Notes under the pieces: generated by a model | The model's input: the letters and a program-made list of their open reading frames with translations, nothing else | What the model was told of the DNA's origin: nothing | Database searches by the model: none | DNA from: Microlunatus phosphovorus NM-1 | GTDB taxonomy: Bacteria > Actinomycetota > Actinomycetes > Propionibacteriales > Propionibacteriaceae | Direction of reading: 5' to 3' | NCBI RefSeq assembly: GCF_000270245.1 | Contig: NC_015635.1 | Span: 4,898,001-4,962,000 of the forward strand | DNA length: 64,000 nucleotides | Made by a program: the position numbers and the translations under genes | Part shown: in pieces, positions 1-64,000 of the stretch | Numbering within the stretch: position 1 is the first letter of the stretch | How the letters are laid out: each line of letters begins with the position of its first letter

Positions 1-473
1 TTCTGCCCGGTCGGCCCGTCGGCCTTCTGCAACTCCGCCAGCTGCTTCTTCGACAGCATCCCGTCCATGTGACCGGCATGGTCCATCGAGCCCATGTGCG
101 AGTCGTCAATACCCCAGTCGGCCAGCCAGCCCTTCATCTGATCGATCTCGGGCTGTTGTGCGGCCTTGATCTGCTCGGCCAGCTTGCGTACGTCGGCGTC
201 GACTCCCGACTTGGCCAGCAGCAGATCGCTCATCTCCACCGCCTGCTCGTGGTGCGGGATCATCATCACCACGAACATGATGTCCGCAGGGTTCTTGGCG
301 ACCGAACCAGGGTTGCTCGCACCGGCACTCGGAACACCGGAGCTCGGCGCTGCGGGTCCTCCGCCACCGTCCCCCGTGTTGCCCGACTGGCCGCCGCTGC
401 AGGCAGCCAATGCCAGCACCAGGGTCACACCACTGACAACGGCCACCAGGGCCCGCCGGAACTTCTTGTTCAT
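1..473 (-). CDS. DUF305 family lipoprotein (3' end cut by window)
   Basis: Reading on the minus strand from ATG at 473 gives MNKKFRRALVAVVSG followed by a hydrophobic stretch ending LALAAC, a lipobox, so the mature protein should be a lipid-anchored extracytoplasmic protein. After a Gly/Ser/Pro linker comes PADIMFVVMMIPHHEQAVEM, the Met/His-rich helix typical of DUF305, and later HMGSMDHAGHMDGM, another His/Met patch. DUF305 proteins are a ferritin-like family often linked to copper; the metal role here is inference. The C-terminus lies outside the window. A CsoR-like palindrome sits just upstream (501-517). Confidence 0.85.
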   Translation of the reverse strand, partial: MNKKFRRALVAVVSGVTLVLALAACSGGQSGNTGDGGGGPAAPSSGVPSAGASNPGSVAKNPADIMFVVMMIPHHEQAVEMSDLLLAKSGVDADVRKLAEQIKAAQQPEIDQMKGWLADWGIDDSHMGSMDHAGHMDGMLSKKQLAELQKADGPTGQ

Positions 474-500
474 GCCGTCACGGTAGCAGTGAGGACACCC

Positions 501-517
501 ATACCCGGCAGGGGTAT
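501..517 (-). promoter_or_regulatory. Candidate CsoR-type copper operator upstream of the DUF305 gene
   Basis: ATACCC and GGGTAT arms separated by 5 bases form a G/C-tract pseudopalindrome 28 bases before the DUF305 start. On the gene strand it reads TATACCCCTGCCGGGTAT, close in style to CsoR boxes (TACCCC...GGGGTA). No csoR gene lies in the window, so this is a motif-based call only. Confidence 0.4.
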
Positions 518-559
518 AGGTCCCGAACGGCAGGGCCTACCGACCCGGGAGAACGACGA

Positions 560-937
560 TCAGCTGTCGCCGTGCTGCGCCTGGAGCTCGGCGACCTTCT
601 TGTGCACCTCGACCATGTCCAGACCCTTGACGGCGTCGATGACCTGCTTGAGAGCCGGTCCGGGCAGCGCGCCGGCCTGGTTGAAGACCAACACACCCTC
701 GCGGAAGGCCATCAGCGTCGGAATGCCCTCGATACCGAGCTGCCCGGACAGGGCCTGGTTGGCGTCGGTGTCCAGCTTGGCGAAGGTGATGTCGCCGTAC
801 TCCTCGGAGGTCTTCTCATAGATCGGGGCGAACCGCTTGCACGGACCACACCAGTCGGCCCAGAAGTCGACCAGCACGATGTCGTTCCCGCTGATCGTCT
901 TCTCGAAGCTGTCGGCGTTGATGTCGATGGTGGCCAT
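560..937 (-). CDS. trxA: Thioredoxin
   Basis: A 125-residue thioredoxin fold with the active site WCGPC near residue 30, the buried Asp before it (VDFWADWCGPCK) and the cis-proline segment GIPTLMAF near residue 75. It reduces disulfides in the cytoplasm using thioredoxin reductase. The length is slightly above the usual 105-110, with a C-terminal helix extension ending QHGDS. The start ATG follows a GAGGAG ribosome site about 12 bases upstream. It is monocistronic as far as I can see; a SAM methyltransferase lies upstream on the same strand after about 90 bases. Confidence 0.95.
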   Translation of the reverse strand: MATIDINADSFEKTISGNDIVLVDFWADWCGPCKRFAPIYEKTSEEYGDITFAKLDTDANQALSGQLGIEGIPTLMAFREGVLVFNQAGALPGPALKQVIDAVKGLDMVEVHKKVAELQAQHGDS

Positions 938-1026
938 GGCTCTCGATTGCTCCTCGGAATGGTAAGTCAGCTCCCGGGATCACCGGGCACGACTGGACCA
1001 ACGCCGCACAGCAGTCGGACTATTCC

Positions 1027-1800
1027 CTACTTGATCGCGACCAGCCGGCGCATCGGGATGGTGACGTCCACCGACCCCTTGCGCTCCACTTTGTCCTCCA
1101 GCAGCTCGATCGCTGCCTCCACCCGCGACCAGCGGGTCTGCGGCAGATAGAGCGCCGACATCACCAGCTCGGCATCGGCCCGCGAGGTGACGGTGAAGTG
1201 GTATCGCTCTCGCTGATCCTCCACCCGGCGCATCCCGTACGCGTGCAGGGTCCTCTTGAATCCGGCCAGTTCCACCGGACCGGGAAACTGTGGCTTGGTA
1301 CGCAGCCTCGTGCTGACTCGCGCCAGCAGCCGTAGATCTCGCGGTGACACCGGACGCGCCGCCGGTGCGATCGCCGCCAGCACCCCGCCCGGCCGCAGCA
1401 CCCGGGTGATCTCGCCCATCAAAGCATCCAACGGAGTGATCACCACCAGCCCGATCGAGCTGGTGATCGCGTCGACCGACCCGTCCCGGAACGGCAGCCG
1501 CAAAGCATCGCCGCGCACCCACGGCCCGGGACCGCGTTCGACCGCCAGCTGCAGCTCGGCGTCTGAGATGTCGAGCCCGATGACCGTGCGGCCATCGCTG
1601 GCCAGCTCGCGCGACATCGGCCCCGACCCACAGGCGAGATCGAGGACAGTCCGGGCATGACCGCCGACGGCCCGCGCCAGCCAGCGGTACGGGGTGTGGT
1701 CCTCATCGATCGCGCGGGACAGCACCGCCTCCACCACGCCGGGCCGGTCGCGATGGAAGTCCGCCAGATACTGGCGCCAGCTCACCTCGTCGTCACTCAT
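1027..1800 (-). CDS. Class I SAM-dependent methyltransferase
   Basis: 257 residues. The glycine-rich SAM motif VLDLACGSGPMSREL lies near residue 52, followed by an acidic residue at the end of strand 2 (VIGLDIS) and motif II-like DAITSSIGLVVI then VLRPGGVLAAIAP, the usual methyltransferase type 11 order. The first 45 residues resemble the helical cap of small-molecule methyltransferases. The substrate cannot be read from sequence. It lies between ideR (upstream, 33 bases) and trxA on the same strand, but gaps argue against a tight operon. Confidence 0.85.
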   Translation of the reverse strand: MSDDEVSWRQYLADFHRDRPGVVEAVLSRAIDEDHTPYRWLARAVGGHARTVLDLACGSGPMSRELASDGRTVIGLDISDAELQLAVERGPGPWVRGDALRLPFRDGSVDAITSSIGLVVITPLDALMGEITRVLRPGGVLAAIAPAARPVSPRDLRLLARVSTRLRTKPQFPGPVELAGFKRTLHAYGMRRVEDQRERYHFTVTSRADAELVMSALYLPQTRWSRVEAAIELLEDKVERKGSVDVTIPMRRLVAIK

Positions 1801-1833
1801 CGCGAGCCCAGCACCGCCCTCCTAGTGGTGTGT

Positions 1834-2532
1834 CTAGACCCGGCTGACGAACAGATGGGACGCTGCCTCACGATCGAGCTCACAGCCCGGCGCGCCCGCT
1901 GGGGTCAGTCGGACACCGAGCCCACCCGCCTCGGCCTCGACCTCGACGCCCGGCTGGATGCCCGCCTGACGCAGGGTTCCCATCAGCTCGACGTCCTTTT
2001 GGATCTCCTCGCTCATCCGATGGATGACCACGCTGACCGCGCCGTCACCGCTCTGGTGGACGAGTGCGTCGAGTTGCTCGTTGCCGGCCCGGAAGTCCTC
2101 GACCTGCCGGTCCACGCCCAGCTCGTCGAGTCCCGGGATCGGGTTGCCGTACGGCGACTCCGACGGCGCGTTCAGCAGATCGACGAGACGGCGCTCGACG
2201 TCCTCGGAGATGACATGCTCCCAACGACAGGCCTCATCGTGGACGAGCTCCCAGTCCAGGCCGATGACGTCGATCAGCAACCGCTCAGCCAGCCGGTGCT
2301 TGCGCATCACCCGAGTCGCCCGGGCTCGTCCCTCCTGGGTCAACTCGAGATGCCGATCACCCTGCACCCGGACCAGGTTGTCCCGCTCCATCCGGGCCAC
2401 GGTCTGCGACACCGTCGGACCACTCTGATGCAGCCGCTCGGCGATCCGGGCGCGCAGCGGGACGATGCCTTCCTCCTCCAGCTCGAAGATCGTCCGCAGA
2501 TACATCTCGGTCGTGTCGATCAGATCGCTCAC
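1834..2532 (-). CDS. ideR: Iron-dependent transcriptional repressor, DtxR/IdeR type
   Basis: Begins [20 protein letters not shown] with the winged helix [17 protein letters not shown], nearly the canonical DtxR/IdeR N-terminus. Metal ligands of the family are visible: the Met in EMYLR, His and Glu in [10 protein letters not shown], and His, Cys, Glu, His in [21 protein letters not shown] closes the dimerisation domain, and a C-terminal SH3-like region follows. I chose GTG 2532 (SDLIDTTEM); an upstream in-frame extension to 2589 is not family-like. It represses iron-uptake genes when Fe(II) is bound. A TACCCT -10-like element lies upstream. Confidence 0.93.
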
Positions 2533-2622
2533 GCTGTCGTCTTCCCTTCGTACCGCCGTCGGCTCCCGTGCAAGGGTAGAACATGGCACCCAGTGCCGAT
2601 ACCGCTGTGCGAAACTCCCGGT

Positions 2623-3459
2623 TCAGGCCGACCCTGCCAGCAAGGTCAACAGCCTGGCCGCCTCATCGGCGACCTTGTCCCGGGCCGGCCCGAGATACTT
2701 GCGCGGATCCACCAGCCGCGGCTGGCCGGCGAGCGTGTCGCGGACCGAACGGGTCAGCGTGACGTTCAGATGCGTACCGATATTGATCTTGGTCAGACCC
2801 GCCTGGACGGCCCGGACGAGCTCGGCATCGGGCACGCCGGAGGAGCCGTGCAGGACCAGGGGCACGTCGACCACAGCCGCCAGCTGAGCGGCCAGCTCCA
2901 GGTCCAGCGTCGTGGTGCGCTCGACCTGAGCATGCGAGCTGCCGACCGCAACGGCCAGGGCGTCGACCCCGGTGTCGTTCACGAAGGTCACCGCCTCGTC
3001 CGGCTTCGTCCGAGCCGTGACCGCGTGTACGCCGTCCTTGCCGCCGACCTCGCCGAGCTCGGCCTCCACCTGGATGCCGTGTTTGTGACAATGCCGGACC
3101 ACATCGGCGGTGATCGCCACGTTCTCGTCGTACGGTCGGCGCGAGCCGTCGAACATCACCGAAGTGGCGCCCAACGTCACGCCGGCCCGCACCAGATCGA
3201 CATCAGTGACATGATCCAGATGCACCACCGCGGGGATATCCGCGTTGCGGGCCAGCGCGACCGTCGCGGTCAGAATCGGCTCCAGACTGCGGTGATAGAG
3301 CACCGCGTTCTCCGAGACCTGCAAGATCACCGGCAGTCTCGCCGTCTCGGCTCCCCAGATCAGCGCCTCGGCATGTTCCAGGCAGATGACGTTGAACGCA
3401 CCCACTCCGCGGCCCTCGTCGATCGCCGGATCAAGGACCTCACGTAGTCCTGCCAGCAT
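2623..3459 (-). CDS. Class II (zinc) ketose-bisphosphate aldolase, KbaY/GatY-like
   Basis: About 278 residues with class II aldolase landmarks: catalytic/zinc region VVHLDHVTDVD, EAELGEVGG, a GSSH loop, LVLHGSSG and KINIGT phosphate site. The family cleaves fructose- or tagatose-bisphosphate. The start at 3459 is set by AGGAGG about 9 bases upstream; this start lies inside the end of nagA (20-base overlap), indicating translational coupling. Last gene of the amino-sugar operon, it matches the tagatose-bisphosphate aldolase step of GalNAc (aga) pathways. The preference for tagatose over fructose is inference from context. Confidence 0.85.
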   Translation of the reverse strand: MLAGLREVLDPAIDEGRGVGAFNVICLEHAEALIWGAETARLPVILQVSENAVLYHRSLEPILTATVALARNADIPAVVHLDHVTDVDLVRAGVTLGATSVMFDGSRRPYDENVAITADVVRHCHKHGIQVEAELGEVGGKDGVHAVTARTKPDEAVTFVNDTGVDALAVAVGSSHAQVERTTTLDLELAAQLAAVVDVPLVLHGSSGVPDAELVRAVQAGLTKINIGTHLNVTLTRSVRDTLAGQPRLVDPRKYLGPARDKVADEAARLLTLLAGSA

Positions 3460-4642
3460 GGCTCGAAACCTCCTCATCTGCTCGCGGCACGACCCAGGAA
3501 CCGCCCTGCATCACGCGCAGCAGTTGCCCATGATCGTCCACGACGCACAGATCGGCGCGGCAACCGGGGGCCAGTTCACCGACCGCGTCGAGCCCGTGCC
3601 AGCGGGCCGGCGTGGTCGCCGCCATGGCCGCGACCTGCTCGATCGAGTAGCCCCAGCCCACCATCCGCTCGAACGCCGCGGCCATCGTCAAGGTGGAGCC
3701 GGCGATCGAGCCGGGCGTACCGCCCGGGGTCACCAGCCGGGCCTGGCCGCCCCGGACCGCGACCCGCAGCTCGCCCAGCGCGAAGTCGCCGTCCGGCATG
3801 CCGGCGGCCGCCATCGCATCGGTGACCAGCGCTACCCGGTCCACGCCGGCCGCCGCGACCGCCAGCTCGATCACCTGCGGATGCAGATGGAAGCCGTCGG
3901 CGATCAGCTCGATCTCGCACCGGTCATCGGCGAGGAGTCGAGGGATCGGCCCGGGCTCGCGATGGTGGATCGACGGCATCGCGTTGAACAGGTGCGTGAC
4001 CACGGTCGCCCCGGCGTCCAGGGCGGCGGCAGCGGTCGCGTCGTCGGCGTCGGTGTGCCCGATCGCGACCACGATCCCCGCATCGGCCAGGTCTCGCACC
4101 GAGGCCAGCCCGCCGGGCAGCTCTGGAGCGAGGGTGACCATGGTGACCGCACCCTGGGACCGCTCGACCAGCCCCATGACCACCGCCGGCTCCGGATCTC
4201 GCAGCAGGTCCGGATCGTGCGCGCCCTTGCGTCGCGCCGACAGGAACGGCCCCTCCAGGTGAATGCCCGCGAACTCACCGGCCTCCACCAGCGGCTGGAG
4301 CACCGCGATCTGTGCGGCCAGCATGTCCAACTCGGCGGTCACCAGGCTGGCGATCGCCGTTGTCGTGCCGTGCTCTCGATGGAACTGCCGGGCTCGCCGG
4401 GCCTCGTCGGGGTCGGTCGTCGCGTACGTCGCTCCCCCGCCCCCGTGACCGTGGGTGTCGACAAACCCGGGCACCACCCAGCCGTCGATCTCCTCGGTCA
4501 CCCGGAACGTCGCCGGGTGGGAGTCGGCCGACTCGATGCCGATGACCTCCCCGTCGGCGATCACCAGCACGGCTCCGTCGAGCACGCCGTGGGCAGCTGT
4601 GACCAGCTGGCGGCAACGGATCCGGGTGGCGTGCTCACTCAT
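3440..4642 (-). CDS. nagA: N-acetylhexosamine-6-phosphate deacetylase
   Basis: 400-residue amidohydrolase. The HGHGGGG metal-site motif follows VPGFVDTHGHG; FAGIHLEGPFLS carries the metal-binding Glu; VAIGHTDAD and VTHLFNAM supply His ligands; LVTDAMAAAG holds the catalytic Asp; the C-terminal beta-sandwich begins GELAPGCRADL. It removes acetate from GlcNAc-6-P or GalNAc-6-P. I take ATG 4642 (MSEHATRIRC) rather than the longer reading frame because it overlaps the upstream ROK stop by 8 bases, the usual operon spacing. In the aga context it would be AgaA. Confidence 0.92.
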   Translation of the reverse strand: MSEHATRIRCRQLVTAAHGVLDGAVLVIADGEVIGIESADSHPATFRVTEEIDGWVVPGFVDTHGHGGGGATYATTDPDEARRARQFHREHGTTTAIASLVTAELDMLAAQIAVLQPLVEAGEFAGIHLEGPFLSARRKGAHDPDLLRDPEPAVVMGLVERSQGAVTMVTLAPELPGGLASVRDLADAGIVVAIGHTDADDATAAAALDAGATVVTHLFNAMPSIHHREPGPIPRLLADDRCEIELIADGFHLHPQVIELAVAAAGVDRVALVTDAMAAAGMPDGDFALGELRVAVRGGQARLVTPGGTPGSIAGSTLTMAAAFERMVGWGYSIEQVAAMAATTPARWHGLDAVGELAPGCRADLCVVDDHGQLLRVMQGGSWVVPRADEEVSSHAGRTT

Positions 4643-5597
4643 CGGTCCTGCTCTCAGTCGATCGGAGGCTCTTAGCTGATCGAACGTGGTCCCAGCCGAG
4701 CAGGCCGGCACCGCGTACGCCGGCATCCGAACCGAGGCTGGCGACCGTCAGCTGCGGTCGGCGGTGGAACGACAGCCGGCCGTCCAAGGCTTCGGCGAGC
4801 TCGTCCATGATCAGGTCAGCGGCGCCGGACAACCCTCCGCCGATGATCACCACTTCCGGGGCCAACAGCGCCGCGTACGCCGCCAGTGCCTCGGCCAGTC
4901 CGGCGATCGCCACGGCGAACGCCTGCAGCGCAGCCTGGTCGCCGTGCCGGGCAAGCTCGGCGACCTCCAAGGCACTACGCCGGAACCCGGTGGTGTGCCG
5001 GTAGCTGCGGGCCACTCCAGCTGCCGAGGCGATGGTCTCCAGACAGCCGTACGCGCCGCAGGCGCAGTGCTGATCGGCAACCGAGACATGGAGATGGCCG
5101 ATCTCACCGGCGAAACCCCCCGCTTCCAGCAGCCGGCCATCGACGACGGCCGCGCCGGCGATCCCGGTGCCCAGCGGCAAGAACAGCAGGTTGTCCACGT
5201 GCGGATGGGCGCCCAGCCGCCACTCGGCCAGTCCACCCGCCCGCACGTCGTGACCGATTGCCCCGGACATCCCAGTTTGCGCGTCGAGCAGGTCCCGGAT
5301 GGGTACGTCACGCCAGCCTATGTTCGGGGCCACTCGAACCACCCCGACCCTGGCGTCGATGATGCCCGGTGCGACGAATCCGTACCCCACCGTCGTCAGA
5401 TCGGCCCGTGCCCGCGCAGCGCCCTTGATCAGACCGGCCAGCCAGGCCGGCGGCACCGCGCCTCGCTCGTCGAGCCTGGTCTCTACCCGCTGGACATCGG
5501 TGATGTCACCGGCCGCGGTCACGTACGCGATCTTGGTCAACGTGCCACCGAGATCGATGGCCACGACGACCTCCGGGCGACCACTCAACACGGTCAT
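4635..5597 (-). CDS. ROK-family sugar kinase
   Basis: 320 residues. The N-terminal phosphate-binding loop AIDLGGTLTKIA, the ROK zinc motif CACGAYGCLETIAS near residue 180, preceded by GEIGH, and IIGGGLS near the C-terminus define the family. The zinc Cys pattern and lack of an N-terminal helix-turn-helix mark a kinase, not a NagC-type regulator. Likely phosphorylates a hexosamine (GalNAc/GlcNAc) or glucose. It starts 3 bases after the SIS gene ends and overlaps nagA by 8 bases, so all are co-translated. Confidence 0.88.
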   Translation of the reverse strand: MTVLSGRPEVVVAIDLGGTLTKIAYVTAAGDITDVQRVETRLDERGAVPPAWLAGLIKGAARARADLTTVGYGFVAPGIIDARVGVVRVAPNIGWRDVPIRDLLDAQTGMSGAIGHDVRAGGLAEWRLGAHPHVDNLLFLPLGTGIAGAAVVDGRLLEAGGFAGEIGHLHVSVADQHCACGAYGCLETIASAAGVARSYRHTTGFRRSALEVAELARHGDQAALQAFAVAIAGLAEALAAYAALLAPEVVIIGGGLSGAADLIMDELAEALDGRLSFHRRPQLTVASLGSDAGVRGAGLLGWDHVRSAKSLRSTESRTDE

Positions 5598-5600
5598 GAC

Positions 5601-6485
5601 TCAGCTTGGCAGGACGACCGAGCGAGCGAGGTTGCGGGGGGTGTCCGGATTGACCCCCAGGGCAAGCGCCCGGGCCACCGCCACCCGCTGCACGGTGACC
5701 AACTGCACCAGCGGGTCACGGTCATCGGCGATCCAGGTGGCACCCGTGGCGGTCACCTCGTCGGCCAGCCCGGCCGGCGGCTCGCCGAACATCCAAACCG
5801 TACGGCCCGGGGCGGCGATCGAGATCGGACCATGCCGATAGTCCATGGCCGGGTAGGACTCGGCCCACGACGAGGAGGTCTCCCGGAACTTCAAGGCGGC
5901 CTCCTGCGCCAGACCGATGGTCCAGCCGCGACCGAGGAAGGTGCTCTGCTCAGCAGTCGGCCAGGCCGGGTCGAGGTCGGCGGCGACGGCCGCCGCGGCG
6001 GCTTCTGGCAGCCCTTCGACGTCGCCACGCCAGGCGGTCCGGAACAGCAGCAAGGCGCTGGTCGCGAACCGGGTCTGGACCACGGACCGTTCGTCGGCAA
6101 AGGACAGGTCGACGACGACGTCCGCGGCCCGCGGAGCCGGTGTGTCGAGATCGCCGAGGATCACCGTGGTCGGGATCGAGCCTTTGACTCGGTCCAGCAG
6201 CTCGAGTACCTCGGTCGTGGTGCCGGAGCGGGTGATCGCGACGATCCGGTCGTACGGCCGATTGGGCACCTCGGAGGCGGTGAACGCATCCGTCTCCCCC
6301 AGCCCGGCGGACTCGCGCCAGGAGGCCGCCACCTGCGCCACGAACCAGGAGGTGCCGCAGCCGACCAGCGCCAGACGCTCCCCCCGTTTACCCAGGACTT
6401 CCAAGCCGGCCAGCCCCCGTGCGACAGCGATGGCCTGCCGCCAGCAGTCTGGTTGCGAGGCGATCTCGGCTTCGACGAACGTCAT
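5601..6485 (-). CDS. SIS-domain sugar isomerase/deaminase, AgaS-like
   Basis: 294 residues with two SIS (phosphosugar-binding) domains: LALVGCGTSWFVAQ and AITRSGTTTEVLELL in the first, then a second with GRGWTIGLAQEAALKFRE and YRHGPISI, motifs shared with GlmS isomerase and AgaS/FrlB. The glutaminase domain of GlmS is absent. In an operon with NagA, a ROK kinase and a class II aldolase, the best guess is AgaS, which deaminates and isomerises galactosamine-6-phosphate. First gene of the operon, with ribosome site GGGAGAA upstream. Confidence 0.83.
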   Translation of the reverse strand: MTFVEAEIASQPDCWRQAIAVARGLAGLEVLGKRGERLALVGCGTSWFVAQVAASWRESAGLGETDAFTASEVPNRPYDRIVAITRSGTTTEVLELLDRVKGSIPTTVILGDLDTPAPRAADVVVDLSFADERSVVQTRFATSALLLFRTAWRGDVEGLPEAAAAAVAADLDPAWPTAEQSTFLGRGWTIGLAQEAALKFRETSSSWAESYPAMDYRHGPISIAAPGRTVWMFGEPPAGLADEVTATGATWIADDRDPLVQLVTVQRVAVARALALGVNPDTPRNLARSVVLPS

Positions 6486-6558
6486 GGTGCTGTTCTCCCG
6501 GGTCTCGATTCACGCGGCCGCTGGTCGTTGACGAGTCTGGTCGTTTTATGTGTCCAGC

Positions 6559-6598
6559 TGTTTGTTTTGCTTCCCAAACACGCAGATATGAACATATC
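6559..6598. promoter_or_regulatory. Divergent operator region between the amino-sugar operon and deoR
   Basis: The 113-base divergent gap is AT-rich compared with its surroundings. Two inverted repeats are visible: TGTTTG (6559-6564) with CAAACA (6575-6580), and a perfect GATATG-AA-CATATC (6585-6598) that abuts the deoR ATG. T-rich tracts before them recall AgaR sites of enterobacteria. They are the best candidates for binding of the adjacent DeoR protein and autoregulation. Confidence 0.5.
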
Positions 6599-7378
6599 AT
6601 GCGGCTTGTGACCCGAGCTGAACGTTTGTCGTCTCTCCTCGAGATGCTCGTTGAGCATGGCCGGATCGATGTCGAGCACTCGGCGGACCACTTCGGCGTG
6701 TCCGCCGCGACGATCCGTCGTGACCTCGACTATCTGGCCGACCAGCAGTTGCTGTCGCGGACGCATGGCGGTGCGGTGCCGAACACCACCAGCTATGACC
6801 TCCCGCTGCGCTACAAGTCGATCAGCCGGGGCGAGGCCAAGGCCCGGATCGCCGAGCGGGCCGTCGCGATGATGTGGCCGGGCTGCACGCTCTCCCTGAA
6901 CGGCGGCACCACCACCGTCGAGGTTGCCCGGGCCATCTCCGGATCGCCGGCGCTGCACAACGGCGTCACCGTGGTCACCAATGCGATCAACATCGCCACC
7001 GAGCTGACCGTGCGGCCGTTCATCAAGATCGTGGTGTGCGGCGGGGTCGCCCGGCCGCAGAGCTACGAGCTGGTGGGCGCGCTCGCCACCGAGACCTTGA
7101 GCCAGCTCACCCCGGACCTCTGCTTCCTCGGCGCGATCGGGGTCGATCCCGCGGCCGGCATCACCACCTATGACGAGGACGAGGCCGCGATCAACCGAGT
7201 GATGGTCACCCAGGCCAAGCGGACCGTGGTGGTCTGTGACGCCTCCAAGCTCGGACACGTCGGCTTCTCCCGCATCTGCCACGTGCATGAGGTCTCCGCG
7301 ATCATCACCGATGCCGCCGCCGATCCGGCCATGGTGGCTACCCTGGAGAGCCAGGGGGTCGAGGTCATCCTCGCCTGA
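6599..7378 (+). CDS. DeoR-family transcriptional regulator (AgaR-like)
   Basis: 259 residues. The N-terminal helix-turn-helix runs ERLSSLLEMLVEHG, then FGVSAATIRRDLDYLADQQL, the DeoR signature, followed by RTHGGAV. The C-terminal sensor domain has LNGGTTTVEVARAI, TNAINIATEL and VVVCDASKLG, typical for binding a sugar phosphate. ATG 6599 directly follows a palindrome; GTG 6608 is an alternative. There is no clear ribosome site. Divergent from the amino-sugar operon, it most likely represses that operon until a phosphorylated hexosamine accumulates. Confidence 0.88.
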   Translation: MRLVTRAERLSSLLEMLVEHGRIDVEHSADHFGVSAATIRRDLDYLADQQLLSRTHGGAVPNTTSYDLPLRYKSISRGEAKARIAERAVAMMWPGCTLSLNGGTTTVEVARAISGSPALHNGVTVVTNAINIATELTVRPFIKIVVCGGVARPQSYELVGALATETLSQLTPDLCFLGAIGVDPAAGITTYDEDEAAINRVMVTQAKRTVVVCDASKLGHVGFSRICHVHEVSAIITDAAADPAMVATLESQGVEVILA

Positions 7379-7439
7379 GCTGGCCCGGAATCGCTTGAAC
7401 TCGTCTGGGAACCCTCGCTGAGCTTGTCCGGAAAACCCA

Positions 7440-7468
7440 TTGACCCCTCCGATGAGGGTGCCTACGGT
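7440..7468 (+). promoter_or_regulatory. Strong sigma70-type promoter of an orphan micro-transcript
   Basis: TTGACC at 7440-7445 and TACGGT at 7463-7468 are separated by exactly 17 bases. This is one of the best -35/-10 pairs in the window. Transcription would start near 7475, five bases before a very strong ribosome site, and no long gene follows. Confidence 0.6.
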
Positions 7469-7502
7469 GGTGGGCACACAGGAGAGGAGGTGGTCCAAAG
7501 AC

Positions 7503-7541
7503 ATGAAGGCTTATTGGACTTGTGAGGTGGCGGCCAGCTAG
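7503..7541 (+). CDS. 12-residue peptide MKAYWTCEVAAS with extended Shine-Dalgarno
   Basis: A tiny reading frame too short for normal gene finders. GGAGGTGGTCC (7486-7496) upstream can pair with almost the whole 3' end of 16S rRNA (one G-U), then ATG, eleven codons and TAG. The stop is immediately followed by a strong hairpin. Promoter, ribosome site, peptide and hairpin fit in about 130 bases, so this looks like a real free-standing unit. Function unknown: it could be a leader peptide, a small protein, or a transcript whose translation matters rather than its product. Confidence 0.45.
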   Translation: MKAYWTCEVAAS

Positions 7542-7575
7542 CCGCTGCGCGACCTGTGAAGGTCGGCCGCAGCGG
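7542..7575 (+). terminator. GUGA-capped hairpin ending the micro-transcript
   Basis: CCGCTGCG-CGACCT (7542-7555) pairs with AGGTCG-CGCAGCGG (7560-7575, two-base bulge) around a GTGA tetraloop (GNRA class). Fourteen base pairs begin right after the peptide stop codon. No U-tract follows, as is common for actinobacterial terminators. Confidence 0.5.
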
Positions 7576-7600
7576 CCGGCTAATCCACAGCCAACACCCG

Positions 7601-7680
7601 AACCCGCGAACGTCGGACTCGTCCCCCGACCGTGGTCAGGCTGAGAGCGATCTCGACCCAACCACGACAGTTCGCGGGTT
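7601..7680. repeat. Long-range inverted repeat downstream of the micro-transcript
   Basis: AACCCGCGAA (7601-7610) and TTCGCGGGTT (7671-7680) are perfect 10-base arms; CGTGGT (7631-7636) and ACCACG (7661-7666) nest within them. The resulting branched stem lies between the peptide unit and pdxH's terminator. Role unknown. Confidence 0.4.
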
Positions 7681-7708
7681 TGTCGCGTTCTGGGAGAAGC
7701 CAGGCACT

Positions 7709-7750
7709 AGCTGTGAGTTCATCCCCGACGTCGGGGACGAACTCACAGCT
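7709..7750 (-). terminator. 42-base near-perfect palindrome ending pdxH
   Basis: AGCTGTGAGTTC (7709-7720) pairs with GAACTCACAGCT (7739-7750) around the perfect palindrome TCCCCGACGTCGGGGA (7722-7737); only one base pair is mismatched. It lies 22 bases after the pdxH stop, the expected position of a terminator, and may serve both strands. Confidence 0.6.
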
Positions 7751-7771
7751 TGTCCTCGTTCTCGGCCCGAT

Positions 7772-8440
7772 TCACGGGGCCAGCCGGGTCAGGTCCCAGG
7801 AGCGCCCCGGCTGGTCCCCCGCCAGGAGCTGGTAACGCAGGCGATCATGCATCCGACTGGGTTGGCCCTGCCAGAACTCGATCATGGTGGGCCGGACCAG
7901 GAAGCCACCCCAGTGTTCAGGGCAGGGCACGTCGCTGCCGGCAAATCGCGCCTCGGCGGCCGCATACTCGGCCTGCAACTCCTCGATCGACGCCACCGGC
8001 GAGGACTGCGCCGAAGCCCACGCGCCCAGCTGCGAACCACGCGGCCGGGTCGCGAAATAGGCCTCCGACTCGGCCCGCGGCACCCGCTCGGCCGCCCCTT
8101 CGATGCGGATCTGGCGGTGCATCGCGTACCAGCCGAAGTGCAGCGCGACCAGCGGGTCGGCCGCCAGCTCCGAGCCCTTCGCCGAGTCGTAGTTGGTGAA
8201 GAAGATGAAGCCCTCGGCGCTGAGCTCTTTGAGCAGCACGGTGCGCGACCGTGGTCGGCCGGCCGCGCAGGTCGCTACCACCATTGCCGTCGGCTCGGCG
8301 AGCTCGCCCCGGTCCCGAGCTGCGAAAGCCTCCGCCAGCCAGGCCCGGAACAGCGCGAACGGCGCGTCCGGCACCGCCGACTCCAACAGATGATCGCCGA
8401 GGTAGTCAACGCGCTCGGCAGCCAGATCCGGGACACCCAT
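7772..8440 (-). CDS. pdxH: Pyridoxamine 5'-phosphate oxidase
   Basis: 222 residues from ATG 8440. The flavin split-barrel begins ALFRAWLAEAF; FMN/PLP-binding segments TAMVVATCAAGRPRSRTVLL and FIFFTNYDSAKGSEL, then LHFGWYAMHRQIRIEG and FATRPRGSQLGAWAS, and the C-terminal signature WGGFLVRPTMIEFWQG with RLHDR-type RMHDRLRY are all present. It makes PLP from pyridoxamine/pyridoxine phosphate with oxygen. The longer frame to 8884 runs antisense into serC and is rejected. Divergent from serC, itself a PLP enzyme. Confidence 0.95.
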   Translation of the reverse strand: MGVPDLAAERVDYLGDHLLESAVPDAPFALFRAWLAEAFAARDRGELAEPTAMVVATCAAGRPRSRTVLLKELSAEGFIFFTNYDSAKGSELAADPLVALHFGWYAMHRQIRIEGAAERVPRAESEAYFATRPRGSQLGAWASAQSSPVASIEELQAEYAAAEARFAGSDVPCPEHWGGFLVRPTMIEFWQGQPSRMHDRLRYQLLAGDQPGRSWDLTRLAP

Positions 8441-8484
8441 GTCGCCAGTCTTCCAGCCTGCTCGCCACGACGAGGTGAAGGCTG

Positions 8485-8504
8485 ATCCCCGTCGTCGGGG
8501 ACGA
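8485..8504. promoter_or_regulatory. Palindromic 20-mer in the pdxH/serC divergent promoter
   Basis: The bases match 19 of 20 with the core of the pdxH terminator at 7721-7740 (consensus ATCCCCGWCGTCGGGGACGA). Here it lies 45 bases upstream of pdxH and 33 before serC, where an operator would be. Copies on both sides of one gene are unusual. Confidence 0.35.
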
Positions 8505-8524
8505 GCCATCGGCCAGATGGCTGA

Positions 8525-9652
<1,128 letters not shown>

Positions 9653-9682
9653 TCCGTCTGAACCGCTCGGACCACCAGAAGG

Positions 9683-9720
9683 TGTGCGGTTCTGCCGGAT
9701 ACTCACGGCAGAACCGCACA
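9683..9720. terminator. Bidirectional terminator between serC and the surface propeller gene
   Basis: TGTGCGGTTCTGCC (9683-9696) and GGCAGAACCGCACA (9707-9720) are perfect 14-base arms around a 10-base loop. It sits 30 bases after serC and 14 bases before the end of the opposing gene, so one hairpin can stop both convergent genes. Confidence 0.8.
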
Positions 9721-9734
9721 GCCTCTTCTGGGCA

Positions 9735-10808
9735 TCAGTCCTTACGGATGACCACCACGACCACGCCGGCCACGACTGCGACCACGGCCGCGAGACCCAG
9801 GGCCGCGATGGTGCCAGTCCCGCTCAGCGGGGATCCGCCGCCCGCGGCGTTGTCCGTCGGCTCGTCCTCGGCGTCCGCAGGATCGCCGTTGGTCGGGCTC
9901 GCCTTGGCTGTCGGAGTGGGGCTCGACGTGGTCGGCGATGCGGTTGGACTGTCGCTGGGGGTCGGTGACGGGGTCGCGGAAGGCGTCGGCACCTCGACCA
10001 GCGAGGTGGGCACGTCGACCCGCAGCACCTTGGACCGCTTGCCCTCGCTGCCGAGCAGCAGCGCGCCGCCGTCGAACGTCGTGGTGATCGACTCGCCCTG
10101 CCGCTGCGCCGGCGTGGCCGCACGGGAGACCACCTGGTACGACGCCGGATCCACGATCTCCACCGAGACATAGGTGCGCAACGCGTATCGGCCGTCCGGA
10201 AGCACGGTGCCATCAGTCACGAACGGCGGCGCGTCGCCGACCCGTTCCAGCGTGTTGACCCCCTGTCGCGACGGGTCGGTTGGTGCCGCATAGATGCCCG
10301 CCTTCGTCCCCTTGGTCACGATGAACAGCCGCCCGTCCCCGTCGACCAACAGTGTCTCGGCATCCTGTGGACCGTCGGGATAGGAGAAGTCGTACGCCTT
10401 GTACGACACCGGGCCCGCTCCTGGCGCAGCTTCGTCGAAGAAGTAGACCGTGACGAAATCCCGGCGCGCGCGGTTGTCGCCGATGTCGGCCACATAGAGC
10501 CGGCCACGGTGGAAGGCGACCGCCTCGACGTCGACCGGCTGCGCCCGGAATTCGAGGGTTCCCTCGGTGTTGCCGTGGTCATCGAGCGCGTACGCGATGC
10601 CGCGGTCACCGGAGTCGTTGACCGTCCAATACCGGCTGTCCGCAGCGTCGGTGGCCAACCCGGACGATTCCGTGATCCGCGGGTCGCCGATGGTGAACTC
10701 GATCGTCTCGGCAGCCGCGGGGAGGACGGCCAGCCAGCCGACCAGGGTCGCGAGCATGACCATGACGGCAACGCTCATCGTCAGGCGGCGTCGGGGCGAC
10801 GGCTCCAT
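9735..10808 (-). CDS. Secreted, membrane-anchored beta-propeller-like protein
   Basis: 357 residues from ATG 10808 (AGAGGGATC ribosome site); a longer frame to 10868 adds an unlikely N-terminus. A signal peptide (VMVMLATLVGWLAVLPAAAE) is followed by a 240-residue domain with repeated YVADIGDNRARRD, LLVDGDGRLFIVTK and LPDGRYALRTY strands, like esterase/phytase-type propellers. A Pro/Ser/Thr-rich wall-spanning linker (about 265-310) leads to a Gly/Ala/Val transmembrane helix and an RKD tail. It is surface exposed; catalytic role unknown. Confidence 0.75.
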   Translation of the reverse strand: MEPSPRRRLTMSVAVMVMLATLVGWLAVLPAAAETIEFTIGDPRITESSGLATDAADSRYWTVNDSGDRGIAYALDDHGNTEGTLEFRAQPVDVEAVAFHRGRLYVADIGDNRARRDFVTVYFFDEAAPGAGPVSYKAYDFSYPDGPQDAETLLVDGDGRLFIVTKGTKAGIYAAPTDPSRQGVNTLERVGDAPPFVTDGTVLPDGRYALRTYVSVEIVDPASYQVVSRAATPAQRQGESITTTFDGGALLLGSEGKRSKVLRVDVPTSLVEVPTPSATPSPTPSDSPTASPTTSSPTPTAKASPTNGDPADAEDEPTDNAAGGGSPLSGTGTIAALGLAAVVAVVAGVVVVVIRKD

Positions 10809-10914
10809 CACGGATCCCTCTCTGCGGCAGTGATGCTGGAGGGAGCGTACGGGACATCGAGTACTCATAGCTTGTTCACAGTCACGTCGGCCGGTGTCGG
10901 TTTAGGCTTCAACT

Positions 10915-11367
10915 ATGGAGATCATGGGCCTGCCGCTGCACCCCCTCGTCGTGCATGCCGTCGTCGTGCTGGTGCCGTTGGCCTCGCTAGGGGGCATCGT
11001 GATCAGCCTCTGGGGAGCGGCACGCAAGCGGTACGGCTGGCTGACGGTGGCGTTCGCCGCGGCTGCGGCCGGCAGCACCTTCGTTGCGCAGAAGGCGGGC
11101 GAAGCGTTCTACGCGACCTTCGCCCGTCCTACCGAGGCGATGGAGCATCACATGACTCTCGGTGGCCAATTATTGCCCTGGGTGATCATCCTGTTCGTGG
11201 GCACGGTCGCGGTGATGTTCGCGCAGCGGCTGATCGACCGCCAGGACTCGCGCGGCCGGATCATGGTGATCGTCGGCAGCGTCGTCACCGTCGTCATGGC
11301 GCTGGTCAGCATCGTCCAGGTCGCCCGGATCGGCCACTCCGGCGCAACGGCCGTCTGGGGCGGCTGA
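10915..11367 (+). CDS. DUF2231 membrane protein
   Basis: 150 residues, four transmembrane helices: LHPLVVHAVVVLVPLASLGG, a helix around 40-58, one at about 85-100 and the last near 115-133. LHPLVVHA with its two histidines and the central EHHM are typical of DUF2231, a family suspected of haem or redox links. TAGGCT lies exactly six bases before the ATG, which implies a leaderless transcript. It is followed convergently by a 32-residue membrane peptide gene. Confidence 0.8.
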   Translation: MEIMGLPLHPLVVHAVVVLVPLASLGGIVISLWGAARKRYGWLTVAFAAAAAGSTFVAQKAGEAFYATFARPTEAMEHHMTLGGQLLPWVIILFVGTVAVMFAQRLIDRQDSRGRIMVIVGSVVTVVMALVSIVQVARIGHSGATAVWGG

Positions 11368-11370
11368 AAC

Positions 11371-11469
11371 TCAGCCGGTCACTCGTTGCCAAACCGCGGC
11401 GACCAGAACGACGACCAACAGCCCTACCAGCACGCCAGAGACGATGAGCCGGCGCACACGGGGATTCAC
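11371..11469 (-). CDS. 32-residue single-pass membrane protein
   Basis: Too short for standard ORF searches. From GTG 11469 it reads MNPRVRRLIVSGVLVGLLVV and continues to AAVWQRVTG: a basic cytoplasmic tip, one transmembrane helix and a short tail. TATCCT ends exactly six bases before the GTG, the leaderless arrangement seen for other genes here. I recall similar tiny membrane proteins in other actinobacteria but cannot confirm it. Convergent with DUF2231 (3 bases apart) and divergent from the gene at 11511. Confidence 0.6.
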   Translation of the reverse strand: MNPRVRRLIVSGVLVGLLVVVLVAAVWQRVTG

Positions 11470-11475
11470 CTGGCC

Positions 11476-11504
11476 AGGATAAGAGCATCCGGACCGATTA
11501 CGGT
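11476..11504. promoter_or_regulatory. Face-to-face bidirectional leaderless promoter
   Basis: Minus-strand TATCCT (11481-11476) drives the small membrane gene and plus-strand TACGGT (11499-11504) drives the gene at 11511. They are 17 bases apart, so each -10 occupies the exact -35 position of the other. Both genes start six bases beyond their -10. Confidence 0.55.
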
Positions 11505-11510
11505 GTCTGC

Positions 11511-12164
11511 ATGGGTGAGCTTCGTCTCTATGCCATCGGCATCGAGGAGATGCGCGGGCTCATCGGTGCCGGCCCGCTCACCGACGAGCTGCGCGAAGCC
11601 GCCCGCCGCGCCTTCGCCCCGCCGGCACGGCCGAAACCCCACGGGCTGCTCGGCAGACTCGGGCCGCTGTTCCGCAAGCCGCCGGACGCGCCGGTCATCT
11701 GCGCCACGGACCCGGAGCCGCGCGATGCGGAGGCTCTGCTCGCCGGCGCCTACATCGCCCCGGACCGGATGGGCGCCAGCTGGCGGGTGCTCGAGGCGCT
11801 CGTCGCGTACCGGGCCTGGGGTGCCACCCGGCTGCCGCTCGATCCGCAGTCGCTGGAGGAGCTGGACTTCGCGCTCGCACGCGGCGGGGTGTCGGCGGCC
11901 GTCGGGATCGGTCACCTGCTGGCCTCGAACACCGACGTGCGGCTGATTCCAGTGCAGGGACTGACCGTCGGCTGGCATCGACACGACAAGGCGCTGGCGA
12001 TGGCTGCCGCCTATCGAGCCGCCAGCCCGGCGATCAAGACCGACGAACAGCGTGAGTTGGTGTCGAACCTGGTCGGCTGGCTGGACGGCTTCATCCCCTG
12101 GTCACAGGTCGCGGTGACCCTCGGCCGCCCCGTCCCCGACCTGATCGGCTTCTGGGCCCACTGA
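11511..12164 (+). CDS. Hypothetical cytoplasmic protein
   Basis: 217 residues, no signal peptide or membrane segment. It begins MGELRLYAIGIEEMRGLIGA, has a basic Pro-rich region near residue 45 (PPARPKPHG), and a C-terminal half rich in Ala/Leu helices with WVAVTL-like ends (IPWSQVAVTLGRPVPDLIGF). The early LYAIGIEEMR and late IPW segments recall bacterial proteins grouped under uncharacterised DUFs, but I do not recognise a family with confidence. Leaderless start at ATG 11511. A structured convergent spacer follows. Confidence 0.7.
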   Translation: MGELRLYAIGIEEMRGLIGAGPLTDELREAARRAFAPPARPKPHGLLGRLGPLFRKPPDAPVICATDPEPRDAEALLAGAYIAPDRMGASWRVLEALVAYRAWGATRLPLDPQSLEELDFALARGGVSAAVGIGHLLASNTDVRLIPVQGLTVGWHRHDKALAMAAAYRAASPAIKTDEQRELVSNLVGWLDGFIPWSQVAVTLGRPVPDLIGFWAH

Positions 12165-12175
12165 GGTTCACGGGA

Positions 12176-12236
12176 TCTGCTCGGGATTGTCGGCTTCGCT
12201 CGATCTGCAGACCGAGCAGAACCGACAAGATCGAGC
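12176..12236. terminator. Spacer with three mutually exclusive hairpins between convergent genes
   Basis: Three perfect stems compete: TCTGCTCGG (12176-12184) with CCGAGCAGA (12212-12220); TTGTCGG (12187-12193) with CCGACAA (12222-12228); GCTCGATCT (12198-12206) with AGATCGAGC (12228-12236). They cross, so they are alternatives or a pseudoknot. The site separates the 11511 gene from pyc and probably terminates both. Confidence 0.45.
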
Positions 12237-12273
12237 AGATTCCACGGGCAGACAGGCTGCGCCGCGCTGAGGA

Positions 12274-15200
12274 TCACGCGGCCGGCGTCACCACGACGAC
12301 CAGGTCGCCGCCTTCGACCTGCTGGACGGAGCCGATGGCGAGCCGCTGGACGGTGCCGGCGATCGGGGTGGTGATGGCTGCCTCCATCTTCATCGCCTCG
12401 ATGGTCGCCACGGTCTGCCCGGCCTCGACCTGAGCACCTTCGGCGACCGCCACCGAGACCACGCCGGCGAACGGCGCGGCCACGTGCCCCGGTCGAGTCG
12501 GATCGGCCTTCTCCGCGGCCTTGATGTCGACCTTGATCGAGGTGTCGCGTACTCGGATCGGCCGCAGTTGGCCGTTCAGGGTGCACATCACGGTCCGCAT
12601 GCCGCGCTCGTCGGCGCTGCCGATCGCCTCCAGGCCGAGGATCAGGCTGACTCCCCGACCCAGCGGCACGGTGTGCTCGTCGCCGGTCCGCAGGCCGTAC
12701 AGATAGTCCAGCGTGTCCAGTCGCCCGACCTCGCCGTACGTTGTCCGCGCCTTGGTGAACTCCTTGGCCGGGCCGGGGAAGAGCAGCCGGTTGAGGGTCT
12801 GCTGCCGCGGTACGCCGGACTCGTCCAGAGCCCGTGAGTCCTCCTCGGCCAGCTCGACATCCCGCACCGGGATCGAGCGGCCGGCCAGTGCCTTGGTGCG
12901 GAACGGCTCCGGCCAGCCGCCGGGCGGGTCGCCGAGCTCGCCGTTCAGGAAGCCGATCACCGAGTCCGGGATGTCATAGTTGCCGGGATTGGCCTCGAAA
13001 TCGTCCGGATCCGCGCCGATGGCCACCAGCGACAGCGCGAGGTCGCCGACCACCTTGGAGGACGGGGTCACCTTGGTCGGCCGGCCCAGGATCCGCGAGG
13101 CGGCGGCGTACGTGGCCTCGATGTCCTCGAACCGATCCCCCAGTCCCAGCGCGATCGCCTGCTGCCGCAGATTGGACAGCTGGCCACCGGGGATCTCGTG
13201 GTCGTAGACCCGCCCCGTCGGCGACGGCAGACCCGACTCGAACGGGGCATAGACCTTGCGCACCGCCTCCCAGTACGGCTCCAGGTCCATCACCGCCCGC
13301 AGATCCAAGTGGGTCGCTCGCTCGGTGTGGGCCAGCGCGGCGACCAGCGCCGAGGCCGGCGGCTGGGAGGTGGTGGCCGACATCGGTGCCGAGGCGACGT
13401 CCACGGCGTCCACACCGGCGTCGACCGCCGCCAGCAAGGTGGCGAGTTGCCCTCCTGCGGTGTCATGGGTGTGCAGGTGCACCGGCAGATCGAACCGCTG
13501 CCGCAGCGCCGTCACCAGCTTGTGCGCGGCCGGCGGGCGAAGCAGCCCGGCCATGTCCTTGATCGCCAGGATGTGGGCCCCGGCCTCGACGATCTCCTCG
13601 GCCAGCCGCAGGTAGTAGTCCAGCGTGTAGAGCTTCTCGCCAGGATCGTTGAGGTCGGCGGTGTAGCACAGCGCGACCTCCGCCACCGTGGTGCCGGTCT
13701 CGCGCACCGCGTCGATCGCCGGTCGCATCTGATTCACGTCGTTGAGTGCGTCGAAGATGCGGAAGATGTCGATGCCGACGGCGGCCGCCTCGGCGACGAA
13801 CGAGGTGGTGACCTTCGTCGGATACGGGGTGTAGCCGACGGTGTTGCGACCGCGCAGCAGCATCTGCAGACACAGCCCGGGCATGTTGTAGCGCAGCGTC
13901 GCCAGCCGCTCCCACGGATCCTCTTGCAGGAAGCGCAAGGCGACGTCGTACGTCGCCCCACCCCAGCATTCGACCGAGAACAGCTCGGGCGTGGTGCGGC
14001 CGACATACGGGGCGACCCGCAGCAGATCCTTGGTCCGGACCCGGGTCGCCAGCAGCGACTGATGCGCGTCTCGGAAGGTGGTGTCGGTGACCTCCAGATT
14101 GACCCGGGAGCGCAGGTCGGCGGCAAAGCCTTCCGGGCCGAGGGCCAGCAACCGCTGCCGCGAGCCGTCGGGCGACGGCTGGGAAAGATCCACGCCGGCG
14201 GGGAGCTTCTCCCGCGGATCGAGCCGGGTCGGCGGCGCGCCGTACGGGCGATTCACGGTGGTCTCGGCGAGCCAGCGCAGCAGCCGGGTGCCGCGGTCGG
14301 CCGGGATGTGGGTGGTCAGCAACTCCGGCCGCTGCTCGATGAAGGCCGTCGACACGTCACCGGCGAGGAAATCCGGATCGGCCAGCACCGCCTGCAGGAA
14401 AGGAATGTTGGTGCTGACACCGCGGATCCGGAACTCCGCCAGCGCACGCCGCGAGCGGGCCACGGCGGCCGAGAAGTTCCGACCGCGGCAGGTCAGCTTG
14501 ACCAGCATCGAGTCGAAGTGCGGGCTGATCTCCACCCCGGTGTCGACGGTGCCGCCATCGAGCCGGACGCCGGCACCGGCTGCCGACCGGTAGGCGGTGA
14601 TGGTGCCCGTGTCGGGCCGGAACCCGTTGGCGGGGTCCTCGGTGGTGATCCGGCACTGCAACGCGGCGCCGTTGATGCGTACCGTGTCCTGGCTCAGACC
14701 CAGGTCCGCCAACGAGGAACCGGACGCGATCAGCATCTGCGACTGCACCAGGTCGACATCGGTGATCTCCTCGGTCACCGTGTGCTCGACCTGGATCCGC
14801 GGGTTCATCTCGATGAACACGTGCTGACCGGCGCGCGGGCCCTCGGTCTCGACCAGGAACTCCACCGTGCCGGCGCAGGAGTAGTTGATCGACTCCGCGA
14901 ACTGCACCGCGTCAGCGCACAGTGCTTGGCGCAACTCCTCGGAGATGTTCGGCGCCGGCGCGATCTCGACGACCTTCTGGTGGCGGCGCTGGATCGAGCA
15001 GTCACGCTCGAACAAATGCATCACGTGGCCGCCTGCGTCGGCGAGGATCTGCACCTCGATGTGCCGAGGCCGCCCGACCGCCTGCTCGATGAAGACCGTC
15101 GGATCGCCGAACGCTCCCTCCGCCTCCCGCATGGCGGCGCTCAGCGCCTCGGGCAGAGCCTCCGGGCTGTCGACCCGACGCATGCCGCGACCGCCACCGC

Positions 15201-15684
15201 CGGCCACGGCCTTGACGAACACCGGGAAGCCGATCTCTTCGGCACCGGCAACCAGCGCCTGGATATCGGAAGAGGGCGGGGTCGAGCGCAATGTCGGAAT
15301 GCCGGCAGCCTTCGCCGCAGCCAACGCTCGGACCTTGTTGCCGGCCAGTTCCAGCACGTCCGGCGGCGGCCCGATGAAGGCGATCCCGGCCTCCTGGCAG
15401 GCGCGGGCCAGCTCGGGGTTCTCGCTGAGGAAGCCGTAGCCGGGATAGATCGCATCCGCCCCGGACTCCCGGGCGGCCCGGATGATCTCGCGGACATCCA
15501 GATAGGCGCGCACCGGGTGGCCGCGCTCCCCGATCAGATAGGCCTCGTCGGACTTGATCCGGTGCACCGCATTGCGGTCCTCGTACGGATAGACAGCGAC
15601 GGTGGCGGCGCCGAGCTCGTACGCAGCCCGGAAGGCCCGGACGGCGATCTCACCACGGTTGGCGACGAGGACCTTGGAGAACAT
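12274..15684 (-). CDS. pyc: Pyruvate carboxylase
   Basis: 1136 residues, full length. Biotin carboxylase in about the first 455 residues (SKVLVANRGEIAVRAFR, GGGGRGMR ATP loop, EMNPRIQVEHTVTEE), carboxyltransferase from about 530 (DTTFRDAHQSLLATR, with KDMAG), conserved PYC/OADA domain, and a C-terminal biotinyl domain with EAMKMEA, the biotinylated Lys near residue 1100. It carboxylates pyruvate to oxaloacetate with ATP and bicarbonate. TAGATT lies 7 bases before ATG: a leaderless start. It stands alone as a transcription unit. Confidence 0.97.
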   Translation of the reverse strand: MFSKVLVANRGEIAVRAFRAAYELGAATVAVYPYEDRNAVHRIKSDEAYLIGERGHPVRAYLDVREIIRAARESGADAIYPGYGFLSENPELARACQEAGIAFIGPPPDVLELAGNKVRALAAAKAAGIPTLRSTPPSSDIQALVAGAEEIGFPVFVKAVAGGGGRGMRRVDSPEALPEALSAAMREAEGAFGDPTVFIEQAVGRPRHIEVQILADAGGHVMHLFERDCSIQRRHQKVVEIAPAPNISEELRQALCADAVQFAESINYSCAGTVEFLVETEGPRAGQHVFIEMNPRIQVEHTVTEEITDVDLVQSQMLIASGSSLADLGLSQDTVRINGAALQCRITTEDPANGFRPDTGTITAYRSAAGAGVRLDGGTVDTGVEISPHFDSMLVKLTCRGRNFSAAVARSRRALAEFRIRGVSTNIPFLQAVLADPDFLAGDVSTAFIEQRPELLTTHIPADRGTRLLRWLAETTVNRPYGAPPTRLDPREKLPAGVDLSQPSPDGSRQRLLALGPEGFAADLRSRVNLEVTDTTFRDAHQSLLATRVRTKDLLRVAPYVGRTTPELFSVECWGGATYDVALRFLQEDPWERLATLRYNMPGLCLQMLLRGRNTVGYTPYPTKVTTSFVAEAAAVGIDIFRIFDALNDVNQMRPAIDAVRETGTTVAEVALCYTADLNDPGEKLYTLDYYLRLAEEIVEAGAHILAIKDMAGLLRPPAAHKLVTALRQRFDLPVHLHTHDTAGGQLATLLAAVDAGVDAVDVASAPMSATTSQPPASALVAALAHTERATHLDLRAVMDLEPYWEAVRKVYAPFESGLPSPTGRVYDHEIPGGQLSNLRQQAIALGLGDRFEDIEATYAAASRILGRPTKVTPSSKVVGDLALSLVAIGADPDDFEANPGNYDIPDSVIGFLNGELGDPPGGWPEPFRTKALAGRSIPVRDVELAEEDSRALDESGVPRQQTLNRLLFPGPAKEFTKARTTYGEVGRLDTLDYLYGLRTGDEHTVPLGRGVSLILGLEAIGSADERGMRTVMCTLNGQLRPIRVRDTSIKVDIKAAEKADPTRPGHVAAPFAGVVSVAVAEGAQVEAGQTVATIEAMKMEAAITTPIAGTVQRLAIGSVQQVEGGDLVVVVTPAA

Positions 15685-15774
15685 GGTCGAGAATCTATCC
15701 GCCGTACGGCGTTCGACCGATATCGTCCCAGGAACCGTGGACAGGGTCTTGACCGCGGCCCGTTCAGCCGTGAG

Positions 15775-16413
15775 TCAGTCGTCGGCCAGCTGGAACCTGA
15801 CCGTGACCTGGGCGCCGACTCGCTGCTCGGCCGGCTCCAGGTCCAGCTCCGGCTCACCGCCACCACGCGCGGAGTCCATCGCGAAGGCCTTCATCATCCG
15901 CGGCGCCCCGATCGAGCCGTCGAGATCGGACACCTCGACCAGCTCGCCGAGGGTGGCATCGAAGGCGGCCGCATAATCGGCGGCCCGCCGCTTGGCCTCC
16001 TCGATGGCCGCGATCCGGACCTGGCGATAGATCGCGTTGGCCGGCCGCAATGACCACCACGGCCCGTCGACCTGGGCGCCGTCGAGCGCGGACACGGCTG
16101 CGATCAGGTCCGCCAGCGCGGCAAAATCGGCGACCACCAACTCGGTGCTGAGCCGGCCGCGGTAGCCACTGATCCGCTGGCCACCCCGCCCGCTGAAGAC
16201 CGGACCAACATGCAGCCCGGAGGTGCTGTGCCGTTCGAGGCTCGATCGTCGCTCCGCCACGATCGCCCGGATCAAAGCGCTCGCCTCAGCCAGCTCACGG
16301 CGTACCCGATCGGCATCGGGACCGGTCCGGTGCACCGTCGCGGAGATCGTGGCCAGATCGGGTGCGCTGACCAGCTCCGCCTCACCGCGGACGGTCACCA
16401 CTGCTGTCGTCAT
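15775..16413 (-). CDS. SIMPL-domain (DUF541/YggE-like) protein
   Basis: 212 residues from ATG 16413, chosen because TACCTT sits 7 bases upstream (leaderless) and MTTAVVTVRGEAELVSAPDL is the usual family start. Repeated beta-alpha units include ISGYRGRLSTELVV and the AIEEAKRRAADYAAAFDATLGELVEVSD segment typical of SIMPL proteins. No signal peptide is present, unlike E. coli YggE, so a cytoplasmic location is likely. Function of the family is poorly known (stress, protein interaction). Confidence 0.82.
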   Translation of the reverse strand: MTTAVVTVRGEAELVSAPDLATISATVHRTGPDADRVRRELAEASALIRAIVAERRSSLERHSTSGLHVGPVFSGRGGQRISGYRGRLSTELVVADFAALADLIAAVSALDGAQVDGPWWSLRPANAIYRQVRIAAIEEAKRRAADYAAAFDATLGELVEVSDLDGSIGAPRMMKAFAMDSARGGGEPELDLEPAEQRVGAQVTVRFQLADD

Positions 16414-16438
16414 GCCAGCCAAGGTAGCCGCCGGAGCC

Positions 16439-17440
16439 TCAGCGGCCCCAGAACTGGTCCAGCTCGGCACTCAGCTGCTTGCTGACCTGCATCGGCAGGG
16501 AGTGGGTGGTGTTCGGCCAGACCCGTACGGTGCCGTTCGGCAGGCCAGCGGCGCGCTCCGCGGCCTTCTCACCGCCGGCGAGCGAGTCGTGGTCGGCGAT
16601 CGCGACATACGTCGGGAGTGTCAGGTGCGCGAGCTGGTCGTCGGTCAGCACCTTGGGGGTCGGCAGCTCGGCGGAGTAGTGGTCGGCACCGGCCGTGATC
16701 ATCCGAGCTACCGGATCAGCGGGGTCGGCGCTCTCGCCACCGCCGATCTCGGTGAGAGCCCGCTCTCGCAGTGAGGCGGGCAGGAACGGCAGGGACCCGA
16801 GCATGGCCCAGCCCATCATCCGGGCCGACGGGTAGCCGAAGGTGAACACCGGCTCGAGCAGCGCCAGGCTGCGGACGTGCTCGGGATGCAGCCGGGCATA
16901 GGTTGCGGCCGTGGCACCACCGAACGAGTGCCCCAGCACATGCACACCACCGGGCGCCAGCTCGGCGACGACCTGGTCGATCCAGACCGCCTGGTCCTCG
17001 GGTGCCGTCATTGGCACCGTCTGGATCGACAGTCCGGCATCTCCCAGCGCATCGACGGCGATCACGGTTCGCTTGGCCGCGATGGCAGGCAGGTTCTCCG
17101 ACCACATCGGCACACCGGAGGTGCGGCCCGGGAGCAACAACACCGGTGTCCGATCCGCAGCTCGCGGCTGACGCCACACGTACGCCCGGACAGTGCCGTA
17201 GTCGGTCGGCACGTCCACGGTCTGGGTCGGCGTCGGCATGGTCGCGAGAGCAGCTGCGTACGCGGTTGCGTAGCTGCGCTTCCCTTCGGGGGTGCGGAAC
17301 TGACCGACCGTCGGGCGGGAGAGCACCAGACTGAGCAACCCGATGACGGCCAGCGCGCCGACCAGGCCCCGGACGAACCACTGCAGGACACGCCGCCATC
17401 GACTCGGCGTCTCCGTTCGACCGGACGAGTTGACATCCAA
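16439..17440 (-). CDS. Membrane-tethered alpha/beta hydrolase
   Basis: About 333 residues. I place the start at TTG 17440 because AGGAGG ends 8 bases upstream, better than the upstream in-frame codons. One N-terminal membrane helix (FVRGLVGALAVIGLLSLVL) is followed by an extracytoplasmic alpha/beta hydrolase: LLLPGRTSG, nucleophile elbow GHSFGG, an Asp in VAIADHDSL and the catalytic His in NTTHSLPM. Substrate unknown. It lies 25 bases upstream of the SIMPL stop-to-start gap on the same strand but the SIMPL gene seems to have its own promoter. Confidence 0.8.
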   Translation of the reverse strand: MDVNSSGRTETPSRWRRVLQWFVRGLVGALAVIGLLSLVLSRPTVGQFRTPEGKRSYATAYAAALATMPTPTQTVDVPTDYGTVRAYVWRQPRAADRTPVLLLPGRTSGVPMWSENLPAIAAKRTVIAVDALGDAGLSIQTVPMTAPEDQAVWIDQVVAELAPGGVHVLGHSFGGATAATYARLHPEHVRSLALLEPVFTFGYPSARMMGWAMLGSLPFLPASLRERALTEIGGGESADPADPVARMITAGADHYSAELPTPKVLTDDQLAHLTLPTYVAIADHDSLAGGEKAAERAAGLPNGTVRVWPNTTHSLPMQVSKQLSAELDQFWGR

Positions 17441-17583
17441 TGGGGCCACCTCCTCTCGTCCCATCCCAGCATCACCGCCGAACAAACGGATCGACGGGAC
17501 TGATCTCAGGGGTGACTGATGTCAGGGGTCGATCGTGACGATCAGCGCAGGTGTCGACCGCGCACGGCGGGACCGTGGAAGGC

Positions 17584-18600
17584 ATGAGACGTCATCTTGC
17601 TGCCACGTTTGCGCTCGCGCTGTTGTCGCCGTTTCTCGCCGAGTTCCTGCTCGGCGACCAGTACCTGTCCGCCGACCGCAGTGTCGGCACCCAGGTCGGC
17701 ATGTTCCTCGTCCTCGGTCTTTGGTACGGCGCCGGCGCCGTGCTGATCCGGGAGGTCGCGCGCCGCGCCGGCCGCGGCTGGCCCACCATCCTGCTGCTCG
17801 GGTTGGTCTTCGGACTGATCGAGGAAGGGCTGCTCACCCAGTCGCTGTTCAATCCGCATTACCTGGGTCTGGATCTGCTCTCGTACGGGCATCTCGACGC
17901 GCTCGGGATCGGACTGCCCTGGACGATCTTCGTCCTGACCCTCCACGTGGTGTGGAGCATCGCTACCCCGATCGCCCTGGTCGAAGGGATCTGGCCGGGC
18001 CGCGATCCGTGGTTCGGCCGGGTCGGACTCGGGGTGGTGAGCGGGCTGGCGGTGCTCGGCGCCCTGGCGATCCTGACCGTGTCCTGGTTCAGCAGCGGAT
18101 TCGTCGCGGCACCGGCTCAGCTGATCACCTCTGCAGTCCTTGCCGTGGTTGCCGCCGTGGTGGCGTTCCGGCTGCCGCGGGTCGGGATCGTCCGGCCGCC
18201 GCGGGCGGTATTGCCGTCGGCCGCCGTGGCGCTGGTGCTCGCCTCGGCGTTCCAGGTCACCGAGCATCAGGGACCGGATCTCGTCCCGGCGTGGGCCACG
18301 GTCGGTGTCCTGCTCGTCCTACTGGCCGCCGCCATCGCTGTGTCCGTGGTGTTCCGCTTGGACGTGCTCGGGCTGGCGACAGGCGCGGTCCTGACCTATG
18401 CCTGGGTCGGCTTGGCCAACTCGCTCTCCGCCGGCCTGGCCGGAGTCATCGAGCAGACCGTCATCGTCCTGGTGGCACTCGCAGTGACCGCACTGGCCGT
18501 CACGCGGCGCCGTCGGCACGCGTCGGACACCGGCGAGTGGAGCCCGATCAGTGCGAGCGGCTCAGATGCGGATGCGGCAGCTCACGCAAAGCGGCGCTGA
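17584..18600 (+). CDS. Polytopic membrane protein of unknown function
   Basis: 338 residues with about eight to nine hydrophobic helices. GLVFGLIEEGLLTQSLFNPH near residue 80 places paired glutamates inside a membrane region, loosely like CPBP intramembrane proteases, but their second motif is not clear. A short basic and Ser-rich tail follows. Ribosome site GGAAGG precedes ATG 17584. The last 53 bases overlap tail-to-tail with the MFS gene on the other strand. I do not assign a function. Confidence 0.75.
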   Translation: MRRHLAATFALALLSPFLAEFLLGDQYLSADRSVGTQVGMFLVLGLWYGAGAVLIREVARRAGRGWPTILLLGLVFGLIEEGLLTQSLFNPHYLGLDLLSYGHLDALGIGLPWTIFVLTLHVVWSIATPIALVEGIWPGRDPWFGRVGLGVVSGLAVLGALAILTVSWFSSGFVAAPAQLITSAVLAVVAAVVAFRLPRVGIVRPPRAVLPSAAVALVLASAFQVTEHQGPDLVPAWATVGVLLVLLAAAIAVSVVFRLDVLGLATGAVLTYAWVGLANSLSAGLAGVIEQTVIVLVALAVTALAVTRRRRHASDTGEWSPISASGSDADAAAHAKRR

Positions 18601-19798
18601 GCGACAGGTGCTGGCGGTGGCTGATGACGGCCACCGCCAACAGCACGCCGAGGATCGTCAACGCGCCGCCACCGATCAGTGTCCAGCGTGGGCCGAACGC
18701 CTGTCCGATCCAGCCGATCAGCGGTGCCCCCACCGGCGTACCGCCCATCAGCACCATCATGTAGAGCGCCATCACCCGCCCCCGCAGTTGCGGGTCTGCG
18801 GCCATCTGCACCGAGGCGTTGGACGCGGTCAAGGTGAGCAGGGCGGCCAGCCCCATGAACGGCAACACGGCGGCATAGGTCGCGTACGTGGGCATCAAAC
18901 CGGCGACCACCTCGACCGCACCGAAGGTCAGCGCCATGATCACCACGAATCGGCCGCGCGGCGCCTGCGTCCGACGGGCCGCCAGCAGGGCGCCCGCCAG
19001 CGAGCCGACCGCCATGATGGTGCCGAGGATGCCGTACTCCTCCGGTCCTTTGCCGAACTCCTGCTGCGCCATCAGCGCCGAGGTGAGCTGGAAGTTCATC
19101 CCGAAGGTGCCGACGAAGAACGCGATCAACAGCACGAGCAGGATCTCGCTGTGCTGGACGACGTACGCCATCCCCTCCCGGATCTGTCGTTTGCCGCGGG
19201 TGGCCGGCACGGTCGGCTGCAGCCGACGCGGATCGATGATCAGCAGCGCGGCGATGAAGGCGAGGTAGGTGATCGCGTTGGACAAGATCGCCCACCCGGA
19301 GCCGAAGGCGCCGATCACCAGCCCGGCCACCGCCGGGCCGACGATGCGCGCGGCGTTGAAGGTGGCGGAGTTGAGGGCGATCGCGTTCGGCAACCGGTCC
19401 CGGCCGACGAACTCGGAGACGAACGCCTGCCGCGCGGGATTGTCGAAGGCGGTCCCGAGGCCGAAGGCGAAGGCGATCGCGAAGACGATCGGGGTGGTGG
19501 CGACCCCGGTGATGGCCAGCACGCCGAGTGTGCCGGCGCAGATCGCCAGCCAGGCCTGGGTGACCCGGAGCACCAGCCGCTTGTCGAGCCGGTCGGCGAC
19601 CAGTCCTCCGTACGCCGACAGCAACAGCATCGGCAGGAACTGCAGCGCGGTGGTGATGCCGATCGCCAGACCGGAACCGCCGGACAGCTCCAGAACCAGC
19701 CAGTCCTGGGCGACCCGCTGCATCCAGGTGCCGATGTTGGAGACGAAGGAGCCGGTGACGTAGGTCCGGAAGTTGGGTACGGCCAGAGCAGCGAACAT
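18548..19798 (-). CDS. MFS exporter (MFS_3/EntS-like)
   Basis: 416 residues, twelve predicted helices. NFRTYVTGSFVSNIGTWMQRVAQDWLVLEL is split here as NFRTYVTGSFVS and WMQRVAQDWLVLEL, the family N-terminus; the loop motif YGGLVADRLDKR lies between helices 2 and 3, and DNPARQAFVSE between 4 and 5. The family exports siderophores or drugs. It lies downstream of a MarR gene on the same strand (155 bases), suggesting that regulator controls it. Its 3' end overlaps the converging membrane gene by 53 bases. A paralogue sits at 29281. Confidence 0.9.
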   Translation of the reverse strand: MFAALAVPNFRTYVTGSFVSNIGTWMQRVAQDWLVLELSGGSGLAIGITTALQFLPMLLLSAYGGLVADRLDKRLVLRVTQAWLAICAGTLGVLAITGVATTPIVFAIAFAFGLGTAFDNPARQAFVSEFVGRDRLPNAIALNSATFNAARIVGPAVAGLVIGAFGSGWAILSNAITYLAFIAALLIIDPRRLQPTVPATRGKRQIREGMAYVVQHSEILLVLLIAFFVGTFGMNFQLTSALMAQQEFGKGPEEYGILGTIMAVGSLAGALLAARRTQAPRGRFVVIMALTFGAVEVVAGLMPTYATYAAVLPFMGLAALLTLTASNASVQMAADPQLRGRVMALYMMVLMGGTPVGAPLIGWIGQAFGPRWTLIGGGALTILGVLLAVAVISHRQHLSLSAALRELPHPHLSRSH

Positions 19799-19953
19799 AC
19801 TGCCCCGCTGTTCTACCGCAGGTGGTTCGACGCTCAGGTTGGTTCCGGCGGCATTGGTTTCGGTGGAGTTGCTATCGGTGCTGTCGGCTCTGGTGGTGCT
19901 CGTGGGATTCGCCTCCTAGTGGGCGTTCATGGTCATGGGCGAAGGGTCGTGGC

Positions 19954-20406
19954 TCAGCTCTCGGCGATCTTGAGCAGGATCGGTACGGCGGCGTGCAGGG
20001 TCTGCCTCTCGGCCTCGGTGAGCTTCTCCAGCCGGGCCGCGAGCCATTGGTTCCGGCGCTCGCGATTGGCCTCGAGCAGCTCCATCCCCTGCTCGGTGAG
20101 CCCGAGGAGGCACGCCCGACGATCGGTCGGACTCGGACTGCGCCGGACCAACCCGCGCGCTTCGAGGTGGTCGACCAGCCTGGTCATCGACGGCGCCCGC
20201 ACCTGTTCCTGCGCGGCCAACTCACCGATCTGCAACTCACCTTCGCGGGCGAGCACGCCCATCGCCGACAGCTGGCTCGGAGTCAGCTCTTCGGTATCCG
20301 CCCTCGCTTGTCGCAGGTGCCGGGCCAGCCGAAAGACAGCCGGCCGCAGTTCGCCGGCCAACTCCACGCTCTCTTTCGGCATGAATGGGGACGCGTACGT
20401 AGGCAC
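19954..20406 (-). CDS. MarR-family regulator, likely of the adjacent MFS gene
   Basis: About 150 residues. Winged helix: TPSQLSAMGVLAREGELQI then LAAQEQVRAPSMTRLVDHLE and GLVRRSPSPTDRRACLLGLT, the MarR wing. I choose GTG 20406 because TACTGT lies exactly six bases upstream (leaderless); ATG 20382 is the conventional alternative. A TTAGC-GCTAA palindrome covers the promoter and suggests autoregulation. The gene runs toward the MFS exporter, a common MarR-efflux pairing. Confidence 0.87.
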   Translation of the reverse strand: MPTYASPFMPKESVELAGELRPAVFRLARHLRQARADTEELTPSQLSAMGVLAREGELQIGELAAQEQVRAPSMTRLVDHLEARGLVRRSPSPTDRRACLLGLTEQGMELLEANRERRNQWLAARLEKLTEAERQTLHAAVPILLKIAES

Positions 20407-20422
20407 GACTCCACAGTATTGC

Positions 20423-20435
20423 TTAGCAATGCTAA
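20423..20435. promoter_or_regulatory. Palindromic operator at the marR promoter
   Basis: TTAGC-AAT-GCTAA is a perfect palindrome in an AT-rich patch, directly upstream of the -10 TACTGT (20418-20413, minus strand). Its size and position fit MarR self-repression. Confidence 0.55.
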
Positions 20436-20460
20436 ATACAAGCGAGACTCGATCTTCCCC

Positions 20461-20527
20461 ACTTCGCACCATTTAGGTCGACTGCGCAGGCGCACGTGGT
20501 GCGCGGTCGCATCAAATGGTGCGAAGT
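20461..20527. repeat. Nested inverted repeat in the marR/DUF2530 intergenic region
   Basis: ACTTCGCACCATTT (20461-20474) and AAATGGTGCGAAGT (20514-20527) are perfect 14-base arms; the loop holds GCGCAC-GTG-GTGCGC. A second, shorter version of the right arm (GCGGTCGCATCAA) follows near 20549. Too far from either gene to be a terminator of a visible transcript; purpose unknown. Confidence 0.5.
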
Positions 20528-20728
20528 GGATCAGGCCCGACGGGTACGCGCGGTCGCATCAATGATGCGGCGCCCGGATTCTGACAATTGGACGCACAAC
20601 CCAAGCCTCACGCGATTTAGCCGCCAGATTCTGCACCGGTGTGGCAGATTCTCGAAATCTTACTGTCGGCCTTGCGTGAGCCGGTCATCCCGGCGATGCC
20701 AAGCATCCCATCCGCATAGGCTCGGAGA

Positions 20729-21016
20729 GTGAGCGAACCCGACGAGTCCCCAACCGGAGAGTCTCACCTGATCCGGCAGGCGGAGGTGCCGCCATTGGAC
20801 GTCGACGGCGTCCAGGCGGCGACGGTCGGCAGTGCGCTGTTTGCGATCGCCACGGTGATCCTGGCGTTCGCCTATCCCCGGCTCACCACGAGCGGCGACG
20901 GCTGGTGGCTCGGAGTGGGGATCAGCGGGCTGGCACTAGGCCTGATCGGTCTCGGTTACACCCTGCTGAGGCGCCGTCGCCGCCGGAGTCGGTCGGCCGG
21001 CGCGCCGCCGAGTTGA
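20729..21016 (+). CDS. DUF2530 membrane protein
   Basis: 95 residues: a short acidic N-terminus, VPPLDVDGVQAATVGSALF leading into helix 1, then WWLGVGISGLALGLIGLGY as helix 2 and a strongly basic end (RRRRRRSR). This matches the DUF2530 family found in actinobacteria, often next to a MarR gene as here. GTG 20729 has TAGGCT exactly six bases upstream, so it is leaderless. Its last 81 bases are antisense to the end of the neighbouring marR. Confidence 0.8.
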   Translation: MSEPDESPTGESHLIRQAEVPPLDVDGVQAATVGSALFAIATVILAFAYPRLTTSGDGWWLGVGISGLALGLIGLGYTLLRRRRRRSRSAGAPPS

Positions 21017-21553
21017 TCCCGCCGCGGCCAGCCCGGCCAGCAGTTCCTCCAGCAGGTAGGCCAGATCGTCGACCTGGCGGGCGGTCAGCCCGCGCATCAG
21101 ATCGGCCTCGACCAGGTTCGCCTCCCGGATAGCGGTCTCGTACAGCTGCCAGCCGGCAGGAGTGAGGGCGACGAGAATCCGGTTCCGTTTGTCCCGGTCG
21201 GGCGTCCGGTGCACGAGGTCCCGCTCCACCATCCGATCCAACCGGTGCGTCATCGAGGACGGCGCCACATGAGCGGCTTCCGCCAGCCGGGTCGGGGTCA
21301 GCCAGTGACCGTCGGCCCGGGCGATCTCGTTCAGCACCGTCCACTCGCCGCCTGACACGCTCAGATCGGCGAGCTTCTGGTCGTACCACTGGTTCAGCCG
21401 GCGCGACAATCGATGCACCGCAGTGATCACCCGCTGCACAGACTCGTCGGCACCGGCCGCCACGTACGCCGCGACCAGGTTGCCGAGATCGGCGGCATCC
21501 TCCTCCGAGCCGACGACCTGAGACGACTCCAACCCGCTCTTCTCGACGCTCAC
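20936..21553 (-). CDS. MarR-family transcriptional regulator
   Basis: 205 residues. SVSGGEWTVLNEIARADGHWL then RLAEAAHVAPSSMTHRLDRMV and HRTPDRDKRNRILVALT give a clear MarR winged helix; N- and C-terminal helices form the dimer interface. The C-terminus carries an extra disordered tail (STRRRAGRPTPAATAPQQGV) encoded entirely antisense to the DUF2530 gene. I recall a MarR/DUF2530 tail-to-tail pair in mycobacteria (Rv0880/Rv0879c), consistent with a conserved block. Confidence 0.87.
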   Translation of the reverse strand: MSVEKSGLESSQVVGSEEDAADLGNLVAAYVAAGADESVQRVITAVHRLSRRLNQWYDQKLADLSVSGGEWTVLNEIARADGHWLTPTRLAEAAHVAPSSMTHRLDRMVERDLVHRTPDRDKRNRILVALTPAGWQLYETAIREANLVEADLMRGLTARQVDDLAYLLEELLAGLAAAGSTRRRAGRPTPAATAPQQGVTETDQA

Positions 21554-21595
21554 GCCCCCATTTTGCCGACGCGCGTTTCGAACTGGCTACACAGA

Positions 21596-21617
21596 GTTCA
21601 CTCGAGGGTCGAACTCC
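21596..21617 (+). promoter_or_regulatory. Candidate PHO box upstream of phoX
   Basis: GTTCACTCGAG followed directly by GGTCGAACTCC forms two 11-base units; the first matches the actinobacterial PhoP repeat (GTTCACC...) well and the second poorly. It lies about 85 bases before the phosphatase start, as expected for a PhoP site. Confidence 0.3.
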
Positions 21618-21699
21618 CGCACCATTTCCGTCCTTTGACGACTGTCAGTGTCTGCAGCGACTCCAGACCTCAGCGACCCCCAACCTAGGAGACCCTGCA

Positions 21700-23793
21700 A
21701 TGACGTCTGACTGTCAAGAACTGCCGACCCCATCAGCTGTGCAGCTGCCCATGCTCGGCCTGACTCACGGCAAGCGAAGCCCAGTCACCTGTCACCTCAA
21801 GTGCGACAGCCAGTGCGCACGACCCGAACCGAATGCCTCCACCGAGCCGACCTTCGCCGAGGTCGCCGGCCGCCAGCTGACCCGCCGGGCGATGCTGGTC
21901 GGCGGCAGTGCCTTGGCCGCCGCAGCCGCGCTGCCGGCGGTATGGCCGCAGCAAGCCGCCGCCCACCCGAAGCCCGGTCATCCCGACCACCCCGGCCATG
22001 GACCGCTCGCCTTCACCCCGATCGACCCGGTGGGAGCCGAGGTCGATCTGCTCACCGTGCCGAACGGCTATCAGTGGACACCGATCCTGCGCTGGGGCGA
22101 CCCACTGTTCGCGAACTCGCCGGCCTTCGATCCGAGCCGGCCGAACGCCCGCGCCCAGCAGCTGCAGTTCGGCTACAACAACGACTATCTCGACATCCTC
22201 GTCGACCCCCGCGGCCGGACCGGGCTGCTGTGCTGCAACCACGAGTACACCAACCGGAACATCATGTTCCCGCCCACCGCCACCGCCGAGCAGGAGGCCG
22301 AGGTGCTCAAGGCGCTGATGGCCGCGCATGGGTTCAGTGTCGTGGAGTTGGAGCGTCGCGCCACCAAGCAGCCTTGGCGCTATGTCCGCGGCGGTCGGCG
22401 CAACCGTCGGTTCACTGCGAACACCCCGTTCCGGCTCACCGGTCCGGCAGCGGGCAGCAAGCTGGTGACGACCGCCGCCGACCCGAGCGGCCGGACCGCG
22501 CTCGGCACCTTCGGCAACTGTTCCGGCGGCACCACCCCGTGGGGCACCATCTTGTCCGGCGAGGAGAACTTCAACGGCTACTTCGTAGCCGACCCAGCAG
22601 CCCGCGGCAGCAAGCGATACGGGCTCACGAACACTCCCAGTGTGTACGGCTGGGAGCAGGTCGACCCGCGGTTCGACGCCACCAAGCCGGGGTACGCCAA
22701 TGAGCCGCACCGATTCGGCTACATCGTCGAGATCGATCCGTACGACCCCTCCTCCACCCCGCGGAAGCACACCGCGATGGGTCGCTTCAAGCACGAGGGC
22801 GCCAACATCCGGGTCGACAACGACGGCACAGTTGCGGCCTACATGGGCGACGACGAGCGATTCGATTATCTGTACAAGTTCGTGGCGAAGCGGAAGCACC
22901 GCCCGGGGAAGTCGGCCGAGGCACGGCGACACAACCTGCAACTGCTCACCGAAGGAGACCTCTACGTAGCCAGGTTCAGCGGCACCCAGCGTCCTGACGG
23001 CGCCAACCTCGGCCGCGGAGTCTGGCTGCCGCTGGTGCTCGACGGCCGGTCGCAGGTTCCCGGGATGAGCGTCGAGGAGGTGCTGGTGTTCACCCGCGAG
23101 GCCGCCGACGCGGTCAAGGCGACGCCGATGGACCGTTGCGAGGACGTCCAGCCGCACCCGAAGTCCGGCAAGGTGTACGTGGCCTGCACCAACAACACCC
23201 AGCGCGGCACTGCCGGCAAGCCAGGCGCCGACGCGGCCAACCCGCGACCGACCTCGACCCAGCCGGCAGGCTCGACCAACAAGGACGGCCACGTCATCGA
23301 GATCACCGAGCACCGCAACCGGGCCGGTGCGACGACATTCAGCTGGAACATCCTGCTGCTGTGTGGCGACCCGACCGATGAGAAGGTACGCACCTACTTC
23401 GCCGGCTGGGACGGCCCGGTCGCGCCGATCTCCTGCCCGGACAATCTCGCCTTCGACTCGGTGGGCAACCTGTGGGTCGCTACCGACGGCGCTCCGAGCA
23501 CGATCGAGAAGGCCGACGGGCTGTTCAAGGTGCCGTTGGAAGGCCGCCAGCGCGGACACGTGCAACAGTTCCTCGCCGTACCGATCGATGCCGAGACGTG
23601 TGGGCCGGTCGTGCACGACACCGACGACTCGGTGTTCGTCGCGGTGCAGCATCCCGGCGAGGACGGCAGTTGGGCCGAGCAGCGCTCGTACTTCCCCGAC
23701 TTCGTCCCGGCCGGACACCGACCAGGCAAGGGCGCGTGGCGAGGGCCACGGCCGACCGTCGTCCAGGTCACCAGGCAGCGCCGTTCTCGGTAG
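21700..23793 (+). CDS. phoX: PhoX-family alkaline phosphatase (DUF839), Tat-exported
   Basis: 697 residues. The N-terminus has the family PLP-GLTHGKRSPVTCHLKC segment, then TRRAMLVGGSALAAAAALP, a twin-arginine signal near residue 60. The large propeller-like domain includes CCNHEYTNRN, GNCSGGTTPWGTILSGEENFNGYF, EIDPYD and MGRFKHEGAN, where PhoX binds calcium and iron, and a late CPDNLAFDSVGNLWVATDG. PhoX releases phosphate from organic esters outside the cell. Ribosome site TAGGAGA. A candidate PHO box lies upstream, and this fits phosphate regulation. Confidence 0.9.
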   Translation: MTSDCQELPTPSAVQLPMLGLTHGKRSPVTCHLKCDSQCARPEPNASTEPTFAEVAGRQLTRRAMLVGGSALAAAAALPAVWPQQAAAHPKPGHPDHPGHGPLAFTPIDPVGAEVDLLTVPNGYQWTPILRWGDPLFANSPAFDPSRPNARAQQLQFGYNNDYLDILVDPRGRTGLLCCNHEYTNRNIMFPPTATAEQEAEVLKALMAAHGFSVVELERRATKQPWRYVRGGRRNRRFTANTPFRLTGPAAGSKLVTTAADPSGRTALGTFGNCSGGTTPWGTILSGEENFNGYFVADPAARGSKRYGLTNTPSVYGWEQVDPRFDATKPGYANEPHRFGYIVEIDPYDPSSTPRKHTAMGRFKHEGANIRVDNDGTVAAYMGDDERFDYLYKFVAKRKHRPGKSAEARRHNLQLLTEGDLYVARFSGTQRPDGANLGRGVWLPLVLDGRSQVPGMSVEEVLVFTREAADAVKATPMDRCEDVQPHPKSGKVYVACTNNTQRGTAGKPGADAANPRPTSTQPAGSTNKDGHVIEITEHRNRAGATTFSWNILLLCGDPTDEKVRTYFAGWDGPVAPISCPDNLAFDSVGNLWVATDGAPSTIEKADGLFKVPLEGRQRGHVQQFLAVPIDAETCGPVVHDTDDSVFVAVQHPGEDGSWAEQRSYFPDFVPAGHRPGKGAWRGPRPTVVQVTRQRRSR

Positions 23794-23918
23794 CGGCTAC
23801 TGAAATCGGCGCCGGACGCTACCGAGATCGTTCTCGGCGTGTCCGAGCCCGGGAGGTTCCCCCTCCGGATCTATCGATCGCAACCGTTGCGGTCGGGAAG
23901 ATCCGAAAGGGCACCGAA

Positions 23919-24590
23919 ATGACCTCCATCCTCCGCACCACCTTGCGTGTCGGACTCGCCAGTCTCGTCGCCGCGTCCGCGGTCGGCGCGCTGGCGGCTC
24001 CGGCACATGCTGCGGGCAACACCTCGGCGTTCAAGAGCGGGAACACCCTGTTCGTCAACGCCGCGACCGGGACGACCAACAACATCAAGCTCGAGCGCTC
24101 CATCAACGGACAGTTCTACAACATCAGCGACGCCGGCGGCTTTGCCATCGGGTCGGGCTGCCAGAGCACCGGCCAGCGGTCGGTCATGTGCGCCGCGGCC
24201 GGCATCAGCGAGATCCGGATCAACGCCGGCGATCTCGACGATCGGATCGAGTTGAACACCGCGACCTTCGCTGTGGTTCTCGGCAGTTCCGGCAATGACA
24301 CCATCGTCAGCAAGCACATCAACAGCCAGGCCCGGCTGAATGGCAACGACGGGAACGACACGATCATCGGGGCCGACTTCGACAGACTGTTCGGACAGAA
24401 CGACCACGACACCCTGAGCGGCGGACGACTGCTCAACGGCGGCAGCGGGAATGACAAGCTGTTCGGACTGGGCGGCAACGACAGCCTGGTCGGCGGGCCG
24501 GGCACCGATCATCTCGACGGCGGCTCCGGCTTCGACGATCTGTGCATCGAGGGCGAGACCACCGTCGCCTGCGAGGCGTTCTCGCTCTGA
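23919..24590 (+). CDS. Secreted RTX-like calcium-binding repeat protein
   Basis: 223 residues from ATG 23919 (AAAGGGCACC site). A Sec signal peptide ends AAPAHAAG. From about residue 120 there are glycine/aspartate repeats: GSSGNDTIVSKH, GNDGNDTIIGADFD, GQNDHDTLSGG, GSGNDKLFGLGGNDSLVGG, GTDHLDGGSGFDDLC, the hemolysin-type nonapeptide pattern that binds calcium in parallel beta-rolls. A Cys near the end could pair with an earlier Cys. It is downstream of phoX by about 125 bases; function unknown, likely surface or medium. Confidence 0.8.
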   Translation: MTSILRTTLRVGLASLVAASAVGALAAPAHAAGNTSAFKSGNTLFVNAATGTTNNIKLERSINGQFYNISDAGGFAIGSGCQSTGQRSVMCAAAGISEIRINAGDLDDRIELNTATFAVVLGSSGNDTIVSKHINSQARLNGNDGNDTIIGADFDRLFGQNDHDTLSGGRLLNGGSGNDKLFGLGGNDSLVGGPGTDHLDGGSGFDDLCIEGETTVACEAFSL

Positions 24591-24623
24591 CCATCACCGG
24601 GCACGGGCCGCCGGGGACCCGGA

Positions 24624-26651
24624 CTACTTCCCGGCGTCCTTCTTGGCCAGGGCCGCCAGCCGCTCGTTGTAGGCCTTGAGCTCGGCATCATCGTCGCGGT
24701 CGGCCTGGCGGTCCTTCCGCTTGGTCTCCTTGGCGTCGCTGCGCACCCACTGGATGATCAGGGTGAGGCCGATCAGCAGGGCCGGGATGTCACCAGCACC
24801 CCAGGTGATCCCGCCACCCAGCTGCTGATCGGCCAGCAGCGCCGCATCGTCGGTTTGGCCGAGCGCATGCCACCAGTCCGGCGCGATCAGGGCGGCGGAC
24901 TGCATCAACGACAGCCCGAAGAAGGCGTGGAAGGCCATCGTGATCAACAAGACGAGCAGCCTGATCGGGTACGGCGGCCGCTTCGGTCCGGGATCGATGC
25001 CCACCAGCGACCAGATGAACAGATAGCCCACCAGCAGGAAGTGCAGGGTCATCAACTGATGCCCGAGGTGGGTGAACATCGCGGCGTCGAACAGCGAGGT
25101 GTAGTAGAAGACGAACAGGCTGACGACGAAGAGGATCGCCGCGACCACGGGCTGTCCGATGATCGCCAGATAACGCGAGTGGACCACCGACAGCAGCAGC
25201 TCCCGCGGACCGAAGCTCTTGTCGGGCCGGGCGGTCAGCGTACGCAGTGCCAGGGTGATCGGGGCCCCGAACACCAGCAACAGCGGCACCGGCACCATCA
25301 GCGACATGTGCTGGATCATGTGCATGCTGAACGACATCCGGCCGTAGACCGCCGGTCCCCCGCTGGTCAGGAAGGCCAGCAGCAGCGCACCGGCCACCCA
25401 CAGGATCGTCCGGTGCACCGGCCAGCGATGCCCGTCGCGGTGCAGGGCGACCACGCCGGCCAGATACAGGCCGACCATCAAGGCGCAGATCGTCAGCCAC
25501 AGCACCGAGGGATAGCCGTGGCTGAACCAGGTCGCCAGCGTCAGCGGGGGCGGCGGCGGGTAGCCGAGCAGCGCGGTCGCCGGGTCGGCGATGACCGGGC
25601 TGACCGGCGGAGCCGAGCGCGACAGCGCCACGGCCAGGCCCATGGTGGCCGCCATCACCAGCACCTCACCGCTGGCCAGCCGAGCGAACCAATGCGCCTT
25701 TGGCTTGTCGCTCGTTCCCGGAACTCCGGCAGCCGTCAGTGCGGGCAGAGTAGCCCGGCGATGCAGCCAGCCGGCCGCACCGAGGACCACCAACGCGGTG
25801 GTCTTGCCGATCACCAACAGTCCGTACGGGGTGGCCAGGTTGCCCAGCCCGCCGAGCCGCAGATAGGCGTTGACCACGCCCGACATGGCGACCAGGACGA
25901 AACACCAGCCGGCCAGGGTCGAATAGCGTCCGGCGACTACCGGTAGCCGGCCGCCCAGCGGTCTGGCGAAGGCGAGCAGGGTGGCCAGTCCACCGACCCA
26001 GACGGTGACCCCGACCAGGTGGATGAGCAGACTGTCGACGGAATTGCCATGATCCAGGGAGCCGGCCGCATGCCCGCCCAGACTCAGCGGGACCAGAGCC
26101 AGCAGCCCGAATCCTCCGGCCCAGGCGCTGCCGACCGGCGTCCGGGCCGTGGTCGCGCCGATCGCTGCCAGCGCCACCCCGATGCAGACGGCGATCAGCG
26201 ACTGACCAAGCTCGGTCTGGGTCCAAAACGATGAGGCGAGAGCGAGGAATCCCGGCCCGGACAGCGGCGAGCCGGTCGCATCCGCAGCGGTCAACACGGC
26301 GACGAGCAGCGCGGCGACGAACCAGCACCGGGCGGCCACGGCGCCCGCTCGAATGATCCGGAGCCGGAGGCCGTCCAACTCACCCGCCTGTTGCGCCGAC
26401 TCCAGCGCGGCCAGGAACGTACCGACGACCAGCAGGCCGATGGTCGCCGCGGCGGCGAGATCATGGACCGCGCGGACGATCGGCAGTCCCCACCGGACGG
26501 CTGCCCCCGGATCGAAGATCGCCGGGGTGACCGGCGCCAGCGCCCCAGCCGCGCCCAGGATCGCCACCGCCACCACCGCCGCCAGCCCGACCGCGGCAGC
26601 ACCCAGCCCCAGCAGTCGCGGGGCATCACTGGTCTGGGTCCGATCCGGCAC
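24624..26651 (-). CDS. CopD-CtaG fusion membrane protein
   Basis: About 675 residues, at least 16 helices. The N-terminal half ends in a CopD-type copper domain (LIHLVGVTVWVGGLATLLAF, ATPYGLLVIGKTTALV), the C-terminal half is a caa3-type CtaG domain (SMHMIQHMSLMVPVPLLLV, HFLLVGYLFIWSLVGIDP, MAFHAFFGLSLMQ) with conserved membrane His/Met, and a charged tail follows. Likely moves copper for cytochrome oxidase assembly. I prefer GTG 26651, seven bases after TACACT (leaderless), over 26681, which would lie upstream of that promoter. Confidence 0.85.
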   Translation of the reverse strand: MPDRTQTSDAPRLLGLGAAAVGLAAVVAVAILGAAGALAPVTPAIFDPGAAVRWGLPIVRAVHDLAAAATIGLLVVGTFLAALESAQQAGELDGLRLRIIRAGAVAARCWFVAALLVAVLTAADATGSPLSGPGFLALASSFWTQTELGQSLIAVCIGVALAAIGATTARTPVGSAWAGGFGLLALVPLSLGGHAAGSLDHGNSVDSLLIHLVGVTVWVGGLATLLAFARPLGGRLPVVAGRYSTLAGWCFVLVAMSGVVNAYLRLGGLGNLATPYGLLVIGKTTALVVLGAAGWLHRRATLPALTAAGVPGTSDKPKAHWFARLASGEVLVMAATMGLAVALSRSAPPVSPVIADPATALLGYPPPPPLTLATWFSHGYPSVLWLTICALMVGLYLAGVVALHRDGHRWPVHRTILWVAGALLLAFLTSGGPAVYGRMSFSMHMIQHMSLMVPVPLLLVFGAPITLALRTLTARPDKSFGPRELLLSVVHSRYLAIIGQPVVAAILFVVSLFVFYYTSLFDAAMFTHLGHQLMTLHFLLVGYLFIWSLVGIDPGPKRPPYPIRLLVLLITMAFHAFFGLSLMQSAALIAPDWWHALGQTDDAALLADQQLGGGITWGAGDIPALLIGLTLIIQWVRSDAKETKRKDRQADRDDDAELKAYNERLAALAKKDAGK

Positions 26652-26749
26652 GGCAATCAGTGTAGGAAGGGGTGCCGACACAGCTGCCCAGTCTCAATCA
26701 GCGCGGATGCGTCAGTCCTGTGACGGGCCCGTAGTTGCCCCCAATGGTC

Positions 26750-26836
26750 ATTCATGGCCCGGGGGCGCAAGACGTACCCACTTCCCGCCCGGCCCGCGGC
26801 CGTCCTTGGCCCGGCGGCGCAAAACAGCCGTCGCAG
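26750..26836 (-). repeat. 52-bp-period repeat family, two units (minus orientation)
   Basis: Two copies of the family read on the minus strand: GGTACGTCTTGCGCCCCCGG with GGCCATGAATGACC, and GGCTGTTTTGCGCCGCCGG with GGCCAAGGACGG. Their cores are 52 bases apart (26755 and 26807). They occupy the gap between the CopD-CtaG gene and the end of the DUF3027 gene. Confidence 0.6.
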
Positions 26837-26839
26837 GAT

Positions 26840-27667
26840 TCAGTCGAAGAGGGAGATCGGCTCGTCCCAGGCGATGGTCTCCCAGGCCGGCGCGGGCAGT
26901 TCCTCGGCCTTGGCCTCCGCCACCACGCTGGAGTGGCCGCCGCAGCCGTGGTCGACGCTCACCACATGCGCGTCGGATGGCGAGTATGCATTGGCGCAGG
27001 CACCGAACAGGGTGCCCAGCGATCCGCCGAGCCGGACGAAGTAGCCGCAGCTCTCACACACATCAGGGGCCTGCCGAGTGAGCTCGTTGTCCGGTCCGCC
27101 GTCGGAGGCCAGCCAGCGCTCGGCGGCCTCGTCCCGGCCCTCCCGAGACAGCACCCGCTCCCGTCCGAGACCCAACTCGGCCACCACAGCACGGATCTGG
27201 CTGGCCTCAGCCGGATCGGCGTCAGCCGCCTCCTCGCCACCGGTGTAGCCGGGTTCGAGCCGTGGATCGTCCAACGGTGTCGGGAGCAGCAGCCCGGCGG
27301 TCACATCGCCAGGCTGGATCCGATCCGCCCATGGCACCCACGACGAAGCCAGCAGCGCAGCCTCGCCAGGGAGCAGCACCACCTCGTTGACCGTGGGCGT
27401 CTTCGCGCGCGCAGCCCGGACCAGGGTCACCGACCAACGCCAGCCGACATAGCCCGGATGCGGGCAGGCGAAGAAGTGGCTGACCACCCGGTCCGCGTCT
27501 GCCTCGATGCCAAGGTGCTCACCGACCCCCATCGGGCCGGCAGCCTCGGTGGCCGCGGCCCGAGCCAGCTCGATCGCGTCCACACCGATCTGGTCGGCCT
27601 TCACGGCTTTGACAGCTTTGACCGTACGCGTGCGCTTCGTGACCTGCTCGCTCGCCGGGGCGTTCAT
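26840..27667 (-). CDS. DUF3027 family protein
   Basis: 275 residues from ATG 27667. Helical N-terminus with IELARAAATEAAGPMGVGEHL, then WSVTLVRAARAKTPTVNEVVLLPG and WVPWADRIQPGDV, an acidic region, and a C-terminal zinc-like set of cysteines (VCESCGYFVRLGGSLGTLFGAC) ending with VDHGCGGHSSVV. DUF3027 is an actinobacterial family of unknown function, often beside a cold-shock gene, as here: it begins 7 bases after the csp stop and shares its transcript. The Cys/His pattern suggests metal binding (inference). Confidence 0.85.
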   Translation of the reverse strand: MNAPASEQVTKRTRTVKAVKAVKADQIGVDAIELARAAATEAAGPMGVGEHLGIEADADRVVSHFFACPHPGYVGWRWSVTLVRAARAKTPTVNEVVLLPGEAALLASSWVPWADRIQPGDVTAGLLLPTPLDDPRLEPGYTGGEEAADADPAEASQIRAVVAELGLGRERVLSREGRDEAAERWLASDGGPDNELTRQAPDVCESCGYFVRLGGSLGTLFGACANAYSPSDAHVVSVDHGCGGHSSVVAEAKAEELPAPAWETIAWDEPISLFD

Positions 27668-27674
27668 CGGTGGA

Positions 27675-28058
27675 CTACAGCTCCAACTCGTCGGCCACGG
27701 CGCGGAGCACGCTGGCGACCTTGGCGCCGGTCTTGGCGTCGGGGTGACGGCCACGCCGATAGCCGTTGCCGATGCCGTCCAGCATCTTGATCAGATCCTC
27801 GACGATCACGGCCATCTGGTCGGCGGGCTTGCGGTGCGCCTTGGACAGTGACGGCGGGGCGTCCAGCACCCGCAGCGACAGAGCCTGCTCGCCGCGCCGG
27901 CCTTCCACCACACCGAACTCGACCTTCTGGCCCGGCTTGAGGGTGGTGACCCCGGCAGGCAGCGCCGTCGACCGGACATAGACGTCACCGCCACCGTCCT
28001 TGGTCAAGAAGCCGAAACCCTTGTCGGCGTCGTAGAACCTCACCTTGCCTACTGGCAC
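27675..28058 (-). CDS. Cold-shock domain protein with helical C-terminal extension
   Basis: 127 residues. The first 68 form a CSD: VGKVRFYDADKGFGFLTKDG (RNP1 KGFGFL) and DVYVRSTAL (RNP2-like). About 60 further residues, absent from 67-residue CspA types, contain HRKPADQMAVIVEDLIKMLD and basic/helical segments. GTG 28058 has GAGGG upstream and is the family-like start; earlier in-frame GTGs are less likely. Binds single-stranded nucleic acid. Promoter at 28127-28155 leaves a 5' leader of about 60 bases. Co-transcribed with DUF3027. Confidence 0.9.
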   Translation of the reverse strand: MPVGKVRFYDADKGFGFLTKDGGGDVYVRSTALPAGVTTLKPGQKVEFGVVEGRRGEQALSLRVLDAPPSLSKAHRKPADQMAVIVEDLIKMLDGIGNGYRRGRHPDAKTGAKVASVLRAVADELEL

Positions 28059-28126
28059 TTCCACCCTCGCTCGCACACCCCCGTCGGCCGACGCCGATCA
28101 GGGCACATCTCGTACTCAGTCCGCCC

Positions 28127-28155
28127 AGCCTAGTGGTTGTGAGATGTCCGCCCAA
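28127..28155 (-). promoter_or_regulatory. Promoter of the csp-DUF3027 operon
   Basis: On the minus strand TTGGGC (28155-28150) and TAGGCT (28132-28127) are separated by 17 bases. The start would lie near 28120, giving an untranslated leader of about 60 bases before csp. Confidence 0.5.
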
Positions 28156-28209
28156 CCGAGTTCAGCGAAGGTCTCAACGAGGTTCGGATCCGCGTCGCCT
28201 GAAGCACGT

Positions 28210-29112
28210 TCAGGGCCGCAAAGGCGCCAGCGGGAGATTCACGATGGCTCGGCTCAACGCCTCGATCGGCTGCTGGGCTGCCCGCGGGTTGGCCAGCAGC
28301 GCCATCTCCACCTCCGGCAACGTCGGCAACCCGAACCGGCCCGTCAGAATGCGCAGGTCGGCCGGCACTCTGGAGCGAGCCAGCACGCAGATGCCGATGC
28401 CAGCCCGAGTCGCCGCCAGCACCCCGTTGATCTCCCGCGTGTTGCAGGTGATCCGCCAGGTGCGCCCGGCCGACTCCAGCGAGGTGATCGCCGCCGACCG
28501 GCTGAGACTCGGTGAGGAGTACGTGATCACCGGCACCGGGCTGTCGGCCTCCAACTGGACTCGCTCGTGGCCGACCCAGACCAGTTGATCTCGCCGCACC
28601 AGCAGACCTCGGCCTGAGTCGGCCGGCTGGTTGACGAAAATGAGGTCCAGGCGATTGGCGTCCAGCCGGCGCTGCAGAATGCCGCTCTGCGTCACGGTCA
28701 GCTCGAGATTGATCCGTGGATAGAGCTGACGGAACTCGCGCAGGATCGTGGGCAGTTCACTCAGCGCCAACTCATCGGCCGCGCCGAACCGCAGCCGACC
28801 GGCCATCGCGGAGCCGGTGAAGTACGCCACCGCCTCGTCATGGGCGGCCAGAATCGTCCGCGCGAAACCGGCCATCGCCTCGCCGTTGTCGGTCAGCGCC
28901 ACCGTCCGCGTATCGCGTCGCAGCAGCATCCGCCCACAGGCCTCCTCCAGCCGCCGAACGTGCTGGCTCACCGCCGGCTGGCTGATGCCGAGCCGCTCCG
29001 CGGCCTTGGTGAAGCTGAGCCCGCTCACCACCGCCAGGAAGGACCGCAACCAGACCGGGTCGAAGGTCTTCTCCGTGCTCAGCTGTACGTCGTTCACCCG
29101 TACCTCGTTCAC
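28210..29112 (-). CDS. LysR-family transcriptional regulator
   Basis: 300 residues. The helix-turn-helix SGLSFTKAAERLGISQPAVS and QHVRRLEEACGRMLLRR is canonical; the effector domain follows with LRFGAADELALSELP and a second lobe, GIGICVLARSRVP. Its first residues contain a duplicated GTGAACGA at the DNA level, so GTG 29112 or 29097 may be the start. Divergent from the MFS exporter at 29281, which it most likely controls in response to a small ligand. Confidence 0.88.
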   Translation of the reverse strand: MNEVRVNDVQLSTEKTFDPVWLRSFLAVVSGLSFTKAAERLGISQPAVSQHVRRLEEACGRMLLRRDTRTVALTDNGEAMAGFARTILAAHDEAVAYFTGSAMAGRLRFGAADELALSELPTILREFRQLYPRINLELTVTQSGILQRRLDANRLDLIFVNQPADSGRGLLVRRDQLVWVGHERVQLEADSPVPVITYSSPSLSRSAAITSLESAGRTWRITCNTREINGVLAATRAGIGICVLARSRVPADLRILTGRFGLPTLPEVEMALLANPRAAQQPIEALSRAIVNLPLAPLRP

Positions 29113-29280
29113 CGCGAGTTAACTCCATAGTCACTCTTCATAAGCAATCGCAATAGAACATATAGCAGCAATCCTCGAAAGGAATAGGAGCGAAACGGCT
29201 TAGGTTGGCTGCAGACGGCTCGGCGCTGAGTCCCCAATCCCGAGGCAGGCAGAAGCCTCGACCGAACACAGGAGATCCCG
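29113..29280. promoter_or_regulatory. AT-rich divergent control region lysR/MFS
   Basis: The stretch 29120-29180 is clearly richer in A/T than its surroundings. TTCATAAGC and CAATAGAA around 29139-29160 give a weak T-N11-A type dyad suitable for LysR binding. TTAGGTTGGCT at about 29199 matches the left half of an IdeR box. AGGAGA before GTG 29281 is the ribosome site. Confidence 0.4.
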
Positions 29281-30582
29281 GTGACCGCGGCAGCAGCCGA
29301 ATCACACCGCCGAAGCATCCACTGGCCGCGTACGCTGGCGGCGCTCGAGGTCCGCAACTACCGGCTGTTTCTCAGCTCCCAGATCGTCGCGACGACCGGT
29401 CTGTGGATGCAGCGGATCGCCCAGGACTGGCTGGTGCTCGAGCTCACCGGCAGCGTCACCGCGGTCGGTGTCGCGGTCGCACTGCAGTTCCTACCGGTGC
29501 TGGTGTTCGGTCTGTTCGGCGGCGTGATCGCCGATCGTTACCCGAAGCGAAGGATCCTGCTGGTCACCCAATCGCTCGCCGCCGCGCTGGCCCTGACCAT
29601 GGGTGTGCTGGCGCTCACCGGTGCCGTCCAGTCCTGGCACGTCTTCCTCGTCGCCGCGTTGCTGGGCTTCGTCACCGTGGTCGACAACCCCACCCGGCAA
29701 GCGTTCGTGTCCGAGTTGGTCGGCCCCGACCGCATCCGCAACGCGGTCAGCCTCAACTCGTCGGTGTTCCAGTTCGGTGCCCTGCTCGGTCCGGCGCTGT
29801 CCGGGCTGCTGATCCACGCCGTCGGTCAGGGCTGGTCGTTCCTGATCAACGCCGCGGCCTGTCTGCTGGTCGTCGCGATCGTGGGCATCATCCGCGTACC
29901 TGCTCAGTCAACCGGTGGCACCGCACCGGCCAAGGGGCAGTTGCGCGCCGGACTGGTCTATATCGCGCACACCTCAGAGGTGGCCTGGACCATCGTGCTG
30001 GTCGGCGTCATGGGCGTGCTCGGTCTGAACATGCCGGTGATCCTGGCCGCCTTCGCCAACAACGAGTTCGCGACCGGGGTGAGCGGCTACAGCATGTTCA
30101 ACTCGCTGACCGCCGTCGGGGCGTTGGCCGGGGCACTGCTCTCCGCCCGTCGCACCGAGGTGCTGCGGCTGCGGATGCTGGTCAGCACGCTGACCGGGCT
30201 CGGTGTGGTCTTGGCGCTCGCGTCCATCGCGCCGACGATCTGGCTGTTCGGTGCGCTGCTGGCCGGCTGCGGGATGTTGAGCCTGCTGTTCCTCACCGGC
30301 GCGAACTCCCTGGTGCAGACCCGATCCGACGCCGGGGTCCGGGGCCGGGTGATGAGCGTCTACATCCTGGTGCTGCTCGGCGGCCAGGCGGTCGGCAGCC
30401 CGGCCGTCGGCTGGCTGATCGACCACTTCGGGGCGCGACCCAGCATGTTCCTCTGCGGCGGTCTGATCGCCATGGTGGCCATGGTGACCGGACTGGCCAT
30501 CGCCCGCCACGCCCACTTGGGGCTGGAGGTCGACCTGCACCGCGAGCACGGCCGATCACCGCTGCACATCGTTCAGCACTGA
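29281..30582 (+). CDS. MFS exporter (MFS_3/EntS-like), paralogue of the 18.5 kb gene
   Basis: 433 residues, twelve helices, with NYRLFLSSQIVATTGLWMQ, RIAQDWLVLEL, FGGVIADRYPKRR between helices 2 and 3, and DNPTRQAFVSELVGPDR: the same family and order as the exporter at 18548. It has an extra charged C-terminal tail. GTG 29281 follows AGGAGATCCC. Exports small molecules such as siderophores or drugs; substrate unknown. Divergent from the LysR gene. Confidence 0.88.
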   Translation: MTAAAAESHRRSIHWPRTLAALEVRNYRLFLSSQIVATTGLWMQRIAQDWLVLELTGSVTAVGVAVALQFLPVLVFGLFGGVIADRYPKRRILLVTQSLAAALALTMGVLALTGAVQSWHVFLVAALLGFVTVVDNPTRQAFVSELVGPDRIRNAVSLNSSVFQFGALLGPALSGLLIHAVGQGWSFLINAAACLLVVAIVGIIRVPAQSTGGTAPAKGQLRAGLVYIAHTSEVAWTIVLVGVMGVLGLNMPVILAAFANNEFATGVSGYSMFNSLTAVGALAGALLSARRTEVLRLRMLVSTLTGLGVVLALASIAPTIWLFGALLAGCGMLSLLFLTGANSLVQTRSDAGVRGRVMSVYILVLLGGQAVGSPAVGWLIDHFGARPSMFLCGGLIAMVAMVTGLAIARHAHLGLEVDLHREHGRSPLHIVQH

Positions 30583-30630
30583 GAACACTGAACGCACCGG
30601 GCCGATCCGGACCCTCCTAAGATTGCGGTC

Positions 30631-31503
30631 ATGGCGACGTGGGAGGACGGGCCGGAGTATGCGCCCCTCGAACGACCGGACGCCTTCGACGCACCCTCGT
30701 CGGTAGCCGCCGACCTGGCGCCACCGTCGCCGGCACCGGCCGAGACCCCCGCGCCACTGGCTCGCCCTGCTTTCGCCGACCCGACCCAGCCCGTGCCGCA
30801 GCTCGCCGATCTCGTGCCGGAACCGCCTGTGCAGCGCGATCCGAACGAGCCGTTCGACGTGGTCGCCAGTCTGGCGACCGCCGAGTCCTCCGCCTGGGCT
30901 GCCGCGCACTGGTCCCCGCCATCAGCACCGGCCGCGCCTCCGGCGATCGCACCGCCGTCGGCGCCACAGTTCCCGCCACCTCAGTTCCCGCCAACCCAAC
31001 TGCCCGCAGCCCAACTGCCGGGGCCGCCGGCCTACCCACCCGCCAGCGCTCCCTATCCGGCGCCCGGCACGCCGCAGTGGTTCGTCCCCGGACCCGGCTA
31101 CCAGCAGCCGGGGCGACCTCCGGCCGCACCCACCGCCCGTACAGTGCTCGCGGCGGTCACCCCCGGCGTGCTGATCACGTTGGCCCTCGGCGGACTGATC
31201 TGGGTGCTCGCCCCGGTCACCGTGGTGCTGGCGTACCTGCTCACCGGGCGGATGACTCACGGGCGCACTCCTACCCGTGCGACATTCGGGGTCGTGCTCG
31301 GCCTCCTCGGGGCGGTCGGGCTGCTGGCGCTGGTCAGCGCGGACGGCCTGTTCTCCCTGTGGTGGAACACACTGGCCGCCTGGGCCTGCTTCGGCAGCTG
31401 GGTGCTCCTCGTGGCGGCGATCATCGCGGCCTATCGGGCGCTGAAGCAGGGGCACCCCGATCCGCCTCCGGGCACCCGACGCCCGCGCGGCCCGCTCCGC
31501 TAA
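30631..31503 (+). CDS. Proline-rich membrane protein
   Basis: 290 residues. The first 165 are disordered and dominated by Pro/Ala (APPSAPQFPPPQFPPTQLP), with acidic patches near the start; then two pairs of hydrophobic helices (residues about 170-205 and 220-270: ITLALGGLIWVLAPVTVVLA, LLGAVGLLALVSADGLFSLW). The architecture matches actinobacterial DUF4190-like proteins in outline only. TAAGAT is 7 bases before ATG: leaderless. Three bases separate it from the helicase-associated gene, so they share a transcript. Confidence 0.7.
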   Translation: MATWEDGPEYAPLERPDAFDAPSSVAADLAPPSPAPAETPAPLARPAFADPTQPVPQLADLVPEPPVQRDPNEPFDVVASLATAESSAWAAAHWSPPSAPAAPPAIAPPSAPQFPPPQFPPTQLPAAQLPGPPAYPPASAPYPAPGTPQWFVPGPGYQQPGRPPAAPTARTVLAAVTPGVLITLALGGLIWVLAPVTVVLAYLLTGRMTHGRTPTRATFGVVLGLLGAVGLLALVSADGLFSLWWNTLAAWACFGSWVLLVAAIIAAYRALKQGHPDPPPGTRRPRGPLR

Positions 31504-31505
31504 CC

Positions 31506-33749
31506 GTGTTCACCACTGACTCTCGTCCGGCCCAGGGTGCGCGGACGCTCACGGAAGCGCTGCGCCAGCTGGACGAGTCGGCTCTTGCCCGGTTGTTCAC
31601 CTTGCGCCCGGATCTGGCCTATCCGACCCCGACCGACATCGCAGACCTGTCCACCCAGGCAACGACGACCAGCTCGGTCGGCCGGTCCCTCGATGCGCTG
31701 AACGCCTGGCAGCGGCTGGTCGCCGAAGGGCTGACTGCGCTGCCCGATCCCGCCGCAGTGCCGATGCTGGCCGAGCTCTTGCAGGCCGATCCGGCCGTCT
31801 GCGCCGCCGCGGTCGGCGACCTGCGACAGCGGGCATTGCTCTGGGGAGCCGACGACAGCCTGCATCTGGTGCGAGCCGTTCGAGATCATCTCGGCCCCTA
31901 TCCGGGTGGGCTCGCGCCACAGTCGCCGCGCCCGCTCCCGGCCGAACGGATCGAGGAACTGCTGGTCGAGGCCGGCCCGGAGGCTCGCCTGGTGATCGAC
32001 CGGCTGCTGTGGAGCCCGGCAGGCACCGTCTCTGGCGCCGACCGCGCCATCACCGCCGACACCGCGCGGACTCCGGTCGAGCAGCTGCTCGCGCGACGGC
32101 TGCTCCGCCCCATCGGCCCCGACACGGTGCTGCTGCCGCGCGAGGTTGCCTGGCACCTGCGCGGTCAGCGGTTCACCCCTCGCCCAGTCCCCACCGCCGC
32201 ACCTTCGCTGACCGGCCCGATCCGTACGCCACGACTGGTCGACCGGGCCGCGATCGGCGCCGCGTACGGGCTCGTGCACGACGTGGAACTCCTCGCCCAC
32301 ACTCTGGAGACGACCCCGTACCGACTGTTGCGAGACGGCGGCCTCGGGGTACGCGACCTCGCCGGCCTGGCGAGGATCCTCGGCACCGAGAACGACCATG
32401 CCGCGTACGTGCTGGAGGCCGCCGCGGCCGCGGAGCTGATTGCCGGCGGCGACGGGCAGCGACTGCTGCCGACGGTCGACTACGACCGCTGGGCGGAGCG
32501 GGATCCGGCCGATCGTTGGCGCGCACTCGTCGCGGCCTGGCGACACAGCGATCGGCTGCCCGGCCTGTCCAGCGAGCCAGGCGGCCATCCCCTCGGACCC
32601 GAGTCGGCAGCGCCGGGAGCGGCCACGGTCCGCGGGCTGGTGCTCGAACTGCTCGCCGCTGCCGAGGTCGGCACCACCATCGACCTCGGCCAGTTGCGGG
32701 CAGCAGTGGACTGGCGACGTCCCCGGCTGGTCAGAGTGGGCGGCATTCCGCTGGACTCGGTGTTGGCCTGGACCTGGCGGGAGACCGGTTGGCTGGGGGT
32801 CAGCAGCCTGCAGGCCGTCTCGGGGTTGGGCCGGGCGGCGCTGCTGGCCGATACGCAGCCGGTGCCGGCCGGTCTCGCCGAGGCCTTCCCGGCGACCGTG
32901 GAGCAGGTCATCCTGCAGGCCGATCTGACTGCCATCGCGCCCGGTCCGGTCCCCTATCAGCTGGCTCGCGAGCTTCGGCTGCTGGCCGATCAGGAATCAC
33001 GCGGCGGCGCGGCGGTGTTCCGGTTCAGCGGCCCATCCCTGCGACGCGCGTTCGACGCCGGCTGGTCGGCCGCCGAGGTCCACCGCTGGCTGGAGCACCA
33101 CGCCACCACAGCCGTGCCACAGCCGCTGACGTACCTGATCGACGATGTCGCCCGGCAGCACGGCAGCATCCGCATCGGTCCCGCCCGCGCCTACGTCCGG
33201 ATCGCCGACGAGGCCCAGACTGCCGCCATCCTGGCCCACCCGGACGCAGGGGTGCTCGGACTGCGCGAGCTCGCGCCGGGGATCCTGGTTGCCGCCGCAG
33301 AACCGTACGAGGTGGTGGACTTCCTGCATCGCATCGGTCACAGCCCCGCGGCCGAGGACTCGTCCGGACGCTCGATCACCGCCCCGGATCCACTCCGGGC
33401 ATCCCGTCGCAGCGGGCACCGACCGCGGCCCGATGTCCAGGCGACCGAGTCGGCCGTCGCGGTGCTGATGGGCGAACGGACCCGGCACCAGTCTCGGCAC
33501 GAGCCGACCGACCTGGCGACACAGATCCCGACCGCAGAGACCCCGACCTCGGAGACCCTGGAGCGGATCGCGGCCGCGCAGCAGGCCGACGAGACTGTGC
33601 GAATCCACTATGTCGCCGCCGATGGCCGCCCCACCGATCGAGAGTTGCGGGAGATCCGTGCCGACGCCGGCGTGGTCACCGGCATCGATGCCCGAAGCGG
33701 CAGGCCCGTGTCGATCCCGCTGGCTCGGGTGTCCTCGATCACGAGGTAG
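31506..33749 (+). CDS. Helicase-associated (XPB/Ssl2-like) protein
   Basis: 747 residues from GTG 31506. The N-terminal half is a chain of Ala/Leu-rich helices and winged-helix-like units (LARLFTLRPDLAYPTPTDIADL). Residues about 468-600 hold the helicase XPB/Ssl2 N-terminal-type domain: VILQADLTAIAPG, FRFSGPSLRRAFDAG, PLTYLIDDVARQHG, IRIGPARAYVRIADE. A C-terminal WYL-like strand set follows (IHYVAADGRPTDREL). Actinobacteria encode such a protein beside XPB (I recall Rv0862c next to Rv0861c). The upstream ORF in this frame to 30639 is a shadow. Confidence 0.85.
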   Translation: MFTTDSRPAQGARTLTEALRQLDESALARLFTLRPDLAYPTPTDIADLSTQATTTSSVGRSLDALNAWQRLVAEGLTALPDPAAVPMLAELLQADPAVCAAAVGDLRQRALLWGADDSLHLVRAVRDHLGPYPGGLAPQSPRPLPAERIEELLVEAGPEARLVIDRLLWSPAGTVSGADRAITADTARTPVEQLLARRLLRPIGPDTVLLPREVAWHLRGQRFTPRPVPTAAPSLTGPIRTPRLVDRAAIGAAYGLVHDVELLAHTLETTPYRLLRDGGLGVRDLAGLARILGTENDHAAYVLEAAAAAELIAGGDGQRLLPTVDYDRWAERDPADRWRALVAAWRHSDRLPGLSSEPGGHPLGPESAAPGAATVRGLVLELLAAAEVGTTIDLGQLRAAVDWRRPRLVRVGGIPLDSVLAWTWRETGWLGVSSLQAVSGLGRAALLADTQPVPAGLAEAFPATVEQVILQADLTAIAPGPVPYQLARELRLLADQESRGGAAVFRFSGPSLRRAFDAGWSAAEVHRWLEHHATTAVPQPLTYLIDDVARQHGSIRIGPARAYVRIADEAQTAAILAHPDAGVLGLRELAPGILVAAAEPYEVVDFLHRIGHSPAAEDSSGRSITAPDPLRASRRSGHRPRPDVQATESAVAVLMGERTRHQSRHEPTDLATQIPTAETPTSETLERIAAAQQADETVRIHYVAADGRPTDRELREIRADAGVVTGIDARSGRPVSIPLARVSSITR

Positions 33750-33946
33750 GCGGCGGGCGGAATGCCACCAATAAGTAAGCCGTCAAGCGGCAATAGAGTC
33801 AGTACCCGGAGGCACGACAACGGGGTCCATCCGCCCGCCTGACTTCATCATCTGCCGTCCTGAGGCTGGACGCAAGCCTCAATCGAGGAACGCCTCAATC
33901 GACGCGTCCGGCAGCGATAGTTCCCCTCCCGACCTAGACTGGGTCG

Positions 33947-34723
33947 ATGCAGCCAGCGACGATCCGGAGACTTCTCGTCTTCGGTGTCTGCCTGGTTACC
34001 GTCAGCTGTCTGTATCTGGTGCCGAGTGTGTCGGGGTCGTCGAGCCGGATCGGTACGTCGAGCCGACCCCACGATGCGCGTACCACACCACCTGGTCCGG
34101 CGAGTGGTGATCTCTCGGTCCCGGGAAGTAGCGCCCCACCGGCGAGCAACTCCACGTTGTCGCCGTTGCCCAATCCGACGGCCGCCACGCGATCGGCGAC
34201 GGCCACAAGCTCCGCCGATTCCCGCACCCTCATCGACCAGGCCGAACCATCCAGCTCGGTCGGCGCAGGCACGCAGCGACCTACCGTGCGACGAGTCACC
34301 GCCGGACAAAGCAAGCCGGCCGCGACCGCCGTCGACGGACTCACCGATCACGCTCCACCCACGGCAATCAACCGGTTGTGGTCGACTGGCGCGGATCCAG
34401 AGCTGCTGGGCGTCGCCTGGACGGCAGCGACCGACGATCGAGGATCGGTCTGGTACGAGGTGTGGGTCAACGGGTTCAACGTCACCAGCACACAGCAGCC
34501 GGAAGCCACCGTCGGCTGGTTCAACGACTCCAGGAGCCATGTCGTCCAGGTCCGCGCAGTGGACCTCGCCGGCAACAGGGGACCCTGGAGCCCGACACTG
34601 ATGGTCACCCAGCCGAGTCCCCCACCCGAATCTGAGCCGGCGAACAGGTCGGCCACCGACGCCGGCGCGAGCCCGACTGTCACGCCCTCGGACAGCGGCA
34701 GCCCTAAGGAAGACAACTCTTGA
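33947..34723 (+). CDS. Secreted Ser/Pro-rich protein with fibronectin III-like domain
   Basis: 258 residues. An N-terminal hydrophobic segment (LLVFGVCLVTVSCLYLVP) acts as signal or anchor, followed by a 100-residue Ser/Thr/Pro linker and a domain at about 135-225 with VAWTAATDDRGSVWYEVWVNG and HVVQVRAVDLAGNRGPWSP, the strand pattern of an FN3 domain. TAGACT is six bases before ATG (leaderless). It is inserted between the helicase-associated gene and xpb and overlaps xpb's TTG start by three bases. A surface protein in a DNA-repair neighbourhood is odd. Confidence 0.75.
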   Translation: MQPATIRRLLVFGVCLVTVSCLYLVPSVSGSSSRIGTSSRPHDARTTPPGPASGDLSVPGSSAPPASNSTLSPLPNPTAATRSATATSSADSRTLIDQAEPSSSVGAGTQRPTVRRVTAGQSKPAATAVDGLTDHAPPTAINRLWSTGADPELLGVAWTAATDDRGSVWYEVWVNGFNVTSTQQPEATVGWFNDSRSHVVQVRAVDLAGNRGPWSPTLMVTQPSPPPESEPANRSATDAGASPTVTPSDSGSPKEDNS

Positions 34724-36366
34724 CACGTAGTACCCCTGGACCGTTGGTGGTCCAGTCCGACAAGACGCTGCTGCTCGAAGTCGACCATCCCGACGCCGAC
34801 GCGTGCCGGATGGCCATCGCGCCGTTCGCCGAGCTGGAGCGAGCCCCGGAGCACATCCACACCTATCGACTGACCCCGCTCGGGCTCTGGAACGCCCGTG
34901 CTGCGGGGCACGATGCCGAGCAGGTCGTCGACACCCTGCTCACCTACAGCCGCTATCCCGTGCCGAGCTCGTTGCTGGTCGATGTCGCCGACACGATGGA
35001 CCGGTTCGGTCGACTCCGGCTGGAGAAGCACCCCACCCAGGGTCTGGTGCTGGTCAGTACCGATCGGGCGGTGCTGACCGAGGTGCTGCGCTCGGCCAAG
35101 GTCAAAGGGCTGGTCGGTGCCAGGCTCGACGACGACACCGTGGTCGTCCATGCCTCCGAGCGGGGTCACCTCAAGCAGGTGCTGCTCAAGCTGGGCTGGC
35201 CGGCCGAGGACCTGGCCGGCTATGTCGACGGCGAGGCGCACGCGATCGCCCTGGAGCAGGACGGCTGGGAGCTGCGGCCGTACCAGCAGCAGGCCGCGGA
35301 TTCCTTCTGGCACGGCGGTTCCGGCGTGGTGGTGCTGCCCTGCGGCGCCGGCAAGACCGTGGTCGGCGCTGCCTCGATGGCCCATGCCCAGGCAACGACG
35401 CTGATCCTGGTCACCAACACCGTCTCGGCCCGGCAGTGGCGCGACGAACTGCTCCGCCGGACCACCCTGACCGCTGACGAGATCGGCGAATACTCCGGCG
35501 CCAAGAAGCAGATCCGGCCGGTGACCATCGCCACCTATCAGGTGATCACCACCAAGCGCGGCGGCATCCATCCACACCTGGAGCTGTTCGGCGCCCGGGA
35601 CTGGGGTCTGGTGATCTATGACGAGGTACACCTGCTGCCGGCGCCGGTGTTTCGGATGACCGCGGATCTGCAGGCTCGGCGGAGGCTGGGGCTGACGGCG
35701 ACGCTCGTCCGCGAGGACGGCCGAGAGGGCGATGTGTTCTCCCTGATCGGACCGAAGCGGTATGACGCGCCGTGGAAGGACATCGAGGCCCAGGGCTATA
35801 TCGCCCCGGCCGATTGCGTCGAGGTGCGAGTGACCTTGAGCGAGCCGGAGCGGATGACGTACGCGGTTGCCGAGCCGGACGTGAAATACCGCCTGGCTTC
35901 GACCGCCGAGTCGAAAACCCAGGTCGTCATCGACCTGGTGGCCAAGCACCGCGGCGTACCGATCTTGGTGATCGGCCAGTACGTCGACCAGCTCGAGGAT
36001 CTGGCCGCCCGGCTGGACGCACCGCTGATCACCGGCGAGACCACGGTCCGGCAGCGCGAACGGCTGTATGAGGCATTCCGGTCCGGCGAGGTCGATCTGC
36101 TGGTGGTCAGCAAGGTGGCGAACTTCTCCATCGACCTGCCCAGCGCGCAGGTGGCCATCCAGGTGTCAGGTGCTTTCGGCTCTCGCCAGGAAGAGGCGCA
36201 ACGACTGGGCCGGCTGCTGCGACCGAAATCCGAGGGGACGACAGCCAGATTCCTGGCCGTCGTCGCCCGCGACACCGTCGACGCCGACTTCGCCGCGCAC
36301 CGGCAGCGGTTCCTGGCCGAGCAGGGCTACGCCTACACGATCATGGACGCCGAAGACGCTGTGTAG
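34720..36366 (+). CDS. XPB/ERCC3-type DNA helicase
   Basis: 548 residues. The N-terminal damage-recognition-like domain reaches about residue 175. Motif I LPCGAGKTVVGAAS, motif II IYDEVHLL, motif III LGLTATL followed at once by VREDG (the RED motif of XPB), and C-terminal RecA domain with PILVIGQYVDQLEDL and QRLGRLLRPK. A 3'-5' helicase acting in nucleotide excision repair or transcription. The start TTG 34720 overlaps the previous stop (TTGA), with AAGGAAGA upstream, so translation is coupled. Confidence 0.92.
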   Translation: MTRSTPGPLVVQSDKTLLLEVDHPDADACRMAIAPFAELERAPEHIHTYRLTPLGLWNARAAGHDAEQVVDTLLTYSRYPVPSSLLVDVADTMDRFGRLRLEKHPTQGLVLVSTDRAVLTEVLRSAKVKGLVGARLDDDTVVVHASERGHLKQVLLKLGWPAEDLAGYVDGEAHAIALEQDGWELRPYQQQAADSFWHGGSGVVVLPCGAGKTVVGAASMAHAQATTLILVTNTVSARQWRDELLRRTTLTADEIGEYSGAKKQIRPVTIATYQVITTKRGGIHPHLELFGARDWGLVIYDEVHLLPAPVFRMTADLQARRRLGLTATLVREDGREGDVFSLIGPKRYDAPWKDIEAQGYIAPADCVEVRVTLSEPERMTYAVAEPDVKYRLASTAESKTQVVIDLVAKHRGVPILVIGQYVDQLEDLAARLDAPLITGETTVRQRERLYEAFRSGEVDLLVVSKVANFSIDLPSAQVAIQVSGAFGSRQEEAQRLGRLLRPKSEGTTARFLAVVARDTVDADFAAHRQRFLAEQGYAYTIMDAEDAV

Positions 36367-36521
36367 TCGTCGACTCGCTGCTCGGCTGCGCTCCCAAGAC
36401 TCCGTCTTCACTCCTCGCTCGCAAACGAAGAACATGTTTGCTCCCTCGTCGCTCCAGACGGAGCCATCGCTCCGCCTCACGGCCGCTCGCGACGGGAGTC
36501 GTCGACTCGCTGCTCGGCTGC
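36365..36521. repeat. 25-bp exact direct repeats after xpb
   Basis: AGTCGTCGACTCGCTGCTCG plus five more bases is identical at 36365-36389 and 36497-36521. Between them lie smaller hairpins such as GCAAAC/GTTTGC and a repeated CGCTCGCGACGG. The first copy overlaps the xpb stop codon. The 399-base gap between xpb and the USP gene has no gene; it holds these repeats, a hairpin and two 52-bp units. Confidence 0.6.
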
Positions 36522-36571
36522 TCCACCGGTCGCTCGCGACGGTACGGACGCAGCCGACTCTGAGATCGAGT

Positions 36572-36618
36572 GGTGCGTGGATGTAGCTTTCCTCGAAGCG
36601 AAGCTACATCTGCGCACC
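36572..36618. terminator. Long hairpin between convergent xpb and USP genes
   Basis: GGTGCG (36572-36577) with CGCACC (36613-36618) and GATGTAGCTT (36580-36589) with AAGCTACATC (36601-36610) form a 16-base-pair stem with one 2x2 internal loop and an 11-base hairpin loop. CTTTC follows. Confidence 0.55.
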
Positions 36619-36656
36619 TTTCGCTGGAGTCGTGATGGTGCCCCCATCACGAGGAC

Positions 36657-36760
36657 GGCGCATCTGGCGCCGCGGGGCCAAACACGACCGCTGATCCTGC
36701 GGAGAGCACGTACCTCTGGCGCCGCCGGGCCACAAGCGACCGTGGACGCCCGCGACTGCA
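36657..36760 (+). repeat. 52-bp-period repeat family, two units
   Basis: Cores GGGCCAAACACGACC and GGGCCACAAGCGACC, each preceded by CTGGCGCC(G), start at 36675 and 36727, exactly 52 bases apart. The left flank CATC/TACCTC matches the GTACGTCTC part of units elsewhere. They lie just before the end of the USP gene on the other strand. Confidence 0.6.
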
Positions 36761-36765
36761 GGCCG

Positions 36766-37677
36766 TCACTCGCTGCTGGCGGCGTGCTTCCTCGAGGGCT
36801 TGTGCACTACGGCGACCGGGCGCGGCGAGTCCTGCATCAGGGTGCGGCTGACCGAACCGAGGATCGCCCGACTGAACGAGCGGTGGCCACGCGAGCCGAC
36901 GACGGTCAACTCGGCAGATCTGCTGGCCTCCACCAGCGCTTCGGCCGGTGTCCCGCGCACCGTCACCTGCTCGATCTCCACATCGGAATAGCTGTGACCC
37001 TTCACCCGGTCGAGCGATTCGCTGATGGTCTTCTCCGCCAACCAGCGCTCCGACTCCTCGAACTCGGCGATGACCTCCGGCTCGATCGGTCGAGCCAGCC
37101 ACGGCACGTGGTAGGCGCACAGCACCGTCAGACCCAACTGGCGCCGCCGGGCCTCCTCCAGCGCCATGTGCAGCGCCGCGTCGGAGTGCTCAGATCCGTC
37201 CACACCGACCAGCACCCGTCCGTCGGGCGCGGGGTGCTCCCGCCATTCCGGCGGCACGATGTAGACCGGGCAGACAGACTTGCCGGCCAGCCGCACGCTC
37301 ACCGAGCCGAGCAGCTTGCCGCTGATCGCACCCAGACCTCGGGTGCCGACCACCAGCGCGTCCGCATGCTTGGACGCCTCGATCAGCACCGCAGCCGGCG
37401 GGCCACTGGCCAACCGTGCGGTCACCGAGACCCCCTCCGGCGCGGCCGCGCGCGCCGCCGCAAGTGCGGCGTCCAGCAGCCCCTGTGAATAGAGGGTCAG
37501 CTCGTCGATATCGGGACGCGTCATCACCATCCCGTAGGCATCGGAGACCACGGGCACTGCCAGCGCATAGATCAACTCGACTTCGGCACCTCGGCGAGCG
37601 GCCTCCTCCAGGCCCCAATGCATGGCGGCCTCGCTCTCCGGCGAGCCGTCGATGCCGATGATCAAGTGCTTGGACAT
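36766..37677 (-). CDS. Tandem universal stress protein
   Basis: 303 residues with two USP domains: residues 1-145 starting KHLIIGIDGSPESEAAMHW and 155-298 starting GRVLVGVDGSEHSDAALHMA. The ATP-binding signature G-2X-G-9X-G(S/T) is seen as GTRGLGAISGKLLGSVS and GSRGHRSFSRAILGSVS, so both domains can bind nucleotide. ATG 37677 follows GGGGGAGAG. Cytoplasmic stress and dormancy role; double-domain USPs are typical of actinobacteria. Confidence 0.92.
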   Translation of the reverse strand: MSKHLIIGIDGSPESEAAMHWGLEEAARRGAEVELIYALAVPVVSDAYGMVMTRPDIDELTLYSQGLLDAALAAARAAAPEGVSVTARLASGPPAAVLIEASKHADALVVGTRGLGAISGKLLGSVSVRLAGKSVCPVYIVPPEWREHPAPDGRVLVGVDGSEHSDAALHMALEEARRRQLGLTVLCAYHVPWLARPIEPEVIAEFEESERWLAEKTISESLDRVKGHSYSDVEIEQVTVRGTPAEALVEASRSAELTVVGSRGHRSFSRAILGSVSRTLMQDSPRPVAVVHKPSRKHAASSE

Positions 37678-37824
37678 CTCTCCCCCTCCATCGGTGGTAT
37701 CACCTCCTATCTTGCCTGCCACCGTTACCGACCAGTAGGGCCGGTGGTTCGCCACCCCGGGCCCAAGGTCCCGGCGCACCCCAAGCAAGACCAAGTCCCG
37801 TTGTCAGCATCGCCGTCGAGCGTG

Positions 37825-37985
37825 GCCGCGTACGTCTTGCACCCGCGGGCCACGAACGATCGTCGACCGGGCGCGCGCGGCGTACGTCTTGCGCCCGCGG
37901 GCCACGAACGATCACCGACCGGGCGTCGCCGACATACGTCCTGCACCCCCGGGCGACGAACGATCGCAGACCCCGGAAGATCCGT
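37825..37985 (+). repeat. 52-bp-period repeat family, three units
   Basis: Cores GGGCCACGAACGATC, GGGCCACGAACGATC and GGGCGACGAACGATC start at 37847, 37899 and 37951, each exactly 52 bases apart, with TACGTCTTGC(A/G)CCC(G/C)C before them. The array fills part of the 419-base divergent gap between the USP gene and the CocE gene; the rest shows no gene. Confidence 0.65.
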
Positions 37986-38096
37986 ACGCGATACCTCGAT
38001 CGGGAACCGGGCCGGTCCTGAGCTGGTCAGTCGGGCCCGCGCTCGGCCAGAATGGACATCGGCGGCCTCCGCCCGAGACGAGGACGGCATCGAGCG

Positions 38097-39758
38097 ATGA
38101 ACACGCAATCGCGCCCATCGGCACGGCCACGGACTCGACGCCGCCGGGTTCTCGATGGCGCGACCGATCGGATCTTCAAACTGCCGCCCGGTGAGCGGGA
38201 GTACACCGTGACCGACGGAGTGCCCGTTCCGATGCGGGACGGCGTGCAACTCCTCACCGACATCTACACGCCGGTCGGCCCGCCATCCGGCACTCTGCTC
38301 ATTCGCACCCCGTACGGCCGCTCGAGTCTGATCTCCTCACTGACCGCCCGCAGCTACGCAGCCCACGGCTACCGGGTGGTGAACCAGAGCTGCCGCGGCA
38401 CCTTCGGCTCAGGTGGCGACTTCGAGCCGTTCCGGCACGAGATCGACGACGGCGCGGACACCGTCGCGTGGCTGCGTACCCAACCATGGTTCGACGGCCG
38501 ATTTGCGTTGTGCGGAGCTTCCTATCTCGGCTACACGGCGTGGGCGATCATGGTCGACCCTCCGCCGGAGCTGGCCTGTGCGGTGATAGCGGTCACCGCA
38601 CACGACAACCATTGGGTGGCACACGGCGGCGGGGCCTTCTCACTCGAACAGCTCCTGAGCCTGTTCGACGGCTTCGGACACATCGAGGGCGGCATGGTCG
38701 GCGGATTGCTGCGCGGCGTCACCGCCCGGCGGCGGCTCAGACCCGGATTCGAGGAGCTGCCCCTCGTCGACGCCGAAGAGACCGTCCTCGCCGGCAGCAC
38801 GATGCCTTACCGCGCGTGGCTCACCGCCGCCGATCCCGAGGATCCGGTGTGGCAACCGATGCGGCTCACCCAAGCCCTGGAGCGGGTCTCCGTCCCCGTC
38901 TTACTGCAGGAAGGCTGGCAGGACCGCTTCGTCGCCCAGATGATCGAGCAGTACGCGTGTCTGCGCCGACGTGGCGTCGAGGTCGGCCTGACCATCGGCC
39001 CGTGGACTCACGTCGAAGTGGCGACGAAGGGTCTGGGCGTCGTCACCCAGGACGCTCTCGACTGGCTGGCCGAGCACCTCGCCCGAACCGAAAGCGGCCG
39101 GCGTTCCAGCCCGGTACGCCTCTACGTCACCGGCGCCGAGGAATGGCGCGAGCTGCCCGATTGGCCGCCGCCTGCCACCGAGCGGGTGCTCTACTTACAG
39201 GCCCACGGTGAGCTCGGCGAGAATCCGCCTGACTCGGCGGTAGGTCCATCGATGTTCACCTACGACCCGACCAACCCCACTCCGGCGGTCGGCGGCCAGG
39301 TGATCAACCCAGCGATCGGTGGCCGCCGGGACAACCGAAAGCTGGACCAGCGCGTCGACGTCTTGACCTTCACCGGTCCGCCGCTGTCCGAGCCACTGGA
39401 GGTGATCGGCACCCCGTACGTCGAGTTGGTGCACCACAGCACCAACCCGTACGCCGACCTCTTCGTCCGGCTGTGCGAGGTCCAACCGAGCGGACGGTCG
39501 ATCAACCTCAGCGACGGGTTCCGCCGACTGACCCCGGGGAACGCCGACGGGCTTGTCCGGATCGAGCTCGACGCGTTGGCGCACCGCTTCGTCCCCGGAA
39601 CCCGCATCCGCCTCCAGATCTCCGGCGGGGCCCACCCCCGCTACGCCCGGAACCTCGGCACAGATGAGGATCCGGCAACCGGAACCCGGCTCGTGCCTTC
39701 GCACCGGACGATCTCCCACGGGGACGGCGGCTGCTCCCGGGTCATCCTTCCTTCCTGA
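38097..39758 (+). CDS. CocE/NonD-family serine hydrolase
   Basis: 553 residues from ATG 38097. VPVPMRDGVQLLTDIYTP is the family N-terminus; GYRVVNQSCRGTFGSGGDFEPF and nucleophile elbow CGASYLGYTAW follow; EGWQDRF supplies the Asp and GPWTHVE the His. The C-terminal jelly-roll (X-Pro dipeptidyl-peptidase type) starts near residue 340 and ends with HRFVPGTRIRLQISGG. Hydrolyses esters or acyl-peptides (the family includes cocaine esterase and glutaryl acylases). No signal peptide. It is a stand-alone gene. Confidence 0.9.
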   Translation: MNTQSRPSARPRTRRRRVLDGATDRIFKLPPGEREYTVTDGVPVPMRDGVQLLTDIYTPVGPPSGTLLIRTPYGRSSLISSLTARSYAAHGYRVVNQSCRGTFGSGGDFEPFRHEIDDGADTVAWLRTQPWFDGRFALCGASYLGYTAWAIMVDPPPELACAVIAVTAHDNHWVAHGGGAFSLEQLLSLFDGFGHIEGGMVGGLLRGVTARRRLRPGFEELPLVDAEETVLAGSTMPYRAWLTAADPEDPVWQPMRLTQALERVSVPVLLQEGWQDRFVAQMIEQYACLRRRGVEVGLTIGPWTHVEVATKGLGVVTQDALDWLAEHLARTESGRRSSPVRLYVTGAEEWRELPDWPPPATERVLYLQAHGELGENPPDSAVGPSMFTYDPTNPTPAVGGQVINPAIGGRRDNRKLDQRVDVLTFTGPPLSEPLEVIGTPYVELVHHSTNPYADLFVRLCEVQPSGRSINLSDGFRRLTPGNADGLVRIELDALAHRFVPGTRIRLQISGGAHPRYARNLGTDEDPATGTRLVPSHRTISHGDGGCSRVILPS

Positions 39759-39831
39759 CAGCTCATCCACAGCTTCACGCCAGTCCTGACACAACCGCGC
39801 TGGGCAGTCTGCGATCCGCAGAGCTGTTCGT

Positions 39832-39846
39832 CGGGGAACTTCCCCG
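39832..39846. promoter_or_regulatory. Perfect palindrome upstream of the MacAB operon
   Basis: CGGGGAA-C-TTCCCCG: seven-base arms with one central base, 22 bases before the first start. Its position between the promoter zone and the ribosome site fits a repressor site. Confidence 0.45.
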
Positions 39847-39867
39847 TGCGTGAAGGGACTCGTGTCA

Positions 39868-40353
39868 GTGACCCAGCTGGATGCCCCAGAGGCGGCTGTC
39901 AGCGCGCCCCCGACGCGCTCGCGAAAGCATCGGTTGGGTCGCAGGCTGGGCCGCCGCGGCACGATCGTGCTGATCCTGGCCCTCGTCCTGCTGCTCGGCG
40001 GCGCCGGCTATGGCGTGTGGGCGCTGTTCTTGTCCGACCAGGGCTCGGCCGCGACCCAGTACCGCACGATGACAGTCAGCACCGGCACCCTCAAGTCCAC
40101 TGTCAGCGCCTCCGGGACTCTCAATCCGGCCAAGCAGACCGAACTGTCGTTCGGCTCGTCCGGTGTGGTGACCAAGGTGTCGGCGAAGGTCGGCGACAAG
40201 GTCAGCAAGGGCGACGTCCTCGCCAAGATCAACGAGGACGAGCTCCAGATCGACCTCGATGCCGCAGAAGCCGAGCTGACCGAGGCGGAGGACTCCCTCA
40301 GCGACCTGCAGGACGACTCCGATGCGACCGACACTGCCCTCGCCTCGGCCTAG
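39868..40353 (+). CDS. MacA-like adaptor, N-terminal part ended by in-frame TAG
   Basis: 161 residues. A basic N-terminus, membrane helix (IVLILALVLLLGGAGYGVWALF), then the first half of the lipoyl-like barrel (TELSFGSSGVVTKVSAKVGDKV, SKGDVLAKINEDELQ) and the first helix of a coiled coil (AEAELTEAEDSLSDLQDD). It stops at TAG 40351 in the middle of the hairpin. GTG 39868 is best placed after AAGGGA; 39850 and 39862 are alternatives. The following ORF is in the same frame, so this is a broken gene, possibly CAG changed to TAG. Confidence 0.8.
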   Translation: MTQLDAPEAAVSAPPTRSRKHRLGRRLGRRGTIVLILALVLLLGGAGYGVWALFLSDQGSAATQYRTMTVSTGTLKSTVSASGTLNPAKQTELSFGSSGVVTKVSAKVGDKVSKGDVLAKINEDELQIDLDAAEAELTEAEDSLSDLQDDSDATDTALASA

Positions 40354-40365
40354 GCCGCCGTACGG

Positions 40366-41231
40366 GTGAAGCAGAACGCCGTGAAGCAAGCCACGGCGGC
40401 CCTCGATGACGCCGAACTGGTGGCGCCCTTCGCCGGCACGATCGCGGCCGTCGGGATCGAGAAGGGCGACACCGTCGGATCCTCCTCTGGCTCGAGCTCT
40501 GGCTCGTCCGGCGGCAGCGGCTCTGGCTCGTCCGAGGGCAGCGGATCCGGCAACTCCAACGACTCGGAGTCGATCACGCTGATCAGCACCGGCACATTCG
40601 TGGTCGACACCTCGGTCTCCAACGTGGATCTGCCCTCGATCAAGAAGGGTCTGCAGGCGACCATCACTCCCACTGGCAGCGAGCAGCCGGTCTTCGGCAC
40701 CGTCAGCACCGTCGGGGTGATGGCCAGCAGCTCACAGAACAGCTCCTCGAACAGTGGCTCGGGATCCAACAGCGGCTCGGGGACCTTCCCGGTGACGATC
40801 GCCGTGACCGGCAAACACACCGACCTGCTGCCCGGGTCCAGCGCCACCGTCGACATCACCGTCAAACAACTCGCCGACGTGATCAGCGTGCCGACCCAGG
40901 CGATCAGCACCGTCGACGGCAAGACCGTGGTGCAGAAGCTGGTCAACGGCCAGCAGGTCCAGACCGAGGTGAGCATCGGGCAGGTGATCGGCACCTCCAC
41001 CGTGATCACCAAGGGTCTCAGCGACGGAGACGAGGTCGTGGTCTTCTCCTTCACCGCTGCGACCAGCTCGCGTAGTGGCGGCAGCAACCAGAACCAAGGC
41101 TTCCCCGGAGGTGGTGGCCTCAATGGTGGTGGCTTCGGCGGCGGTCAGGGCGGGCCGCCCCAGTTCAGCGGTCAGGGCGGCCAGGGTGGTCAGGCTGGCC
41201 AAGGTAGCGGTCAAGGCAGTCGAGGCAATCG

Positions 41232-41235
<4 letters not shown>
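40366..41235 (+). CDS. MacA-like adaptor, C-terminal part after the amber codon
   Basis: Same frame as the part before TAG 40351; GTG 40366 is the first start codon available. It begins with the second coiled-coil helix (VKQNAVKQATAALDDAELVA), then APFAGTIAAVGIEKGD (barrel), a Gly/Ser linker, the beta-barrel and membrane-proximal domains (FVVDTSVSNVDLP, ISVPTQAISTVDGKTVV) and a Gly/Gln-rich tail ending SRGNR. It lacks a signal or membrane anchor alone. No strong ribosome site precedes the GTG. Overlaps the ATPase gene by 4 bases. Confidence 0.75.
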
Positions 41236-41935
<700 letters not shown>

Positions 41936-41939
<4 letters not shown>

Positions 41940-43162
41940 AGGTCTGGGAGACCCTCACGGTCGCGGCCGAGGCGGTGCGGCTCAACCGGGTCCGCTCGCT
42001 GCTCACCGTGCTCGGCATCATGATCGGCATCGCCTCGGTCAGCCTCACCGTCGGGTTGGGCCAAGGCGCCCAGAACCAGGTACGCGAGCAGATCAACGCC
42101 CTGGGCAGCAATCTGCTGATCGTCTCGCCGGGGTCGTCGACCAGTGGCGGCGTGCGCGGTGGCTTCGGCTCCGCCACCACCCTCACCAGGGCCGATGCCG
42201 AAGCTCTGGCCGATCCAAGCGTGGCGCCCAGCATCGGCGCGGTCGCGCCGGTGGCGACCACCCAGCAGGTGGTCACGTACGGCGAGCAGACCTGGACCTC
42301 CAGCGTGGTCGCAGCCACCCCTGACTGGCAGACCGTACGCTCGCGCACCCTGGCCAGCGGACGCTTCCTCACTGATGCGGACCTCGCCGACCTCGGCAAG
42401 GTCGTGGTGCTGGGGTCGAGCACAGCGGAGGAACTGCTCGGTGGACGCAACCCGGTAGGCGCCGAGGTGCAGATCAACGCCACCACCTTCACGGTGATCG
42501 GTGTGCTCGGCGCGAGCGGATCGTCGTCGAGTGCCACCAGCGACGACGACGTGGTGATCATGCCGTGGACCACCGCCAGCACCACGGTCGGCACCTCCGC
42601 GACCACCCTGTCCTCGATCTATCTGCAGGCCACGGACTCCGGCGCCTTGTCGGCGGCGTACCAGCAGGCCAACAGCGCCCTGCTCACGCTGCACGGCATC
42701 AGCTCCAGCGACGACGCGGACTTCACGATCACGAGCCAGGAGTCGATCGTGGAGGCTGCCACGGCTACCGATCGCACCCTCACCGTGCTGCTCGGCGGGA
42801 TCGCCGGTATCTCGCTGCTGGTCGGCGGCATCGGCGTCATGAACATCATGCTGGTCTCGGTTTCGGAACGGATCCGCGAGATCGGACTCCGCAAGGCGCT
42901 GGGTGCGGCACCTCGGCTGATCAGACGCCAGTTCCTGATGGAGGCCGGCATCCTCGGGTTGGCCGGCGGGATCCTCGGCCTCGGTATCGCGGCGCTGGGC
43001 GCCTGGCTGCTGCCGAAGCTGATCAGTCAGCCGGTCACCATGTCGCTCTGGGCCAGTGCCGGGGCGCTCGTCGTCGCCGTCGGCATCGGTCTGATCGCCG
43101 GCGTCTATCCCGCGACCCGGGCCGCCCGACTCGCCCCCATTGACGCCCTGCGGCGCGAATGA
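41936..43162 (+). CDS. MacB-type ABC transporter permease
   Basis: 408 residues from GTG 41936. The first helix lies in VRLNRVRSLLTVLGIMIGIASV, then a large extracytoplasmic MacB_PCD domain (about 45-285), then three helices with GGIAGISLLVGGIGVMNIML, SVSERIREIGLRKALGA (coupling helix), and ending ATRAARLAPIDALRRE: the FtsX/MacB fold. It moves peptides or lipophilic molecules with the adaptors in this operon. Start GTG overlaps the preceding stop. Confidence 0.92.
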
Positions 43163-43215
43163 CCTCGCCGTATCCCTCAGTCACCCCGAATGTGCTTGTT
43201 CACAAGGAGAAATCG

Positions 43216-44109
43216 ATGATCACCACGAAGCACTCTGCTCGCACTCGACCGCTGTTGTCGGCCCCACTCGTCGCGGCAGGATGCGGGCTGCTGCTGCTCA
43301 CCGGCTGCAGCTCCGGCACCTCGAACGCCAGCCCTGGTGACCAGCCGAGCGCGGCCCAGAGCGGCCAGAACGGTCAAAGCGGTCAAGGCGGTCAAGGCGG
43401 GCGGGGTAACCGGGGCGGCGGTTTCGGCGCCAACGATCCCGGTCGAGTGACCGGCGAGATCGCGGCCATCGACGGCAAGACGCTGCAGATCCAGGACGGC
43501 GAGAGCCAGACTGCGGTCACCTATTCGAGCGGAACGACGTTCCTCACCCGGGTCACCGGGAAGGTGTCCGACATCAGCGCCGGCGACTGCGTGACGGTGT
43601 TCAGCTCGTCGACGGATGAGAAGGCGACCTCCGTGACGGCGACATCGGTGACCGCGAGCCCGGCGGCCGACGGCGAATGCGAGCTCGGCTTCGGCGGCGG
43701 TGGCCGCGGGGCGAGGCCGTCGGGCGCACCGTCTGGCATGCCCTCGGCAGGCGGCCAGCCATCGGCAGGTGGTCAGCCGCCGAGCGGTGCGGCACCCAGT
43801 GGAGCGCCATCGGGGATGCCCAACAACGGTGCCCGGCCGCGTGCCGGGAAGGTCACCGCGATCAAGGGCGGCACCTTGACCCTCGCCGCGACCCAGCTGG
43901 GCTCCGACGACACGACCACATTGACGGTCAAGACCACATCCGAGACGACAGTGACCGTCACCAAGAGCGCCAAGGCCTCGGCAGCCAAGGTCGGCATGTG
44001 CGCCAACGCCAACGGCAAGGCCGACGACACCGGCGCCGTCGCGGCGAAGTCGATCACGGTCTACAAGTCGGGCGACCAGGGCTGTGGCTTCCGTCGAGCA
44101 AACCGCTAG
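43216..44109 (+). CDS. Lipoprotein with DUF5666-like domains
   Basis: 297 residues from ATG 43216 (AAGGAGA site). Signal peptide with lipobox LLLTGC; a Gly/Gln-rich linker (SGQNGQSGQGGQGGRGNR) close in style to the tail of the upstream MacA part; then VTGEIAAIDGKTLQIQDGES and SDISAGDCVTVF, a DUF5666-type small barrel, and a second related unit near the end (GKVTAIKGGTLTLAATQLG). Pro/Ser/Gly linker between them. Role unknown, presumably on the cell surface with the transporter. Confidence 0.72.
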   Translation: MITTKHSARTRPLLSAPLVAAGCGLLLLTGCSSGTSNASPGDQPSAAQSGQNGQSGQGGQGGRGNRGGGFGANDPGRVTGEIAAIDGKTLQIQDGESQTAVTYSSGTTFLTRVTGKVSDISAGDCVTVFSSSTDEKATSVTATSVTASPAADGECELGFGGGGRGARPSGAPSGMPSAGGQPSAGGQPPSGAAPSGAPSGMPNNGARPRAGKVTAIKGGTLTLAATQLGSDDTTTLTVKTTSETTVTVTKSAKASAAKVGMCANANGKADDTGAVAAKSITVYKSGDQGCGFRRANR

Positions 44110-44156
44110 GAACCTTCTCCTGATGAGGCCAGTCTCCCGATGAGCTCGGAGTCTTG

Positions 44157-46277
44157 ATGAACCCTGTGTCCAAACCCCCTCAGCGGACCTCGGCGACAGC
44201 ACGTCGACGACGGCGTCGCCGTCGTCGGATGATCATCATCGGCGTACCGGTAGCGGTTGCTCTCACGGCCGCAACCGCCTTCGGCGCCCAGGCGCTGCAG
44301 TCGAGTTCGGCCGCCGACCGCTATGTGACGACCACTGCCACGACGGGATCGATCAGCCAGACGCTGTCCGGCACCGGGACCCTGGCCCGGGTGAAGAACG
44401 CTGACGTGTCGTTTCCCGCCGCGGGCACCGTCACCTCGGTCAAGGTGCAGGTGGGCGACACCGTCAAGGCCGGCGATGTCTTGGCCACCATGGACACCGG
44501 CGATCTGAAGGACGCCATCACCGAGGCCGAGGCAAATCTGGCTGCCGCCAAGCTGACCTTGGAGCAAGCCGAACAAGCCGCTGAGGACGAAACCTCCGCC
44601 AGCGCCTCCACTTCAGCCAGCACGTCTGCTGGCGCCTCCGCGAAGGCGTCCGCCAGCGCACCCTCGGCGAACCGGTCGTCCGATCGATCGTCCAGCAAGA
44701 CCCCGAGCCGATCGAGTTCGAGTTCGTCGCCGGCGAGGTCGACCACGCCCACGCCGTCCGCATCACCGACCCCTTCGGCCTCCCCGACCACCTCCCCCAG
44801 TGCACCTCCGAGCTTGCCGAGCACGGCAGACATCGCAGCCAAACAACAGGCCGTCAAGGACGCCCAGCAGTCGCTGACCGACGCCCTGTCCACAGCGACC
44901 GGCGCGGTCGCCGACGCCGGCGAGATCTGCCGCGCTGCTTTGTCTGCTGAGCCTTCGGAGTCACCGAGTCCAAGTGACTCGCCCAGCTCGAGCGATGCCC
45001 CGAGCCCCAGCGACACCCCGTCTCCGTCCGATACCCCGAGTCCGAGCGACACCCCGTCTCCGTCCGACACCCCGTCCAGCACGCCATCGGCGTCAGCGGC
45101 CGACAGCGCCGCGGGCGGTCAGGCCGTCGTGCTGGACGCCGGCTATGACCGCGATGCCTGTACGGCGGCGCTGGACAAGGCGCAACAAGCCCAGCACGGT
45201 GTCGTCGACGAGCAGGAGTCGCTGGCCAACGCCGTCCAAGCGCTCACCACGGCAGCCAGTGAACTCGCCTCGACACCACCCACGACCAATCCGTCACCGA
45301 GGCCGAGCAGCACCTCGACCGCCGAGCCACCATCCCCTCGGCCCACGACGTCTCCGTCGAATTCCTCCGCGCCGCCCTCGTCCAAGTCGACGACGTCCAA
45401 GTCGACGACGTCCAGCAACCAGGCGACGAACTCCTCGAACTCACGCTCGACCGGCTCCTCATCCGCCGGGTCTTCATCGGGAGCTTCCTCCGCGACCAAC
45501 TCAGCACGCAACAGCCAGGGCGGCCAGACCACCAGCGTCGCGGCGGCGACGGCAAGTGTGAAGAAGGCGAAGCTGGCGCTGACCCAGGCTGAACTCGATC
45601 TCGACCACGCGACCCTATTGGCACCCATCGACGGCACAGTCGCGACTCAGCCGTTCACCAAAGGTGAGTCGACGGCCACCTCCGATGCGATCGAGATCGT
45701 CGGCACCGGGGCGGTGCAGTTGACCATCGACGTATCCGAGGACGCCATCCGCTCGGTGAAAGTCGGGCAGCAGGCGTCCGTCTCTCCCTCCCCCGGCACG
45801 ACGTTCCCGGCCAAGGTCACCGCGATCAGCCTGCTGCCCAGTGACTCGTCCGACTCATCCGCGACCTATCCGGTCACGCTCACGATCGACGCGACCACGG
45901 CCAAGAAGCACCGTACGGCGTTGGCCTCCGGCGTCTCCGCCACGGCGACGATCACCGTGGCTTCGGCCAAGGACGCGGTGCTGGTCCCGGTCTCCGCCGT
46001 CCGGCCCACCGGTGACGGCTCAGGCACGGTCACCGTGGTGTCCGGCTCCAGCACCACCACCCAGCGGGTCCAGCTCGGGGTGATGGACGGGACTCGTGTC
46101 CAGCTCGCCGACGGTGTGACAGCCGGTACGACCGTGTCGCTCGCTGACACCACCGAGGCGCTGCCGACCACCGGCACCACGACGAACCGTCGGCGTACCG
46201 GTAGCAGCCTGACCGGCGGCGGTGGCGGCTTCAGTGGCGGTGGCGGCGGGATCACCGTCCGTCGGGGCGGCGGCTGA
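44157..46277 (+). CDS. Second MacA-like adaptor with long Ser/Pro-rich coiled-coil insert
   Basis: 706 residues, about twice the usual MacA. A basic stretch and membrane helix start it; VSFPAAGTVTSVKVQVGDTV and the coiled coil with ITEAEANLAAAKLTLEQA begin the adaptor, then about 300 residues of Ser/Pro/Thr low complexity (repeats such as TPSPSD and a KSTTSKSTTSS region) interrupt it; the second helix (ASVKKAKLALTQAELDLDHA), the APIDGTVATQPF barrel half, and VPVSAVRPTGD close the domain. A Gly-rich tail follows. Probably can replace the broken first adaptor. Confidence 0.85.
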   Translation: MNPVSKPPQRTSATARRRRRRRRRMIIIGVPVAVALTAATAFGAQALQSSSAADRYVTTTATTGSISQTLSGTGTLARVKNADVSFPAAGTVTSVKVQVGDTVKAGDVLATMDTGDLKDAITEAEANLAAAKLTLEQAEQAAEDETSASASTSASTSAGASAKASASAPSANRSSDRSSSKTPSRSSSSSSPARSTTPTPSASPTPSASPTTSPSAPPSLPSTADIAAKQQAVKDAQQSLTDALSTATGAVADAGEICRAALSAEPSESPSPSDSPSSSDAPSPSDTPSPSDTPSPSDTPSPSDTPSSTPSASAADSAAGGQAVVLDAGYDRDACTAALDKAQQAQHGVVDEQESLANAVQALTTAASELASTPPTTNPSPRPSSTSTAEPPSPRPTTSPSNSSAPPSSKSTTSKSTTSSNQATNSSNSRSTGSSSAGSSSGASSATNSARNSQGGQTTSVAAATASVKKAKLALTQAELDLDHATLLAPIDGTVATQPFTKGESTATSDAIEIVGTGAVQLTIDVSEDAIRSVKVGQQASVSPSPGTTFPAKVTAISLLPSDSSDSSATYPVTLTIDATTAKKHRTALASGVSATATITVASAKDAVLVPVSAVRPTGDGSGTVTVVSGSSTTTQRVQLGVMDGTRVQLADGVTAGTTVSLADTTEALPTTGTTTNRRRTGSSLTGGGGGFSGGGGGITVRRGGG

Positions 46278-46335
46278 CCCCCCGGGTCGGACCTCATCGG
46301 TCAGGCACCGTTTCTTCACAGAAACCTCAAAGGTC

Positions 46336-46364
46336 GGTTCACCAGGATGAATGCATCGTGAACC
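46336..46364. promoter_or_regulatory. Inverted repeat before the DUF4956 gene
   Basis: GGTTCAC (46336-46342) and GTGAACC (46358-46364) flank 15 bases, 18 bases before the DUF4956 start. GTTCACC also resembles one PhoP half-site. It may provide separate control of the three downstream genes. Confidence 0.35.
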
Positions 46365-46382
46365 ACTGATGAAGGAACTCCC

Positions 46383-46997
46383 ATGACCTCCCTGATCATG
46401 ATCGGCATCGACCTGATCGCCATCGCCGTCTTGACCTTTGCCGTCTACTTTCCTCGGCACCACCGCAAGGACCTCGTCGCCGCCTTCCTGGGCGTCAACG
46501 TGGGCGTCCTCGCGGTGGCCATGGTGCTCGGGTCCAGCACGGTGAGTGCCGGGCTCGGCCTCGGTCTGTTCGGGGTCTTGTCGATCATCCGGCTGCGATC
46601 CAGCGAGATCGCCCAGCACGAGGTGGCCTACTACTTCGCCTCGCTGGCGCTGGGTCTGTTGGCCGGGCTGACCAGCACGCCGAGCCTGCTGGTAGGCGGC
46701 CTGATGGTGCTGATCATCGCCGTACTCGCTATCGCCGACCACCCTCGGCTGCTGGGCGGCTATCGGCAACAGACGATCGTGGTCGATGTCGCGCACCGCG
46801 ACGAGGAGGTGCTGCGCTCGCATCTGGAGATGCTGCTCGGCGCCAAGCTGGTCAATCTCTCGGTGATCAGGCTGGACCTGGTCAACGACACCACCATGGT
46901 CGATGTCCGCTATCGGGTCCCGCGCCATCCGGTGCCGCACGAGTCGGCGCTGACCGCCCGTATCCACAACACTCGCACTCACGAGGTCGTCCGATGA
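46383..46997 (+). CDS. DUF4956 membrane protein
   Basis: 204 residues. Four hydrophobic helices (LIMIGIDLIAIAVLTFAVY, FLGVNVGVLAVAMVLG, LGLGLFGVLSIIRLRS, LALGLLAGLTSTPSLLVGGL) and a cytoplasmic C-terminal ferredoxin-like part (VVDVAHRDEEVLRSHLEMLL). SIIRLRSSEIAQHEVAYYF is the core family motif. DUF4956 proteins are nearly always next to VTC-domain genes, as here (ATGA overlap). Ribosome site GAAGGAA. Confidence 0.88.
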   Translation: MTSLIMIGIDLIAIAVLTFAVYFPRHHRKDLVAAFLGVNVGVLAVAMVLGSSTVSAGLGLGLFGVLSIIRLRSSEIAQHEVAYYFASLALGLLAGLTSTPSLLVGGLMVLIIAVLAIADHPRLLGGYRQQTIVVDVAHRDEEVLRSHLEMLLGAKLVNLSVIRLDLVNDTTMVDVRYRVPRHPVPHESALTARIHNTRTHEVVR

Positions 46998-47755
46998 TCG
47001 CCACCATGGCCCCGATCGGGCTGACCGAGCTCAGCGAGCAGGCCGGTCTGCTGACCCGAATCGACCGCAAATACCTGGTCGAGGTCGATCGGCTGGACGA
47101 CGTCTTGGCGACACTGCCCAGCACGACTCGCGTACTGCAGATCGAGGCTCGCCGGCAGTTCTGCTATCGCTCGGTGTACTTCGACACGGCCGACCTGCTC
47201 GCGTACCGGCTGACCGCGCTGCGTCGCCGGCGACGGTTCAAGATCAGGACGCGTAGCTATCTCGACGGCGGCCAACACCTGCTCGAGGTCAAGACCCGAG
47301 GGCCGCGTGGCGCCACGGTCAAGCAACAGCTGCCGTACGCGGGCGACGGCGAGCACCTGCTCAGCCAGGACCGTACCGAAGCGTGCCACGCCGTCGCGCA
47401 GACCGGTGCCAGGCCACCTGACTCGACCGAACTGCGACCGGTCCTGATCACCACCTATCACCGAGTGACGCTCTTCCTGCCGGCCAGCCGCAGTCGGGTG
47501 ACGATCGATACCGACCTGTGCTGGATGCTGCCCGACGGCAGCCGGCGGCGGCGAGTCGACAGCCACGCGATCGTCGAGACCAAATGCGCCGGCAGCGCTG
47601 CGGAGATGGACCGCGCGCTGTGGGCACTCCAACACCGCCCCTGCTCCATCTCCAAGTTCGGCACCGGTCTTGCGGCCCTACATCCCGAACTGCCGGCCCA
47701 TCGCTGGCGTCCCGTCCTGCATCGACAGCTGAGAGCCGAGGAGCTCACCTCATGA
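46994..47755 (+). CDS. VTC-domain protein (polyphosphate polymerase-like)
   Basis: 253 residues, a triphosphate-tunnel fold. Basic motifs expected in the tunnel are visible: TRIDRKYLVEVD, YRSVYFDT, RRRRFKIRTRSYL, LLEVKTRGPRG, VTIDTDLCW, IVETKCAG and SKFGTGLAAL; the alternating E-x-K pattern matches yeast VTC4 catalytic tunnels. It may make or bind polyphosphate, or modify a surface polymer; activity is unproven. Overlaps DUF4956 and the following lipoprotein by ATGA at both ends, giving a strict three-gene operon. Confidence 0.87.
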   Translation: MIATMAPIGLTELSEQAGLLTRIDRKYLVEVDRLDDVLATLPSTTRVLQIEARRQFCYRSVYFDTADLLAYRLTALRRRRRFKIRTRSYLDGGQHLLEVKTRGPRGATVKQQLPYAGDGEHLLSQDRTEACHAVAQTGARPPDSTELRPVLITTYHRVTLFLPASRSRVTIDTDLCWMLPDGSRRRRVDSHAIVETKCAGSAAEMDRALWALQHRPCSISKFGTGLAALHPELPAHRWRPVLHRQLRAEELTS

Positions 47756-49623
47756 ACGCCCTGAAAAGAACCACGACCGTACGCCGCCGACTCGCAGGTC
47801 TGGCAGCACTCTCCGTCTTCAGCGTCGGGGCATTGGCCGGCTGCGGAGTCGGCGCCTCCGGCAACTCCGCCACCGATTCGACGACCTCCGCAGGTTCGAC
47901 CGTGTCCGTCTCCGCAGCGCAGACCGCTGCGGAGGTGCTCGCCGCCAACAAGGAAGCGCATTCCGCCGACGCCACCAGCTACGACGCCTCGACCGCCACC
48001 ACCATCACCTTGACCGGCAGCTCTGCCACCGCTTCCGGTGACGGCAGCGAGAACGTCACCATCGACGGCTCCTCGGTGACGATCACGGCAGCGGGCACGT
48101 ACGTCTTGTCCGGTTCACTGACCGACGGCCAGGTGACCATCGATGCCGCCGACGCACATGTCGTCCTCGTCCTGAACGGGGTCGACATCGCCAGCAGCAG
48201 CGGCGCGGCGATCGCCGCCACCGACGCCGACGAGGTGACCGTCATCACCGCTGACGGCAGTGAGAACACGCTCAGCGACACCGACAGCTATGCCACCGAC
48301 GCCGAGGTCAACGCTGCTCTCTACAGCACCGCCGATCTGACCCTGGCCGGGACCGGGAAGCTGACGGTCAAGGGCAACGGCAACGACGGTATCGCCACCA
48401 CCGACGGGCTGCTGATCACCTCGGGCACGATCACCGTGCAGGCGAAGGACGACGGCATCCGAGGCAAGGACTACGTCGTGGTCGCCGACGGCACCATCAC
48501 GATCACCTCCGGCGGAGACGGCATCAAGTCCGATAACGACGAGGACGAGACAGCCGGGTACGTCGACATCCAGGGCGGCAAAGTCACTGTGACGACGACC
48601 GCCGGCGATGGCGTCGATGCGGCCACCGACCTGGTGGTCACCGGTGGCGCGGTCAGCGCCACGACCGGCGGTGGCCATGAGTCCCAGGCCGGCGACGACG
48701 ACTCGACCAAGGGCTTGAAATCCGGCGTGCTCAGTGTCTATGAGGGCGGCACGATCACCGTCGACGCCAGTGATGATGCGCTGCACAGCGACGGGTCCGC
48801 AGCCTTGAGCGGCGCCACCGTGACTCTGGCCAGCGGTGATGACGCGGTGCATGCCGAGGACGAGCTGCTGATCAGCAAGGGCACCGTCGAAGTGTCGACC
48901 TCGAACGAGGGGTTGGAGGCAGCGCACATCACCGTCAGCGGCGGGGACACCACGGTGACCTCGAGCGATGACGGCGTGAACGCCGCCGGCGGCAGCAGCG
49001 GGACCGAGGACTCAGCCGCAGGTGACCAGCAAGGCGCTGGTCCCGGCGGCGGGGGTGGCGCTGGCGGGGGTGGCGAGGAGGTCGGCGACTACTCGGTGAC
49101 CATCACCGCCGGAACTCTGGTCATCAACGCCGAGGGCGACGGACTGGATTCCAACGGCTCTGCCTCGATCGCGGGCGGCACCGTGGTCGTCAACGGGCCC
49201 GCGGGCAACGGGAACGGAGCGCTCGACGTCAACGGGGAATTCACTGTCGACGGCGGCACTCTGGTCGCCGCCGGCAGCGCCGGCATGGTCGTCTCGCCTG
49301 GCACGGGTTCCAAGCAGGGCTGGGTCTCGGCGACGTTGGACCGCGCCGTCGAGGCGGGCACGGTGATCCAGATCGTGGATGCCGACAAGAAGGTGATCGC
49401 CACCTACACCGCGGGGAAGTCGGTGCAGAACGTGGTGGTCTCCACCGCTGACATCACCGACGGTGACGAATACTCCGTCTACCTCGGCGGCACGGCGAGC
49501 GGCGACTCGGTCGGCGGACTGTCTACTGCCGGCGAGTTGGGGTCGGCAACCTCGTCCGCGACCGTCACCGCCGGCGAGGCCGCGGCCGGTGGGATGGGCG
49601 GCGGAGGTGGCGGTCGACGCTGA
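47752..49623 (+). CDS. Cthe_2159-like carbohydrate-binding beta-helix lipoprotein
   Basis: 623 residues. A basic signal peptide with lipobox ALAGCG at about residue 30, then from residue 80 repeated beta-helix rungs: ITAAGTYVLSGSLTDGQVTI, IASSSGAAIAATDADEVTVI, GNGNDGIATTDGLLITSGTI, DDGIRGKDYVVVADGTITIT, GGDGIKSDNDEDET, with Asp-rich turns that bind calcium, and GLDSNGSASIAGGTVVVN later. The family (DUF4353) binds polygalacturonate/cellulose in C. thermocellum. Gly-rich linkers and tail. ATG 47752 overlaps the VTC stop. Surface adhesin or polymer binder by inference. Confidence 0.85.
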   Translation: MNALKRTTTVRRRLAGLAALSVFSVGALAGCGVGASGNSATDSTTSAGSTVSVSAAQTAAEVLAANKEAHSADATSYDASTATTITLTGSSATASGDGSENVTIDGSSVTITAAGTYVLSGSLTDGQVTIDAADAHVVLVLNGVDIASSSGAAIAATDADEVTVITADGSENTLSDTDSYATDAEVNAALYSTADLTLAGTGKLTVKGNGNDGIATTDGLLITSGTITVQAKDDGIRGKDYVVVADGTITITSGGDGIKSDNDEDETAGYVDIQGGKVTVTTTAGDGVDAATDLVVTGGAVSATTGGGHESQAGDDDSTKGLKSGVLSVYEGGTITVDASDDALHSDGSAALSGATVTLASGDDAVHAEDELLISKGTVEVSTSNEGLEAAHITVSGGDTTVTSSDDGVNAAGGSSGTEDSAAGDQQGAGPGGGGGAGGGGEEVGDYSVTITAGTLVINAEGDGLDSNGSASIAGGTVVVNGPAGNGNGALDVNGEFTVDGGTLVAAGSAGMVVSPGTGSKQGWVSATLDRAVEAGTVIQIVDADKKVIATYTAGKSVQNVVVSTADITDGDEYSVYLGGTASGDSVGGLSTAGELGSATSSATVTAGEAAAGGMGGGGGGRR

Positions 49624-49654
49624 ATCCGGGTGCCGGTGGACTCATTCTGCGGGT

Positions 49655-50075
49655 CCGCCGGCACCTTTCGCACTCGGGGGCCGGTTCATGACCGCTGGGT
49701 GCGCGGATGGCCGGTACGTCTCGCGCCCCCGGGCCACACACGCCCGGGAGGCAGACGGGATGCGGGAACGTCTCGCGCCCCGGGGCCACAAACGACCGCG
49801 AGCAGACGGACGCGGGAACGTTTCGCGCCGGCGGGCCACACACGACCACGAATCAGGCGAAGTGCCGGTACATCTTGCGCCCCGGGGCCACACATGACCG
49901 CGAGCCAGACGAGCCGCAGCAACGTTTCGCGCCGCCGGGCCACACACGACCACGAGCCAGACGCAGTGCCGGGACATCTTGCGCCCCAGGGCCACACACG
50001 ACCGCCAGCCACGCGAACCACGGGAACGTCTCGCGCCCCCGGGCCACACCACCTGGGCCACCCGGCTCTGGGAAA
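49655..50075 (+). repeat. 52-bp-period direct repeat array, about eight units
   Basis: GGGCC cores start at 49678, 49731, 49783, 49833, 49885, 49937, 49989 and 50041 (spacings 53, 52, 50, 52, 52, 52, 52). Each unit has GGNACRTYTYGCGCC before the core and ACACACGACC after it, then about 20 less conserved bases. The period is not a multiple of three, so it is not coding. It fills the 490-base convergent gap between the beta-helix gene and the Nudix gene; nothing else is visible there. Confidence 0.75.
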
Positions 50076-50113
50076 CCGCCGACTAACCGCACCTCACCCT
50101 GCTCGAGCCGCGG

Positions 50114-50695
50114 TCACACCGGGATCGTGGACTCCTCCTGCCGACCCAGTTCCAGCACCGGCAGCGAAAGATCGGCGGCCCGGTCCCAGATCCCGAGGAG
50201 TTCTGCGGGCCAGATCCAGGCCGTCTTGCTCGCGAGCTCCTCAGGGCTCCACCAGCGATGACCCTGCAGAGTGACCTGCTCGTCCACGGTGTGCCCGGCG
50301 ACGTCCACCTCGAACGCCTGCACCCTCACGAGATAGAAGGACTCGTGCTGCTCGAGCACTTGATCGGTGTAGCCGTGCACCACATACCGCGTTGCCAGTG
50401 GACCGATCAGCGCGTCCTCGGCCAAGACATAGCCGGTCTCCTCGGCCATCTCCCGTACGGCAGCCTGTCGCTCGGTCTCGCCAGGATCTATGCCGCCCCC
50501 AGGGGTGACCCACCAGGTGAGTCCCGGAATGCCTGGGTCGCTGTCCTCGAACAGGAGCACTCGGTCATCCGGCCCGACCGCGATCACCCGCACCGCCCGT
50601 CGGCGGCGGACCGGCCGATCTGCCGGGTCCTGGGGAATCGCGAAGGTGCGGCCGGTCTCGGTGCTCACAACGGTCAGCGTACGGACCGGGACCAT
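50114..50695 (-). CDS. Nudix hydrolase
   Basis: 193 residues. The Nudix box is complete: GGGIDPGETERQAAVREMAEETG, here with G, the GE pair and REMAEETG in register, preceded by LTWWVTPGGG. An N-terminal basic segment (RPVRRRRAVRVIAV) and a C-terminal WWSPEELASKTAWIWP complete the fold. It hydrolyses a nucleoside diphosphate linked to another moiety; the exact substrate is unknown. Its ATG overlaps the TetR stop (TGATG), so it is co-translated with the regulator. Confidence 0.9.
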   Translation of the reverse strand: MVPVRTLTVVSTETGRTFAIPQDPADRPVRRRRAVRVIAVGPDDRVLLFEDSDPGIPGLTWWVTPGGGIDPGETERQAAVREMAEETGYVLAEDALIGPLATRYVVHGYTDQVLEQHESFYLVRVQAFEVDVAGHTVDEQVTLQGHRWWSPEELASKTAWIWPAELLGIWDRAADLSLPVLELGRQEESTIPV

Positions 50696-51318
50696 CAGAG
50701 GCGACCTGAGGCCGCCTGCCCGAGTCGGCGCGCCGCCCGCGGGGCCGATGCAAGGACGTCCTCCGCCCGGAACAGCCCGGTCAGACAGAGCGCCGCATAG
50801 CCGTGCGCACTGGTCCAGATCTCCTCGTTGAGCTCGAGGGCTCGCAGCATGTCCGGGCTGACCTCGATCGTCGGCGCCAGCATCAGGTCGATCACCCGTC
50901 GTCCGGCGTCCCGCAGAGCCTGATCCTCGGACTCCTGGAGTTCCCGGACGAAGACGAGATCGAAGCCGGCTCGATGCGTGATCATGAACCGCACGTACGT
51001 CTCGGCGATGGCCTCGAGCTGATCGAGCGGGTCGGCTGATCGTTCTCGTACGGCCTCCAATGCAGCCTCCAGCTGATCGCCCATGATCCGCCCGGCCTCG
51101 GTCGCCACGGCCAGCAGGAACGCGTTGCGATTGGCGAAATGCCGGTACGGCGCCGCCGTGCTCACCCCGGTTCGCCGGGCAGCCTCCGCCACCGAGAGAC
51201 CGGCAATGCCCTTCTCAGCGATCAGCTCGATGCCCGCCAGAATCAGCGCCGCCCGCAGATCACCGTGGTGATAGCCCACTTCGCCCTCCCTCACCAACCA
51301 CCGGCGTACCGGCTCCAT
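50695..51318 (-). CDS. TetR-family regulator (WHG C-terminal domain)
   Basis: 207 residues from ATG 51318; TTG 51333 or GTG near 51279 (GYHHGDLR preceded by GGGAGGG) are alternatives. DNA-binding part: GDLRAALILAGIELIAEKG, LSVAEAARRTGVSTAAPYRHFANRNAFLLAV. The C-terminal half with TSAHGYAALCLTGLF is the TetR WHG type. An A/T-rich gap with repeated CTATGT motifs separates it from the divergent small gene at 51400, its likely target. Confidence 0.85.
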   Translation of the reverse strand: MEPVRRWLVREGEVGYHHGDLRAALILAGIELIAEKGIAGLSVAEAARRTGVSTAAPYRHFANRNAFLLAVATEAGRIMGDQLEAALEAVRERSADPLDQLEAIAETYVRFMITHRAGFDLVFVRELQESEDQALRDAGRRVIDLMLAPTIEVSPDMLRALELNEEIWTSAHGYAALCLTGLFRAEDVLASAPRAARRLGQAASGRL

Positions 51319-51345
51319 CGGATCGTCCGGCAAACCCTCTTGATT

Positions 51346-51390
51346 CTATGTTACAGCCCTCTTACTATGTGATAGGTCACTAACATTAAG
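51346..51390. promoter_or_regulatory. TetR operator candidates in the divergent gap
   Basis: Direct repeats CTATGTTACAG (51346-51356) and CTATGTGATAG (51365-51375, itself CTAT-GTG-ATAG), and outer arms ATGTTA (51348) with TAACAT (51381), lie in the most A/T-rich patch of the right part. Either could be bound by the adjacent TetR. Confidence 0.5.
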
Positions 51391-51399
51391 GAGGAGACG

Positions 51400-51618
51400 A
51401 TGAAGACCACACTGTGGGCCACCATCAGCGCGTGGCTGCGATTCCAGGCCGAGGAGCGGGTCCGGCACTACGGTCTCGTCGCCCGGAATTCGGAGCGGGA
51501 CCTGTACCCACCGGTCACCGTTCCCGAATCTGAGAGCGGACCGATCCAGGTGCCCACCTGCGCCGAGACACAGAGTCAGGGCACGCTCACCCAGGAGGAT
51601 GTGACGCTCCGCGCCTGA
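51400..51618 (+). CDS. 72-residue protein of unknown function
   Basis: Starts MKTTLWATISAWLRFQAEER with an amphipathic helix to about residue 28, then a polar, Pro/Glu/Ser-rich tail (PPVTVPESESGPIQVP) with one Cys. No signal peptide. The ribosome site AAGGAGGAG with 5-base spacing is the best in the region, which supports real, strong translation. Divergent from the TetR gene across its probable operators, so it is likely TetR-regulated. A strong stem structure begins right after its stop. Confidence 0.65.
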   Translation: MKTTLWATISAWLRFQAEERVRHYGLVARNSERDLYPPVTVPESESGPIQVPTCAETQSQGTLTQEDVTLRA

Positions 51619-51622
51619 GTCC

Positions 51623-51718
51623 GGGCCGGCGGGTGGAGGAAAATCGGATGACTACCGCCTACGCGGCTGGTAGAGTCGCCCGGCTCCTCCACCCGCGCGC
51701 TTGATTCCCCGCCGGCCC
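51623..51718 (+). promoter_or_regulatory. Switch-like structured leader before helD
   Basis: GGGCCGGCGGG (51623-51633) can pair with CCCGCCGGCCC (51708-51718); alternatively GGGTGGAGGA (51631-51640) pairs with TCCTCCACCC (51685-51694). The two stems share three bases and bracket a third hairpin (CTACC...GGTAG, 51651-51673). This may terminate the small gene and attenuate or regulate helD. Confidence 0.5.
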
Positions 51719-51743
51719 ACCCCTGGCGATCGGAGGCTTTGCC

Positions 51744-53825
51744 ATGCCTGCATCCGAACCGGCCCTCTCGACCAACCCTCGCGAGACTGAGACGACCCTG
51801 GACCACGAGCGACAACATCTCGCCGACTCCCGCGCCGCCCTGCAGCGGATGCGCGAGCACACGGCCGGACTGACCGCAGTCGGCAGCGGCGCCAACCATG
51901 TGTCCACCGAGCATCTCAAGCAGGTGCTCTATCGACGGATGAAGGCGCTGGAAGACGATCCGACGGTGCCGCTGTTCTTCGGCCGGCTGGACTACGACAC
52001 GACTCTGGGCGGCGAGCTCGACGAGACGCTCTACATCGGCCGTCGGCACGTCACGGGTGAGATCGGCGGCGAGCCGATGGTGATCGACTGGCGTGCCCAG
52101 ATGTCGCTGCCCTTCTATCAGGCCCGCCCTGGCGAGCCGATGGGGGTACGGATGCGTCGTCGGTTCGGGTTCTCTCACGGGCAGCTGACCGCATACGAGG
52201 ACGAGGACCTGACCTCCGTCGGCGGAGTCTCCGGGTTGGAATCGGAGATCCTCGAGTCCGAGATCGAGCGTCCGCGGACCGGGCCGATGCGCGACATCGT
52301 GGCCACCATCCAACCCGAGCAGGACCGGATCGTCCGCGCCGAACTCGCCGACTCGCTCTGCATCCAAGGAGCCCCCGGCACCGGTAAGACAGCCGTCGGG
52401 CTGCACCGAGCGGCGTACCTGCTCTATGCCTACCGGGACCAGCTCGCTCGGTCCGGCGTGCTGGTGGTCGGCCCCAACGACAGCTTCCTGTCCTACATCG
52501 GCGACGTGCTGCCGGCCCTCGGCGAGATCGACGCGAAGCAAGCGACCGTCTCCTCGCTGGTGACCGATGCCACCAGAGCAGCAATCCGCGGACTTGATCC
52601 GGTGCCGGCGGCCCTGATCAAGGGTGACGCCCGGATGGCCGAGGTGCTGCGCCGTGCAGTCTGGGGCGGCGTCAGCCGACCGAGCGAGACGCTGGTGGTG
52701 CCGCGTGGCGCCTATCAGTGGCGAGTAGCCACCTATCTCGTCGAGGAGATCCTCGACGAGCTGAGGACGCGTGGCGTGCGCTACGAAGCCGGCCGGACGA
52801 TGCTGCCGCAACGGCTCGCACACCAGGTGCTGCTGCGGATGGAGGCCTCCGGCGACTCACCCGACGATCGCGTACAGAACGCCGTCGCCCGGTCCCGGCC
52901 GGTGAAGACGTACGCCGATGCGCTGTGGCCCAAGGTCGATCCCGTCAAACTCGTGCTGCGGCTGCTCACCGATGCCGAGTTCCTGGCCGCCTCCGCCGAG
53001 GGAATCCTGTCTCCCGAAGAGCAGCAGTTGATCATGATGCGGAAGCCGGCCCGCAGCGTCGGCTCCGCCCGCTGGTCGCTGGCCGACGTGGTCTTGATCG
53101 ACGAGGCGGCGGACCTGATCAATCGGACGCCGAGCCTGGGCCACGTGATCGTGGACGAGGCACAGGACCTCTCCCCCATGCAGTTGCGGGCCGTCGGCCG
53201 CCGTGCATCCACCGGCTCGGTGACCGTGCTCGGCGATCTCGCGCAGGCGACCACCCCGTGGGCCACCTCGTCGTGGACGGAGTCGATGACCCACCTCGGG
53301 CATCCCGGCGCAGCGGTCGAAGAACTGGTCGCCGGCTTCCGAGTGCCTGGCGCGGTGATCGATTTCGCCGCCCGACTGCTGCCACGCATTGCGCCCCAGC
53401 TCACTCCGCCACACTCGGTCCGGCGCAATCGCGGTGCCCTGGACCTGCGTGGTGGCACCACAGCAGACCTGATCACCGCCACCACCGAGGCGCTGGGGCG
53501 AGAAGGCACTGTCGGTGTGATCGTGCCCGACGCTGCCGTGGCGACTGTTCGGAAGGCCCTCGAGAAGGCCGGCATCCGCTACGACCTGCTCGGCGAGGAC
53601 GCCCAGATCTTCGACGCCCGCGTCGACCTCGTCCCGGCCTCCTTGGCCAAAGGTCTCGAGTTCGACCACGTCGTGCTCAGCGAGCCGGCCGACCTCGTGG
53701 CGGGCGAGCCTGACGAGATCACGGGCCTACGCCGCCTCTACGTCTGCTTGACCCGTGCCGTGACCAGCTTGGTTGTCGTGCACTCCGCCCCCTTGCCCGC
53801 CGCGCTCCACGATGCCGCCGCCTGA
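51744..53825 (+). CDS. helD: HelD-type RNA polymerase-associated helicase
   Basis: 693 residues. The N-terminal antiparallel coiled coil (DHERQHLADSRAALQRMREH) is followed by a domain with DYDTTLGGELDETLYIGRRH and VIDWRAQMSLPFYQA, both family hallmarks; Walker A GAPGTGKTAVGLHRAAYLL; DEAQDLSPMQLRAVGRR; and a late LTRAVTSLVVVHS. This is the actinobacterial class of HelD, UvrD-like ATPases that recycle stalled RNA polymerase and in some species protect it from rifamycin. GGAGG lies seven bases before ATG. A switch-like leader precedes it. Confidence 0.9.
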   Translation: MPASEPALSTNPRETETTLDHERQHLADSRAALQRMREHTAGLTAVGSGANHVSTEHLKQVLYRRMKALEDDPTVPLFFGRLDYDTTLGGELDETLYIGRRHVTGEIGGEPMVIDWRAQMSLPFYQARPGEPMGVRMRRRFGFSHGQLTAYEDEDLTSVGGVSGLESEILESEIERPRTGPMRDIVATIQPEQDRIVRAELADSLCIQGAPGTGKTAVGLHRAAYLLYAYRDQLARSGVLVVGPNDSFLSYIGDVLPALGEIDAKQATVSSLVTDATRAAIRGLDPVPAALIKGDARMAEVLRRAVWGGVSRPSETLVVPRGAYQWRVATYLVEEILDELRTRGVRYEAGRTMLPQRLAHQVLLRMEASGDSPDDRVQNAVARSRPVKTYADALWPKVDPVKLVLRLLTDAEFLAASAEGILSPEEQQLIMMRKPARSVGSARWSLADVVLIDEAADLINRTPSLGHVIVDEAQDLSPMQLRAVGRRASTGSVTVLGDLAQATTPWATSSWTESMTHLGHPGAAVEELVAGFRVPGAVIDFAARLLPRIAPQLTPPHSVRRNRGALDLRGGTTADLITATTEALGREGTVGVIVPDAAVATVRKALEKAGIRYDLLGEDAQIFDARVDLVPASLAKGLEFDHVVLSEPADLVAGEPDEITGLRRLYVCLTRAVTSLVVVHSAPLPAALHDAAA

Positions 53826-53831
53826 CTCCCT

Positions 53832-53959
53832 GCGATTTCCGGTTACCTGTCCACGCCACAGGTGGACCAACAACCGAAAGTTCGGTGCCCCCGGCAGTCC
53901 CCGGCGATTTCCGGTTACCTGTCCACGCCACAGGTGGACCAATAACCGGAAGTTCGGTG
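53832..53959. repeat. Duplicated palindrome between convergent helD and peptidase genes
   Basis: Two 56-base units at 53832-53887 and 53904-53959 (72-base period) differ at few positions. Each holds ACCTGT...ACAGGT and GTCCAC...GTGGAC as alternative stems, and the second copy has intact outer arms TTCCGGTTA/TAACCGGAA. They most likely act as a double, two-way terminator. Confidence 0.65.
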
Positions 53960-53962
53960 AGA

Positions 53963-55165
53963 TCAGGCGAGGGCGAGCGTGGCCGGAGAGCCGGCCGGGG
54001 CCGGGGCGGACAGGGTGACGGCGGCGCCCAGCGGCAACGCCAGGTTGCGAGGCCCATGACCGACCGGTACGTCGGCGATGATCGGGATCCGCAGTCGCTC
54101 GAGTCGGTCGGCGATCACGGCCACGATCAGGTCAGCTGCCTCTGGGCCAGCGTTCCGTCCCGGACTGAACTCCCCGACCGCCACTCCCCTGATCTGTTCG
54201 AACCAGCGCGATCGGAGCAGCTGGGTGAGCATCCGGTCGACCCGGTACGCATCCTCGCCGACGTCCTCGAAGACCGCGATCGCGGAGGTCTCCGGCGCCG
54301 GTTCCACCCCGATATCGGCGGCGATCAGGGAGAGGTTCCCACCCACCAGCCGCCCATGGGCCACACCCGGGACGAGGCTGCGGCCCTCGACCAGCGTCGC
54401 CCCTGCGATTGGTTGCGGTCCCATCAGCAACGAGCGCAGGGCAGCCACGGATAACTCGTCGTCCAGCTGACCGGCCGACGCCAAGGACGGTCCGTGCACG
54501 GTCACCAGGTCCAGTTCGCGACTCAGTCGCGTGTGCAGCGCGGTGATATCGCTGAATCCGACCAACCACTTCGGCTCCGCGGCCCGAACCGTCGGCCAAT
54601 CCAGCAGATCGATCATCCGCTGCGCGCCATAGCCACCCCGGGCGGCCCACACCGCGGCCACCTCGGGGTCGGCCCAGGCATTGCTCAGATCGGCGGCCCG
54701 CTGACGATCGCCCGCCGCCAGATAGGGCAACGCCGAGTCCCTGCCCAGCAGGTGTGGCTGAATCCGTACCCGCAGGCCCCACGAATCCAGCAGCGCCACC
54801 CCATGCGCGAGCCGATCCGACGACACCGGGCCCGACGGCGCCACCACCGCTACCAGATCTCCCGGCCGCAACGGCTGCGGCCAGCGCCGCCCTATGGCGG
54901 GCGCCAGCGCCGACCGATGCCGACGTCGCAGACCGGCCGCCTGCAACATGGCCACCAGCTCTCGGGAACGGGCCGGGCGCGCGCCGGCGGCCACCACCGA
55001 CTCGTACCGCTCCGCGATCACGTCATAGTGATCCCGCTCGAACGCCCGCCGCGGAATCCCCACCGAGGCGGCGAAGTCGTGCAACTCCTCATAGGACGTG
55101 GAGCTGATCAGATGCGACCAGAGTCGACCGTGACCCGGCCAGGTCGGCGGGTCGATGAAGATCAC
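53963..55165 (-). CDS. DUF4031 - LD-carboxypeptidase (S66) fusion
   Basis: 400 residues. Residues 1-85 match DUF4031 (MIFIDPPTWPGHGRLWSHLI, TSYEELHDFAASVGIPRRAF). Residues 95-395 are peptidase family S66: PLRPGDLVAVVAPSGPV, VWAARGGYGAQRMIDLLDW, GFSDITALH (nucleophile Ser), GGNLSL, FEDVGEDAYRVDRML (Glu) and VPVGHGPRNLALPLG (His). It cleaves LD bonds of murein peptides, or acts as an MccF-like immunity enzyme. Overlaps cutC by 4 bases (GTGA). Confidence 0.88.
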   Translation of the reverse strand: MIFIDPPTWPGHGRLWSHLISSTSYEELHDFAASVGIPRRAFERDHYDVIAERYESVVAAGARPARSRELVAMLQAAGLRRRHRSALAPAIGRRWPQPLRPGDLVAVVAPSGPVSSDRLAHGVALLDSWGLRVRIQPHLLGRDSALPYLAAGDRQRAADLSNAWADPEVAAVWAARGGYGAQRMIDLLDWPTVRAAEPKWLVGFSDITALHTRLSRELDLVTVHGPSLASAGQLDDELSVAALRSLLMGPQPIAGATLVEGRSLVPGVAHGRLVGGNLSLIAADIGVEPAPETSAIAVFEDVGEDAYRVDRMLTQLLRSRWFEQIRGVAVGEFSPGRNAGPEAADLIVAVIADRLERLRIPIIADVPVGHGPRNLALPLGAAVTLSAPAPAGSPATLALA

Positions 55166-55872
55166 GCGGGCTCGCTCCGGTGCACGGCGTCATCGACCAG
55201 CCGACGCCAGGTGCCGACCAGGTCGGGATCCACGTACGCCTTCCATGATCCCAGCGGGCGCGCCGACGAGCCGATGTGGAAGGAGCGCACCCCCGACCGG
55301 GCCAGCCACGGCACATGCTCGGGCAGCAGCCCGCCGCCGGCCATGATCGCCGATCGCGCGAACTCGTCCGCCTGCGCCCGAGCGACCAGGTCGTCAAGAC
55401 CTTCCGACACCCCACGCGCCGAGCCCGCCGTCAGCACCTGGTCCAGCCCTGGGAGCTGGCGCAGCACCCACCAGGCCGTGTCGGTGTCGAAGCAGGAATC
55501 CACCGCACGATGGAAGGTCCAGCCGAAGTCCGGTGACTCCCCGATGATCTCCAGCACCACGCCGACGTCGATCTCGGTGTGGGCATTGAGGAAGCCGAGC
55601 ACCACCCCGTCGGCGCCGACCGACCGATAGCTCGACAGCAGCCCCTGCAGCCGCGTCACCTCACCGCCGTCGGTGCCGAAGCCCTCCCGCAGCCGCAGCA
55701 TCACTCGGATCGGCAGGCTCGTGGCCCGCCGCACCTGGCCGACCAGGGCCGGCTCGGGGGACAGCCCATCGCCAGCCATCGTGCCGACCAGTTCGATCCG
55801 GTCCGCACCGCCGGCCTCGGCCCGTTCCGCGTCCGCCGCGTGCAGGGCGATCACCTCGAGCAGCCCGGTCAT
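55162..55872 (-). CDS. cutC: CutC family protein
   Basis: 236 residues, TIM barrel. LEVIALHAADAERAEAGGADRIEL and LPIRVMLRLREGF are family motifs, followed by ADGVVLGFLN, WTFHRAVDSCFD and VLTAGSARGVSEGLDDL, GGGLLPEHV. I take ATG 55872 (AAAGGAG upstream); the longer frame upstream overlaps the sigma gene. Historically tied to copper tolerance; enzymatic role still debated. First gene of a two-gene operon with the DUF4031-S66 fusion. Confidence 0.9.
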   Translation of the reverse strand: MTGLLEVIALHAADAERAEAGGADRIELVGTMAGDGLSPEPALVGQVRRATSLPIRVMLRLREGFGTDGGEVTRLQGLLSSYRSVGADGVVLGFLNAHTEIDVGVVLEIIGESPDFGWTFHRAVDSCFDTDTAWWVLRQLPGLDQVLTAGSARGVSEGLDDLVARAQADEFARSAIMAGGGLLPEHVPWLARSGVRSFHIGSSARPLGSWKAYVDPDLVGTWRRLVDDAVHRSEPA

Positions 55873-55987
55873 AGCCAGAGTCTCCTTTCGCACCGTGGAC
55901 CCATCTTGGCAGCCCCGATACCTCCGGACTGGGATGCCGCGCGAACCTCCCGGGCCCCGACGGTGTAGGACGGGTGAGCGATCCGAT

Positions 55988-56557
55988 ATGAGGGACCCCG
56001 ACATCGGCGAGACCGCAGACACGACCCTGGTGGCGGCGGCGCTGGGTGGCGACCCGGCGGCGTACGGCCACCTGGTACGTCGGCATGCCCCGATGGCGAA
56101 GCGGATGGCCGTGCTGTGGGGAGCCGGAACGGATGCCGACGACGTCGTCCAGGAAGCGTTCGTCCGCGCTCATGCCGCGCTGTCCCGGTTCCGAGAGGGG
56201 GAGGAGTTTCGGCCGTGGCTGCTGACCATCGTTCGCAACGTGACCCGCAACAGCCTCCGAGCGCGGGGACGCCGGGCGGCACGCGAGGCGTACGCGGCAG
56301 CAACCTGGCCGGTCACAGACCTGAGCACGGCAGACCCGGCAGACAGTGCGATCGAGGAGGTCCGCCGCGACCAACTGCTGGCGCGGGTCCGGCGATTGCC
56401 GGAAGGGCTGCGCGAGGTGGTCACCTGCCGCTATCTGCTGGAGCTGACCGAGGCGGAGACGGCTGCCACACTCGGCCTGCGACCGGGCACGGTGAAATCC
56501 CGGCTGCATCGCGCACTCCACCGGCTACGGACGGAGGTGGCCGATGACCGACCGTGA
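55988..56557 (+). CDS. ECF-type RNA polymerase sigma factor
   Basis: 189 residues. Region 2 (DPAAYGHLVRRHAPMAKRMA, DADDVVQEAFVRAHAALSRF, FRPWLLTIVRNVTRNSLR) is at about 23-95, and region 4 (LLARVRRLPEGLREVVTCRY, ELTEAETAATLGLRPGTVKS, RLHRALHRLR) at about 120-182. No extra domains. Overlaps the next gene by 14 bases, which encodes a membrane protein of anti-sigma design, suggesting a classic signal pair. Confidence 0.9.
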   Translation: MRDPDIGETADTTLVAAALGGDPAAYGHLVRRHAPMAKRMAVLWGAGTDADDVVQEAFVRAHAALSRFREGEEFRPWLLTIVRNVTRNSLRARGRRAAREAYAAATWPVTDLSTADPADSAIEEVRRDQLLARVRRLPEGLREVVTCRYLLELTEAETAATLGLRPGTVKSRLHRALHRLRTEVADDRP

Positions 56558-57332
56558 GTCGATCGAACCCACCGACGAGACGCTGGCGGCCGAGCTCGTC
56601 CGTGCCGGGCATTCGATCACGATCGACCCGGTGCCCGACGAACTGGTCGGCAACGTCTTGACGGCCATTCGCTCGGCGCCGAGCAAGAATCGGCGCCGTT
56701 GGCTCGGCTGGTGGCGCTGGCTGCGGAACCGACGGCGACGGCTGATCGCGGTGGTGATCGCGATCGTGCTGCTGGTGGGCGCCCTCAGCCCGCCGGTCCG
56801 GGCTGCCGTCGGCGAATGGCTGCGGATCGGCGGCGTACTGATCCGGACCGGTCCGCCACCGACATCTGCGCCACCATCGACCCCAACGCCACTGGTCGAG
56901 GGTCGCACGGTGATGAGCCTGGAGCAGGCGCGGGCCGCGGTGGACTTCCCGATCGGACTGCCGAGCGCGCTGGGCAAACCGGATCAGGTCACCGTGACCA
57001 GCGACCGACGAGTGGTGGGGATGGACTGGAGCATCGACGGGCAGCCGGTGCACCTCGATCAGTTCGACGGCACGATCTCCTGGGTCTTCCTCAAACAGAA
57101 CTGGTCGACCGTGACCCCGACCGATGTCGCCGGTGCCGACGCCGCCTGGCTGGCCGACCCGCACGAGATCGTCTACGTCGACCGCGAGGGCATCGAGCAC
57201 CGCGAGACGGCGCGCGTCTCCGGTCCCAGCCTGATTTGGCAGCCGACGCTCGACGGCCGCGAGCTCACCGTCCGGCTGGAGGGCATCAGCCGGCTGGAGC
57301 AGGCTCGAACGATCGCCGAGTCGCTGCGCTAG
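56544..57332 (+). CDS. Membrane protein, likely anti-sigma factor partner
   Basis: 262 residues: a cytoplasmic helical N-terminus (ETLAAELVRAGHSITIDPVPDELVGNVL), a basic patch, one membrane helix (LIAVVIAIVLLVGALSPPVRA), and an extracytoplasmic beta-rich domain from about 115 (VMSLEQARAAVDFPIGLPSAL, QPVHLDQFDGTISWVFL, RETARVSGP). No zinc-binding HxxxCxxC is seen, so it is not a ZAS-type anti-sigma. Overlaps the sigma gene by 14 bases. Confidence 0.78.
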   Translation: MTDRESIEPTDETLAAELVRAGHSITIDPVPDELVGNVLTAIRSAPSKNRRRWLGWWRWLRNRRRRLIAVVIAIVLLVGALSPPVRAAVGEWLRIGGVLIRTGPPPTSAPPSTPTPLVEGRTVMSLEQARAAVDFPIGLPSALGKPDQVTVTSDRRVVGMDWSIDGQPVHLDQFDGTISWVFLKQNWSTVTPTDVAGADAAWLADPHEIVYVDREGIEHRETARVSGPSLIWQPTLDGRELTVRLEGISRLEQARTIAESLR

Positions 57333-57359
57333 TTGATCTGAGCGTGTTCAGCAACACAC

Positions 57360-57875
57360 CTAGTCAGCCGTGAGGCTGCTCGGGACCTCGCCTCGATAGG
57401 GGATCCAGCAATACCCCGGCTGAAACGGGACGTAGTTGTCGCTGAGCTCAAGCTCGCCGCGAAGGCTGTCGGAGATCACGAGCCCGTCGAGGCTGCCGTC
57501 GGCCAACTCCTGCGACCATTCGGCTTTGAGCTCCGCGGGGTCTAGCAGGGCTTCCACATCCCACCCGACCTTGGCAGTGACATACCCGTCGAGCTGCGCA
57601 AGCAGATCGTAGAGGTGATGACCCAACTCGGTGAACTCGGCTGCGGTGAGAGGGAACCTGGGCAGACTGCCGTCGAGGCCAACACCCCAGCCGACGGCCA
57701 CGGGCAGAATCGTGAGCTCGATGTTCGAGCCCAGGGTTGACAGCAGCGGCCGGTGAAGAGGAATGCGATGACCTCCTGCATTGAGCACCCATGGCTTCGT
57801 GTCGGTCCGGGCGGCGGCCTGCGCCGCCTCAACGTTGTCGCCGAAGTTCAGCACGAGTTCGAAGCAGATCGCCAT
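57360..57875 (-). CDS. Hypothetical protein
   Basis: 171 residues, acidic, no signal peptide or membrane helix. MAICFELVLNFGDNVEAAQAAARTD is the start; SNIELTILPVAVGWGVGLDG and GYVTAKVGWDVEALLDPAELK look like alternating strands and helices; DNYVPFQPGYCWIPYRGEVP ends it. A GGTGAGAC ribosome site precedes the ATG. Convergent with the anti-sigma-like gene (27 bases apart). I do not recognise the family. Confidence 0.6.
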   Translation of the reverse strand: MAICFELVLNFGDNVEAAQAAARTDTKPWVLNAGGHRIPLHRPLLSTLGSNIELTILPVAVGWGVGLDGSLPRFPLTAAEFTELGHHLYDLLAQLDGYVTAKVGWDVEALLDPAELKAEWSQELADGSLDGLVISDSLRGELELSDNYVPFQPGYCWIPYRGEVPSSLTAD

Positions 57876-58188
57876 GTCTCACCAGCCCGAGCGTGATGTG
57901 TTCGTGAACCATCCGGCCCACCGTGTCCCGGGACTACAACACGCGACACGGTCACCAAACTAGCAGCCCAGGAATCGTCCGTTCCTTCCTTGTCATCGCA
58001 CTTCTCGCAGGGCTGACCAGTGAGGTCTTGCCCTCGCTGGCCGGTAGACGCGAGCCGCCGCCATCTCCGTCGCTCAACAACCGAGGCTGGCGACTCTCCG
58101 GCCAACTCAAACCAATTGATTCGCCCCCTGGCCAGGAACTTCGTTCTAGGATCGGCTCATCGGTGCCCGTGGGAGAGTTCGCCCAGTA
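57876..58188. other. 313-base gap with no convincing gene
   Basis: Two short overlapping frames exist (88 residues plus, 57923-58189; 85 residues minus, 57848-58105), but neither has a ribosome site or family resemblance. The GC content drops slightly. I see no tRNA, terminator or clear repeat. It probably carries the promoters of the genes on both sides. Confidence 0.4.
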
Positions 58189-59166
58189 GTGCCCCGGATA
58201 GCGGGGTGCTTGCTTCTGGTCGCCCTGGCTGCCTGCGGTGGCACCGACGGAGTTGGACCGTCTCCGACCTCCGCGACCCCACCGACCTCCGCGGCCCCTG
58301 AGCCATCAGCGGTGTCCATGGCCGAGCGCCAGCGGGCCGAGATCGCGATCACCGGCAACCCGGATTGGCTCGCGTCCGACGACACCTCGCTGTATGTGAA
58401 GACCGACAGCGGCTCAGTGGTGGTCGTCGACCCGGCCAGCAACCGGGTGGTTCGCACTCTTCCCACCGGCGCGTCTGGCCTGTGCCAAGGCCTGGGCGTC
58501 GCGTTCGGCTCGGTGTGGACCTGCAGTCCGGACGCGAGCGGAGCAAGCGATGAGGTCGTACGACTGAATCCGCGTTCCGGCAAGGTTCTCGCCCGCCTGT
58601 CCGTGGCCAAGAGACCGGACCAAGGCCACCTCGAGGCGGCGGCCGGCCGGCTCTGGGTCATCACCGACGCGGGGCTCGTCGGGATCGACCCGGCCACGAA
58701 CAAGTCCGACCCGCCGCTCGAGCTGGGCGTTTCCGGGACCGCACTCGTCGCCGAGGACGACACGGTCTGGGTCTCCAGCCTCGCCGACGGCACCGTGGTC
58801 CAGGTCGATGTGACAGCACGTTCGGTCGTCGCCCGCGCCACCGGCCTGGACGGGCCTCGGGAGTTGGCGATCGGCGACCAGATCTGGGTCCTCACCCGGG
58901 CCGGTCTGGTCGCCTTGGACCGCGATGGCCTGCGCCAGACCGGGGTGGTTCCCACCGGTGCGACGACCTGCGGCGTGGCGGCCACACCCGATGCGGTGTG
59001 GGTCAGCGACACCGTTCCATTCCTGCGCCAGATCGATCCCGCGTCCAGGACGGTCTCAGAGGCAGTCACCACTGACACCAGCAGTTGCGGCGACGTACGC
59101 GCTGCCCACGGCTCGATCTGGGCGACCGCCTCCAACGACGACGTGCTCTATCGGTTGGACCCCTGA
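58189..59166 (+). CDS. Lipoprotein with beta-propeller (YncE/Vgb-like)
   Basis: 325 residues from GTG 58189. Signal with lipobox VALAACG, a Thr/Pro/Ser linker, then seven-fold-like repeats: NPDWLASDDTSLYVKTDSGS, GLGVAFGSVWTCSPDASGAS, AAAGRLWVITDAGLVGIDPA, VAEDDTVWVSSLADGTVVQV, AIGDQIWVLTRAGLVALDRD, ATPDAVWVSDTVPF, AAHGSIWATASNDDVL. Each W(V/A)-x-(S/T) strand marks a propeller blade. Surface-bound; ligand unknown. Followed by another secreted protein on the same strand. Confidence 0.82.
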   Translation: MPRIAGCLLLVALAACGGTDGVGPSPTSATPPTSAAPEPSAVSMAERQRAEIAITGNPDWLASDDTSLYVKTDSGSVVVVDPASNRVVRTLPTGASGLCQGLGVAFGSVWTCSPDASGASDEVVRLNPRSGKVLARLSVAKRPDQGHLEAAAGRLWVITDAGLVGIDPATNKSDPPLELGVSGTALVAEDDTVWVSSLADGTVVQVDVTARSVVARATGLDGPRELAIGDQIWVLTRAGLVALDRDGLRQTGVVPTGATTCGVAATPDAVWVSDTVPFLRQIDPASRTVSEAVTTDTSSCGDVRAAHGSIWATASNDDVLYRLDP

Positions 59167-59225
59167 CCACCAGCCCGACCCGGACCTGCGTCGAACCGTT
59201 CCTGCATCGGCGGTGTAGACCCAGT

Positions 59226-59882
59226 ATGAGAATCGTGCTGAAGCGCAGTGCGGCCGTGCTCGCCGGATTGCTGTTGATCGTGACCGGGAGCTGGTACGCG
59301 GCCGGCCAGGCGTGGGCAGGCGGACCGACCAGCGTGCTCATCGTGAGCCCGGGCACGGGCGAGGCAACGGGGCTGCACACCAACGGGGCGCGCTACCAGC
59401 GTCTGGTCGATGCCGTCGGGGCCTATCAGGCACCCGCCGGCCCGACTGACAGCCCGGCCAGTGTGATGCAGGACTGCAGCGACTGCCAGATCCGTCTCAC
59501 TTGGATGATCCACGACATGACCGTCTGGCGGATCGACCGCGTCTACCTGACTGCCGACGACGGCCTCTGGCTGCAGTCGGTGTCCACCGAGGCCGGCGGC
59601 GGCAACCTCCTGGATCGGCCGGCCCACTGGCAGCGACCGAGTGACCCGGAGGCTCTACTCGCCCTGCTGCGCGAGAGCGGCGTCTTGTCGCAGCCTGCCG
59701 AAGCCGGCAACGGATCGGTCGCGACCGATCAGGCGGCCGCACCGATCGCCGGCACGCCGGCCGCGCCCCTCGGACTGACCGCGCTCGGCTCCGGCATCCT
59801 CGGCGTCGCCATCGGGCTGACCGGTGGCCGATTGGTCCGTCGCCGTCACTCCGCTGCTGACCGCGTGGTCCTGTCCGGCTGA
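59226..59882 (+). CDS. Secreted/membrane protein of unknown function
   Basis: 218 residues. Signal or anchor helix at residues 8-27 (AAVLAGLLLIVTGSWYAAG), an extracytoplasmic domain with a CSDC pair (QDCSDCQIRLTWMIHDMTVWRIDRVYL), an Ala/Pro linker, a second membrane helix near 180-202 (GLTALGSGILGVAIGLTGG) and a basic end. TAGACC four bases from the ATG may be its promoter. The CxxC could be redox or metal active. No family recognised; 59 bases after the lipoprotein gene. Confidence 0.65.
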   Translation: MRIVLKRSAAVLAGLLLIVTGSWYAAGQAWAGGPTSVLIVSPGTGEATGLHTNGARYQRLVDAVGAYQAPAGPTDSPASVMQDCSDCQIRLTWMIHDMTVWRIDRVYLTADDGLWLQSVSTEAGGGNLLDRPAHWQRPSDPEALLALLRESGVLSQPAEAGNGSVATDQAAAPIAGTPAAPLGLTALGSGILGVAIGLTGGRLVRRRHSAADRVVLSG

Positions 59883-59908
59883 CCATAGGCGGCCGAGTTC
59901 GGGCGTGT

Positions 59909-60667
59909 TCAGGCGAGAGTGGGAAGCCGGGCGTAGACATCCCCGGAGCGGCCGGACGGTCTGAACCGTTCCAGCAACTGCCGCAGCTCGCTGCCGTCCA
60001 GCCAGGACTCGCTGGCCCAGCGCATGGTCTCGATCGGTGAGTAGTTGTAGCGGTAGTCACCCAGTGCCTCCACTTGCGCGAGCGCGTCCAACGCCTCGCC
60101 ATGCGCGGCCGGCAAGTATTCGAACGACAACGCTCGCAGCGGTCGGCTCAGACCTGCCAATACCTTTCGCTCGAATCCCTCCACGTCGATCTTGCAGAAG
60201 GCCGGCTCGCCGTACGTCGCGATCAGCGCGTCCAGCGTCGTCACCGGGACCTCGACGCCGCGATCCCAGTGCACGCGGGCAAACCGCCGGTCGGCACTGA
60301 CCTCATCGATCCACTCGTCCGACAGCGTCGACACCGTGGGCGTCCGACTGGAAACCGACAAGGTCGCGGTCCCTGGCACGGCGCCCACGGCAGCCGCCAC
60401 GATCTCGACAGCCCGATTCCGGCCGTACAGCAACCGCAGCACCCGCAGACAGTCGGGCTGCGGCTCGACCGCGATCACCCGGGCGCCCAACCGACGCCAG
60501 GACCGGACCCGGCTGCCGACGTGGGCCCCGATGTCGAACCCCAGGTCCCCAGGACCGAGGAACTCTGCGTAGAAGCGGGCCATCCGACGGTGCCGGCCGG
60601 GAATCGCGTGATACATCGCCACTGAGCGGATGATCCCCCAGACCCGGCCCAGCACCGACCCGTCCAT
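59909..60667 (-). CDS. FkbM-family methyltransferase
   Basis: 252 residues. The SAM site LGFDIGAHVGSRVRSWRRLG, ARVIAVEPQPDCLRVL, and the FkbM hallmark VTTLDALIATYG with FCKIDVEGFERKVLAGL are present. N-terminal helical cap (MYHAIPGRHRRMARFYAEFL). Such enzymes methylate oxygen in sugars or polyketides. ATG 60667 overlaps the dipeptidase stop (TGATG), so the two are co-translated, an odd partner for a peptidase. Confidence 0.87.
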   Translation of the reverse strand: MDGSVLGRVWGIIRSVAMYHAIPGRHRRMARFYAEFLGPGDLGFDIGAHVGSRVRSWRRLGARVIAVEPQPDCLRVLRLLYGRNRAVEIVAAAVGAVPGTATLSVSSRTPTVSTLSDEWIDEVSADRRFARVHWDRGVEVPVTTLDALIATYGEPAFCKIDVEGFERKVLAGLSRPLRALSFEYLPAAHGEALDALAQVEALGDYRYNYSPIETMRWASESWLDGSELRQLLERFRPSGRSGDVYARLPTLA

Positions 60668-61818
60668 CAGCCATCGAGTTGGTCGATGGTGGCCAGCGAC
60701 GGACCACAGGCATCCCGCAACTCACTGGCCACCAACTCGGTCTCGGCCAGCACTCGCGTCACGTTCTGCCACCCCAGCTTGGCCAGATCGCCCTCCGACC
60801 AGCCACGCTCGGCCAAAGCATCCAGCAGCCGCGGATAGCCGGCGACATCCTCCAGTCCCGCGGGCAGCGAAGTCACTCCGTCGTAGTCGCCGCCTAGGCC
60901 GACGTGGTCGACGCCCGCGATCTCGCGTACGTACTCGCAGTGGGCGACCACATCGGCCAGGGTCGCGATGGGCCGAGACCCGAGATAGGGCTGTACGAAC
61001 GCTTCCATCGCCGCCAGGTCGCGGATGTCGACCCCGGAGGCACGCGCGTCCTCCTGGACCTCGACCTGCCAGGACCGCACGGCCGGGGAGACGAACTCGG
61101 GCACGAAGGTGACCATGCAGACTCCGCCGTTGTCCGACAGCTGGGCCAAGACGTCGTCCGGCACGTTCCGCGGGTGATCGCACACTGCGCGTGCCGAGGA
61201 GTGGGAGAAGATCACCGGCGCGGCGGTGATCGCCAGCGCATCCCGCATCGTGTCCGGCGAGACGTGCGACAGATCCACCATCATGCCGAGCCGGTTCATC
61301 TCCGCGACCACCTCGCGGCCGAACTCGGTCAGTCCGCCGTGCCGCGGCTCGTCGGTGGCCGAGTCGGCCCAGTCGGTGTTCTCGTTGTGGGTCAGGGTCA
61401 GATAGCGCACCCCGAGTCGATACAGGCAGCGCAGCACCCCCAGCGAGTTGTCGATGCTGTGCCCGCCCTCGGCCCCGAGCAGGCTGGCGATCGGCCCACC
61501 GTCGCGTACGGTCAGCTGCAGTCCCTCTGCGGTGGTGACCAGAGCAAGCGAGTGCCGATAGTGGCCGACCATCGCATGGACGGCATCGATCTGCTCCAGC
61601 GTGGCCGTGACGGCGTCGGCACCCCGATAGGAGCAGGGCACATAGACCGACCAGAACTGGCCGGCCACTCCACCGGCTCGCAACCGGCCGAGATCGGTGT
61701 GCATCGCGTGCTGCGGCTCGGCAATGTCGCGCTCGGCGAAGTCGTAGCGCACGGCACGCATCGCCCAGGGAAGGTCGTTGTGCCCGTCCACCACGGGCCG
61801 GATCGCCATGCTGTCCAT
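60667..61818 (-). CDS. Membrane dipeptidase (peptidase M19)
   Basis: 383 residues, TIM-barrel amidohydrolase. [13 protein letters not shown] gives the HxD zinc ligands; [13 protein letters not shown] the bridging Glu region; [30 protein letters not shown] and [11 protein letters not shown] the later His ligands; and [13 protein letters not shown] the catalytic Asp. No signal peptide, so it is probably cytoplasmic here. Hydrolyses dipeptides, including LD forms. M1 at 61818 or M4 at 61809. Overlaps the FkbM gene by one base. Confidence 0.92.
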
Positions 61819-61874
61819 CTTCGCAGCATGTCTACGATCATCACTACAGACCCGAAAGTGAACACAACCTCACA

Positions 61875-61894
61875 CTCAGGACCAACGTCCTGAG
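61875..61894. promoter_or_regulatory. Palindrome upstream of narG
   Basis: CTCAGGAC-CAAC-GTCCTGAG: perfect eight-base arms, 41 bases before the narG -10. It is a good candidate site for a nitrate or oxygen regulator; the sequence is unlike an FNR/Crp box. Confidence 0.4.
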
Positions 61895-61934
61895 ATGCAG
61901 GAGTGAGGCTGGCCTTACCCGAGGGGGCCACGAT

Positions 61935-61940
61935 TACGGT
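61935..61940 (+). promoter_or_regulatory. Leaderless -10 of narG
   Basis: TACGGT lies exactly six bases before the narG ATG (61947), and no ribosome site is seen, so the message should start at or next to the start codon. Confidence 0.45.
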
Positions 61941-61946
61941 CCCTTC

Positions 61947-64000
61947 ATGGCTTCCTCACCCACCGCTGGGGTCGACGGCCCTGCTTCCGATGCGCTCCTG
62001 TCCATCGGGAAGTTCTTCTCCCGCTGGGAGGAGTCCGACGACGGCCGACTGGTCTTCCGGAAGGGTGGACGCGCCGGCGACGTGTTCTACCGCGATCGCT
62101 GGAGCCATGACAAGGTCGTCCGCTCCACTCACGGGGTGAACTGCACCGGGTCGTGCTCGTGGAAGGTCTACGTCCGCGACGGGATCATCACCTGGGAGTC
62201 CCAGCAGACCGACTATCCGTCCCCTGGCTCGGACCGGCCCGACTACGAGCCGCGCGGCTGCCCGCGCGGCGCCGCCTTCTCCTGGTACACCTACTCCCCC
62301 ACCCGAGTGCGCTACCCGTACGCCCGCGGAGTGCTGCTCGAGATGTATCGCGAGGCCAAGCAGCGGCTGAAGGACCCGGTGTTGGCATGGGCCGATGTGG
62401 TCACCGATCCTGAACGGCGCCGGCGCTATCAGCAGGCCCGCGGCAAGGGCGGCCTGGTCCGGGTCAGTTGGCAGGAGGCGGTGGAGATGATCGCCGCCGC
62501 TCACGTGCACACGATCAAGACCTACGGCCCTGACCGCTGCAGCGGCTTCTCCCCGATCCCGGCGATGTCGATGGTGTCGCACTGCGTCGGCACCCGATTC
62601 ACCCAGCTGATCGGCGGGGTGATGACCTCCTTCTACGACTGGTACGCCGATCTGCCGGTGGCCAGCCCGCAGGTGTTCGGCGATCAGACCGACGTCCCGG
62701 AGTCCGGCGACTGGTGGGATGCCACCTATCTGATGATGTGGGGCTCCAACGTCCCGGTCACCCGCACCCCGGACGCCCACTGGATGGCCGAGGTCCGCTA
62801 TCGCGGCACCAAGGTGGTCACCGTCAGCCCGGACTACGCCGACAACACCAAATTCGCCGACGAATGGCTGCCCGCCCAGGCCGGCACCGACGCCGCCCTG
62901 GCCATGGCCATGACGCACGTGATCTTGAAGGAGTACTTCGTCGACCGGCGGGTGCCGTTCTTCGTCGACTACGTCCGGCAGTACACCGATCTGCCGTTCC
63001 TGATCACCCTGACCGAGGCCCCGGTCAGCGACGCCGCCCCGCACGGCGGCTTGGTGCCGGGCAAATTCCTCACCGCCGCAGATCTGGCCGCCGATCCGAG
63101 CCAGGCCGCTCCCGAGGACGCCTGGAAGACCGTGCTGCTGGATGCGGCCACCGGTCAGCCGAAGGTGCCGAACGGCTCGATGGGCTTCCGCTACGCCGAG
63201 TCCGGCGAGGGCCAATGGAACCTCGATCTCGGCGACGTGGTGCCGGCGCTGTCCTTGCGGGACGCCAAGGTCGCCGAGGAGACCGCGGAGGTGCTGCTGC
63301 CGCACTTCGCCGACGAGGAAGGCGAGGGCGGGGTGCTGCGCCGCGGTGTCCCGGTCACCCGGATCAACGGCAAGCTGGTCACCACGGTGTTCGACCTGAT
63401 GCTCGCCCAGCATGGTGTCGGCCGCCCCGGTCTGCCCGGGGAATGGCCCACCGGCTACGACGACGCCAGCAGCCCGTACACCCCGGCCTGGCAAGCAGAG
63501 ATCACCAGCGTGCCGGCCGAGGCCTGCATCCGGATCGCCCGCGAGTTCGCCACCAACTCCGAGGACTCCGAGGGCCGGTCCATGATCATCATGGGGGCCG
63601 GGATCTGCCAGTGGTTCCATGCCGACGCCACCTACCGCGCCATCCTCTCCATGTTGATCCTGACCGGGGCGATGGGCCGCAACGGCGGCGGCTGGGCGCA
63701 CTATGTCGGCCAGGAGAAGTGTCGACCGATCACCGGCTGGATCTCGCTCGCCAACGGGCTCGACTGGTCGCGGCCGCCGCGGACCATGATCGGCACTGCG
63801 TACTGGTACATGCACACCGACCAGTGGCGGTTCGACGGGTACGCCGCGGACGCCCTGGCCTCGCCGCTGGCCGAGGGCAATCTGACCGGGATGCACACCG
63901 CCGACACGATCGCCCAGTCGACCCGGCTGGGCTGGATGCCCTTCTATCCCCAGTTCGACGTCAATCCGCTGGACCTGGCCGACGACGCGCGGGCGGCGGT
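61947..64000 (+). CDS. narG: Respiratory nitrate reductase alpha subunit (3' end cut by window)
   Basis: The first 684 residues are inside the window. The [4Fe-4S] FS0 ligands appear as HGVNCTGSCSWKVYV and YEPRGCPRGAAF (His-x3-Cys-x3-Cys-x34-Cys), the twin DEYEP-type DYEPRG follows. The molybdenum-cofactor domain shows GFSPIPAMSMVSHCVGTRF, DWYADLPVASPQVFGDQTD, MMWGSNVPVTRTPDAHW, and GRNGGGWAHYVGQEK. It reduces nitrate at the inner face of the membrane, with NarHI expected downstream outside the window. Leaderless start at ATG 61947. Confidence 0.95.
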   Translation, partial: MASSPTAGVDGPASDALLSIGKFFSRWEESDDGRLVFRKGGRAGDVFYRDRWSHDKVVRSTHGVNCTGSCSWKVYVRDGIITWESQQTDYPSPGSDRPDYEPRGCPRGAAFSWYTYSPTRVRYPYARGVLLEMYREAKQRLKDPVLAWADVVTDPERRRRYQQARGKGGLVRVSWQEAVEMIAAAHVHTIKTYGPDRCSGFSPIPAMSMVSHCVGTRFTQLIGGVMTSFYDWYADLPVASPQVFGDQTDVPESGDWWDATYLMMWGSNVPVTRTPDAHWMAEVRYRGTKVVTVSPDYADNTKFADEWLPAQAGTDAALAMAMTHVILKEYFVDRRVPFFVDYVRQYTDLPFLITLTEAPVSDAAPHGGLVPGKFLTAADLAADPSQAAPEDAWKTVLLDAATGQPKVPNGSMGFRYAESGEGQWNLDLGDVVPALSLRDAKVAEETAEVLLPHFADEEGEGGVLRRGVPVTRINGKLVTTVFDLMLAQHGVGRPGLPGEWPTGYDDASSPYTPAWQAEITSVPAEACIRIAREFATNSEDSEGRSMIIMGAGICQWFHADATYRAILSMLILTGAMGRNGGGWAHYVGQEKCRPITGWISLANGLDWSRPPRTMIGTAYWYMHTDQWRFDGYAADALASPLAEGNLTGMHTADTIAQSTRLGWMPFYPQFDVNPLDLADDARAA

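Follow-up and report, generated by a model that had tools for sequence, protein, structure and literature searches.

What a regularly stepped repeat does in the gap between two converging genes, and whether its step is kept for something that reads the DNA or is inherited from the way the repeat arose, is the question raised by a tandem array in the chromosome of Microlunatus phosphovorus NM-1. We studied it within a window of 64,000 nucleotides (the whole stretch of DNA analysed, to which positions refer unless given as chromosome positions). The array lies on the forward strand at 49714-50048 and consists of seven 52-bp units, each with a core of 33 bp and a linker of 19 bp. The cores occupy 49714-49746 (core 1, an imperfect dyad of the form GTACGTCTCGCGCC-CCC-GGGCCACACACGCCC, profile score 40.2 bits), 49766-49798 (core 2, 45.9 bits), 49816-49848 (core 3, 50 bp after core 2, 43.3 bits), 49868-49900 (core 4, 42.3 bits), 49920-49952 (core 5, 39.3 bits), 49972-50004 (core 6, 36.8 bits) and 50024-50048 (core 7, with a degraded right half, 14.5 bits), all on the forward strand. 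The first-pass annotation had claimed eight units. Splitting the window sequence at GGGCC does give eight starts, at 49678, 49731, 49783, 49833, 49885, 49937, 49989 and 50041, but the place at 49678 scores below the 14-bit profile threshold, so that the leading spacing of 53 is spurious; the seven units that remain have their GGGCC at the last seven of these positions, with spacings of 52, 50, 52, 52, 52 and 52. The array as such is confirmed by TRF, which reports a period of 52 at 49716-50049. It occupies the convergent gap between a Cthe_2159-type carbohydrate-binding protein gene (47518-49623, forward strand; Pfam PF14262, E = 1.6e-85), whose real start is probably downstream of 47518, and a NUDIX protein gene (50114-50695, reverse strand; Pfam PF00293, E = 3.6e-21). 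It is non-coding, as had been proposed: it lies between the gene that ends at 49623 and the one at 50114-50695, and its period is not a multiple of 3.

The window array belongs to a satellite family that is dispersed over the 5.68-Mb chromosome and lies almost entirely between genes, with at least 363 units in at least 92 loci, counted by a profile scan that read about 15% of the genome. Three more loci fall within the window itself: two units with a spacing of 52 at 26745-26829 on the reverse strand (chromosome 4924760 and 4924812), two units, also 52 apart, at 36658-36742 on the forward strand (4934675 and 4934727), and three units with spacings of 52 and 52 at 37830-37966 on the forward strand (4935847, 4935899 and 4935951). 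At the scale of the genome, the 15-mer GGGCCACACACGACC with up to two mismatches occurs at 185 places versus 30 for its backward control, and blastn with the window array gives 51 matches at E <= 1. The profile scan covered 873,273 bases, mostly picked around known matches (73 stretches aimed at matches, plus seven control stretches of 20 kb each placed away from known ones), and returned 367 raw matches above 14 bits, versus none in 407,236 bases read backwards; discarding two weaker opposite-strand matches and two isolated weak ones leaves the 363 units. The family is present in the window, in 72 of the 73 aimed stretches (the profile scan found no locus in the remaining one, L101) and in none of the seven control stretches, a zero that is only a partial test because these were placed where no match was known. 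At least two units are found at 85 of the 92 loci, the number per array ranging from 2 to 11. Seven loci score as single units, one of them at the end of a fetched stretch, and at some of these a broken neighbour can be seen by eye one step away.

Conserved and variable segments alternate within the units as the first-pass annotation described. When the first and last cores of 91 of the 92 loci were aligned (one at a stretch end was left out), conservation was near background a few bases beyond either core edge, and these sharp ends define the layout as core(33)-[linker(19)-core]n. Identity between loci is 0.72-0.73 for cores and 0.47-0.48 for linkers, versus 0.31 at random, and very similar values are obtained with one dimer per locus for the 68 loci outside the composite repeat described below (core 0.716, linker 0.471, random letters 0.313). 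A weak consensus, about RRYCRGGCG, is common to the linkers. The core forms an imperfect dyad, with CG-NN-CGTYT-NNN-GCC on either side of a short variable centre, and is polar, since its two half sites consistently differ. In 60 diverse cores, the dyad pairs are formed in 73.1% of cells versus 20-43% when slid; shuffles of the 3' letters equal this cells-paired score in 435 of 500 cases and match the covariation score in 445 of 500, so that the dyad shows no covariation in this sample. Pairing without covariation suggests that what is kept is the sequence of the dyad and not a compensated helix, as would be expected more of a protein site. The dyad is not marked out by conservation alone, whose mirror correlation is r 0.49 at the dyad centre versus 0.66 (13 pairs) at an unrelated centre. 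Inside the core, no clear helical (10.4-bp) rhythm of conservation is apparent: the periodicity is strongest at 8 (p 0.004) and 9 (p 0.0025), with p values of 0.036 at 10, 0.0875 at 10.4 and 0.107 at 10.5.

The spacing at other loci had been named beforehand as the test on which the idea of a fixed step could fail. The step holds at the loci found: counting same-strand neighbours only, up to 260 bp, 235 of 271 spacings are exactly 52; the others are 51 (14), 53 (7), 50 (3), 54 (2) and 55 (2), together with one each of 40, 41, 66, 90, 105, 115, 154 and 157. The two spacings of 40-41, one turn less, are offset by spacings of 54, 54, 55, 55 and 66. An exact 52 is present in 82 of the 85 multi-unit loci, in 57 of which all spacings are 52. 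As the loci are not independent, we grouped them by flank homology, which reduced the 92 loci to 59 groups; the modal spacing is 52 in 50 of the 53 groups that have spacings. Outside the composite repeat there are 27 two-unit loci, with a spacing of 52 at 24 of them and of 53, 66 and 115 at one each. Opposite-strand neighbours within 260 bp occur at only two places (chromosome 4518836/4518891 and 5352496/5352686), and head-to-tail order is the rule within arrays, which were clustered by strand.

How far this register is actively maintained can be gauged from the rate at which other repeated sequence of the same genome changes length. Ten copies of the composite-repeat tail, compared pairwise, differ by 531 substitutions and 98 indels; an earlier set of twelve tails, of which two had unrelated ends, showed 1676 substitutions and 185 indels, and the passage from twelve to ten (two dropped, one trimmed) raised the indel ratio from 0.11 to 0.18. 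At about 10 differences per 19-bp linker pair, the tail ratio would lead one to expect one to two length changes in each pair. Yet only 36 of the 271 spacings depart from 52 and, from the spacing counts, a random pair of spacings is unequal about a quarter of the time. Linkers thus diverge yet mostly keep their length, so that the register looks constrained. The indel estimate is rough, given that the tails are related, that indels in cores hide units from the scan and that linkers keep a weak consensus; on this comparison of sequences, the retention of linker length favours selection on spacing without proving it. The same weak consensus means that the register could be partly inherited, shared descent being compatible with constant spacing.

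The position of the arrays relative to genes was assessed with our own simple gene calls, which class 84% of the sequence as coding. Ninety of the 92 found loci are intergenic, one overlaps a weak call and one is without a callable left neighbour. Compared with the numbers expected from residual gap length, loci are seen in 28 convergent (17.3 expected), 48 tandem (49.9) and 15 divergent gaps (23.8), and the table of gap types with and without arrays gives a chi-square p of 0.0046. In tandem gaps, 36 of 48 loci are closer to the upstream stop, at a median distance of 63 bp versus 181.5 bp to the downstream start, and the arrays are indifferent to the direction of transcription (array and gene lie on the same strand in 27 of 48 cases). 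This bias to gene 3' ends may reflect promoter avoidance as well as function. Two cases in which arrays in opposite orientation flank a single gene (L126 and L150) were considered and dropped, the enclosed genes, for an IclR regulator and a DUF559 protein, having no common theme.

That the repeat might belong to a larger element, a context the first-pass annotation had raised against its own reading, does not apply to the window array, which is neither of the composite-repeat nor of the DUF222-block kind, but holds for part of the family: 14 of the 92 found loci lie inside a composite repeat of about 700 bp with palindromic ends ACTTCGCACCA / TGGTGCGAAGT. Eight of these loci were aligned and six more recognised by their flanks, and a 3' hairpin tail motif is present in 12 of the 14. 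Copies lie near chromosome positions 409614, 1941284, 2594329 and 4576416 (L100, L121, L131 and L155) and near 5042333, 5060427, 5089082 and 5130821 (L159, L160, L161 and L162). The ends of the composite repeat are nested-palindromic, and the repeat also has a long near-perfect hairpin CGAGAAGGAGG..GGCACCTGTT..AACAGGTGCC..CCTCCTTCTCG; in the copy at locus 2557054 the inner stem is altered and, by eye, pairing is retained. An inverted pair of the end motif TGGTGCGAAGT also occurs in the window at 20461-20527 with no array nearby, and 20 of 100 shuffles also give two matches with at most one mismatch.

Another part of the family is linked to DUF222 genes. Two groups of these genes, at seven loci, have been dispersed jointly with the array upstream of them, as one block whose homology ends in or near the array: one group (L134, L142 and L170) has 81-84% identity over 1.7-1.86 kb and the other (L135, L136, L143 and L167) 89-98%, in pieces. 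The number of scored units differs between the paralogous loci L136 and L143 (2 versus 7), though the block is 96.6% identical. The DUF222 copies of L136 and L167 are interrupted at different places by the same 1.3-kb insert, which, from its 99.9% identity, is probably an insertion sequence. An array stands close to 6 of the 14 DUF222 frames; a DUF222 link for all arrays was rejected, since the other 8 of the 14 DUF222 loci carry no unit. Two DUF222 proteins were scanned against Pfam, which found DUF222 in them and no HNH domain at E <= 0.001.

Among the genomes searched, the satellite family was found in this one alone. With few candidates scored per genome and a threshold of E <= 1e-4, a 36-bp core model matches neither the 197 other genomes of the taxonomic family nor 390 others drawn from the order, a set that overlaps the former; within the genus, 6 of 19 other genomes give one weak match each (E 0.001-0.008). 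The exact 15-mer occurs at one or two places in 6 of 56 other genomes, which was taken as chance level, the backward control having one place in 4. Neither exact scans of genome and viral contigs nor blastn against plasmids and phages gave a match, in sets from which near kin may be left out. The best NUDIX matches in eleven relatives, of unverified synteny, show no 52-bp lag in their 3' flank, with values of at most 0.38 at lags 30 to 79 versus 0.53 at lag 52 for the flank studied here. TRF on 100 kb from each of eight relatives detected no dispersed 52-bp family; the same sequences contain unrelated single repeats, for instance of period 51 (G003, 2.0 copies) and 54 (G006, 2.2 copies). A palindrome of a same-genus genome (L044), considered as an ancestral inverted pair, was attributed to chance: with up to three mismatches allowed, its pattern occurs once in 20 genomes and not in the present one. 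Tandem arrays of another palindrome, CCCTGAGCCYGTCGAAGGG, occur in related species, where the periods are irregular: 28 and 48 in L193 (G019, 694-836) and 53, 42 and 23 in L230 (G010, 996-1207).

We favour a reading, to which we give a probability of about one half, in which the arrays would be in-register sites for a putative protein, carried on a lineage-specific satellite. One feature of a tandem protein-binding array, constant spacing despite linker divergence, is found here, within the roughness of the indel estimate. The core would be recognised as double-stranded DNA by a putative protein, dimeric or asymmetric, for which one core is not enough and at least a second one in register is required; cores one step apart, about five helical turns, would be presented on one side of the DNA. 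The protein might bridge, coat or recombine the 2 to 11 sites of an array, which often lies close to the 3' end of a gene, and some array copies would have spread with larger repeats and neighbouring genes. The protein could serve to organise the chromosome or to spread the repeat itself by way of a recombinase or transposase. Against this reading, spacings of 51 and 53 are tolerated, the core has no clear 10.4-bp rhythm, and the lack of a match in the family and order genomes searched is unexpected for a basic chromosomal function. A bolder form of this proposal, which we consider unlikely, is a new class of mobile satellite whose minimal cis unit would be two polar dyads at a distance of 52 bp. 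A protein of its own, which might belong to the DUF222 family, genes of which travel with arrays in the two groups, would recognise them in helical register, both spreading the arrays and organising chromosomal DNA around the 3' ends of genes.

The main rival is a neutral or selfish satellite with an inherited period, a serious possibility that we nonetheless hold only tentatively: a lineage-specific, MIRU-like repeat spread by some mechanism, bound by nothing, whose 52-bp period would be that of the founding tandem copy. Such a satellite would be expected to be numerous in one genome, as the presence of at least 92 loci without a match in the other family and order genomes searched indicates, to ride in larger elements, as 14 loci do in the palindrome-ended composite repeat, and to vary in unit number between recent paralogous loci, as L136 and L143 do; the 3'-end bias and the deficit in divergent gaps fit insertion tolerance. 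What it explains less well is that linkers have mostly kept their length while their sequence diverged and that 85 of the 92 found loci have at least two cores; as to its spread, the 78 loci outside the composite repeat show no excess of target-site duplications or flanking inverted repeats, and the genome has no Y1 transposase. The same 3'-end bias, seen both in the excess of convergent gaps and in the proximity of tandem-gap loci to the upstream stop, would, with the imperfect palindrome in the core, also suit RNA hairpins that end transcription or stabilise mRNA 3' ends, a role suggested for REP elements and one that we find improbable here. When folded as RNA, neither strand of the window array surpasses its shuffles (z +0.65 and +0.94), nor do eight single-unit sequences (z -0.81 to +1.10), and the array contains no terminator-like site (GC hairpin plus T run), the only one in 49400-50400 lying outside it at 50357-50341; moreover, the 52-bp register would have no role in an RNA. 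With no covariation and no fold beyond shuffles, the core probably acts as DNA.

A further idea takes the arrays for the places at which DUF222 (13E12-type) genes moved, each array being an end or a target of such a repeated gene element. The two gene groups dispersed with an upstream array, and the six DUF222 frames near one, are what it would predict, but those six (plus L135) fall into only two paralogue groups, the other eight DUF222 loci lack units, most arrays have no DUF222 gene near and the two proteins scanned have no HNH domain, so that we rate it as slightly more improbable still. CRISPR loci consist of near-identical repeats separated by unrelated spacers of about 26-72 bp. The repeat-spacer-repeat layout, with a repeat at both ends, recalls them, whereas the linkers here are 19 bp long and share a weak consensus, the cores are only 72-73% identical between loci and there are 92 loci; a degenerate CRISPR-like array is therefore hardly credible, and neither is a coding repeat, with a period that is not a multiple of 3 and a location outside predicted genes.

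Arrays that are tandem, of more than 30 bp, non-coding and present at several unlinked loci are dispersed non-coding satellites by definition, and those described here have all of these properties. This kind of element, the dispersed intergenic tandem repeat, is already known from MIRU and from Leptospira, and what is new is the anatomy and the number of loci. According to PMC3914561, MIRU are tandem repeats of 46-101 bp at 41 loci of an actinobacterial chromosome, with a copy number that varies at 12 of them. The present family is alike in having tandem repeats of similar size (period 52) scattered at many loci (at least 92), and differs in its single 52-bp register, its 33-bp dyad core with divergent linker and the fact that 85 of 92 loci have two cores or more. 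A survey of prokaryotes that judges dispersed non-coding satellites rare describes them in Leptospira interrogans and Methanocella conradii, with repeat lengths that mostly are not a multiple of 3, and tabulates families of 3 to 6 satellites each (PMC6749651). They share with ours the spread of a non-coding satellite family over one genome, whereas ours has at least 92 loci, a core-linker anatomy and an apparently constrained spacing. REP and BIME elements (GTAG- and CGTC-tagged palindromes) are short extragenic palindromic repeats in many copies, often as dimers (PMC3733652, in whose main text the word Actinobacteria is absent). The resemblance lies in short, extragenic, palindrome-bearing repeats in many copies; in contrast, the repeats studied here are direct and head-to-tail, with a 52-bp step, no hairpin energy and no Y1 transposase. 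A REP/RAYT system was rejected, given that there is no stable compensated hairpin and that PF01797 (Y1) has no match in the genome while being present in 5 of 14 control genomes. A MITE was likewise rejected, as the best agreement of flanking direct or inverted k-mers stays within the 95% point of shuffles when the 78 loci not in the composite repeat are examined. In iteron-type and operator arrays, one protein binds direct repeats set at regular intervals, and such arrays normally occupy one locus or a few; regular direct repeats are common to both kinds, whereas the present arrays are chromosome-wide and their binding is only putative. REP13E12/DUF222 is named among repetitive elements in PMC10589994. 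As in the REP13E12/DUF222 elements of mycobacteria, DUF222 genes occur as dispersed repeats here, in two groups with an attached array, whereas most arrays here are without a DUF222 gene.

A literature search in open PMC papers found no description of the 52-bp repeat. With at least 92 loci that obey a measurable rule, nearly always at least two cores and a 52-bp step, short probes could be used to test whether a protein reads the register. Such a protein, if there is one, would be a new factor that organises or mobilises DNA in an actinobacterium, presumably an environmental one.

The window contains other features of possible interest. A match to the actinobacterial sRNA Ms_IGR-5 lies at 7476-7688 (Rfam, 88.3 bits), and another repeat, GGTTATTGGTCCACCTGTGGC, is present as two copies 72 bp apart at 53855-53947, in a gap between two long ORFs. 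Upstream of the array, the region 44154-49623 encodes a Ser/Pro-rich protein (HlyD-like by eye) followed by DUF4956, VTC domain and Cthe_2159 proteins (Pfam), neighbours that would merit attention should the host accumulate polyphosphate.
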